The position numbers and the translations under genes are program-made. 36,331 nt of DNA from a virus, in the IMG/VR virus record IMGVR_UViG_3300033049_000058, positions 1 to 36,331 of that record; one strand, written 5' to 3'. The notes under the pieces are model-generated. The model was given only the letters and a program-made list of their open reading frames with translations, was not told the origin of the DNA and did not search any database. Every line of letters begins with the position of its first letter. The stretch's first letter is position 1. This document shows, piece by piece, positions 1-36,331 of the stretch.

Positions 1-239
1 GAACTGGGCTATAACTGTTGAAGATACATTAGTGCCAGAAGGCAATTTAACTGATGAATATTCATCACTTCATTGGGCTGCTAAATCAGCAGCAGACGTG
101 CTATTAACAAATGCTGATGTTGTTTTAACAGCAGCAGACGTTGTAACTATAGCTGGCGCAGAAGCAGCCACAGCAGCAGACGTGCTATTAACAAATGCTG
201 ATGTTGTTTTAACAGCAGCAGACGTTGTAACTACAAACG
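1..239 (+). repeat. Terminal direct repeat, copy 1 (identical to 36093-36331)
   Basis: Bases 1-239 match 36093-36331 without a difference. The repeat is inside one open reading frame, and the frame is kept when the two copies are merged. This is what a circular contig that was not trimmed looks like. A true physical terminal repeat in the middle of a fibre gene would be odd. Confidence 0.9.
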
Positions 240-1333
240 CGGATGCGGCGATAGCAGCAGCGGCAGTAGCAGGCACAAACGCAGATGCGGCCACCACTAC
301 ACAAGACGCAATTGATACGGCAGCGGATGTTGTAACTACAAACGCAGATGTTGTTTTAACAGCAGCAGACGTTGTAACTACAAACGCAGATGCGGCTACC
401 ACTACACAAGACGCAATTGATACAGCGGCAGATGCTATATTAACAGCAGCGGACGTGGTTAGCATAAATGGCGCAACTGCCGCAACAGCAGCAGACGTTG
501 TTTTAACAAATGCAGACGTTGTAACTACAACTGCAGATGCTATTGAGTCATCGAACTGGGCTATATACGCTGAAGACGCACTTGTCCCCGAAGGAAACTT
601 AACAGACGAATATTCATCATACCATTGGGCGCAGAAGGCACAATTAGTAAGTGGTGTAACGACTGATCATACTCTACTATCGAATATAGGTACAAATACT
701 CACGCGCAAATTGACACGCACATAGCGTTAACTGATGAGCATATAGACTGGACTGTCGATCAGGGTGCGACAAACTTACACGCGGGCAATTACACAGATA
801 CTAATACAACCGATCATACAGCATTCAGCAATATAGGAACAAATACTCACGCACAGATTGACACGCATATAGCAGACGCAACTACACATTTCACAGAAGC
901 CAGCATCTCTATAACAGAATCACAGATAAGTGATTTACAATCTTACATAGTTAATGTTGCGGATGATGCATCACCATCACTGGGTGCGGATTTAGTCTGT
1001 AGCAATAACAGTATAAGCGGTGCTAAATCAATAACGTTTAACAGTGAGATAGCAAATATAGGAACAGGCGCACAGACAGTTGACTGGACTGCTGGTCAGA
1101 AACAGAAGTTTACATTAACAGCAGCGACAACAATTACGTTTACCGCACCTACTGGGCCAAGCAATTTAAATTTAAAACTTATAGACCCCGACACAAATAT
1201 AACTTGGGGCACTACTATATTATGGTCAGGCGGTGGTGTAGAGCCAACGTGGACAACAACCGGTACAGACATAGTCGCTATCTATTATGATGGCACAAAC
1301 TATTATGGTACAGCGTCAACTGGGTTTGCGTAA
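2..1333 (+). CDS. Tail fibre protein, 3' part (continues from 35602 across the circular junction)
   Basis: This is the C-terminal part of the tail fibre that starts at 35602; the frame stays open across the junction to give 607 aa. Visible order: a VPEGNLTDEYSS-HWA motif, about 20 heptads of the type (A/N)ADVV(L/T)T, a second PEGNLTDEYSS-HWA motif, two copies of a TDH-(3)-SNIGTNTHAQIDTHIA module, and a beta-rich tip ending in GTNYYGTASTGFA. The strict 7-residue spacing suggests a trimeric coiled-coil shaft, and the repeated YSS-HWA motif resembles the (Y/S)-HWA-KA motif common in phage tail fibres. An internal Met at base 32 is not the true start. The stop overlaps the next ATG (TAATG). The role in host binding is inferred from position and architecture. 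Confidence 0.85.
   Translation, partial: NWAITVEDTLVPEGNLTDEYSSLHWAAKSAADVLLTNADVVLTAADVVTIAGAEAATAADVLLTNADVVLTAADVVTTNADAAIAAAAVAGTNADAATTTQDAIDTAADVVTTNADVVLTAADVVTTNADAATTTQDAIDTAADAILTAADVVSINGATAATAADVVLTNADVVTTTADAIESSNWAIYAEDALVPEGNLTDEYSSYHWAQKAQLVSGVTTDHTLLSNIGTNTHAQIDTHIALTDEHIDWTVDQGATNLHAGNYTDTNTTDHTAFSNIGTNTHAQIDTHIADATTHFTEASISITESQISDLQSYIVNVADDASPSLGADLVCSNNSISGAKSITFNSEIANIGTGAQTVDWTAGQKQKFTLTAATTITFTAPTGPSNLNLKLIDPDTNITWGTTILWSGGGVEPTWTTTGTDIVAIYYDGTNYYGTASTGFA
87..560 (+). repeat. 21-bp periodic coding repeat with a 63-bp exact duplication
   Basis: The heptad shaft is encoded by degenerate 21-bp units. Within it, 87-149 and 171-233 are identical over 63 bp at an offset of 84 bp (four heptads). 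Blocks near 289-310 and 389-430 encode the same NADAATTTQDAIDT segment. Such repeats can expand or contract by recombination and can collapse during assembly, so the shaft length is uncertain. Confidence 0.85.
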
Positions 1334-2592
1334 TGGCAGGTGTCAATTACAATCTCGTAGTGCCAGCTGGTACAACCACGATATATGGCGGGGTAGGAAC
1401 ACCACCAATTCCACCATCAGGGTCAATCATCCAGCGTTACGATAGCACATCACAATGGCTCGGCCAAGGCAGTGTCGCTAAATTCATATGCGGGCCGGGT
1501 GATCCAGAAGGCTTTCTGTTTTTAGGCACGAAGCAAGGTGATGGCACACGATCCGGCGGTGCGCAACAAACAATCATTGACAATTATATAGCACGGGGCA
1601 GCAACGCACTCTATATTATGGCAGTGCGTGATCCTGGTGATGGCGCAGCAGATCAGACACCGTGGCCGAGTGACACCCCCGCAAATGGACTAGACACGGA
1701 TATTATGGCGCAATGGGAAGGCTGGTTTGATCAACTCGAAGCAGCAAATATATACGTCTTTTTCTTCTTATGGGATGATCACGGCGCAGCAACGCCAGTC
1801 TTTGGTAATGGTGATACAAGCCCCGCAGGTGAGCAGACTTTTATTACAGATTTAGTTAATGAATTTAAGCATCATAAAAATATTATATGGTTGATTGGCG
1901 AAGAATACGAAGAAGGATTTACAGCAGCAAGAGCGCAGGCTCAGGCAGATGTTATTGAGGCAGCCGATAGTACGTTATTGATCGGCAATGGACAACTGTC
2001 ATCGAACCAAGTCTTTGATCATCAGAATAGCACGAATCTACGCTTTTTCAGTTTACAGGATAATGTGTCAGTGACACCTGCGCAATTTAACACATCTATG
2101 AATACAGCACGTACAGATGCAGAGGCGAATGATTACATCGTTGGATTCAATGAAGGAATAAATCACGGCAGTGGCGCAAGCGCAAGGCAAATAGATTGGG
2201 CATTGTTTATGGGTGGGGCGGCAACTGTTATGCGTTATCCAGAGACAGCAGAAACAGCAACAGTCTCGGATATGAATGACATGCAGAGACTCGTTGACTT
2301 TGCCGAAGCAACAACCTTTTACACTATGAGTCCAGATAACTCATTAATAAATACTGGCACTGAATACGTTTTAGCAAACCCAGGCAATGACTATATAGCG
2401 TATGCGATAAATTTAACAACGGATATGGGCATTACAGGAATGACAGCAGGCACATATGATTTACTTTGGCAGTCGTGTGATACGAGCTATCAGGAAACAC
2501 AGGTAGGGGTGACAGTGACAGCAGGAACAAATACATTTACAAAACCGGCAGCAGTGAGCGTTGAGTGCGCTGTATGGTTACAGAGGCAATAA
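1333..2592 (+). CDS. Glycoside-hydrolase-like tail protein (TIM-barrel type, apiosidase/DUF4038-like)
   Basis: This 419-aa protein overlaps the fibre stop by one base. After a Gly/Pro-rich linker (about residues 18-32) the body looks like a (beta/alpha)8 glycosidase: a strand FLFLGTK (61-67), NALYIMAVRD (91-100), ANIYVFFFLWDDH (138-150), then NIIWLIGEEYEE (183-194) and IVGFNEGIN (269-277). E190 or E191 and E274 sit where clan GH-A enzymes keep the acid/base and the nucleophile. The last 80 residues (YDLLW..., then TFTKP) look like the beta domain that closes DUF4038/GH140-like enzymes (Collagen_bind_2 type). Beside the fibre it probably cuts host surface polysaccharide. Substrate and family are inferred from pattern only. 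Confidence 0.55.
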   Translation: MAGVNYNLVVPAGTTTIYGGVGTPPIPPSGSIIQRYDSTSQWLGQGSVAKFICGPGDPEGFLFLGTKQGDGTRSGGAQQTIIDNYIARGSNALYIMAVRDPGDGAADQTPWPSDTPANGLDTDIMAQWEGWFDQLEAANIYVFFFLWDDHGAATPVFGNGDTSPAGEQTFITDLVNEFKHHKNIIWLIGEEYEEGFTAARAQAQADVIEAADSTLLIGNGQLSSNQVFDHQNSTNLRFFSLQDNVSVTPAQFNTSMNTARTDAEANDYIVGFNEGINHGSGASARQIDWALFMGGAATVMRYPETAETATVSDMNDMQRLVDFAEATTFYTMSPDNSLINTGTEYVLANPGNDYIAYAINLTTDMGITGMTAGTYDLLWQSCDTSYQETQVGVTVTAGTNTFTKPAAVSVECAVWLQRQ

Positions 2593-2595
2593 GCA

Positions 2596-3465
2596 ATGGC
2601 ACATATTAAAATAATTATACAAGATTCAGCATCACCGTTTGCGCGTGACGATAGCGTTCGCGACATTATTACAGGGATGGGTCATACGTATGTTTATGAA
2701 TCGCATACTGAACCAGAGAATATTACAGGATTTGATGGAATACTAGTTCTCGAAAGTGTATTTGGCGGAACAGTCGGAACAAAATACAAAACGGTTGCTA
2801 TTCCGGTTGTCGCGATGGAAAACGGCATATGGGATGATTATGATATGCATACTCGTACTGGGATTGGTAATACAACAACCCTGACTACTGACACCCAAGA
2901 CGATACTATCTTCGTTAATGCGCCATCGAGCGGCAACCCGTATACGATACTATCCAGCTTAAATGCCTTAAATTATGCGCCATCAGCTAATGCAGGACCA
3001 GGTGTACAAAACATAGCGAGTAGACCAGGTTCAGGATCAAGTATGAATATATTCGCGTATGAGACAGGTGCGACAATGCTCAACTCGTATGTTGCGCCGG
3101 CGAGACGTGTCGGATTGATGGTAGAGGTAGCTGTAGATTCAATATTCACATTCACCTTAGATGGCATAACCATCATGGAAGATATGTTTATATGGGCATA
3201 TGGCGCAGTAGTTTTAGGTGCAACAGTCACGACACAACCAATTAAAAATTATAGCGGCGCACTGGAAGTTAGCCAAACTGGTTACACTGTAAATTTTTAT
3301 AGCAAGGTAGATGGTACGTTAGTACTACGGCAAACAGGAATTAGTACAGACGCAAGTGGCATCATAACAATACAAGATGTAGCACTTACAGCAACAACAA
3401 TATACAGAATGGATATAGAGAATAGCGGTGGGTTATACGGCAGCAAGGATTATACGGCAGCATAA
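2596..3465 (+). CDS. Tail-side protein with a GATase/ThuA-like N-terminal fold and a C-terminal beta domain
   Basis: The 289-aa product begins with an alternating pattern: HIKIIIQD, then VRDIITGMGHTYVY, then FDGILVLES, then VAIPVVAMENG. This resembles the flavodoxin-like fold of class I glutamine-amidotransferase or ThuA-like proteins. A second hallmark is APARRVGLMVEVA followed by LDGITIMEDMFIWAYG (about residues 165-202), similar to the PxRRV...dG..l...a..Wa segment of such proteins. Residues 206-289 look like an Ig-like or carboxypeptidase-regulatory-like domain. I see no clear catalytic Cys-His-Glu triad, so a binding role is more likely. It follows the glycosidase gene after 3 bases and overlaps the next gene by one base, so it belongs to the receptor-binding cluster. 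Confidence 0.4.
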   Translation: MAHIKIIIQDSASPFARDDSVRDIITGMGHTYVYESHTEPENITGFDGILVLESVFGGTVGTKYKTVAIPVVAMENGIWDDYDMHTRTGIGNTTTLTTDTQDDTIFVNAPSSGNPYTILSSLNALNYAPSANAGPGVQNIASRPGSGSSMNIFAYETGATMLNSYVAPARRVGLMVEVAVDSIFTFTLDGITIMEDMFIWAYGAVVLGATVTTQPIKNYSGALEVSQTGYTVNFYSKVDGTLVLRQTGISTDASGIITIQDVALTATTIYRMDIENSGGLYGSKDYTAA

Positions 3466-3860
3466 TGGCACATAGTATAGGGAACGGCGAAATAATTACA
3501 GGATCACACGTCATCAGTACAAATGGTGCGTTAGGGATCAATGGTGAGGATATTCCAAGTACTGGGGGTAATGGTGCGGCGTATGCTTACCCATCTCTCG
3601 TGCTACCAGCGGATAATACTGTAGAGATTCGCGGCACCATAACAGTTGACGCAGCGGTTACAGCGGGTGTAGGAACAATTACAAGCTTCACGGTTAATGA
3701 AGACACCAGTTATACGCTAGTAGTTACAGATGACTGTACTGTCGAATGGACCTGGGATTTATATAGAGATGGCGTACTGGATACAGCTGGATTGACAGGC
3801 ACTATAACAGTCGGTGCGGGTACAACTTTTAACACTTTGATGATGAGCACTAACTTTTAG
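3465..3860 (+). CDS. Small beta-rich tail-side protein, unknown family
   Basis: This 131-aa protein is rich in Thr, Gly and Val, has no Cys-rich or membrane segment and starts within the stop of its upstream neighbour (TAATG). The sequence alternates short hydrophobic strands with Gly/Asn turns, for example ISTNGALGING and TITVDAAVTAGVGTITS. This is typical of small virion decoration or fibre-tip proteins. I do not recognise a family. Its place between the receptor-side proteins and the holin-like genes supports a structural role. Confidence 0.6.
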   Translation: MAHSIGNGEIITGSHVISTNGALGINGEDIPSTGGNGAAYAYPSLVLPADNTVEIRGTITVDAAVTAGVGTITSFTVNEDTSYTLVVTDDCTVEWTWDLYRDGVLDTAGLTGTITVGAGTTFNTLMMSTNF

Positions 3861-3862
3861 TT

Positions 3863-4096
3863 ATGTTTAACTTCATAAAACAATTTATGGTTATTGATCA
3901 AAAGACAAATGAAATAAGCCATACAAAATTCTGGTCGAATGTAGGATACGGAATAATGTGCTTTACCTTCGTATACGCAGTTATATACGGATCACAAATA
4001 GAGTACGAACTTTGGCTCTTATTTGGTGTAGTTGTTATTGGCAACCGCACTATTAAAAGAGTTATGTTAGATAAGGAAAAAACTGAAGAACAATGA
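3863..4096 (+). CDS. Small two-helix membrane protein, holin-like
   Basis: The 77-aa protein has a short N-terminal region (VIDQKTNEISHTKFWS), a membrane helix at about 27-43 (VGYGIMCFTFVYAVIYG), a second at about 48-63 (YELWLLFGVVVIGNRT) and a charged tail ending KEKTEEQ. The size, the two helices and the pre-helix sequence with T-x-x-(I/L)-S-x-x-x-F resemble DUF2644-type and other class II holins. It overlaps the next membrane-protein gene by 4 bases (ATGA), so the two are probably translated together as a lysis pair. No endolysin gene adjoins them. Confidence 0.5.
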   Translation: MFNFIKQFMVIDQKTNEISHTKFWSNVGYGIMCFTFVYAVIYGSQIEYELWLLFGVVVIGNRTIKRVMLDKEKTEEQ

Positions 4097-4419
4097 AAGA
4101 TAATACCCGCGATAGCGGATACAACCCGGAATTTGCCGATAGGCTGGCTGCAGAGACTAAAAATACAATTAACCACATATACGTTAACTATATTTTGGAT
4201 TTAGAGAAAGATATGATCGGCATCAAGAAAGAGCAAGAGTTTCAAGAGAGAGATATAGGCGCATTAAAATCATTAATTAATGATATGGCGGATAAGCTCG
4301 ACATTGGATTAGCTCTTACAAGAAAGATATGGTGGTTATTGGTTGGTGTCGCAGCAACGGTCGCAATTATAGCCGCTATACTTAAATTCATAACGCCATT
4401 ATTTCAACTCGTTAGTTAA
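4093..4419 (+). CDS. XhlA-like coiled-coil membrane protein, probable lysis accessory
   Basis: The 108-aa product has a charged helical N-terminal part (about residues 12-70, with LEKDMIGIKKEQEFQERDIGALKSL) and one C-terminal membrane helix (IWWLLVGVAATVAIIAAIL, about 80-98). This is the topology of haemolysin XhlA, which works with a holin in phage lysis. It overlaps the upstream holin-like gene by 4 bases and meets the minus-strand recombinase gene tail to tail with an 8-base overlap. The function is inferred from topology and context. Confidence 0.5.
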   Translation: MKDNTRDSGYNPEFADRLAAETKNTINHIYVNYILDLEKDMIGIKKEQEFQERDIGALKSLINDMADKLDIGLALTRKIWWLLVGVAATVAIIAAILKFITPLFQLVS

Positions 4420-5014
4420 ACAAATTAGCAGCCATCCGCGCTGTAACTTTGCTATAATGAGATTCAATCATAGACGTACTGGTGCCCATCTGTCGCGCAA
4501 GTAGGTGCATCGGCACGCCCTCTAATAGTTTACGTGTAGCAAACGAGTGTCGTAGACTATATAAGCTATAGCGTTTACCTCGTTTATCTCTTAACAAGTC
4601 AATAGTCTTTAACAATAGCTCGAATGCGCCATGTAAATCTTTAGGTGTAGTGCCATCACTTAAAACAAACACGTACTCACTGTCAGATACATTGCGATCT
4701 TTTAGTCTATTTAAATAGCGACGCAACCGATTGCCAGCAACCAACTCACGCTCACCAGTCTTTCCGTTTACAGTGATGGCATAGTACGTGCGTCCATCTT
4801 TATAAAAAGTGTCAATATCCGTATAACGCAGATTAATTAATTCAGTGCCCGGTCTACATCCAGTTAAAATTACAAAGTGAACGTAGTCGCGCAATAGCTG
4901 CCGTATTTCAGTTGTCCGTTGTTTGCGGCCTGTCTTTTCATAAGTTCGCAAAGCAGTGATTACAAGCTTAATTTCAGTGGGTGTAAAAGCAGGTCGTTTG
5001 GCACTATTTTTCAT
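4412..5014 (-). CDS. Catalytic-domain-only tyrosine recombinase (200 aa)
   Basis: The start at 5014 is chosen because AGAGGA lies at normal distance upstream on the minus strand; the frame stays open to 5230 but the added residues do not resemble a recombinase. Conserved points are R54 (TGCRPGTE), K85, R155 (SLRHSFAT) and Y187 (SHYSKV). The box II first His is replaced by Tyr and the LGH motif reads MGT. The SAM-like core-binding domain present in the neighbouring integrase is absent. The protein aligns with residues about 190-386 of that integrase (RP-FT--E-KL, LTG-RPGTE, LYSLRHS), so the two are paralogues. It may be a directionality partner, a regulator or a relic. It is the only minus-strand gene seen. 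Confidence 0.75.
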   Translation of the reverse strand: MKNSAKRPAFTPTEIKLVITALRTYEKTGRKQRTTEIRQLLRDYVHFVILTGCRPGTELINLRYTDIDTFYKDGRTYYAITVNGKTGERELVAGNRLRRYLNRLKDRNVSDSEYVFVLSDGTTPKDLHGAFELLLKTIDLLRDKRGKRYSLYSLRHSFATRKLLEGVPMHLLARQMGTSTSMIESHYSKVTARMAANLFN

Positions 5015-5043
5015 ACACAATCCTCTATGGTCTGTTGCGTGTA

Positions 5044-5052
5044 TGTTATAAT
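5044..5052 (+). promoter_or_regulatory. Extended -10 promoter element upstream of attP and integrase
   Basis: TGTTATAAT is a TGn-TATAAT extended -10 element on the plus strand, with no good -35. The complementary strand reads ATTATAACA, which could also serve the minus-strand recombinase gene. Integrase transcription would then cross attP and be cut off by integration. Confidence 0.3.
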
Positions 5053-5150
5053 GCTGAAATTGCGTACAAAGTGCGACCGCCCGCAAAACTTTATACGACT
5101 TTATATGTGATTTAGCCCATACAAAAAGCAAGGGTATTAAGCTGAGAGAG

Positions 5151-5168
5151 TTGTAACTATTTGAATCT
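5151..5168 (+). promoter_or_regulatory. Candidate integrase-binding site, left of the attP core
   Basis: TTGTAACTATTTGAATCT matches the reverse complement of 5261-5278 at 16 of 18 positions. The two copies face each other across the attP core. ACTTTATA also occurs at 5088 and 5098 on this side and at 5291 on the other, a second possible arm-type site. Confidence 0.5.
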
Positions 5169-5180
5169 ACTGCTAAAAGA

Positions 5181-5236
5181 TGGTGCCGAGAAGAGGACTT
5201 GAACCTCCACGGGCCTAAGCCCACTAGCACCTGAAG
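5181..5236 (-). other. attP: attP core: 3' part of a tRNA-Leu(CAG) gene
   Basis: Read on the minus strand, this segment starts in the anticodon loop (CTTCAGGTGCTAG), continues with a variable arm (GGGC-TTA-GGCCC), a T arm (GGAGG-TTCAAGT-CCTCT), an acceptor strand and CCA. Upstream of CTTCAGG the tRNA pattern stops: the 5' anticodon-stem strand does not match GCTAG. No complete tRNA is present. The segment is the tRNA identity block that a tRNA-integrating phage carries to restore the gene, with strand exchange probably in the anticodon loop (anticodon CAG). Confidence 0.85.
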
Positions 5237-5260
5237 ACAGTGAGCTTAAATAACACCTTT

Positions 5261-5278
5261 AAATTCAATTAGTTACAA
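5261..5278 (-). promoter_or_regulatory. Candidate integrase-binding site, right of the attP core
   Basis: This is the inverted partner of 5151-5168 (TTGTAACTAATTGAATTT on the minus strand). The rest of 5279-5380 is AT-rich leader for the integrase, with GCGAGGA before its ATG. Confidence 0.5.
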
Positions 5279-5380
5279 TCATAAAACCGCACTTTATATA
5301 TTCTTTATATATTTTAGATCGTAAGCAGCCCACATCAGCCATACACTCGCTACACTTTCAATTAACGATGCGAGGATACA

Positions 5381-6541
5381 ATGGCAAAGATATTACAAGT
5401 ACACAACATAGACACAAACCTATCTGTTTACAAACAAGATAACAGTACAAGGTACTACGCTCGATTTAAATTAGATAACGAATGGTACTACAAAGCAACT
5501 GGTGAAACTGTTATTGATAAAGCTATAACAAAAGCTATTCGGTTACAAACCGAATACAACATTATGATAAGCAATAATATGCCCATTCATACGCTGCGAC
5601 ATAGCAAGAAACACGCATTTAAAACTATAGCAGAACAAGCTATTACACGTATTGAAGATGCGATTACAAATGGCACCGGCAAACCAAGCTATCCATCATA
5701 CATCTCTATCATTAAGCAATATTATATTCCGTACTTTAAAATGATGAATATACGCAAAGCTGTAACAGCCGAAATACTACAAGAGTTGGAACCCTATATA
5801 ACAAAGCAGTTAGGACGAATCCCATTTAAATCTACAATGAATACTTATAACACCGCGCTATCTCGTGTTATTGATGAAGCTGTTATCCGAAAACTGATTA
5901 CACCATCCGAGGTGCCTGTACTACAAAACAATGGTCATAGTGGTGAACGACGTGGATCGTTTACACGTGCCGAGTACAAACTGATCGTTCACGAAGCTTG
6001 GGATCGCATTTCTGAATCACGCAAGCAGGTCACGTTTGATATACGTACGGACTTATATTATTACATACAGCTTGTAGCACTAACTGGGATTCGTCCAGGT
6101 ACTGAAGTTGAGGGGCTAACGTGGGGTGACATTCATATGCGTGAGATTGATGGCGGCGTCTATAATACTATTACAGTCAGGAGTGGCAAGACAACTAAAC
6201 ACACTGGTACACGAGAGATAGTTGCGAAAAACGAGATACTTACAGTGATAGCCGACCTAATGGCAAAAGCAGAAAACACTGAAAAGGATACACCAATCTT
6301 CATAAAGACAAATGAGTACAGTGGCAACTTCCGAAAAATATTAAATAAATTAAATTTAAAGCGAGATGCGCATGGTGATAGGACGTTATATAGTTTGCGA
6401 CACAGTTACATCACTTGGGAGTTGCAACGCGGCACCGCAATAGCCGCAATCGCTACGCAATGCGGCAACAGTGCCGAAATAATTGAGCGCCATTATAGTC
6501 ACATCATTGCCAGCGACTTTGCGAAGCAGCTAAGCAGATAA
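5381..6541 (+). CDS. int: Tyrosine integrase
   Basis: The 386-aa protein has an N-terminal arm-binding-like region (1-75), a helical core-binding domain (about 78-185) and a catalytic domain (about 190-386). Catalytic points: R238 in LTGIRPGTE, K270 in RSGK, R340-H341 in LYSLRHSY, and nucleophile Y372 in IERHYSH. The first box II position is Tyr and the usual LGH reads CGN; such changes occur in related phage integrases. The gene begins 145 bases from the attP core, the usual arrangement for an integrase using a tRNA site. The RBS is GCGAGGA. On integration this gene would end up at one prophage end and its minus-strand paralogue at the other. Confidence 0.9.
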   Translation: MAKILQVHNIDTNLSVYKQDNSTRYYARFKLDNEWYYKATGETVIDKAITKAIRLQTEYNIMISNNMPIHTLRHSKKHAFKTIAEQAITRIEDAITNGTGKPSYPSYISIIKQYYIPYFKMMNIRKAVTAEILQELEPYITKQLGRIPFKSTMNTYNTALSRVIDEAVIRKLITPSEVPVLQNNGHSGERRGSFTRAEYKLIVHEAWDRISESRKQVTFDIRTDLYYYIQLVALTGIRPGTEVEGLTWGDIHMREIDGGVYNTITVRSGKTTKHTGTREIVAKNEILTVIADLMAKAENTEKDTPIFIKTNEYSGNFRKILNKLNLKRDAHGDRTLYSLRHSYITWELQRGTAIAAIATQCGNSAEIIERHYSHIIASDFAKQLSR

Positions 6542-6616
6542 TTTACCAAAATCCATAATTTTAAACTACAGTTAGGGACGTGCAATCAAGCATTATAAAA
6601 ATTCATGGAGATACCA

Positions 6617-6991
6617 ATGATCAACATCAATATATTCAAGGCTAAAGTACAGGCTATAAGCAAGATAAATCGCACCAAAGTGGTTAGCATCGAAGAAGCA
6701 CGACAGAAAGTCGTTGATAAGCTCGAAGCAAACTCAAAATTCATAACAGAAGGGGAAGGTGAGGTAGACGCTGTATTTGCTGTCAATGATGGCAGCTACA
6801 CTATCGGTGCGAAGTACGGCAACAGATGGTTGCCAGATCTATTTGGCGAAGGAAAGAACTATATAACTGGCATTACAAAGGACGAAGTGCCAGAGGTTGT
6901 CTCGGACATAAAATCTGCCATCATAAAAGGTGACGCCGATGAATCTATCAGAAAAGTTATGAGCAACGGCAGACGCAGAAAAGTCGCATAA
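6617..6991 (+). CDS. Small protein of unknown function next to the integrase
   Basis: I chose the ATG at 6617 (124 aa) because GGAG lies 5-8 bases upstream; an in-frame ATG at 6605 lacks a ribosome site. The protein has a helical N-terminal half (KAKVQAISKINRTKVVSIEEARQKVVDKL), a central segment with DGSYTIGAKYGNRWLPDLF, and a basic tail ending NGRRRKVA. I recognise no family. An excisionase or regulator role would fit the position but nothing in the sequence shows it, and I see no helix-turn-helix. A terminator-like repeat follows. Confidence 0.6.
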   Translation: MININIFKAKVQAISKINRTKVVSIEEARQKVVDKLEANSKFITEGEGEVDAVFAVNDGSYTIGAKYGNRWLPDLFGEGKNYITGITKDEVPEVVSDIKSAIIKGDADESIRKVMSNGRRRKVA

Positions 6992-6999
6992 TTTATGGC

Positions 7000-7060
7000 A
7001 AGGGGTGCGAAAAAGTATGGTTTTTGGCTTATATAAATCAATGACTTAGCACCCCTTTTT
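7000..7060 (+). terminator. Terminator-like inverted repeats after the 6617 gene
   Basis: AAGGGGTGC (7000-7008) pairs with GCACCCCTT (7049-7057), followed by T residues to 7060. A second, overlapping pairing is possible: GCGAAAAA (7007-7014) with TTTTTCGC (7056-7063). The 40-base loop is long for an intrinsic terminator, so this may be a regulated or two-state structure. Confidence 0.45.
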
Positions 7061-7151
7061 CGCAGTTTTTGCGCCTCTCAGCTACTATGACGTATTCCCC
7101 CGCTTAACCCCGCTAAAACACCTCTTAAATAATTTTCGGATAACTTACCCC

Positions 7152-7160
7152 TGTGGATAA
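7152..7160 (-). promoter_or_regulatory. Perfect DnaA box 1
   Basis: The minus strand reads TTATCCACA, the strict DnaA-box consensus, at the start of repeat copy 1. Confidence 0.65.
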
Positions 7161-7271
7161 GTCTCGTTTTAGCACTACTATATAGTAGTTGATGAAATAA
7201 GACCCCAATTACAATTATCCCATTGATTTATTGAATTAATTACTCACTTCTGCGGATTAATTACTTACCCC

Positions 7272-7280
7272 TGTGGATAA
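7272..7280 (-). promoter_or_regulatory. Perfect DnaA box 2
   Basis: The minus strand reads TTATCCACA again, exactly 120 bp after box 1. Confidence 0.65.
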
Positions 7281-7425
7281 GTCTCGTTTTAGCACTACTA
7301 TATAGTAGTTGATGAAATAAGACCCCAATTACAATTACCCATTGATTTATTGAATTAATTACTCACTTCTGCGGATTTGGATAAACTTAAATCATATTAC
7401 TGTCTCGTTATGATAAATAACTGTA

Positions 7426-7503
7426 GCACTTAATTAATTGCTGTTATTGGCTCTCACAATGTGTTCATAATATATTCACCAATAACAGCAATTAATTAAG
7501 TGC
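7426..7503. repeat. Perfect 25-bp inverted repeat before the polymerase-like gene
   Basis: Arm 7426-7450 (from GCACTTAATT to TGTTATTGG) is the exact reverse complement of 7479-7503, with a 28-base loop. There is no T-tract, so it is not a simple terminator. It ends 41 bases before the ATG of the polymerase-like gene and follows a GATAAATAAC box at 7412. It could be an autoregulatory operator, a leader RNA hairpin or a single-strand initiation structure. Confidence 0.8.
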
Positions 7504-7544
7504 GTAAGTCGCCTGAGAAACGACTATAAACAAGGAATTATATT

Positions 7545-9248
7545 ATGAACCAAATTACAGCATTCACAAATCACGCCCAACGCTTACTCATACGCGATTA
7601 CCCGGAACTAACAGAAAAACATCGTACTAAAATAATAGCTAGATACATTAAAGCGGTAACGACAGAGATAAACTCGAAGTTATGCCAATTTATGTTAGAC
7701 AATGATCATTACATAGTAAGCACTTATACCATAAATCAACACAGTAGAAGCACCATAAATGGTAAACAAGTCTGTATGCATAAATGGTTTACAGATAACT
7801 GTCCACTAATGCAGATAGTGAATTTAGGCAGTAATATAAAGAAGCAGTACACAGAGATTAAAATGACCTACCACCTAGAGATTATGATAGATGCTATATA
7901 CGCAGAGCTATTAACCAAATCAGATTTAACTGATGATGAAAGAAATGAATACGCAGCGCAATTATACACACCTGAGTTTTATAGCATTATAGGAAATGAT
8001 ACTAATGAAGTTGCTTATACGCCAATTGACGTTGATTCGTTACACGCATATATAATTTATATTAGTAACCAAATTACACAAGTTCAGTACGCATCCAAAG
8101 GGATAAACACACTAAAACGCAGGCTTAAAGAAGCAAAGCGGATTTATAGCATTGCGCGAGTGTTTAATGGGCAACTGCCGCTGATAATTAATAACAGTGA
8201 GTTTGGTCGCAAGTACTACAGAGGGCCAAACTTACAGTCGGTGAGTAAGTCAGTACGACACGCGGCGTTAGGCAGGTGCATTGAATATGACATTGAAAAC
8301 TCAGTTTATGCGTGGCGTTACACAGAGACTATGCGCATATCAACTGATGCAGGTGTAGAGATAGCACTGCCTGCGACGTTAACCTATTTAGAGCGTAAAT
8401 CTGCTATTCGGGAAGAGATAGCACTACATACATTCGAAGACTCGCAGCACTCAACTGAAAGCGCAGTGAAAATAATTAAAGAGGCATTTACAGCTATTGG
8501 GTTCGGCGCACAAGGCTCAACAAAGACAGCCGTATGGTACATTAACGGCGAAAAGAAAACGCAATCACTTAACGCAATCATATACAGCCCAAAACATAGA
8601 AAACTATTTCTTGAGCATCCATTCGTTTTACAGTTTATAGAAGAGCAGAAAGTGATCAGTAGCATTATATTTGAGTTTCATAGCAAAGACGCCAAGCTTA
8701 CAAAGATGAAGTGCCTACAAACAGAAGCAGGTAAGTTAAGCAAGCCCAAGACATTAGCATACTTCTATCAGCAACAAGAACGAGTGCTATTAGATACAGC
8801 AGTACAACAACTAGACGCAGGCAATATACTACTAACAGTACACGATGCGTTTTATATTAAAAATGCAGATGCCGAAGGAATCAAGGCTGCGAAGCACGAG
8901 CTAAAGCAGTACAACAAAGAGCTTGATTTGGGCAAAGTTACACATACAGCAAATCAAGTCACAATGCAGCCTCAGGCAGATATTGATAAAGCATCACATC
9001 TGCATCGCATCACCCAGGAAAAGCGCAACGCAAAAGAATACATTCCTGACAGTCCACTAGTTAAATTACGTATTAAAACCGACAAGATAGTAAGCGTTGA
9101 ATCAATGTTGTATGAACACGGCAAGCAAGCAGCTGATACAACTTATATAACACAGATTAAAGACCAGATACGCAAAGATGAGTCAATCAACACAACTCGT
9201 GCCGACATAACTAAAATATTAAAGGAACGCAAATCGCAACGACAGTAA
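7545..9248 (+). CDS. Compact family-A-polymerase-like protein, candidate replication protein
   Basis: The 567-aa protein starts after ACAAGGAATTATATT. The order of motifs matches the Pol I/T7-RNAP superfamily: FGRKYYRGPNLQSVSKSVR (220-238), like the GR-x(n)-PNLQNIP-x-R of Pol I; motif A EYDIENSVYAWR with D249; motif B VKIIKEAFTAIGFGA with K312 and F320-G321, the same K-x7-(Y/F)-G spacing as in Pol I and T7 RNAP; and motif C LLTVHDAFYIKN with H433-D434. The distance from motif A to C (185 residues) is close to that of Pol I. There is no room for the Klenow 3'-5' exonuclease. Residues 1-200 and 470-567 are helical, charged and unassigned. Together with the DnaA-box repeats upstream it is the likely replication gene. 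Whether it makes DNA, RNA or primers is not visible. Confidence 0.6.
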   Translation: MNQITAFTNHAQRLLIRDYPELTEKHRTKIIARYIKAVTTEINSKLCQFMLDNDHYIVSTYTINQHSRSTINGKQVCMHKWFTDNCPLMQIVNLGSNIKKQYTEIKMTYHLEIMIDAIYAELLTKSDLTDDERNEYAAQLYTPEFYSIIGNDTNEVAYTPIDVDSLHAYIIYISNQITQVQYASKGINTLKRRLKEAKRIYSIARVFNGQLPLIINNSEFGRKYYRGPNLQSVSKSVRHAALGRCIEYDIENSVYAWRYTETMRISTDAGVEIALPATLTYLERKSAIREEIALHTFEDSQHSTESAVKIIKEAFTAIGFGAQGSTKTAVWYINGEKKTQSLNAIIYSPKHRKLFLEHPFVLQFIEEQKVISSIIFEFHSKDAKLTKMKCLQTEAGKLSKPKTLAYFYQQQERVLLDTAVQQLDAGNILLTVHDAFYIKNADAEGIKAAKHELKQYNKELDLGKVTHTANQVTMQPQADIDKASHLHRITQEKRNAKEYIPDSPLVKLRIKTDKIVSVESMLYEHGKQAADTTYITQIKDQIRKDESINTTRADITKILKERKSQRQ

Positions 9249-9250
9249 AT

Positions 9251-9345
9251 GATAAATAACATAGTGAGACACGTCATGTTATAACCTCTCTGTTAATTGT
9301 TTGTCTCACAGCCCAACTCGCTCCCCAGCAGTTGGGCTTTTTTTT
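9251..9345 (+). ncRNA. Candidate small RNA with anti-Shine-Dalgarno loop
   Basis: A GATAAATAAC box (9251-9260) is followed by a hairpin, GTGAGACA (9264-9271) with TGTCTCAC (9302-9309), and then an intrinsic terminator. The 30-base loop holds CCTCTCTGTTA (9285-9295), the exact 11-base complement of TAACAGAGAGG (9397-9407), the ribosome-site region of the next gene. Eight of these bases (CTCTGTTA) also complement the leaders of the genes at 10619 and 11728. No reading frame explains this stretch. That it is transcribed and regulatory is inference. Confidence 0.4.
9311..9345 (+). terminator. Intrinsic terminator
   Basis: GCCCAACT (9311-9318) pairs with AGTTGGGC (9330-9337) and is followed by eight T residues. 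It ends the polymerase-gene transcript and the candidate small RNA. Confidence 0.9.
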
Positions 9346-9384
9346 GGATAAAAATCCTCCAAAAGGTAAAAATTAGGAAAGTTT

Positions 9385-9395
9385 GATAAATAACT
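9385..9395 (+). promoter_or_regulatory. ATAAATA box before the 9417 gene
   Basis: GATAAATAACT lies 32 bases before the ATG and just after the terminator, where a promoter is needed. It is one of about twelve boxes of the form (G/C)ATAAATA(A/C)(C/T) or close to it in this genome. No TTGACA-like -35 is visible. Confidence 0.45.
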
Positions 9396-9416
9396 ATAAC
9401 AGAGAGGAACAATAAT

Positions 9417-9866
9417 ATGAAACACGTACAAAGAAACCAAATACGCAGACGCCAGACAGATCACGGAACAACATACGTTATGGGCGAGCAAGTCCGCAGT
9501 GAGATGATCGCACTCACTGCTCAATTAAAAGAGCTGGTCCAAACCAATCAGCTACCGACTAAATGGAATAAGAACGATAAAGACGCACTCGAGACAATGG
9601 ATCACTGGTTAGCAGATGATCGAGATTTTAGCGATAAACAAATGGTTAAATTCTTTCGAATGCTACATAAGTTCGGTTTGCCAGATAACTTCAATGGATT
9701 AGCAAAGCAACTTGATTGGGAAATTGGCCGAAATATAAATCGCAGCGAAATGTATAACATTATGCAAGAGCGCAGAGACAACGATCGGTTAGCCAAAGTT
9801 GAAGGTGATCGCAATCTCGAAGTTCGATCACTCGCAACATCAACATACAATAGCTTATTCGAATAG
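9417..9866 (+). CDS. Unknown 149-aa accessory protein
   Basis: The ATG follows AGAGAGGAACAATAAT, a strong ribosome site. The protein is charged and helical, with no membrane segment or cysteines. The N-terminus is basic (MKHVQRNQIRRRQTDHG); the centre has DALETMDHWLADDRDFSDKQ and MVKFFRMLHKFGLPDNF. I recognise no family. It is the first gene of the accessory block after the polymerase-like gene and carries the leader most complementary to the candidate small RNA at 9251-9345. Confidence 0.65.
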   Translation: MKHVQRNQIRRRQTDHGTTYVMGEQVRSEMIALTAQLKELVQTNQLPTKWNKNDKDALETMDHWLADDRDFSDKQMVKFFRMLHKFGLPDNFNGLAKQLDWEIGRNINRSEMYNIMQERRDNDRLAKVEGDRNLEVRSLATSTYNSLFE

Positions 9867-9962
9867 GTCAATTTTGCCGAAATGGTCGTCCGATACCGAT
9901 TATGAGCGTAATATAAATATATAAATACATAACACTTAACTATAACACAAGAGAGAGATAAA

Positions 9963-10556
9963 ATGAATAAAATATTATTAGGAATAACACTAGCTATATT
10001 ATTACAGGGCTGTAGTTCAGACGATGAATCAGTCTATATTGACCCATACGAATATAGTGACCCTTTCGCATTCGATGAATTTGGTAATGATGATAAAGAT
10101 GACTTTGGCATCATCTTCACACCATCAACAGGACCAAGAACAATCGAAAACATTACCCCGAATATAACCCCAGGCACAGTGCCACTAGGTGATTATGGCG
10201 AGGTGATTCTGTCATGCGGAACAATTCACACCGATCCAGTAGTTGTACAGTACACAATGAATCTACAATACGTTTGCGAAATAAATTATCGCGCAAAACA
10301 AGATATTAGATACGATGATTATGATCCAAGCATAGACGACTTTCTCGAGTACAAAGTTACAGTACACGCGTCAAGAATTAATGGTGTACTTCATAGCAAC
10401 ACGACTCGTATTACACTACCAAGCGGCACGTTCGCAGTAAACATAAAGCTGAGCGTAGAGGAGTTGTATAACGGCTCATACCAATACATTTACGGGCAAC
10501 AAAGCAGAAAACAATTTTCGGTAATTGGCGGAACGCTTACAGAAATACAACTTTAA
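9963..10556 (+). CDS. Putative lipoprotein
   Basis: The 197-aa product has a typical lipoprotein signal: MNK, a hydrophobic stretch ILLGITLAILL and C17 in LLQGCSSD. The -2 Gln is off consensus. Serine after the Cys favours the outer membrane. After an Asp-rich segment (residues 19-47) the protein is beta-rich and has two further Cys (in LSCGT and YVCEI). Phage lipoproteins of this kind often change the lysogen surface or block superinfection; that role is inference. The leader (CTATAACACAAGAGAGAG) is a variant of the one before 9417. Confidence 0.6.
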   Translation: MNKILLGITLAILLQGCSSDDESVYIDPYEYSDPFAFDEFGNDDKDDFGIIFTPSTGPRTIENITPNITPGTVPLGDYGEVILSCGTIHTDPVVVQYTMNLQYVCEINYRAKQDIRYDDYDPSIDDFLEYKVTVHASRINGVLHSNTTRITLPSGTFAVNIKLSVEELYNGSYQYIYGQQSRKQFSVIGGTLTEIQL

Positions 10557-10588
10557 AGTAGGTCGCCCGATCCAAGATATGATCATAA

Positions 10589-10620
10589 GCTGTACGCTCA
10601 ATAACAGAGGAGCGTACAGT
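10589..10620 (+). promoter_or_regulatory. Leader hairpin that covers the ribosome site of the 10619 gene
   Basis: CTGTACGCTC (10590-10599) pairs perfectly with GAGCGTACAG (10610-10619), plus one G-U pair at the base. The stem takes in part of AGAGGAG and the G of the GTG start. The 10-base loop AATAACAGAG contains TAACAGAG, which complements CTCTGTTA in the loop of the candidate small RNA. Translation is probably controlled by opening this stem. Confidence 0.55.
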
Positions 10621-11002
10621 GCTAAACAAATTCATAAACAAAGTCCAATTATCCGTATTACATAATTACACCGAAGAATCCGAAGAGTCACAATTCTTCA
10701 TTGATAAAATCCAAGAAATAACCAATTGCATTAACAAAATGCCAGTTACATACGAAACAGAAGAATTACAAGATCCGATTGTGTACTTGCATTATTTTCA
10801 TTCAGTAGGTGATGCGTACATTACAGAAAGAGATATACACCCTGAGCAGAACCAAGCCTTTGGATACATTAATATAGGAATGGGAGGCGAGCTTGGATAC
10901 ATTAGTATAAAAGATTTAATACAGAACGGATTTGAACTTGATTTATACTTTACCCAAAGGAACCTCAGTACAATAATAGGAGAACACAATGACGAAAGTT
11001 GA
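10619..11002 (+). CDS. DUF2958-like protein
   Basis: The start is GTG, set by AGAGGAG just upstream. The 127-aa product has a helical N-terminal half and a C-terminal part that resembles DUF2958: DAYITERD, then AFGYINIG, then ELGYISIKDL and FELDLYFTQRNLS. The order ITE...FGY...GELGY(I/F)S..DL...LDLYF matches that family, found on plasmids and phages and of unknown biochemical role. It overlaps the next small gene by 14 bases, so the two are probably co-translated. Confidence 0.5.
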   Translation: MLNKFINKVQLSVLHNYTEESEESQFFIDKIQEITNCINKMPVTYETEELQDPIVYLHYFHSVGDAYITERDIHPEQNQAFGYINIGMGGELGYISIKDLIQNGFELDLYFTQRNLSTIIGEHNDES

Positions 11003-11150
11003 ACAAGCAACAGCTATATTAACCAAAGCCCGTAAAGCAAATAACGATATAACCCGAAAGGAAGTTATTGCTCTTATAGTTAAACGAATGAAGTGCAGCC
11101 CACAAAGAGCCGGGGGTCACTATCAAGCAGCAGCACGTATAAAAAAATAA
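10989..11150 (+). CDS. Small basic protein (53 aa)
   Basis: The ATG at 10989 follows AGGAGAACACA, an excellent ribosome site, and overlaps the end of the DUF2958-like gene. The product is basic and helical (KARKANNDITRKEVIALIV, then KRMKCSPQRAGGHYQAAARI). Small proteins with a TRKEVI...SP..A...Y pattern are common in phage accessory regions; they may bind nucleic acid, but this is not shown. The good ribosome site and tight overlap support a real gene. Confidence 0.65.
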   Translation: MTKVEQATAILTKARKANNDITRKEVIALIVKRMKCSPQRAGGHYQAAARIKK

Positions 11151-11212
11151 ATAAATCCCTTTCATTTTCTTCTTTTGGACTAAACTAATATTTGAATCCA
11201 CAGGGAGAACCT

Positions 11213-11614
11213 ATGACTGAATTTAATTACAGCCTTTCATTTACATTTATGGATAATGAAAAAGCCAAAGACTTTGATGCACGCATTGTCCTCGAAGATA
11301 GTAATGATACATGGTGCTTTGGTAATGGTGTTGAAATAAGCATATTCAATGAGAATAATTATGTTGAGGATAGCATTAGATCCTTAAAATCTGTAGTCCG
11401 TACGTTACAAAATGATCCGCTAACGCATGTTACAAGTTTATCTATAACCATTAGGATACATTGCTCAGACAAGATAACTAAGCAATTTGGGCTTTTACTG
11501 CCAGCTTCAACCGCAGAAGTTGTACTAACAAAAGTGCTAACGGATATGCTCAGCATTAGGACATACCTCCCTGAACTAATAACCTTCGCGGACAAGATAA
11601 AAGAATACGATTAA
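11213..11614 (+). CDS. Unknown 133-aa accessory protein
   Basis: The ATG at 11213 is preceded by AGGGAGAACCT. The product has an N-terminal beta part (TEFNYSLSFTF, ARIVLEDSNDTWCFGNGVEISIF) and a helical C-terminal part (TAEVVLTKVLTDMLSIRTYLPELITF). It has no membrane segment. I recognise no family. An intrinsic terminator follows at 11641, so this gene ends a transcript. Confidence 0.65.
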   Translation: MTEFNYSLSFTFMDNEKAKDFDARIVLEDSNDTWCFGNGVEISIFNENNYVEDSIRSLKSVVRTLQNDPLTHVTSLSITIRIHCSDKITKQFGLLLPASTAEVVLTKVLTDMLSIRTYLPELITFADKIKEYD

Positions 11615-11640
11615 CTCTACAACACAACCGTAACCCTACA

Positions 11641-11666
11641 AGCAGCTTTATAGCTGCTTTTTCTTT
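11641..11666 (+). terminator. Intrinsic terminator
   Basis: AGCAGCT (11641-11647) pairs with AGCTGCT (11652-11658) around a TTAT loop and is followed by TTTTCTTT. Confidence 0.85.
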
Positions 11667-11698
11667 GGAGAACGTTAAACCCTCTTTATTTAGTTTAT

Positions 11699-11708
11699 TG
11701 ATAAATAA
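11699..11708 (+). promoter_or_regulatory. ATAAATA box before the 11728 gene
   Basis: GATAAATAAA lies 29 bases before the ATG, downstream of the terminator at 11641. The leader then reads TATAACAGAGGAACAATAATG, almost the same as before the 9417 gene. Confidence 0.45.
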
Positions 11709-11727
11709 ATATAACAGAGGAACAATA

Positions 11728-12216
11728 ATGAACAAAGAAGAAAAAGCAAAAGCCAACCGAAGGGAATGGTACAACAATAACAAAGATAAGATGAAAGCCT
11801 ATAGTGATAAATGGTTAAGCGATCCAGAGAACCGAGCAAAACGAACTGCTTATATGAAGGAATACGCAGAAAAGAATAAAGAGAAAAGAAAAGAGTCTAA
11901 TAAAATATACGCTCAGAAGAACCGTGAAATGCTTACAAAGAAACATTATGAGTACGTACAAAAGAATATAGAGGCAGTACGAACTTATCAACGCATCTAC
12001 CACCAGAAACGTAGACTCAGACTAAAAGCCGAACAAGCATATAGTGAGCTTATGACAATGATTGATGAACTATCACCAGCATTAACACCGGTTGAGATAA
12101 ACACTATTACATCAGCATTAACAGAGTACGTAGACAACAATATACATAGGAATACAGTACGACAACTAATGCGAGGCGCTAGTACTATTACAGATGCGCT
12201 AACAACGGATTTTTAA
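11728..12216 (+). CDS. Lys-rich repeat protein of the HNH-associated type
   Basis: I chose the ATG at 11728 (162 aa) because AGAGGAACAATA precedes it. Residues 1-105 are built of loose repeats (NREWYNNNKDKMKAYSDKW, EYAEKNKEKRKE, YAQKNREMLTKKHYEYV, YQRIYHQKRRLRLKAEQ). This basic, Tyr-spaced pattern is often seen N-terminal to HNH nucleases in phages. No HNH motif follows; residues 110-162 are acidic and helical. It may bind nucleic acid. The 3' end abuts a set of short tandem duplications. Confidence 0.55.
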   Translation: MNKEEKAKANRREWYNNNKDKMKAYSDKWLSDPENRAKRTAYMKEYAEKNKEKRKESNKIYAQKNREMLTKKHYEYVQKNIEAVRTYQRIYHQKRRLRLKAEQAYSELMTMIDELSPALTPVEINTITSALTEYVDNNIHRNTVRQLMRGASTITDALTTDF

Positions 12217-12295
12217 ATGGATTTTTAAATGGATCACAACATAACGGATCACAACATAACGGGCGAGCTTACGGACGAGCTTACGGACGAGCTTA
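12207..12295 (+). repeat. Three adjacent short tandem duplications at a gene junction
   Basis: GGATTTTTAAAT is present twice (12207-12230), GGATCACAACATAAC twice (12231-12260) and GAGCTTACGGAC two and a half times (12265-12295). The first duplicates the end of the upstream gene and makes a 3-codon mini-frame ATG-GAT-TTT-TAA. The others lengthen the N-terminus of the next protein (DHNIT twice; GELT-DELT-DELN). Confidence 0.9.
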
Positions 12296-12498
12296 ATATA
12301 GCAATAGCACAATTAAAAGTAGTTGTAGACGAAAGAAAATCACTCTCCGAAAGGGTACAAAATCTACAGTCTATGGTTGATACAATGGCGAAGAATGAAG
12401 AAGCAAATAGAGTCGTAGACAAGATACGCTGTCGTAGGAACGCATTCATAACCATTGTTACAAGCGCGGTTTTCCTGGCACTATTTGCTGTTGTATGA
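12229..12498 (+). CDS. Small coiled-coil protein with C-terminal membrane anchor
   Basis: The 89-aa product has a repeat-derived N-terminus, a coiled-coil centre (about 22-62, IAQLKVVVDERKSLSERVQ) and one C-terminal membrane helix (ITIVTSAVFLALFAVV, residues 74-89). No clear ribosome site is visible, so translation probably depends on the upstream gene, whose stop is 12 bases away. The topology resembles small phage membrane accessory proteins. Function unknown. Confidence 0.5.
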   Translation: MDHNITDHNITGELTDELTDELNIAIAQLKVVVDERKSLSERVQNLQSMVDTMAKNEEANRVVDKIRCRRNAFITIVTSAVFLALFAVV

Positions 12499-12562
12499 TC
12501 AATATTACAGATTGATAACTGTTATATAACTATTAGTGCAATGGGTAGGTGATGGATTACGA

Positions 12563-12623
12563 GATGCCAGTACAATGGATTGTAATGAGGTGCGTTGAAG
12601 GTCGATGCCATTGTACTGGCATC
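12563..12623. repeat. Perfect 16-bp inverted repeat
   Basis: GATGCCAGTACAATGG (12563-12578) is the reverse complement of 12608-12623, with a 29-base loop and no T-tract. It could form a cruciform or an RNA hairpin, or bind a dimeric protein. Confidence 0.8.
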
Positions 12624-13112
12624 AGAGCGGAATTGATTATTAGTCCAGGGCCGGAATGGTGATGGATATGGTTATGGTGATGGTGATGGTGATGGTGACG
12701 AATCTGACACCAAATTTCAGCCTCCACCACCCGCCCAAAGATAGACTCAAAGCCCAGCACAATGGCAATCCACCCGCAATCACCACCCGCAATCACCACC
12801 CAGAGATAGACCCACTCACCTTGTCAACCATTTAGAGCATACCCGTCATAACTCGCATATAAGCAACGATCATAACAACAAGCAGCCTACGTACAGAGAC
12901 ACTGTTATATAGCTGTAAGACGCTTATATATTCAATGATCAAAGACTTACAGCACTATAAGTCACCATTCAGATCAGCCTCACCATAACCCAGCATAACT
13001 CACTGTAAGTACTGCGAATACCGTCTTGACACAATAATACTGTAATGAACTGTGCGTACACGGTGAATAACAGTGAATAACAGCCGGATCCAAACTATCG
13101 CCCGGCGATCAG

Positions 13113-13330
13113 AGATATAACACAAGAATGGCGGTTATAGCCGGTTATTCATATAAAACCAAAGTCTGCCCGCGCAGATCAGAGATGAACGTAGGAATGG
13201 CATCACAGCCGTTCTTATAGAGAAAACCAAAGTCTGCCCGCACAGATCCGAGATATAACACAAGAATGGCGGTTATAGCCGGTTATTCATATAAAACCAA
13301 AGTCTGCCCGCACAGATCCGAGATGAAACA
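13113..13330 (+). repeat. Iterons of about 69 bp upstream of terS, candidate packaging site
   Basis: Units start at 13113, 13183 and 13251, and a fourth begins at 13321. The core ACCAAAGTCTGCCCGC occurs at 13158, 13226 and 13296. Units 1 and 3 are almost identical (AGATATAACACAAGAATGG and what follows); unit 2 has diverged in its first half. Small terminase subunits recognise repeated sites next to their own gene, as in cosB of lambda, so these are the best candidates. A cleavage site cannot be seen. Confidence 0.5.
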
Positions 13331-13410
13331 CCACATAACACCGTGATTCACCGTGATTCACCGTCATATACACGGTTAAATCTATTTAATACATTTTAAT
13401 ACATTGATTT

Positions 13411-13420
13411 GCTAAATAAC
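13411..13420 (+). promoter_or_regulatory. ATAAATA-like box before the terminase operon
   Basis: GCTAAATAAC lies 34 bases before the terS ATG. It is followed by ATAACACAGGAGAGCG, a variant of the accessory-gene leader. Confidence 0.35.
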
Positions 13421-13444
13421 TATGAATAACACAGGAGAGCGTCA

Positions 13445-13972
13445 ATGGTCACTAAAGCAGACCCAATCACTGGCAAACGTCAGAAGACCGGCGGTAGATT
13501 ACCCGGCCAGAAGAACCGTCACAACCGTATAAGCAAAGAGGTAAAGGAATTGATCCTAGACCGTGAGTACTTACGCATTGAGCAATTCCTCGATAAGAAT
13601 ATGACACCCCTCACTTATCTCTTCAACGTATTCAACGATACCCGTAGGCATACAGATGATCGTATTAAAGCAGCAATAGCCTCACTTCCGTACGTTCATG
13701 GTAAGAAACCCGCGCAAATGGAATTGAGTGGCCGAGATGGTAAGGATCTTAACCTCGGCAATGATAGAGCGCTACGTACGCTGGATGGGCTGCTATTCGA
13801 CGCTATTAAGCAGATTGATGCGGATGATGAGTTAAGCAACGCAGAGGATAGCAACGTCTTACACGATAAGTTCGAAGCGGATAGCAGCATAACAACTGAG
13901 TACGCAGAGATTACAGAGACGGATACACAGAGAGCAGAGGCAGTACTACAGCAGGTAAAAGATAGCAAATAA
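13445..13972 (+). CDS. terS: Probable terminase small subunit
   Basis: The 175-aa protein has a basic N-terminus (KRQKTGGRLPGQKNRHNRIS), then LDKNMTPLTYLFNVFNDTR and DDRIKAAIASLPYVHGK. The order GR-G--N...TPL-Y-L-V-ND...R--AA--A-PYVH is found in small proteins encoded just before large terminases of HK97-type phages. The acidic C-terminal half (100-175) probably contacts the large subunit. The RBS is AGGAGAG. The gene lies directly after the iterons. The assignment rests on context and this pattern. Confidence 0.65.
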   Translation: MVTKADPITGKRQKTGGRLPGQKNRHNRISKEVKELILDREYLRIEQFLDKNMTPLTYLFNVFNDTRRHTDDRIKAAIASLPYVHGKKPAQMELSGRDGKDLNLGNDRALRTLDGLLFDAIKQIDADDELSNAEDSNVLHDKFEADSSITTEYAEITETDTQRAEAVLQQVKDSK

Positions 13973-13975
13973 CCT

Positions 13976-14134
13976 ATGACTACAGACCATCCACATAAGT
14001 CAAAGCCACTGTCAGAGACCGAGATAGCACGGTGCGACATAGCCGAGGCCGAGCCTAGCAATCCTATAACAGTACAAGCACTCGAGGCGCATATTAATTT
14101 GATAGTTCAATGGATACAAGATGAATCAGCTTAG
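13976..14134 (+). CDS. Small protein between the terminase genes (52 aa)
   Basis: The ATG lies four bases after the terS stop and the gene overlaps the large terminase start by 14 bases. The 52-aa product is acidic (SETEIARCDIAEAEPSNP) with a helical end (ALEAHINLIVQWIQDESA). No family is recognised. The tight spacing suggests translational coupling of terS, this gene and terL. The ribosome site is weak. Confidence 0.5.
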   Translation: MTTDHPHKSKPLSETEIARCDIAEAEPSNPITVQALEAHINLIVQWIQDESA

Positions 14135-15449
14135 TAAGCTAGAGGAATTACAGCTACTACCGCCGGATCAACGCAAGACATTCCTCAGTCACCTCGACAA
14201 TAACACTGCTGAAGACTTATTGTTTGACATTAAATTTAAAGGAAGGCCGAAGCAGCAATACCCAGTCGGTAATTGGGATACGTGGATGATACTTGCGGGG
14301 CGTGGGTTCGGTAAGACATTCACTGGCAGTAATACAGTCAACAACTGGGCCTTAAATGATCCAGGTTGTACTATCGCCATCGTTGTAGAGACAGCAAAGG
14401 ATATTACACGGGTACTCATAGAGGGCAATGGAGGGATACTAAAACAGAGCAATCCAAACTTCACGCCAGTCTTCATAAGCGGGGTAAAGAACTATTTTAA
14501 ATACCCGAATGGAAGCCTAGCTCTCGTATATAACGGAAGTGAGCCAGATCAATTGCGTGGCCCGGAACATCATTATGCTTGGGTAGATGAATTAGCCAAG
14601 ATGCGCTACCAGCAAGAAGTATGGGATATGCTGCTTATGGGGATGCGATTGGGTGATCATCCAAAGGTGTTAGTCACAACAACCCCAAAGCCGACAATAC
14701 TAATTAAAAGTCTATACAAAGATCCTGATACAGTCGTTACAGAGGGCAGTACTTACGAAAACAGTTCGAACCTACCTGATTCATACTTGGCGCAGCTCAA
14801 GAAGAAATATGATGGTACGAGACTGGGTCAACAAGAGCTATACGCAAAGATACTTGACGACAATCCAAATGCCTTATTTAAATCGGCGGATATAGAGTTA
14901 ACTCGTATTACAGCAAGCAGTAGACAACGCAAACTGTTAATTGAGAGTCTCGATAGGGTAGTCGTAGCAGTTGATCCGGCTGTAAGTGCTAACGAAAACA
15001 GTGATGAGACTGGCATTATAGTAGCAGGAAGGAAGGGTGACAATGGATACATCATAGCAGATGGGTCATTGAAGGGCACGCCGAACGAATGGGCCGCTGC
15101 TGCCGTTCACTTATACAAGCTAAACACCGCCGACAGGATAGTAGCAGAGAAGAACCAAGGGGGATTGATGGTAGAGTCAACCATCCGCACTGTAGATAAA
15201 TTCCTACCCATCACCCTCATACACGCTTCCAAAGGCAAAGCATCACGAGCAGAACCCATAGCGGCCCTATACGAGCAGCACCGTGTCCACCACGTTGGAT
15301 TATTCGTTGACCTTGAGGAACAGATGGTTTCGTTCGATCCATCACTCGGCAATAAACAAAAGTCACCAGACAGACTCGACGCACTCGTATACGCATTGGC
15401 AGAGTTGTTTGAAAACGATAAGGAAGAGGCCTTCATATGGGCTATGTAA
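14121..15449 (+). CDS. terL: Terminase large subunit
   Basis: The 442-aa packaging motor has an ATPase domain with Walker A AGRGFGKT (59-66), Walker B YAWVDE (152-157) and coupling motif VTTTPKP (185-191). The RNase-H-like nuclease follows: VAVDPAVS with D285, E343 in VAEKNQGG, and D417/D420 in PDRLDALVYAL. The length and motif spelling fit the Terminase_6/COG5323 type of HK97-like phages. All catalytic positions are present, so the gene should be functional. Its start overlaps the upstream 52-aa gene. Confidence 0.93.
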   Translation: MNQLSKLEELQLLPPDQRKTFLSHLDNNTAEDLLFDIKFKGRPKQQYPVGNWDTWMILAGRGFGKTFTGSNTVNNWALNDPGCTIAIVVETAKDITRVLIEGNGGILKQSNPNFTPVFISGVKNYFKYPNGSLALVYNGSEPDQLRGPEHHYAWVDELAKMRYQQEVWDMLLMGMRLGDHPKVLVTTTPKPTILIKSLYKDPDTVVTEGSTYENSSNLPDSYLAQLKKKYDGTRLGQQELYAKILDDNPNALFKSADIELTRITASSRQRKLLIESLDRVVVAVDPAVSANENSDETGIIVAGRKGDNGYIIADGSLKGTPNEWAAAAVHLYKLNTADRIVAEKNQGGLMVESTIRTVDKFLPITLIHASKGKASRAEPIAALYEQHRVHHVGLFVDLEEQMVSFDPSLGNKQKSPDRLDALVYALAELFENDKEEAFIWAM

Positions 15450-15458
15450 GGAATCGTA

Positions 15459-15470
15459 GTCATAAATAAC
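15459..15470 (+). promoter_or_regulatory. GTCATAAATAAC box before the portal gene
   Basis: This is one of four copies of the 12-mer GTCATAAATAMY in the genome, 30 bases before the portal ATG and 9 bases after the terL stop. It resembles the T4 late promoter element TATAAATA, and no -35 is visible. Confidence 0.45.
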
Positions 15471-15488
15471 TAAAAGGAATTAACACTT

Positions 15489-16976
15489 ATGAAATTTAAC
15501 CCATTCAATCTGTTTGGCGAGACTAAAGAAACTATTGACGCACCAGTCACATATTCACGCTTATTCGAGCAAACAACCGCCGCATGGACAAGCCGCAATT
15601 ATAATGGATTCGCGGTAGAGGGTTATAAGAAGAACGTCATCGCTCACAGATGTATTCGCGAAATAGCAGATAACCTAAGTAGCATCACCTGGGTCGTCAC
15701 TGACAAGAAAGGTGAGGCATATACAGAGCATCCGCTACTTACATTATTGAATCGCCCGAACCCGATGCAGGGCAAAGCTTCATTCTTTCGATCACTTCAT
15801 ACTTACAAACAACTTGCAGGCAATAGTTTTATATACGGCGTGGGTAATAGCAGCGGCATCCCCGGTGAGTTATACGTACTGCCACCACAAACAATGACTA
15901 TTAAACCCGGCAATCGTATGCTGCTGCCAAGTAGCTATGAATATAACCCAGGTAGCACGGTTAAGGTGTTTGACGTTGATCAGACTACTGGAATGAGTGA
16001 AATACTTCATATAAAGACAGTCAACCCACTGGATCAGTATTACGGAATGAGCCCGCTCGAAGCAGCAGCTTATAGCATTGACACTCACAATGAATCATCA
16101 GCCTGGAATATGAAGCTATTACAGAATGGCGGTCGCCCCAGTGGATTATTGAAGTTTAAGGATGGACTTACACCAGAGCAGAAAACTTTGGCGCAATCAA
16201 CACTAAAGGAACACTACAGTGGCAGCAATAACGCTGGAAACGCTCTCGTACTTGGTGGTGATGTTGACTTTACAGAGATGCAACTATCCCCAAAGGATAT
16301 GGATTATTTAAATGCTCGCAATACATCCGCACGTGATATAGCTATGGCATTCAGAATCCCCCCAGTACTATTGAATATTGGCAGTGATACAACATACGCA
16401 AATATGCAGGAAGCAAGACTTGCGTTATGGGAAGAAAACTTGGTGCCAGAGATTGAGTACTTGATAGATGAATTAAATAACTGGCTCGTGCCAAAGTTCG
16501 GCGATGACATTATATTAACCTACGATAAAGACGCAATACAGGCACTCGCTTACAGACGAAAGATTACACACGAGACAGTACAGAACGCAGACTTTTTAAC
16601 AATCAATGAGAAACGTGCTGTATGCGGATACAGCGAAGTAATTGGCGGTGATGAAGTACTGGTGCCACTAAATTTAGTGCCTCTCGGTCAAGACATTGAC
16701 GACGCTGAAGATGAGTTAGTTCAGGAACCTATTGATGAACCTACAGATGAAGGTGAAGATGAACCTACTGATGAAGATAAAGGTTTAATTACAACTTATA
16801 GCGTTGGGCCAACCAAAGTAGATGATACATCGCACTCACATAAGTTCGACGGTGACTATAAGTCTGGGTCAACACAAGATGACAGTGGTCATAGTCACAC
16901 TTATGTTATTGGCGCAAATAAGACTGGCATAACGAATGGTCACAGTCATCCAATGCCAGCAATTGATTGGCTATAA
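15489..16976 (+). CDS. Portal protein, HK97 family, with His-rich C-terminal tail
   Basis: The 495-aa protein is a Phage_portal (HK97 gp3-like) portal. Typical segments are VIAHRCIREIADNLSSI (about 50-66), HPLLTLLNRPNPMQ, LAGNSFIYG, YGMSPLEAA and ARDIAMAFRIPPVLLNIG. The core ends near residue 405. An acidic linker (DEPTDEGEDEPTDEDKG) then leads to a tail with three His clusters, TSHSHKF, GHSHTY and GHSHPM. Similar HSH motifs are known at the ends of some phage structural proteins and may bind metal. The stop overlaps the next start (TAATG). Confidence 0.93.
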   Translation: MKFNPFNLFGETKETIDAPVTYSRLFEQTTAAWTSRNYNGFAVEGYKKNVIAHRCIREIADNLSSITWVVTDKKGEAYTEHPLLTLLNRPNPMQGKASFFRSLHTYKQLAGNSFIYGVGNSSGIPGELYVLPPQTMTIKPGNRMLLPSSYEYNPGSTVKVFDVDQTTGMSEILHIKTVNPLDQYYGMSPLEAAAYSIDTHNESSAWNMKLLQNGGRPSGLLKFKDGLTPEQKTLAQSTLKEHYSGSNNAGNALVLGGDVDFTEMQLSPKDMDYLNARNTSARDIAMAFRIPPVLLNIGSDTTYANMQEARLALWEENLVPEIEYLIDELNNWLVPKFGDDIILTYDKDAIQALAYRRKITHETVQNADFLTINEKRAVCGYSEVIGGDEVLVPLNLVPLGQDIDDAEDELVQEPIDEPTDEGEDEPTDEDKGLITTYSVGPTKVDDTSHSHKFDGDYKSGSTQDDSGHSHTYVIGANKTGITNGHSHPMPAIDWL

Positions 16977-17695
16977 TGAATAATACTGCTAAACAGAGGT
17001 TACGATTACAGTACTTACAACGTTTAGGACGGTACGAACGTGGATTAAAGCAACGGGTAACGTCAGTCTTCAGAAAACAAGGAAGATCGCTACGGAATAG
17101 GTACTTGTTTACCGGCACTGTATTACACTCGGACCTTGACAAGTATTCGAGGGAGTTGCGAGTCTTATTGATGAAGTACTACAACACAGTAGGCAATGCT
17201 CTCGGGCCATCAATGGTTCATGGCATAAAAGAAGAGACACCGTTTGAAAGAGAGTTGCGGATATGGTCAATCGCAAGGGCAGCTACAGTAGTAGACGGAA
17301 TTGAAGATACTACTTGGCGAGCTATTCAAGCAGTTGTACTTCAATCGCAATCTGAAGGGCTCGGCGTAGTAGCTACAGCAAATGAAATACGCAAGCAGAC
17401 AGATATACTGTCAACCGCACGGGCAAAGACTATCGCGCGTACTGAATTACATATAGCAGCGAACGTGGCTGGTGGAATTGTAGCTAACGGCACGGGTCTA
17501 CAAATGAAAAAGACTTGGGTCTCGGCACAAGATGATAGGACACGGTCATCACATAGATCGGCAAACGGACAAACGGTTGATATAAGCGATCCGTTCATAG
17601 TCAATGGATACAGCTTAATAAACCCTGGTGATCCGAATGGCCCTGCCTCGGAAGTTATAAATTGTAGATGCACAGTTATATATACACCAACTTAA
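16976..17695 (+). CDS. Mu gpF-like head morphogenesis protein
   Basis: The start at 16976 overlaps the portal stop by one base. The 239-aa protein has a basic helical N-terminal half. The C-terminal half holds the Phage_Mu_F pattern: AKTIARTELHIAANVAGG, KKTWVSAQDDRTRSSHR, NGQTVDISDPFIVNGYSL and INPGDPNGPASEVINCRC. These minor head proteins are packed in a few copies near the portal and may enter the host with the DNA. Position after the portal fits. Confidence 0.88.
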   Translation: MNNTAKQRLRLQYLQRLGRYERGLKQRVTSVFRKQGRSLRNRYLFTGTVLHSDLDKYSRELRVLLMKYYNTVGNALGPSMVHGIKEETPFERELRIWSIARAATVVDGIEDTTWRAIQAVVLQSQSEGLGVVATANEIRKQTDILSTARAKTIARTELHIAANVAGGIVANGTGLQMKKTWVSAQDDRTRSSHRSANGQTVDISDPFIVNGYSLINPGDPNGPASEVINCRCTVIYTPT

Positions 17696-17704
17696 GGAAA
17701 TAAT

Positions 17705-18307
17705 ATGAATGAAATGGACATAAGCAGCATCTTTAGCATTAACGGGATTCCAGCAACTGGCCTGTCACCAGTTATTCGTATTACGGAGATTGATAGTGGT
17801 GTCACCACATTAACTGTTAATGACGCAGCTATGACCGAGATTGGGGATGGGTTTTACACATTTAACTTCGACCAAGCACAAGGATATGAATCAACGAAGA
17901 ATTATTTAGTTCGTGTTGATGGTGGAAATACATTAACGGATCGCTACCAAGCTCAAGAGATTAACCCTATTGAGTCAACAATCATTAATGGTGTACTTGA
18001 TGAGCCATTAAATCAACATCAGACAAATGGAAGTGTTGGTGCCTCGTTAGCCGATACATTAGCAAATACAGCAGGGTTATTAATTGATGTTGCAGATGTT
18101 GATGCCATCGTTCAGTTAACACTCAAGTACAACACCAACAGAACCAAGATTGACAACAGTGCCAAGACGTTAACAGTATACGATGATGATTGCGTCACAC
18201 CATTGCGAGTGTTTGCGCTATTTGACGCAAGCAATAGCCCATCAACACAATCAATATTTGAACGCAAACCAACAGTAGCTAGTGATGGCAAGGCGGTTTG
18301 TGGATAA
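17705..18307 (+). CDS. Virion structural protein with beta N-terminus, probable decoration or adaptor
   Basis: The ATG follows TTAAGGAAATAAT. In the 200-aa product, residues 1-85 look like an Ig-like beta domain (VIRITEIDSGVTTLTV, DGFYTFNFDQAQGYESTKNY). Residues 120-180 contain VQLTLKYNTNRTKIDNSAK and LTVYDDDCVTPLRVFALFD. This Y--NRT-ID---LTVYDDD motif recurs in phage virion proteins that precede fibre-like proteins. Between portal genes and protease it is probably part of a head decoration set with the next three genes. Confidence 0.55.
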   Translation: MNEMDISSIFSINGIPATGLSPVIRITEIDSGVTTLTVNDAAMTEIGDGFYTFNFDQAQGYESTKNYLVRVDGGNTLTDRYQAQEINPIESTIINGVLDEPLNQHQTNGSVGASLADTLANTAGLLIDVADVDAIVQLTLKYNTNRTKIDNSAKTLTVYDDDCVTPLRVFALFDASNSPSTQSIFERKPTVASDGKAVCG

Positions 18308-18310
18308 CTT

Positions 18311-18550
18311 ATGAATATATTAACAAAGCCAATATCCAGCACAGAAATAACTGAGCAGTACGACAAACTTACAGATGAACAATCACCAGTGTTTTATATA
18401 GGTGAAGCGGCGATTGGATCATTACCCAGTGCCGCAGCATGGCGCATAAAGCGAATAACAGTTAGTGGCTCAATAGCAACAACGGTCTGGGCAGATAGCA
18501 CCGAATCATTTAACAAGATTTGGGACAACAGAACTGGATACACATACTAA
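18311..18550 (+). CDS. Small conserved-type virion protein (79 aa)
   Basis: The product ends FNKIWDNRTGYTY, and this (F/W)D--WDNR--LTY end is often found in small proteins next to fibre-like genes in other phages. The pattern YIGEAAIGSLPSAAAWRIKRI suggests a compact beta sandwich. It starts 4 bases after the upstream gene and its stop overlaps the next start (TAATG). Function unknown, presumably structural. Confidence 0.55.
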   Translation: MNILTKPISSTEITEQYDKLTDEQSPVFYIGEAAIGSLPSAAAWRIKRITVSGSIATTVWADSTESFNKIWDNRTGYTY

Positions 18551-20754
18551 TGACAATAACAGTAAACGAAAGAGCTGGTCTCTATCGCATTGGGCGGTTC
18601 GTAGCAGCAACAGACACTTGGTCTACAATAGCGGTTAGCAGCGCCGGAGCAAACAACTTCGACTTTTTATCGAACGCAGCAGTCGGTGACGCAGTCGGCT
18701 TTGCCTCGCGTAATGCATACAGTATTAAATATGCAGGGATTGACTTTGATATTAGCACCGCCCTCACAGCATCTACTATTGAAGGTGTTTGGGAATATGC
18801 GGTGTTTGACGCGACAGTAAACACCAATTACGGCATACGATGGGAGCCACTTGAGTATGTAGTTGATGACACAAATAAATTCCAGAATACAGGCGCAAAT
18901 ACGGTAACTTGGCTCATCCCCCAGGACTGGCACAATTACACCAACTGGTCATCAGGTCACAATGGTAGCGGTGGGTATTATGAATGGTGTGTACGGTTCA
19001 GAGTGACGGCAGTGAGTGGAATGACAGATGGTGGCACCCATTCAGGTACTCGTGCCAAAGTTATTCGTTATGGCATTTCGGTTAAGAATCAAGACTCAAC
19101 CCTCGATGATATTTACGATGGTGACCAGATCGGAACGTACGAGTTAACCAGCCGCACGGCCACCGCTGTAGATAGTGCCGCGGTGCCGAACAGGTTTTTT
19201 ATGAATGGCCGTACTGTCTCGCTATCACCCAACAGGCAAATAGCACTGGATGTTACAGCATTTACAGGATTTACAAGCGTTACAATAGCGATAGCTGGAT
19301 TGGATTTATTCGGCACCGCCCAATCAGAAAGCATTACAGTTAGCGCAGCATCATCGGTTAATTTAACGAACGATTACAGTCAGATTTATACAACAGAAGT
19401 GACCGCAGTTACAGGCAGTGGCAGTATTGACTTTGCGTTAATACAAACGTGCTGGGGATTCATTACAAAATATGGGGCGAATCAATTTACGTTCGACGTT
19501 AGTTTATATACATCAGGAACTGGCACATTAACAATTAAAAACAAACACGTATTATTTACAAAAAACACATCAATACACGTTAGATCCCCAATTGAGTACG
19601 GTGAGCTATACGGTGATAAAGGAATAAATGGAAATAGCATAATATTCGAACTTGAAGATGCTGACTACATCGGCATCAGTGTTGGATATTCTGACGCTGT
19701 CTTTTGCGACACAGTATTTAAATGCCTCAACTTAAATACAGGGATTCACATTCACGGGTTTTGGGGTGGTGGAATTGGGCAGGATGTGAGACAAGTATTA
19801 GCAGGTGTTACATTACAAGGATTCAGAAATACATCATTTACAAATAAAGTAAACATCGTAGCAGATACAAAAGTCGTTGGAACCCACAATGAAGGAAATG
19901 GGTGTATTCAACTCAACAATACTTACGTCGCAAACTCTATAGGAATACGCTCATCGTACAACCGTCCAGGAGCAACACTCCATAAACTTGATTTTACAGG
20001 CATAACTGGCCCGTGCGTACAACCATGGCAGTCGGATAGAGCTGCTGGATGGATAGAGACTTATTGTGATTGTAATTGGGGAACTAAAACCGACGCACTA
20101 AAAATACAGTTCAGGAATCAGAATATGGTCAATTTGGATGCTGTAGTGTACGAAGCTTATAGTGTTATGTTACATGCGACTGATAAGAATGGCGTTCCAG
20201 TAGCAAACGCAACCCTCACTATAACTGATGGTAATAGCAATACTGTAGGAACCTATACAAGCAATGTTGATGGATACTTCGGTGTGTATTCAGGACAACC
20301 AACTTCAGTTGTTGATGCTGATAGTATTTTTGATACGACTAAATCGTTTGCTACCGAAGAATTATGGCACGGATTAATTCATTTTACATCCGGGGAAAAT
20401 GCTGGCAATCGTCATATTATATATAAAGACCACACCGCAACAGAAATTACATTCGCACCCAGAATGGTTACACTCGCTGACACATCATCACAATATATAA
20501 TTGTACCGATTATAAATGTAAAAGAGTACGCCCATTCATCAGTTACACCAAACACATACAATTATGGTGATGTTACAGACAGCAATCCGTACACATTTAC
20601 TATCACTGCAGATGGATATGAGACTCATACAGTGACTCAAGTCGTCGACTCTGCTATTGACGCAGGCGTTAAATTGGCAAGTTCGACTGCTATTGAATTA
20701 ACTACAAGCACAATCATCCATAAGATTGATGAAGATAAAGTGATTTTATTATGA
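18550..20754 (+). CDS. Large fibre-like virion protein in the head gene block
   Basis: I use the ATG at 18550 (734 aa), which overlaps the stop of the previous gene. The sequence is Thr/Ser/Asn/Gly-rich and beta-rich, with no enzyme motif seen. The middle (about 380-540) has short hydrophobic rungs (IHIHGFWGGGIGQDVRQV, GCIQLNNTYVANSIGIR) that suggest a beta-helix. A carboxypeptidase-regulatory-like domain (NGVPVANATLTITDGNSN, about 550-580) and a second one near the C-terminus (YTFTITADGYETHTV) follow. It resembles a head fibre or whisker. It sits well away from the tail fibre genes. Confidence 0.6.
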   Translation: MTITVNERAGLYRIGRFVAATDTWSTIAVSSAGANNFDFLSNAAVGDAVGFASRNAYSIKYAGIDFDISTALTASTIEGVWEYAVFDATVNTNYGIRWEPLEYVVDDTNKFQNTGANTVTWLIPQDWHNYTNWSSGHNGSGGYYEWCVRFRVTAVSGMTDGGTHSGTRAKVIRYGISVKNQDSTLDDIYDGDQIGTYELTSRTATAVDSAAVPNRFFMNGRTVSLSPNRQIALDVTAFTGFTSVTIAIAGLDLFGTAQSESITVSAASSVNLTNDYSQIYTTEVTAVTGSGSIDFALIQTCWGFITKYGANQFTFDVSLYTSGTGTLTIKNKHVLFTKNTSIHVRSPIEYGELYGDKGINGNSIIFELEDADYIGISVGYSDAVFCDTVFKCLNLNTGIHIHGFWGGGIGQDVRQVLAGVTLQGFRNTSFTNKVNIVADTKVVGTHNEGNGCIQLNNTYVANSIGIRSSYNRPGATLHKLDFTGITGPCVQPWQSDRAAGWIETYCDCNWGTKTDALKIQFRNQNMVNLDAVVYEAYSVMLHATDKNGVPVANATLTITDGNSNTVGTYTSNVDGYFGVYSGQPTSVVDADSIFDTTKSFATEELWHGLIHFTSGENAGNRHIIYKDHTATEITFAPRMVTLADTSSQYIIVPIINVKEYAHSSVTPNTYNYGDVTDSNPYTFTITADGYETHTVTQVVDSAIDAGVKLASSTAIELTTSTIIHKIDEDKVILL

Positions 20755-21080
20755 TGACATTCGGGCTAGGTGGAAACGCGACAGAAATGATCGCCAGTAA
20801 ATTCGGACTCAATGGGTTGACTATTACAGCAGAGATACTGCCACCAATGGGTGGGGGCAGCGGCATTCCGTTTGCGCTGCCGTTAAATGATCCGATTCAG
20901 ACTGTAAGAATAACAGTTATGTACAAAGGTAAAAGCTGGGTGCGAATATTTAAATTTAGCAGATTCGGAATACAAGCGATTATAAGTATTCGGTCAATCT
21001 TCGCAACAGTTACAACAAAGTTTACAATTGCAGTTACAAAGATGCGCAAAGCGATAAATATTATGCGATTGAAGAGATAA
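20751..21080 (+). CDS. Small basic protein before the prohead protease
   Basis: The gene overlaps the large fibre-like gene (ATGA). The 109-aa product starts MMTFGLGGNATEMIASKFGL, has a Gly-rich turn (PMGGGSG), and becomes basic and hydrophobic at the C-terminus (KSWVRIFKFSRFGIQAIIS, TKMRKAINIMRLKR). Similar LGG....I...FG starts occur in small phage virion proteins downstream of fibre-like proteins. No family assigned. Confidence 0.5.
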   Translation: MMTFGLGGNATEMIASKFGLNGLTITAEILPPMGGGSGIPFALPLNDPIQTVRITVMYKGKSWVRIFKFSRFGIQAIISIRSIFATVTTKFTIAVTKMRKAINIMRLKR

Positions 21081-21085
21081 ATAAT
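21075..21085 (+). promoter_or_regulatory. ATAAATA box before the prohead protease
   Basis: AGATAAATAAT overlaps the stop of the previous gene, 24 bases before the protease ATG, and is followed by TAAAAGGAATT. Confidence 0.4.
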
Positions 21086-21099
21086 TAAAAGGAATTTAT

Positions 21100-22224
21100 A
21101 TGAGTGATCTACAAATATTATTGGACGAAGAAACTACTTTGGTCTTTGAAGTTGAGGTACAAGGTGCGTCAACTAAAAACTTAAAGTCGAGATTCATCAT
21201 TGAGACAAATGAAGGAATGGATCTATCGTTCGACGGTAAATTGGATAACACCTCGCTATCCGTGAAGATGCCCATACTTGCGTTGACACTAGAGCCAAAT
21301 ACTTACAAGTGCCGACTAGAGATGATACTCGAAGGTGAGAAGTTCAGTACACCTCTCGAGACAACAATTGATACTATCCTGCCAGTTAAAACACGGGTTG
21401 GGATTAAAGGAAACAAGGTTCACCAGAAGAAACAGGTTAAGGGTACAGTGATCGTTAAGGATGACGTGACCATAGAGGAAAGGATTCCAGCTGTTCCTGT
21501 TATAGATGAAGTAAAAGAAGTAAAAGAAGTAAAAGAAGTACTGCCAGAAACAAAAGTTAAAATCTACGATGAGAAGAATCAACTTGTAGAGATTGAAACA
21601 AAGAATCATCAGTTCGAGTTAAAGGCATTGGGCGATGATGGTACGTTTGAAGGATACGGTAGCATCTTTGGCAATGTTGACAGCTATGGTGACATAGTAG
21701 TTAAAGGCGCTTTTGAAAAGACGCTAAAAGAACGCAAGAACGTCAAGCTACTATGGCAGCACGATACACGTGAGCCAATTGGTGTATTTACAGAGATGTT
21801 TGAAGACACCACTGGGTTAGTTGTAAAAGGCCAAATTGCGATGGACGTACAGAAAGGCAAAGAGGCATACGCCCTGTTGAAGATGGGTGCCATAGATGGC
21901 CTCTCTATAGGATATAAAACTATCCGCAGCAAGATAGACAAAAAGAGCAATAGTAGATTGCTTACAGAATTAAAATTATTTGAAGTTTCAGTAGTCACCT
22001 TCCCCGCAAACGAAGTGTCGACTGTTACTGCCGTCAAGAGCGAAATGGATGCGTTAACAAGCGCAGACGAGATTGCCGTACTTGACTTTGTTAAATCACT
22101 TCAGACAAAAGATGCGCCGATTGATACTGATCACCCATCTACTGACGCCGATAAAAATAGTGACACGCCGATTGAAGACAATCACCTGTTACAGCAATTG
22201 ATGAAGGAACTTAACGCTAAATAA
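21100..22224 (+). CDS. HK97-type prohead protease with N-terminal extra domain
   Basis: The 374-aa product carries the protease in residues about 170-315: TFEGYGSIFGNVDSYGDIV, catalytic H221 in LLWQHDT, S269 in DGLSIGY, and LFEVSVVTFPAN. This is the family S78 prohead protease. Residues 1-95 form a separate beta domain (LQILLDEETTLVFEVEV, SRFIIE, YKCRLEMILEGEKF) similar to one seen in prohead-core proteins of T4-like marine phages. A linker with VKEVKEVKEV, encoded by a 9-bp repeat near 21510, joins them. The extra domain may act as an internal scaffold. The acidic tail ends LMKELNAK. Confidence 0.9.
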   Translation: MSDLQILLDEETTLVFEVEVQGASTKNLKSRFIIETNEGMDLSFDGKLDNTSLSVKMPILALTLEPNTYKCRLEMILEGEKFSTPLETTIDTILPVKTRVGIKGNKVHQKKQVKGTVIVKDDVTIEERIPAVPVIDEVKEVKEVKEVLPETKVKIYDEKNQLVEIETKNHQFELKALGDDGTFEGYGSIFGNVDSYGDIVVKGAFEKTLKERKNVKLLWQHDTREPIGVFTEMFEDTTGLVVKGQIAMDVQKGKEAYALLKMGAIDGLSIGYKTIRSKIDKKSNSRLLTELKLFEVSVVTFPANEVSTVTAVKSEMDALTSADEIAVLDFVKSLQTKDAPIDTDHPSTDADKNSDTPIEDNHLLQQLMKELNAK

Positions 22225-22252
22225 GCGTCACACTAAACATAAAGGAAATATT

Positions 22253-23419
22253 ATGACTGATACAAACAAAGTCCTCGAAGAGTTAAATCAACTTGTTCAC
22301 GGCGAACTAAAATCTGTACGTAAAGATATGGATGAAGTTAAAGAGGGTTCAGCTCGATTTAACGAACTGTCTGTAAAACACGACACGATCATTGAAGACG
22401 TTGATGCGTTACACGCAAAGATGGATACAATGGCAACGGCAATGAATCGCCTAAGCACTTCAGAAGTTGAAGCCAAAGCAGATGAATCTGTAGCGGAATA
22501 CAAAGCAGCATACGATACATACATCCGTACAGCTGATGCGAGTGAAATTAAAGCTCTATCTGTTGGCGTTGATGCTGATGGTGGCTTTGTTGCACCAGAA
22601 GAAATGAGTGCTCGTATACTTGAAAATATATACGAAACTTCACCAGTACGTCAAATCGCAACTATACAAAATACAGCAAACAAAGAAGTACGCTTTATTG
22701 TTGACATTGACGAAGCTGGCGCATCTTGGGGCAGTGAAGGCGGCGTTGTTGCTGAAACAACTACACCTCAGTTGAGCGAACTGGTTATTAAATGCCACAA
22801 GCTACATGCTGAACCTCACGCTACTGAAGAGATTCTTCAAGACGCAGAAGTTAATATGGAAGCTTGGCTTACAGCGAAAGTTGCTGATAAGTTTAGTCGC
22901 ACAGAAAACTTGGCATTTGTTAAAGGCACAGGCGATGGTAACAACCAGCCAACTGGCTTCACAACTTATGCTGCTGGTACAGCTTACGGTCAGATCGAAC
23001 AGATCACTTCCGGTACAATTGGCGCGTTTGACGCAGATGACTTGATTGATATGGTCGGGCAGTTGAAGACACCGTACTTACAAGGATCAAGTTGGGCATT
23101 TAACCGCTTAACACATCGTGATATTCGCAAGCTAAAAGATAGCAACGGCGAGTACTTGTTTGATGGTCAAGACTTAATTAACCGTACATTCCTGGGCTAC
23201 AATGTAACCCTACTGGAAGATATGGATAACGTCGGAACTGGTAATTTACCAATCGCGTTCGGTGATTTTAGCAAGGCTTATACTATCGTTGATCGTGCTC
23301 AGACTAACGTATTACGTGATCCGTATACTAGCAAGGGCTTCATAAAATTTTACACTACTCGTCGAGTCGGCGGAGCAGTTACAAACTTTGAAGCAATCAA
23401 GCTTTTAACAATAGCGTAA
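22253..23419 (+). CDS. Major capsid protein, HK97 fold
   Basis: The 388-aa protein has a coiled-coil delta domain (residues 1 to about 100, LNQLVHGELKSVRKDMDEVKE-like), a probable protease site near EIKALSVG (98-105) and a Phage_capsid core: GGFVAPEEMSARILENI, SPVRQIATIQ, ASWGSEGG, GTGDGNNQPTGF and SWAFNRLTHRDIRKLKD. The first 100 residues would be removed by the adjacent protease. A strong terminator follows. Confidence 0.95.
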   Translation: MTDTNKVLEELNQLVHGELKSVRKDMDEVKEGSARFNELSVKHDTIIEDVDALHAKMDTMATAMNRLSTSEVEAKADESVAEYKAAYDTYIRTADASEIKALSVGVDADGGFVAPEEMSARILENIYETSPVRQIATIQNTANKEVRFIVDIDEAGASWGSEGGVVAETTTPQLSELVIKCHKLHAEPHATEEILQDAEVNMEAWLTAKVADKFSRTENLAFVKGTGDGNNQPTGFTTYAAGTAYGQIEQITSGTIGAFDADDLIDMVGQLKTPYLQGSSWAFNRLTHRDIRKLKDSNGEYLFDGQDLINRTFLGYNVTLLEDMDNVGTGNLPIAFGDFSKAYTIVDRAQTNVLRDPYTSKGFIKFYTTRRVGGAVTNFEAIKLLTIA

Positions 23420-23439
23420 CCGTTACACAGCAGTACAGA

Positions 23440-23467
23440 AAAAGCATCCTTCGGGGTGCTTTTTTTT
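23440..23467 (+). terminator. Intrinsic terminator after the capsid gene
   Basis: AAGCATCC and GGGTGCTT pair around a stable TTCG loop, followed by a T-tract to 23467. It separates the capsid gene from the head-tail joining genes, where a CTAAATAC box (23471) resumes. Confidence 0.92.
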
Positions 23468-23481
23468 GGGCTAAATACAGT

Positions 23482-23637
23482 ATGAAGATAACCATAACTC
23501 TCAATGCCGCACCGGATTTAGTCTTTGCCGTGCCTAGTAATATTGCGAATGAACTTGTCGAAAGAGGTTTAGCAAAGATCCGCAATGATAAATATTTAAC
23601 AGCCGTTGAAGGCCCAGAGGAAATAAAATGCAAATAA
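23482..23637 (+). CDS. Small head-region protein (51 aa)
   Basis: The ATG at 23482 comes 15 bases after the terminator and the gene overlaps the next start by 10 bases. The product (TITLNAAPDLVFAVPSNIA, ELVERGLAKI) resembles small proteins between capsid and head-tail connector genes in HK97-like phages. No obvious ribosome site lies just upstream, which lowers confidence. Confidence 0.5.
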   Translation: MKITITLNAAPDLVFAVPSNIANELVERGLAKIRNDKYLTAVEGPEEIKCK

Positions 23638-24191
23638 CCAGAACTTCGGAGCCGGCAGTTGAGCCAGTTTCGTTAACAGAATTAAAAGATCACTTGCGAA
23701 TAGAGACAGCAGATGATGACACTTATTTAAATCAACTTATAACGGTCGCCCGCGCAAGTTGCGAGACTTATACATCACGATCACTCATAACACAAGAGTG
23801 GACGATGCTTATGACAAACTATCCAGCCAAACAGTACATTCCGCTCGGATACGGGCCGATCCAATCAATAACGTCAATAACATCGTACTTGGCGGATGGC
23901 ACCACAGAGGTTATGGATAACACAACGTACTATTTAACCGACACTAATATGAATGGCAAAGCGGCACTAAATTATAACGAATCCTGGGATTCATACACTA
24001 TGCGCCCAATCAATAACGTTGAGGTTGTATTTGTCGGTGGTTATGGACTTACAGGGGCAGAGGTGCCAGCACCATTGCGTCAAGGAATCATAGCTTATGC
24101 GGCGTATATGTATGAGTGCAATGATACAGAATCCGAGATGCCGGATGTAGTTAAATCGTTATGGTCACCATACAGAATTATAGTGTTGTAA
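23628..24191 (+). CDS. Head-tail connector protein (HK97 gp6-like)
   Basis: The 187-aa protein begins TSEPAVEPVSLTELKDHLRI, then DDTYLNQLITVARASCETYTSR, which is the hallmark of the gp6/phiE125 gp8 connector family. The C-terminal half (VFVGGYGLTGAEVPAPLRQG) also matches, with G--P---R----Y--Y-Y. It binds below the portal. Its ribosome site is GAGGAAATAA, inside the upstream small gene. Confidence 0.9.
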   Translation: MQITRTSEPAVEPVSLTELKDHLRIETADDDTYLNQLITVARASCETYTSRSLITQEWTMLMTNYPAKQYIPLGYGPIQSITSITSYLADGTTEVMDNTTYYLTDTNMNGKAALNYNESWDSYTMRPINNVEVVFVGGYGLTGAEVPAPLRQGIIAYAAYMYECNDTESEMPDVVKSLWSPYRIIVL

Positions 24192-24194
24192 ATT

Positions 24195-24533
24195 ATGAAA
24201 AAGTGTATTAAATCAAGAGACTTAAATAGCAGAATAACATTCGAGAATGAAGTTAAAGTTAGTGATGGCATCGGTGGCAGCACAACAAGCTGGGCACTGT
24301 ATGCTAATAGATGGGCGAAAGTTGTAGCTGTTAGCGGATCACAGAAGTGGCGCGCAGATAGACTCGAAACAAACGTTAGTCATCTCATTACAATACGTTA
24401 TGACGCTGCTGTACACGACGAGATGCGAATAGTGTTTGACAGCCGAGAGTTTTCGATCATTTATATAATTAACAAGGATGAAGGCCAGAAAAGATATATG
24501 GAGATTCATTGCGTTGAAGGCGGCGTTCAATGA
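24195..24533 (+). CDS. Head closure / head-tail joining protein
   Basis: The 112-aa product has SRDLNSRITFENEVKVSDGIGG, W--Y-NRWAKV, GSQKWRADRLETNVSHLITIRYD and a closing RYMEIHCVEG. This pattern is that of the SPP1 gp16-like Phage_H_T_join family. It overlaps the next gene by 4 bases. Confidence 0.88.
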   Translation: MKKCIKSRDLNSRITFENEVKVSDGIGGSTTSWALYANRWAKVVAVSGSQKWRADRLETNVSHLITIRYDAAVHDEMRIVFDSREFSIIYIINKDEGQKRYMEIHCVEGGVQ

Positions 24534-24970
24534 GTGTAACCATAACCGGCATTAAAAAGCTCGAAAGAAAGCTAAAGAAGTTAGTTAAAGATTCAGAACA
24601 AGAATTGATCACTGCGTTAACTACGTCAGCATTGGTTGTAGAGGGTGCCGCAAAGACAAAGATTCAACGTGGCGTAGCAACTGGCCGCGTCTACACAAGA
24701 AACGGTGTCACTCATCAAGCTTCGGCGCCAGGACAACCGCCCGCAACAGATACTGGTGCGTTAGCATCATCTATTACACATAACGTTGACAAACAGCAGA
24801 TGACAGCAGAGATAGGGTCGAACCTCGTATACGCAACACACCTCGAATTTGGCACAATCAATATGCAAGCAAGGCCATTTATGACACCGGCCTATCAAGA
24901 GAGCAAGGCTAAAATAGCCAAGGAATTTAAAAAGGCGATCAACGACGCTATAAAGAAAGGAATTAAATAA
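24530..24970 (+). CDS. HK97 gp10-like tail-joining protein
   Basis: The 146-aa product begins VTITGIKKLERKLKKLVKD, then VVEGAAKTKIQ, APGQPPATDTGALASSI, VYATHLEFGT and ARPFMTPAYQESK. P----D-G-L--S and Y--(Y/H)-EFGT---ARPF--PA are the landmarks of the HK97 gp10 family. It acts in head-tail joining. One-base overlap with the next gene. Confidence 0.9.
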   Translation: MSVTITGIKKLERKLKKLVKDSEQELITALTTSALVVEGAAKTKIQRGVATGRVYTRNGVTHQASAPGQPPATDTGALASSITHNVDKQQMTAEIGSNLVYATHLEFGTINMQARPFMTPAYQESKAKIAKEFKKAINDAIKKGIK

Positions 24971-25368
24971 TGGACGCACAACTCGCAGTACAGACAGGAA
25001 TATATTCAGCACTAACAGGTGACGCCCCGCTTATGGCTCTCGTAACTGGCATATACGACATAGTGCCAGAAAAACAAGTATTCCCCTTCATAACTATAGG
25101 GGAGATGACACAGGTAGATGATAGCACAGCATCAGTCAGCGGAATGGATTTAACACTTATGATTCATATTTGGGATCAGGACTTGAGTCGCTATAAATTA
25201 AAAGAGATAGCCGGTGAGATTTATCGTGTATTACACAATCAAAACTGGGCAATAGCAGGAATGAATTTAGTCAATTGCAGGTTCGAATTTAGTGACGTAC
25301 TGGGTGATCCAGATGGCAGAACGCAGCACTGCTTACAACGTTTTAGGATCATAACAGATCAAGTATAG
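24970..25368 (+). CDS. Tail terminator/completion protein (DUF3168-like)
   Basis: The 132-aa product starts AVQTGIYSALTGDAPLMALV, followed by TGIYDIVPE, FPFITIGE, MIHIWDQDLSRYKLKEIAGEI and LGDPDGRTQHCLQRFRI. This matches DUF3168 proteins, which cap the tail tube. The gene ends the head-tail joining cluster and is followed by a GTCATAAATAAC box. Confidence 0.87.
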   Translation: MDAQLAVQTGIYSALTGDAPLMALVTGIYDIVPEKQVFPFITIGEMTQVDDSTASVSGMDLTLMIHIWDQDLSRYKLKEIAGEIYRVLHNQNWAIAGMNLVNCRFEFSDVLGDPDGRTQHCLQRFRIITDQV

Positions 25369-25379
25369 TCATAAATAAC
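25368..25379 (+). promoter_or_regulatory. GTCATAAATAAC box before the major tail gene
   Basis: This copy is identical to the one before the portal gene and is 81 bases upstream of the tail protein ATG. The 70-base leader after it contains AACTAAGTCACTTAGTCAGA-type short repeats of ACTTAG/ACTAAG. Confidence 0.45.
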
Positions 25380-25448
25380 GTTACAAACTACTTAGGCAAC
25401 TAAGTCACTTAGTCAGACTAAGTAAACAAATATATAAGGAAGAAAATT

Positions 25449-25862
25449 ATGGCAGCACAAAAAGGATCATTATTCTTAGTCGGCATCGGTGATGGCGGCG
25501 GACCAGAAGCATTTACAAACATCGGTTCAGCCCGGTCAACATCAATGAGTCTCAACAACGAGACAGTTGACGTTACAGCTAAAGACAGCAGCGGATGGCG
25601 TGAGCTATTGGCAGGCGCAGGTGTTACATCTATGAGCATCTCGCTCAGTGGCGTATTTAAAGATTCGGCTGGTGAAGAAGCAGTTCGGTTAGCAGCATTT
25701 AACAGCTCTATCGACAACTGGGAACTATCTTCAGGCAATGGTGACACATTCCTCGGCGCATTCCAAATTACATCATACGAACGTACTGGCGAATATAACG
25801 GCGAAGAAACTTTTAGTGTTTCACTCGAAAGTGCAGGCGTTGTTGTAGCTACATTAGCATAA
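25449..25862 (+). CDS. Major tail tube protein
   Basis: The 137-aa product has the TP901-1/HK97-like tube pattern: NIGSARSTSMSLNNETVDVT, KDSSGWRELLAGAGVTSMS, SLSGVFKDS, NWELSSGNGDTFLGAFQITS and ETFSVSLESAG. Size and position between the terminator protein and the G/GT genes agree. Its own leader and box suggest high expression. Confidence 0.9.
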   Translation: MAAQKGSLFLVGIGDGGGPEAFTNIGSARSTSMSLNNETVDVTAKDSSGWRELLAGAGVTSMSISLSGVFKDSAGEEAVRLAAFNSSIDNWELSSGNGDTFLGAFQITSYERTGEYNGEETFSVSLESAGVVVATLA

Positions 25863-25870
25863 GTGATTTG

Positions 25871-25897
25871 ACAGCAGCGGTTATTGATCGCTGCTGT
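25871..25897 (+). repeat. Hairpin between the major tail and chaperone genes
   Basis: ACAGCAGCG (25871-25879) pairs with CGCTGCTGT (25889-25897). It lacks a T-tract and may act as a partial terminator or RNA-stability element that lowers expression after the major tail gene. Confidence 0.6.
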
Positions 25898-25911
25898 CGT
25901 TGAGAGGAATT

Positions 25912-26268
25912 ATGAATAAATTTAGGAATGAAGTACAACACGATTTAAATGATAATACGTATAAGCTACGTGGTACATTTGACGTACTTGTAAAGCTCGA
26001 AACTGAGCTTGGGATGAGCGTGCCGATGATGGTAGAGTCATTAGCAACTGTCGGGCTTACACTATCTCAGTCGGCAGCTATATTAAAATATGGGCTTATT
26101 GGCTCAGGCAGCAATAAAGAGATTGAGGTTATAAAGGAAGATATAATGGAAGGTGGCGTTACACGAGCCGCATACGTTTGTTCCGAATTTCTGTCTTCAG
26201 TACTTTGGGGTGGCAACGCCCAGGCTAAAAAAAAGATAGCAATGAAGAAGATGAACCAAAAGGCATAA
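25912..26268 (+). CDS. Tail assembly chaperone G
   Basis: I chose the ATG at 25912 (118 aa) because AGAGGAATT precedes it. The sequence (LNDNTYKLRGTFDVLVKLETELG, LTLSQSAAILKYGL) resembles the GTA gp11/TAC_11 family, which forms the G half of a G/GT chaperone pair. Near the end, GCT AAA AAA AAG supplies a -1 slippery site. Zero-frame translation ends at 26268. Confidence 0.85.
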   Translation: MNKFRNEVQHDLNDNTYKLRGTFDVLVKLETELGMSVPMMVESLATVGLTLSQSAAILKYGLIGSGSNKEIEVIKEDIMEGGVTRAAYVCSEFLSSVLWGGNAQAKKKIAMKKMNQKA

Positions 26269-26498
26269 CCGATTATATTCCGAACCTTATTGGATTTGCA
26301 ATCGGCGTACTTCATCTACCACCAGAAGTGTTCTGGAATATGACGGTTGCGGAATGGAACCTTTCATACGAATATATAAATCCAGACACCGAACTTAACT
26401 CAGATACAACGGATCAATTTATTCCGTTTAGCAAAGAGGAACAGGAAGTGCTTGACAATATTCAGGAAGATATATGGCAAAGGCAATACAAGAAGTAG
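25912..26498 (+). CDS. Tail assembly chaperone GT, made by -1 frameshift
   Basis: At 26229-26235 the ribosome meets A-AAA-AAG, the same heptamer as in E. coli dnaX. A -1 slip continues from 26235 and gives 108 residues of G plus 87 more (DSNEEDEPKGITDYIPN..., with LPPEVFWNMTVAEWNLSYEY). The added part resembles the TAC_6-type T domain found after GTA gp11-like proteins, and it ends at 26498, overlapping the tape measure start by 25 bases. Gene order and product sizes match lambda G/GT. Two slightly different products would be made in a fixed ratio. Confidence 0.85.
26229..26235 (+). promoter_or_regulatory. Programmed -1 frameshift slippery site
   Basis: Heptamer A-AAA-AAG in the G reading frame, within a run of eight A residues. 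Confidence 0.85.
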
Positions 26499-28393
26499 TT
26501 GTTAAATTAGTCGCAGACACCAAAGGGCTAAATCAGGGGTTAACCAAAGCCACTCGGACAACTAAAAACTTCGGTAAAAAAGCTGCGAACGACATGCAGT
26601 ACTTCAAGAAGAGCATCATAAGCGCAAAGGCTGCTCTCATTGGATCAGCTGGCATAGTTATAGCACTTGGATTAGCCGCAACTAAATTCGCAGCAATGGG
26701 CGCTGCCGCAATAATGGCTGGTGATGAGATAGGTAAAATGTCCAGCAAATTGGGCATCACCGCAGAAGAACTTCAGGAATACCAGATCGTTGCAGACGCA
26801 GCAGGTGTCTCGACAGAAACATTCAATATGGCCTTCCAGAGATTTACACGCCGAGTAGGTGAAGTAAAGAATGGTACAGGCGAACTAAAGACTACTTTCG
26901 AAGCACTTGATATTTCTGTCAGAGATGCAAACGGCAACTTCAGATCAACAACAGACTTATTCAGAGAGTTTGGCACAAAGATAGCCGACGTTGATGACGT
27001 GTCGCAACAATTAGCATTCACTATGAAAGGCATGGATAGTGAAGGTGTTGCGTTGATCAATATGTTTAAGCTCTCTATCAAGGAACAAGATGAGTTGATA
27101 GCCAAAGCGAAAGAATATGGTGCTGTCATCTCAAATGAAGTTATTGCGAGTATGGAAGAATACTCGACCGAACTTGGATTGATAAACAAAGGTACGAAAG
27201 CACTGTCTCTTGAGACAGACGCAGCACTTGCAGGATGGACACTTAAATGGGCATCACTTAAAAATGAGGCAATTAAATATTTTAACGTGTTAGCAGTTGG
27301 GATGGGCGCAGACAATAATATTAAAACCGCAACTCATAAACTTAAACTACTGGAAGATCAATTACAGAACCTTAAAGATAAAGCCGATGATGAATCGTGG
27401 CTGAGTAGTATGACTGGGTTTGGCGCGAGCCAGATGAAGCGTATGACCGCGTCGGTAGCAGATGCAAGACTAGAGCTAGAGTTATTACAAGCGGTTGCAG
27501 AAGAGACAGCCAATAACAAGCAAGTCGATCCAGAGGCGCCATCTGCAACTAAACCCCAACTGGATGCCACGGCAACGCTTACGTATTATGAGAAGTTGGA
27601 GCAGGCAGCAAGAGATTATACAGCCGAAGTTGAGAACGCTTGGGAAGCAACAGAGCAGGCTGATATAGCATTCCAGAATGGCACAATAACAGCAGAAGAG
27701 TACGCACGTATACAAGAAGATATTAACAAAGTATTGCTGGAAAACGTAGAGGCTACTGACGCACTTGCTGAATCAACAACTGAAGTAGCTGCTGTAACTC
27801 GCACCGCATCACAGACAATGGCCGACAACTGGATGGATTCAACGGCACGTATGGATGATGCATTTGCAAGCGCAATGAGCAATTCAGCAGACGCACTTAC
27901 AGACTTTGTAATGACAGGCAAGTTGAGCTTTGCGGATTTAGCAAACTCTATCATAGCAGACTTAATACGGATACAGATACGTCAACAGATAGTCGGAATG
28001 TTAGGTGCCGGGCTCGGCAACATCAGTACAGCATCACAGTTCGGAACCAATGTTGGGTCGCAGCAAACATCAATGATACAGGCACAGAACGCAGGGTTTG
28101 CGGGTGGTGGACGAGTCCAGCCTCATAGCTTACAGATGGTCGGCGAACGCGGGCCAGAGTTATTGCGAATGGGCGCATCCGGTGGCAGTGTCGTTAACAA
28201 CAGTGACGCATCGGGCAGTGGCAGTATTCCAGTTACAGTGAGTATAAAGAATGAAGGCACAGCACAAACACCATCATCCGCAACAGCATCTATGAAACCA
28301 GATGGGTTAGTTGTAGAGGTTGTACTGAATGACTTGCGACGTGATGGTCCAATCTCACAAGGGATGAAAAAGACATTTAGAGTGTCTCGATAA
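26474..28393 (+). CDS. Tape measure protein
   Basis: The 639-aa protein starts with VVKLVADTKGLNQGLTKATR, typical of tape measures. A hydrophobic stretch (about 48-80, SAKAALIGSAGIVIALGLA) follows, then KLGITAEELQEYQIVADAAGVS. The C-terminal part (TMADNWMDSTARMDDAF, LTDFVMTGKLSFADLANSII, DLIRIQIRQQI) matches the lambda gpH C-terminal family. GFAGGGRVQPHSLQMVGERGPEL is also usual there. At about 0.15 nm per residue the tail would be near 95 nm. No lytic domain is seen inside. Confidence 0.92.
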   Translation: MAKAIQEVVVKLVADTKGLNQGLTKATRTTKNFGKKAANDMQYFKKSIISAKAALIGSAGIVIALGLAATKFAAMGAAAIMAGDEIGKMSSKLGITAEELQEYQIVADAAGVSTETFNMAFQRFTRRVGEVKNGTGELKTTFEALDISVRDANGNFRSTTDLFREFGTKIADVDDVSQQLAFTMKGMDSEGVALINMFKLSIKEQDELIAKAKEYGAVISNEVIASMEEYSTELGLINKGTKALSLETDAALAGWTLKWASLKNEAIKYFNVLAVGMGADNNIKTATHKLKLLEDQLQNLKDKADDESWLSSMTGFGASQMKRMTASVADARLELELLQAVAEETANNKQVDPEAPSATKPQLDATATLTYYEKLEQAARDYTAEVENAWEATEQADIAFQNGTITAEEYARIQEDINKVLLENVEATDALAESTTEVAAVTRTASQTMADNWMDSTARMDDAFASAMSNSADALTDFVMTGKLSFADLANSIIADLIRIQIRQQIVGMLGAGLGNISTASQFGTNVGSQQTSMIQAQNAGFAGGGRVQPHSLQMVGERGPELLRMGASGGSVVNNSDASGSGSIPVTVSIKNEGTAQTPSSATASMKPDGLVVEVVLNDLRRDGPISQGMKKTFRVSR

Positions 28394-28398
28394 ATAAT
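28389..28398 (+). promoter_or_regulatory. ATAAATA box before the 28402 gene
   Basis: GATAAATAAT overlaps the tape measure stop, only 13 bases before the next ATG. At this distance it may not act as a promoter. Confidence 0.25.
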
Positions 28399-28401
28399 AT
28401 T

Positions 28402-28758
28402 ATGGCTATCACATCCTTTCAGTTCACAAAGATCCTTACAGGCGCTTATACACAAACACCAGTTGACGCAACTCGTCGCACAGAGATGAGTGATGGTGTC
28501 GCTAAGCAAGCTACACGATTTAACAAATCATATATAAATCATAAAATGAGTTATTTAATGACTGCTGCTGAGTTTGCGTCATTTAAAACGTGGTGGACTG
28601 GGTCAAGTGGTTATGGCGCATTAGCATTTAACTTTGCGAACCCAACGACAAATACAACCGTAGATGGTCGCATTCCAGATGGCTTATATACAGCAACACC
28701 AAACGACAGTGAATGGTTGTATTGGGTCGTGGATATTACAGTCGAGACTTTGGAATGA
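28402..28758 (+). CDS. Minor tail protein
   Basis: The 118-aa product has SYLMTAAEFASFKTWW, GYGALAFNFANPTT and a closing WLYWVVDITVETLE. The (Y)LM-AAE---F--WW---GYGA--F pattern is frequent in small minor tail proteins that follow the tape measure in lambda-like gene orders. The stop overlaps the start of the homing endonuclease gene (ATGA), so the mobile gene has been inserted exactly at the gene end. Confidence 0.75.
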   Translation: MAITSFQFTKILTGAYTQTPVDATRRTEMSDGVAKQATRFNKSYINHKMSYLMTAAEFASFKTWWTGSSGYGALAFNFANPTTNTTVDGRIPDGLYTATPNDSEWLYWVVDITVETLE

Positions 28759-29381
28759 GCGTTACGACATTTATATATGCGCTATATGATCCGCGCGACC
28801 CAGAGCAATACAGATACATCGGCAAAGCAAACGATCCTGATGATCGGCTTAAAACCGGGCACTTACGGGGAACAAAAGCAGTAACATACAAATCGAACTG
28901 GATTAAAAAGTTATTAAGGGAAGATGCTATACCAGAAGTAATTATTGTAGCTGAAGTACTTACATGCGAATGGCAGAACGCAGAAACACATTTTATAGCT
29001 CTGTACAAAAGACTCGGGCATAAGTTAACAAACTCAACAGACGGTGGTGAAGGTGCCGGCAGTTTTATGTTAGCTGAAACAAAACGTAAGATTGGCGAAG
29101 CAAATAAAGGTAAAAAGCATTTACCACGCTCAGAAGAAACCCGAGCGAAGATGAGTGCATCTCATAAAGGCCGCAAACACACTGAAGAGGCAAAACGTAA
29201 GATTGGCGAATACAATAAAGGTAAAAAAAGGCAACCAAAAACAGAAGAAATGAAACGTAGATTAAGTAAAGCACTTAAAGGAAAGAAAATACCAACAGTA
29301 ACTTGCCCGCATTGTAGCAAGACAGGCGGCGGTGGATCAATGCAACGCTGGCACTTTGATAATTGCAAGGAGGCATTATAA
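28755..29381 (+). CDS. GIY-YIG homing endonuclease
   Basis: I use the ATG at 28755 (208 aa). Residues 7-33 (IYALYDPRD and YRYIGKANDPDDRL) are a GIY-YIG nuclease start in which GIY reads YAL. Further motif: NAETHFIALYKRLGHKLTN, then a TDGGEG turn. Three NUMOD3 DNA-binding repeats follow (ETKRKIGEANKGKKH, ETRAKMSASHKGRKH, EAKRKIGEYNKGKKR), and a fourth is partial. The end is a zinc finger, CPHC...HFDNC. It lies between two tail genes as a free-standing mobile gene. It is probably active: no residue loss is evident apart from the altered GIY. Confidence 0.88.
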   Translation: MSVTTFIYALYDPRDPEQYRYIGKANDPDDRLKTGHLRGTKAVTYKSNWIKKLLREDAIPEVIIVAEVLTCEWQNAETHFIALYKRLGHKLTNSTDGGEGAGSFMLAETKRKIGEANKGKKHLPRSEETRAKMSASHKGRKHTEEAKRKIGEYNKGKKRQPKTEEMKRRLSKALKGKKIPTVTCPHCSKTGGGGSMQRWHFDNCKEAL

Positions 29382-29852
29382 ATGCCATATACAGAAAACT
29401 TTAAAGAAACAGTCAACGCAGTCAACGCAATTGAAGTGCCGCTGGCTCTATTAGAGATTAACCATCCTGGGTTAACCTCACCGGTCCGTGTTGTAAATGA
29501 CAATGATGATTTAACTCATAACGGAAATTTATTCCAGGCCTTTGGGTTTGAGATTGATAAACCCAACCAACCAGAGTCCGGACAACCAGAAGCTAAAATA
29601 GTGATGGATAACGTCGGCAAAGACTTAATGGAATGGCTTGAGGTTAGTTCGGGCGGCAGTGGCGCTACAGCAACCATAAAACAAGTACTTCGATCAACCC
29701 CGAATGTTGTTGAATACGAAATACAGATGGTACTAACAAATATAACCGCAACAACTTCAAAGATTACAGCAAGACTATCATTTCCAGATGTTTACAACAG
29801 AAACGGAATGCCAACAACTTACAATAAATCAACTGCTATCGGCCTCTTTTAG
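29382..29852 (+). CDS. Minor tail protein (DUF1833-like)
   Basis: The 156-aa protein contains ALLEINHPGLTSPVRVVND, DDLTHNGNLFQAFGFEI and AKIVMDNVGKDLMEWLE. This matches DUF1833, a phage tail protein family found before the NlpC/P60 peptidase and the tip protein. Its GTG-started neighbour overlaps its stop by one base. Likely part of the tail tip. Confidence 0.85.
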   Translation: MPYTENFKETVNAVNAIEVPLALLEINHPGLTSPVRVVNDNDDLTHNGNLFQAFGFEIDKPNQPESGQPEAKIVMDNVGKDLMEWLEVSSGGSGATATIKQVLRSTPNVVEYEIQMVLTNITATTSKITARLSFPDVYNRNGMPTTYNKSTAIGLF

Positions 29853-30262
29853 TGGCGCACTGGACGGATACGTACGTAGGGCGGCCCTACATAGTTGACG
29901 AATATGATTGCGGTCATTTAGCAGAAGACGTACTTAATGAATTTAACGACGAGCAAGTTACACTGCCAAGTCGCTCATCATTTAATGTTAAATCACTCAG
30001 CAAAGACATAGCAGATCAGAAAGAAACTTATTGCGACCCCATCACTGATGCGGTAGATGGCGATATAGCGTTAATGAAGTGCAGGGGTCTTTATCACATC
30101 GGCATTTATTTTAGCATCAGTACAAAGCAATACGTATTACACAATATGAAGAACGTTGGATCGGTCGTGATCCATAACCTTAGAGATTTACCAAAATACG
30201 GAATGACGCTCGAGGGCTTATACCGGTACAGGCCGCATAACCTCAGAAGAAACACGGCGTAA
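29852..30262 (+). CDS. NlpC/P60-like tail peptidase
   Basis: The start is GTG, overlapping the previous stop. The 136-aa protein has a Cys in [15 protein letters not shown], a His in [10 protein letters not shown] and a polar segment [10 protein letters not shown]. This is the Cys-His order of the phage NlpC/P60 (lambda gpK-like) peptidases that open the cell wall at the tail tip. The last residues (HNLRRNTA) come from DNA of a homing-endonuclease remnant read in another frame; the original end was probably near GLYRYRP. It may be the only muralytic enzyme in the genome. Confidence 0.78.
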
Positions 30263-30452
30263 ACTTAGTGAAGCTCACAAAGGCAAGAAACACACAGAAG
30301 AAACTAAACGGAAGATCAGTGAAGCGGGCAAACGCAGAAAGCCAATAAGCGAAGAAACACGAGCCAAGATAAGTAAGGCAGGAAAAGGCAAGAACAAAGG
30401 TAAAACATGGAAACTCGTTGATGGTAAACGTGTCTGGTTGCGTCAGTCATAA
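30231..30452 (+). pseudogene. Remnant of a second NUMOD3-containing homing endonuclease
   Basis: In the frame ending at 30452 the DNA reads [48 protein letters not shown] and ends [18 protein letters not shown]. These are three NUMOD3 repeats and the typical C-terminus of GIY-YIG homing endonucleases. There is no start codon and no nuclease domain, and a stop lies in frame at 30204. The repeats resemble those of the intact gene at 28755 but the C-terminus differs, so it is not a simple copy. It starts inside the 3' end of the peptidase gene. Confidence 0.82.
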
Positions 30453-30457
30453 ATACT
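30446..30457 (+). promoter_or_regulatory. GTCATAAATACT box before the tip protein gene
   Basis: Third copy of the GTCATAAATAMY 12-mer, 28 bases before the ATG and followed by TAAAAGGAATTAATTT. It overlaps the stop of the homing-endonuclease remnant. Confidence 0.45.
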
Positions 30458-30473
30458 TAAAAGGAATTAATTT

Positions 30474-33400
30474 ATGGCCCAAGCCTCGTTTTCACCACAT
30501 CCACTACTGCCAAAGAAAGATCAACGACACGTTGAATTTGAGATTCAAACTGGCGATTCATTACAAGACGTACTGGATAAATCCGGACTGGATATAGTCG
30601 GCGAACCTCGTATTTGGGTCAACGGGTTTGAAGAGAAGAACTTCAAACGTGTCATGGCTGTCAATGACGTACTGAATATAAAAGCAGACGTACAAGGTGG
30701 TGATGGATCGAACCCAGTTGCGATTGTAGCAATGATTGCGCTTATATACTTTACTGGCGGGATAGGGGCTGCTGCGTTCGGGGCGGGTACATTCGGTGCG
30801 GGAGCGGTCAATATGGCAATAATGGTCGTCGGATCATTATTGATCAATAAGTTATTTCCACCAGACACCCCATCATTTGAAGACAGCCCATCACCGACTT
30901 ATTCATTAACAGGTGGGCGAAATTCAATACGTATTGACCAGCCAATTCCAATTATATGTGGCACGCATAAGTACATTCCAGATTTGGGAGCAAGACCATA
31001 CGCGACTTATGAAGGTGAAGATCAATACTTATACCAAGTATTCCACTTCGGAATGAACCCGGATATTGACATACTGAATTTGAAGATTGGCGAAGACGTA
31101 CTTGGAAACTATCAGGATGTTACAACACCTGATATTAGTCCGGGGTCTACAGGCACACTAACGTTATTTCCGGGCAATGTTGATTCAATCGCAGGGTCAG
31201 AGATTACAGTCGCAGGCGGGTCAACAATCCGCACGTCAGCAATAGACACAACACAATTACAGCTTGATTTTGAAGCACTGTTAGTCGCATATAACTCGAA
31301 AGGTCGTGCTCGGCCAATGACGGTAGAGTTTAACATTGAATACAGAAATGTAAATGATGTTGATTGGCTTCCGTTCCAACCATCATACCAAAAGTTAGTT
31401 CGCGAGGCGTATTCAGATCAGTTTACTAGTTACCCGGCGGTTTACGCACCGTCAACCGCAGCAGTACTTACAAACAACTCTCGTAAGCCAGTTCGCAAAA
31501 CGTATTCGAAACCAGTAGTACAAGGTCAGTATGAAGTACGTGTTACACGGATAACACAAGAGTCTGCAGACACATCGGCTGCTGACGATTTAACTTGGAC
31601 AGCATTGCGTTCATACCAACCAGACACGTCAGATTACACTGGCCAAAAACGAATGGGTTTGAAGATACGATCCACAGCACAATTTAACGGTGCAGTCGAT
31701 CAACTATCCGCAACAGTTAGTGCTAAATGTTTAGTATTTAATGGCAGTACTTGGAGCATAGAGGCGACCAGCAATCCAGCGTGGTGGTACTTATACTTCG
31801 CAAGGGGTCGTTATGCCGCAGATGGTCGTCTCGAGTTTGGTGGTGGGTTTGCGGATAATGAAATTGACATTGAAGGAATTAAAGATTGGGCTGTATGGTG
31901 CGATGCCAAAGATCTACAATTTAACTATGTTTTTGACAGACGGATGGTTGTTGCGGATATATTAAATACTATCGCAAGAGCGGGTCGTGGTGCCATCTCA
32001 TACCATACTGGATCATTGAGTGTTATATACGATCAAGGCAGCCAACCGATTACACAAGTATTCGGAATGAGCAATATTAAAGCAGACTCATTCCAGGTCT
32101 CATACATAAGTGAAGAACTTGCGGATGAGATTATACTCGAATTTCGAAATAGAGACCTTGACTATCAGTTGGATGAAGTGCGAGTTACAATACCGGGTGT
32201 CGCTATTCCGACCAACCCACAGAAGACAAGAATTAAAGGTGTAACAAATAAAATACAAGCAGGTAAAGAAGCAAATTTAATTGCGTCAGAACAAGTATTC
32301 CGTAGACGTAGAGTTAGCTTCGATACTGATGTTGAAGGGTTGATGGTCAATAAGGGTGACATTATAGTAGTCGGGCACGATTTAACTAACTGGGCGAAGA
32401 CCGGGCGGCTATCAAATGATGGGTCGCAGTCAACAACCCAAATAACACTCGATAGAGAGTTGACGTTTGACAATGGTTCAGGCACAGCATACTACATAGG
32501 CGTGCGTCATCCGAATGGTGACTATGAAGTAGTACAAGCTCAGTATAACGCAAATGCGTCGAATACTATAACGCTATTACAATCACTTAGCACCAACCCG
32601 AGTAGTTATCCGAACAACGAAACACAAGATGCTATATGGCAGTTTGAACCAGATGCTACACCCGGTAAAAAGCTAAAGGTTATTGACATACAAATAGTCG
32701 GCAGTGATATGAGTGAGGTTAGCATCACAGCAGTTGATGAAGATGATGCGTATTATTTAACAGAGGATGGTTCATACGTGTATGACACCTCTGCGTTATT
32801 TAACACTGATGTAGCTCAGGCAACGAACTTGCGGTTTTATGAAAACATAAATGATTCAAGTGGGCAGGCAGTACTTGGGTTCACATGGGATTTATCAAAC
32901 AACGCAAATGGTGCGAGATTACAAATTACAAAGAATGGTGGTGACACCATTGACTATGGTGTTGTGTATGGGCTGTCGTATGAAATAGCAGTACAGGCAA
33001 AAGACACTTATACAATTAAATTATTAGCAGTGCCGATAGATCCGAAGCGTACAACATCAGTCGCGTTAGTTGACACTTATACAGTACTAGGCATCTACCT
33101 CGACCAAGTGCTATTACCAGCAATGGAAGATGTTACAGGACTTGAATTATTTAACGGTACAAACGCAACAGAATACACAGGTAATGTAGCCAAATTCGTA
33201 TGGCGGGTAAGCAACGTTCAGTATGATGCTTGGGATATAAACACATTCGCAGATGAAGGGGCAGAAGGCGCAGACTTTAAAGACTATCAGGTACAAATAC
33301 TAAATGATGATCTATCGGTTCGTCGTACAGAATATATTGTATACAACAATTATGAGTATTCAGTAGAGAAGAATATTGAAGATGGTGGCGGAACAGCAAC

Positions 33401-34976
33401 GCGTGACTTTACAATTGAAGTTAAGCGCCGAGGCATACAAGGTCAACTATCGTTAAATCCTGCGAAGTTAACTGTTAACAATCCTGCGCCAGAAGTGCCA
33501 GGTGGCATCTCATCAGCAGCAGCTTTACAAACTATATTCATAGATTTAATTACACCATCCGATTTGGACTATGAAGGCATAATTGTTTGGATGAGTGAGA
33601 CGAGCGGTTTTACCCCTGTAGGTAAAGAACAAGGAGCAGGCAATTGTGTCTACAAAGGAAAGGCAGATAGCATAATTATATCCGATGTTGCGTCAGGCAC
33701 AACGAAGTACTTTCAGCTTGCGGCTTACGATGCATTCGGCACTGATGAATTAAATTATAGTACAGAGTTTGCAGAATCACCACTCGCCCAATTTGAATAT
33801 ATTGAACCACTATCCATAACAGATGTAGAGTTAGCGTCGGGGGCAGTCACAACATTAAAGATAGCGGCAGACGCTGTTACAAACGCAAAGATCGCAACCG
33901 ATGCTGTAAGCGCAGACAATATACAAGCTGCGACAATTGGGGCTACAGAAATTGCGAACAACGCAATCACTTCAACTAAAATAGCAAGCAATGCCGTTAC
34001 AACCGGCAAACTATCAGCAAATTCTGTTACAGCGGCGAAGATTGTAGCGAATACGATTACGTCGAATGAGATAGCGACAGGGGCGGTCACTGCAGATGAA
34101 ATAGCAGCAAATGCTATTGTAGCAGGCAAGATAGCCGCTGATGCGATTGTAGCAGCAAACATTGTTGCGGGTTCAGTTACAGCCGTAGAGATTGCCGCGA
34201 ATACGATTACATCAGTTGAAATACTTGCGAATACTATTGGTGCCAATGAGATTGAGGCACTGTCTATAAGGTCCAACGAGATTGCCGCAGGTGCGATTAC
34301 ATCAGATAAAGTTAGCACGGGCGCTATCGTCGCCGATAAAATCTTTGCGGGTGCGGTTACGGCGGGCAAGATTGCCGCAGGTTCAATAACAGCAACAGAT
34401 TTAAACACAACAAACGCAGTGATCACTGGAACCGCACAGATCGCGAATAGCATCGTAACAAACGCGAAGATTGCCAACGCGACAATTACAGGGGCGAAGA
34501 TTGGTAGCTTGCAGATCGCTACAAATAATTTAGCAAATGGGGGTGTATCAACAGGTAAAATCGCATACCAAGCTGTCACTATTCCGAAAAATTATTATGC
34601 GGCGGCATTGCAGACTTTCACGCCGACCGTGAGTAACCAATGGTTTACTATCCTCCAGGGAAGTTTCACTTCGACGGGTGCACCAATACACATAACTGTG
34701 TCGGCATTATTGGATGGCGTGGAAAACAGTGCTGACCTATTCGGTAGTATGCGGCTAGTGAGGGCTGGGGCCGTTCTAGCAGAGTGGTCAGGATGTTTTC
34801 AGCAATTTCACTCATCAACTCCGACACATCGTACACAAGTTGCAGCATCACTCAGGGATACTATCGGGGGACAGACATTACAGTACTACTTGCAGATTAA
34901 AAGTGCTGGAGCGATAACTTCGAGTATACAAGCACAACAAGTAAATATTCTGTTTTTGGAGGTAAAAAACTCGTGA
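30474..34976 (+). CDS. Tail tip protein, J-like (host specificity)
   Basis: The 1500-aa protein has a J-type layout. The N-terminus has a beta-grasp-like segment (FEIQTGDSLQDVLDKSGL) and a hydrophobic Gly/Ala stretch (about 83-130, VAIVAMIALIYFTGGIGAAA), as in lambda gpI/J-like proteins. QPIPIICGTHKYIPDLGARP and YLYQVFHFGMNPDIDI follow, typical of the J core, then fibronectin-III-like domains (about 760-1080). From about 1115 to 1370 there is a 10-residue repeat of the form A-(A/T)-(T/I)-x-x-K/E-I-A-x-x, probably a fibre stalk. The last 120 residues form a beta-rich end. It should bind the primary receptor. Confidence 0.88.
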   Translation: MAQASFSPHPLLPKKDQRHVEFEIQTGDSLQDVLDKSGLDIVGEPRIWVNGFEEKNFKRVMAVNDVLNIKADVQGGDGSNPVAIVAMIALIYFTGGIGAAAFGAGTFGAGAVNMAIMVVGSLLINKLFPPDTPSFEDSPSPTYSLTGGRNSIRIDQPIPIICGTHKYIPDLGARPYATYEGEDQYLYQVFHFGMNPDIDILNLKIGEDVLGNYQDVTTPDISPGSTGTLTLFPGNVDSIAGSEITVAGGSTIRTSAIDTTQLQLDFEALLVAYNSKGRARPMTVEFNIEYRNVNDVDWLPFQPSYQKLVREAYSDQFTSYPAVYAPSTAAVLTNNSRKPVRKTYSKPVVQGQYEVRVTRITQESADTSAADDLTWTALRSYQPDTSDYTGQKRMGLKIRSTAQFNGAVDQLSATVSAKCLVFNGSTWSIEATSNPAWWYLYFARGRYAADGRLEFGGGFADNEIDIEGIKDWAVWCDAKDLQFNYVFDRRMVVADILNTIARAGRGAISYHTGSLSVIYDQGSQPITQVFGMSNIKADSFQVSYISEELADEIILEFRNRDLDYQLDEVRVTIPGVAIPTNPQKTRIKGVTNKIQAGKEANLIASEQVFRRRRVSFDTDVEGLMVNKGDIIVVGHDLTNWAKTGRLSNDGSQSTTQITLDRELTFDNGSGTAYYIGVRHPNGDYEVVQAQYNANASNTITLLQSLSTNPSSYPNNETQDAIWQFEPDATPGKKLKVIDIQIVGSDMSEVSITAVDEDDAYYLTEDGSYVYDTSALFNTDVAQATNLRFYENINDSSGQAVLGFTWDLSNNANGARLQITKNGGDTIDYGVVYGLSYEIAVQAKDTYTIKLLAVPIDPKRTTSVALVDTYTVLGIYLDQVLLPAMEDVTGLELFNGTNATEYTGNVAKFVWRVSNVQYDAWDINTFADEGAEGADFKDYQVQILNDDLSVRRTEYIVYNNYEYSVEKNIEDGGGTATRDFTIEVKRRGIQGQLSLNPAKLTVNNPAPEVPGGISSAAALQTIFIDLITPSDLDYEGIIVWMSETSGFTPVGKEQGAGNCVYKGKADSIIISDVASGTTKYFQLAAYDAFGTDELNYSTEFAESPLAQFEYIEPLSITDVELASGAVTTLKIAADAVTNAKIATDAVSADNIQAATIGATEIANNAITSTKIASNAVTTGKLSANSVTAAKIVANTITSNEIATGAVTADEIAANAIVAGKIAADAIVAANIVAGSVTAVEIAANTITSVEILANTIGANEIEALSIRSNEIAAGAITSDKVSTGAIVADKIFAGAVTAGKIAAGSITATDLNTTNAVITGTAQIANSIVTNAKIANATITGAKIGSLQIATNNLANGGVSTGKIAYQAVTIPKNYYAAALQTFTPTVSNQWFTILQGSFTSTGAPIHITVSALLDGVENSADLFGSMRLVRAGAVLAEWSGCFQQFHSSTPTHRTQVAASLRDTIGGQTLQYYLQIKSAGAITSSIQAQQVNILFLEVKNS
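33825..34590 (+). repeat. 30-bp periodic coding repeat (decapeptide stalk)
   Basis: About 24 degenerate 30-bp units encode decapeptides such as IAANAITSTK and IAAGAVTAGK. It is a second repeat shaft, different in period (10 residues) from the heptad shaft of the fibre gene. Confidence 0.8.
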
Positions 34977-35362
34977 GAAATACAACATACGCAATTTACA
35001 ACACCACATCAGGAAGAATAATTGCGATTGCTAATGGTGATGATGAAGACGCACCGCTAGATGCAGTAGATGGCAAATCGGTCATACTGGATATAGACCC
35101 ATCCACTAGCAATGTTACAGATTACATCCTTGGTGGTGAAGTTACACTAAGGCCAGCAATGGGAGTTACAGCAGATGATGTTGACGTGGTGAATATAACT
35201 TCGGTGCCAGTAGGTGCAGAGTTATTCATAGATGATCAGTCAGTCGCATCGGATATAAACACAGGATCAATCGCACTATCGTTTGGTGCTGTCGGAACTT
35301 ACGAAATTAAGATAATTGTATTTCCATACATAGATCAGGAGTACACAATAGATGCCACTTAA
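34973..35362 (+). CDS. Small protein after the tip gene, probable fibre accessory
   Basis: The start is GTG, overlapping the stop of the tip gene; the RBS is TTGGAGGTAA. The 129-aa product begins YAIYNTTSGRIIAIANGDDE and has GGEVTLRPAMGV, which resembles the N-terminal part of small fibre-accessory proteins. The C-terminal part (ITSVPVGAELFIDD, FGAVGTYEIKIIVFPYIDQEY) looks like a PEGA or Ig-like domain. It overlaps the next gene by 11 bases. Confidence 0.6.
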   Translation: MRNTTYAIYNTTSGRIIAIANGDDEDAPLDAVDGKSVILDIDPSTSNVTDYILGGEVTLRPAMGVTADDVDVVNITSVPVGAELFIDDQSVASDINTGSIALSFGAVGTYEIKIIVFPYIDQEYTIDAT

Positions 35363-35576
35363 CCCAATAACAATACAAGAATTTGAAAAGACACGGATTC
35401 GTCACAAAGCGCCCGCATATAAAAAGATGACTGAATATAAAAAGCGAGACGATATAACCAAAACAGTCTTTGCTATGAGCCCAGATGAAGTTGATGCGTG
35501 GCTATTTGAAAATGTTAAAACGATTGCGGATATGCGAATGGTGATGAAGAGGATCATCGTGCTTATACGGTCATAA
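35352..35576 (+). CDS. Small helical protein before the tail fibre (74 aa)
   Basis: The 74-aa product is basic and helical (QEFEKTRIRHKAPAYKKMTEYKKRDD, in parts) with MSPDEVDAWLFENVKTIADMRMVMKRIIVLIRS-like C-terminal helices. It lies between tip and fibre genes and overlaps the preceding gene, so a role in fibre assembly is possible. No family is recognised. Confidence 0.55.
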   Translation: MPLNPITIQEFEKTRIRHKAPAYKKMTEYKKRDDITKTVFAMSPDEVDAWLFENVKTIADMRMVMKRIIVLIRS

Positions 35577-35581
35577 ATACT
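35570..35581 (+). promoter_or_regulatory. GTCATAAATACT box before the tail fibre gene
   Basis: Fourth copy of GTCATAAATAMY, 32 bases before the fibre ATG, overlapping the previous stop codon. Confidence 0.45.
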
Positions 35582-35601
35582 AAAATAAAAAGGAATTACG
35601 G

Positions 35602-36331
35602 ATGGCACAATATAAAAACGGATCAGTTACAGTTACAAACGGCAGCGCGGTTATAGTTGGTGTCGGAACGACGTGGCTATTGGAAATTGCGGTAGGTGAT
35701 TTATTCATCGTACAAGGCAAGAAGGTTGCGTACTTCGTTAACTCAGTAGATACAGATGCCCAAATAACACTGTCAACTGTCATAACAGAAGCAAGTGGCA
35801 ACTATGCGTATTCAATCACACGAGACTTTACAGGTAATTTTAACTTTCCTATAGTTGGGTTCGGTGATGTTAATGCGCCAACACTGATAAGCAAAGCTAT
35901 CGTAGAGATTGATGGAGCGCTCAGTGACGCAAGCAACGCGGGTGGTGTAGCAGAATCGAAAGCTTGGGCTATGACCGATGAAGATATATTCGTGCCGCAA
36001 GGCAATTTAACTGATGAATATTCATCACTTCATTGGGCAGCTAAATCAGAAGAAAGTGCGAGTGGCGTAGCGGCATTCGCAACCGAGTCTATGAACTGGG
36101 CTATAACTGTTGAAGATACATTAGTGCCAGAAGGCAATTTAACTGATGAATATTCATCACTTCATTGGGCTGCTAAATCAGCAGCAGACGTGCTATTAAC
36201 AAATGCTGATGTTGTTTTAACAGCAGCAGACGTTGTAACTATAGCTGGCGCAGAAGCAGCCACAGCAGCAGACGTGCTATTAACAAATGCTGATGTTGTT
36301 TTAACAGCAGCAGACGTTGTAACTACAAACG
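35602..36331 (+). CDS. Tail fibre protein, 5' part (runs off the window, continues at base 2)
   Basis: The ATG at 35602 follows AAAAAGGAATT and a GTCATAAATACT box at 35570. The N-terminal region (about residues 1-115) is a beta-rich segment with NGSVTVTNGSAVIVGVGTTW, which resembles the N-terminal virion-anchoring domain of many phage fibres. It is followed by the first two copies of the GNLTDEYSSLHWAAKS motif and the start of the heptad shaft. The last 239 bases are identical to bases 1-239. Removing one copy joins the frame exactly: 491 bases before the junction plus 1333 after it give 608 codons including the stop. The gene closes the tail block that begins at 25449. Confidence 0.85.
   Translation, partial: MAQYKNGSVTVTNGSAVIVGVGTTWLLEIAVGDLFIVQGKKVAYFVNSVDTDAQITLSTVITEASGNYAYSITRDFTGNFNFPIVGFGDVNAPTLISKAIVEIDGALSDASNAGGVAESKAWAMTDEDIFVPQGNLTDEYSSLHWAAKSEESASGVAAFATESMNWAITVEDTLVPEGNLTDEYSSLHWAAKSAADVLLTNADVVLTAADVVTIAGAEAATAADVLLTNADVVLTAADVVTTN
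36093..36331 (+). repeat. Terminal direct repeat, copy 2 (identical to 1-239)
   Basis: This is the second copy of the overlap described at 1-239. Merging the two copies gives a circle of 36,092 bp. Confidence 0.9.

Follow-up and report, generated by a model that had tools for sequence, protein, structure and literature searches.

A solitary family-A-like polymerase, a divergent relative of TV-Pol enzymes, is the gene common to otherwise different small tailed phages and may start their replication

INTRODUCTION

To our knowledge, nearly all primases belong to one of two families. Lambda O, iteron plasmid Rep and ColE2 Rep are initiators that bind repeats in or beside their own genes and obtain the replisome from the host, and we know of no family A polymerase domain in any of the three. 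The TV-Pol family of polymerases was described in 2008 by Iyer, Abhiman, and Aravind; its founding members are located in transposon-like elements, and one of them is encoded by Microcystis phage LMM01 (PMC2579912). CcPol, which is placed among the TV-Pols and retains counterparts of Pol I E710 and F762, is an experimentally shown primase: together with its partner MP it produces DNA primers, and in the absence of MP it performs primer extension only (PMC7581432). CcPol opened a third primase route, consisting of a Pol I-like enzyme, a single-stranded DNA-binding protein (SSB) partner, and a helicase.

The window analyzed here is the whole of a 36,331-nucleotide viral stretch (IMG/VR record IMGVR_UViG_3300033049_000058). 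A first-pass annotation had read one of its genes as a compact family-A-like polymerase core without an exonuclease domain, possibly of a new or uncommon type. We followed up this reading by sequence, profile, and structure comparisons. The features discussed below are collected in Table 1.

Table 1. Features of the polymerase locus and the window, by position
Feature	Positions	Strand	Details
Terminal overlap	1-239		Identical to 36093-36331
Tyrosine recombinase (neighbor)	4412-5230	-	PF00589, E 1.3e-8
Tyrosine recombinase (neighbor)	5381-6541	+	PF00589, E 2.3e-8
119-bp direct repeat, copy 1	7140-7258		DnaA box 7152-7160 (-); 16-bp palindrome 7174-7189
119-bp direct repeat, copy 2 (98%)	7260-7377		DnaA box 7272-7280 (-); palindrome 7294-7309
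Promoter-like element TGATAAATAACT, upstream of polymerase gene	7411-7422	+	
25-bp perfect inverted repeat	7426-7503		Arms 7426-7450 and 7479-7503; 28-nt spacer
Solitary family-A-like polymerase gene	7545-9248	+	567 aa, ATG start; alignment and fold prediction
N-terminal domain, residues 1-182, winged-helix-like	7545-8090	+	Candidate DNA-binding domain; putative, weak
Beta-hairpin and template-contact segment SEFGRKYYRGPNLQ	8196-8237	+	Holds R222; counterpart of Pol I TGR...PNLQ
Motif A, YDIENS	8283-8309	+	Catalytic D249; V254 at Pol I E710 position
Motif B, K312-x7-F320-G321-A	8478-8510	+	
Q409-x2-E412	8769-8780	+	Counterpart of Pol I Q849 region; invariant in alignment
Motif C, LLTVHDAF region	8832-8852	+	H433-D434

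RESULTS

Catalytic motifs

The first-pass annotation had noted motifs in Pol I order in this open reading frame, with a motif A-to-C spacing of 185 residues (434 - 249), and both observations were borne out. The opposite strand of the frame contains stop codons throughout. Across 24 aligned sequences, two Polaromonas proteins included, the invariant positions are R222, Y224, L230, Q231, R238, A240 through L242, D249, R289, K312, G321, A322, Q409, E412, L430, H433, and D434. The first four lie in the hairpin segment, in which FGRKYYRGPNLQ makes up residues 220 to 231. As judged from the alignment, the invariant set comprises the catalytic marks of superfamily A, namely, the hairpin arginine (R222), NLQ, the motif A aspartate (D249), the motif B Lys-x7-(Y/F)G (K312 onward), and the motif C His-Asp (with D434), and invariance across 24 divergent sequences excludes the chance origin of such a motif set.

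An hhalign comparison with Pol I of E. coli and with gp5 of T7 matched the GR..PNLQ segment alone, and weakly (prob 1.4), so that the mapping of residues onto Pol I relies on motif spacing. By that spacing, V254 and T316 occupy the positions of Pol I E710, the steric gate, and F762. With these two replacements, the product could be DNA or RNA and the sugar chosen could be of either kind, in agreement with the first-pass annotation. That annotation had also treated the DIEN form of motif A as odd; it is in fact normal among the nearest relatives, being held in common with the Polaromonas plasmid proteins of pH8NP1 and pW9NP1 (YDIENCH in P0002).

Predicted fold

An AlphaFold2 model built from 17 sequences (pLDDT 78, with most of the core above 85) has a predicted right-hand palm, fingers, and thumb of the Pol I type, the fold of superfamily A. 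The best solved matches are family A DNA polymerases: Klenow (1kfd) was the top match in Foldseek (E 8e-7), and in VIA the Z score was 17.1 for Pol theta (4.0 A, 288 residues), 15.8 for T7 DNA polymerase, and 15.6 for Klenow, with about residues 152 to 471 of the model matched. RNA polymerases ranked far below DNA polymerases, at E 0.008 or worse. Uncharacterized phage proteins lead the matches among predicted viral proteins, which also include the Zamilon virophage replication protein (E 8e-7) and the polymerase of Rheinheimera phage Barba31A (E 9e-4). The model has no exonuclease domain; its N-terminal 150 residues are of a different nature, and confidence is low for most of the last 100. 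The predicted fold thus supports the compact, exonuclease-free core of the first-pass annotation.

Residues 1 to 182, modeled separately (pLDDT 81), contain a strand-helix-strand-strand-helix-strand-strand unit at 55 to 107. The top three Foldseek rows for this domain are the plasmid RepA initiators 5kbj, 4pql, and 4pt7, at E 0.3 to 1.4, below significance, and the VIA matches are mostly winged helices at Z 5.2 or less, the N-terminal domains of T7 RNAP and POLRMT among them. The predicted winged-helix and RepA resemblance is therefore suggestive only.

Relatives and family assignment

Direct HMM searches with the polymerase found nothing in Pfam or NCBIfam and nothing meaningful in PHROGs, and no PDB sequence was matched by the protein or by the family profile. 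The protein did not match PF00476 (DNA_pol_A) or the T7 RNAP-type Pfam family, and PF00476 had no match at E up to 10 in 15 phage records. Scans of single members against Pfam and PHROGs yielded chance-level matches, the best being the PHROG "DNA polymerase" at E 0.005 for one member. A sequence search with the window protein matched none of the phage records; a distant protein of Polaromonas plasmid pH8NP1 (24.5% identity, E 1e-4), the nearest annotated relative, was the single match. Pattern scans of IMG/VR for GRxYYxGxNLQ, at the protein and the DNA level, recovered some 27 distinct phage relatives, besides a near-identical copy of the window (L001, 99.99% over 12 kb). The relatives are mostly 420 to 590 amino acids long and show 18 to 42% identity to the window protein in the 24-sequence alignment (21 to 42% for complete ones). 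Among cellular sequences, a scan of genome contigs turned up a single incomplete gene, carried by a betaproteobacterial MAG (L011).

The two Polaromonas genes (L002 6095-7600 on pH8NP1 and L010 37-1653 on pW9NP1) are annotated as "Clp protease N-terminal domain" and "hypothetical," respectively, and the former label is probably a misannotation. A distant relative of 767 aa, in which the motifs FGRMYEFGMSLQ, YSVDM, CYGA, and LLHDG occur, is encoded at 4140 to 6443 of L009, the unannotated 142-kb genome of Nitratidesulfovibrio phage SRB7757.

By hhalign, the family profile matched a TV-Pol set (prob 98.9, E 1e-17, 278 columns) that joins the two Polaromonas proteins to gp30 of LMM01, which was reached through the Polaromonas relative; the Polaromonas proteins lead the alignment. 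Together with the Zamilon replication protein among the structural matches, this profile match places the family among the TV-Pol polymerases, as a divergent branch and so not a wholly new kind. The "possible new" of the first-pass annotation was thus too strong, given the tie to a family described in 2008 (PMC2579912).

A complete genome with one replication candidate

The window is a complete, circularly closable phage genome of 36,092 bp, as the 239-bp identical ends and a 613-residue tail-fiber frame that continues through the junction demonstrate. Exact terminal repeats of 121 to 239 bp were found in four records (239 bp in the window, 123 bp in G018, 127 bp in G016, and 121 bp in G012). 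The phage is small and temperate, and the polymerase family occurs in complete tailed phages of 30 to 36 kb.

Profile searches of 15 phage records (the window and 14 related ones) for DnaB_C, the SF1/2-helicase profile Helicase_C, VapE-like or D5-type proteins, SSB, and DNA_pol_A found none, whereas the control searches gave their expected matches, although such helicase profiles could miss divergent helicases. The first-pass observation that no helicase, primase, or exonuclease gene lies near the polymerase thus holds, and for the families searched the absence is genome-wide. In the window, G018, and G016, the sole P-loop pattern match resembling a true ATPase is the terminase. Near the polymerase gene, neither an SSB (PF00436) nor a conserved partner gene was found, MP proteins being undetectable by sequence. 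Of the genes in the 17 records compared, the polymerase alone is present in every record; the runner-up, a tail protein, occurs in 9. As the structural modules vary among the phages that carry it, the gene behaves as an exchangeable replication module, and it is the sole replication candidate of these small tailed phages. Three polymerase-negative phages matched by terminase (MW202777, MK613348, and OP947159) are annotated with ordinary DNA polymerase and helicase or primase genes.

Several other elements of these genomes were noted. The only candidate replication ATPase detected in the complete genomes is a 264-aa P-loop protein (SGDAGTGKT) of G012 (C1, 4008-4799, minus strand), which may be a helicase loader. 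In the window, the minus-strand tyrosine recombinase is short (272 aa), is oriented opposite to its neighbor, and may be truncated or bifunctional. Three 83-nt tandem copies (64 to 96%) at 13107 to 13327, between accessory genes and the gene for the small subunit of the terminase, are a possible packaging or regulatory site, and a 222-aa protein among the tail genes (28713-29381) reads as an inserted GIY-YIG homing endonuclease.

DNA upstream of the gene

Beyond the scope of the first-pass annotation, which had not described the complete genome or the sharing of the gene among otherwise different phages, origin-like repeats were found upstream of the polymerase. Direct repeats are enriched there relative to the rest of each sequence (Fisher p 4e-9 for 22 loci, which share ancestry and are not phylogenetically independent). 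The repeat sequences vary by phage, with five copies of GTGTAACTAAA in G002 (L007), three of ACAATGCGCTGTGA in G006, six of CAAAAGGAATCAGA in L062, and three of AAAGTCACGGCA in L035; the excess is weak at G004 and L017 and zero at G018, G016, L052, and L057. Two of the three perfect DnaA boxes in the window fall inside the repeats (0.37 expected), and these two represent a single event, the duplication of the repeat. DnaA boxes are absent near the gene in most relatives, and a strong inverted repeat is limited to the window, L007, and L018, so that neither is a family feature. The repeats may function as an origin; operators could show the same pattern.

The hexamer TAAATA is the most overrepresented one upstream of genes in 11 polymerase-bearing genomes (79 versus 18.2 expected, compared with 12 versus 12.5 for TATAAT), and across 17 records it is biased to the sense strand (112 versus 24 antisense). 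The element is T4-late-like, often stands 20 to 40 nt before genes (in the window at 7411, 9250, 9384, 11699, 13410, and 15460, and before many late genes), and occurs also in 16 related phages, in L142, L143, and L145 to L147, and in some polymerase-negative phages. A control set of 27 polymerase-negative loci with a window-like terminase was equally enriched (30 versus 7.4 expected, mostly from five loci), and no polymerase was found in the 17 control records searched whole, which include those five. The element is thus not tied to the polymerase, and its use as a sign of an RNA polymerase was rejected.

DISCUSSION

Our leading reading, which we rate as about as likely as not, is that the polymerase works alone as an origin-binding primase-polymerase and initiates replication on behalf of the host replisome. 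The winged-helix-like N-terminal domain (about residues 1 to 110) would bind the repeats at 7140 to 7377, upstream of its own gene; the palm, fingers, and thumb (about residues 154 to 471) would carry out the chemistry by means of two metal ions bound to D249 and D434, synthesizing a primer or an initial strand where the AT-rich origin has opened beside the hairpin at 7426 to 7503; and host DnaA, DnaB, Pol III, and SSB would then take over. One protein would in this way take on the tasks both of a Rep initiator, as in plasmids, and of a primase. We infer the repeat binding, the priming, and the hand-over from the predicted fold, the homology to TV-Pol, the primase activity of CcPol, the status of the gene as sole candidate, the origin-like DNA, and the RepA-like N-terminal rows, which are not significant. 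A stricter version, in which one protein is both initiator and primase-polymerase of the replicon, with a relaxed choice between dNTPs and rNTPs and no phage helicase, loader, SSB, or other polymerase, is put forward tentatively. Several observations argue against the primase-polymerase: the upstream repeats could be operators for autoregulation, and some loci lack them; the N-terminal fold matches are not significant (E 0.3; Z 5.2 or less); the arginine of the Pol I and TV-Pol RxxxK is replaced (V308); no SSB or MP neighbor is detectable, whereas CcPol requires MP to prime; and the DnaA boxes go back to one duplication and are absent near the gene in most relatives, while divergent helicases could have been missed.

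A rival reading is a TV-Pol-type, primer-dependent DNA polymerase that extends host-made primers or fills gaps, with the repeats as its own operators and no role as initiator or primase. Such an enzyme, which we regard as unlikely though a serious contender, agrees with the DNA-polymerase-like core, with the mere primer extension by CcPol alone (PMC7581432), with the lack of a recognizable MP or SSB partner, and with repeats positioned where operators would be; yet it would leave the phages without a recognizable initiator, although this gene alone is common to all 17 records, and with host DNA polymerases on hand a bare extension enzyme would be of little evident use. A single-subunit RNA polymerase with a T7-like or mitochondrial-like function, which would use a short TAAATA promoter for the transcription of phage genes and perhaps also prime replication, is improbable. 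The Y639F substitution relaxes sugar choice in T7 RNAP, and here F320 stands at the Y639 position and V254 at that of the steric gate; the N-terminus weakly matches those of T7 RNAP and POLRMT (Z 5.2 or less), and TAAATA is enriched and strand biased in polymerase-bearing phages. But polymerase-negative loci have the same TAAATA ratio, a failed control that reduces the argument to weak points about residues, while among solved structures DNA polymerases are much the better matches, both the PNLQ segment and the spacing from motif A to motif C resemble Pol I, and the T7 RNAP Pfam family is not matched. A mobile or accessory polymerase serving transposition, repair, defense, or reverse transcription rather than replication seems very improbable. 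The founding TV-Pols lie in transposon-like elements (PMC2579912), LMM01 gp30 adjoins transposase genes, and two tyrosine recombinases flank the gene on one side in the window, but 13 of the 15 phage records have no tyrosine recombinase, and the gene, unlike an accessory one, is constant across otherwise different phages.

Read as a primase-polymerase, this family, for which Pfam, PHROGs, and NCBIfam have no entry, resembles the CcPol route cut down to a single protein. If origin recognition and priming both proved true, the protein would amount to a minimal system for replication that could be used in biotechnology, and it would offer a close test of the way in which family A DNA polymerases gained de novo initiation, a step shared with T7-like RNA polymerases.

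Among the known systems, lambda differs in that the gene for a helicase loader, P, is also listed in its record. The Polaromonas plasmids also encode RepA and ParA, and the polymerase is thus not their only Rep. The divPolA2 proteins of barbaviruses and others (PMC11348598), with which the structural match to the Barba31A polymerase is a point of contact, likewise consist of a phage family A core without a 3' exonuclease and with an N-terminal domain of unknown nature, and an RNA polymerase was considered for them too; they differ in standing beside a regular PolB in larger phages, and so are not the sole polymerase, and in their motif A, VYDFKAFETS. The CcPol-MP and PolA-SSB primases are, like the window protein, truncated Pol I-like polymerases of mobile elements (PMC7581432, PMC10061031), but CcPol has the E710 and F762 counterparts, MP, and a helicase, whereas the window protein has V254 and T316, with no helicase found and no recognized SSB partner. 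The TV-Pols are the closest. In one known context they are fused or adjacent to a D5-type helicase, and none was found in the 15 phage records here, although a very divergent one could be missed; the RxxxK arginine is not kept, K312 being invariant and the position four residues before it (V308) variable, and by eye LMM01 gp30 also lacks that arginine. Their resolvase, integrase, or transposase context is matched in the window by the two nearby tyrosine recombinases, and 2 of the 15 phages have one. Like TV-Pol, the family has a minimal superfamily A core without a fused nuclease, with the conserved hairpin arginine, two catalytic aspartates, and fingers lysine, and it shares the additional N-terminal domain, here winged-helix-like with no family match outside the core, and carriage by mobile elements. 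In the present phages, the gene is solitary and adjoins iteron-like repeats in the genomes of tailed viruses.
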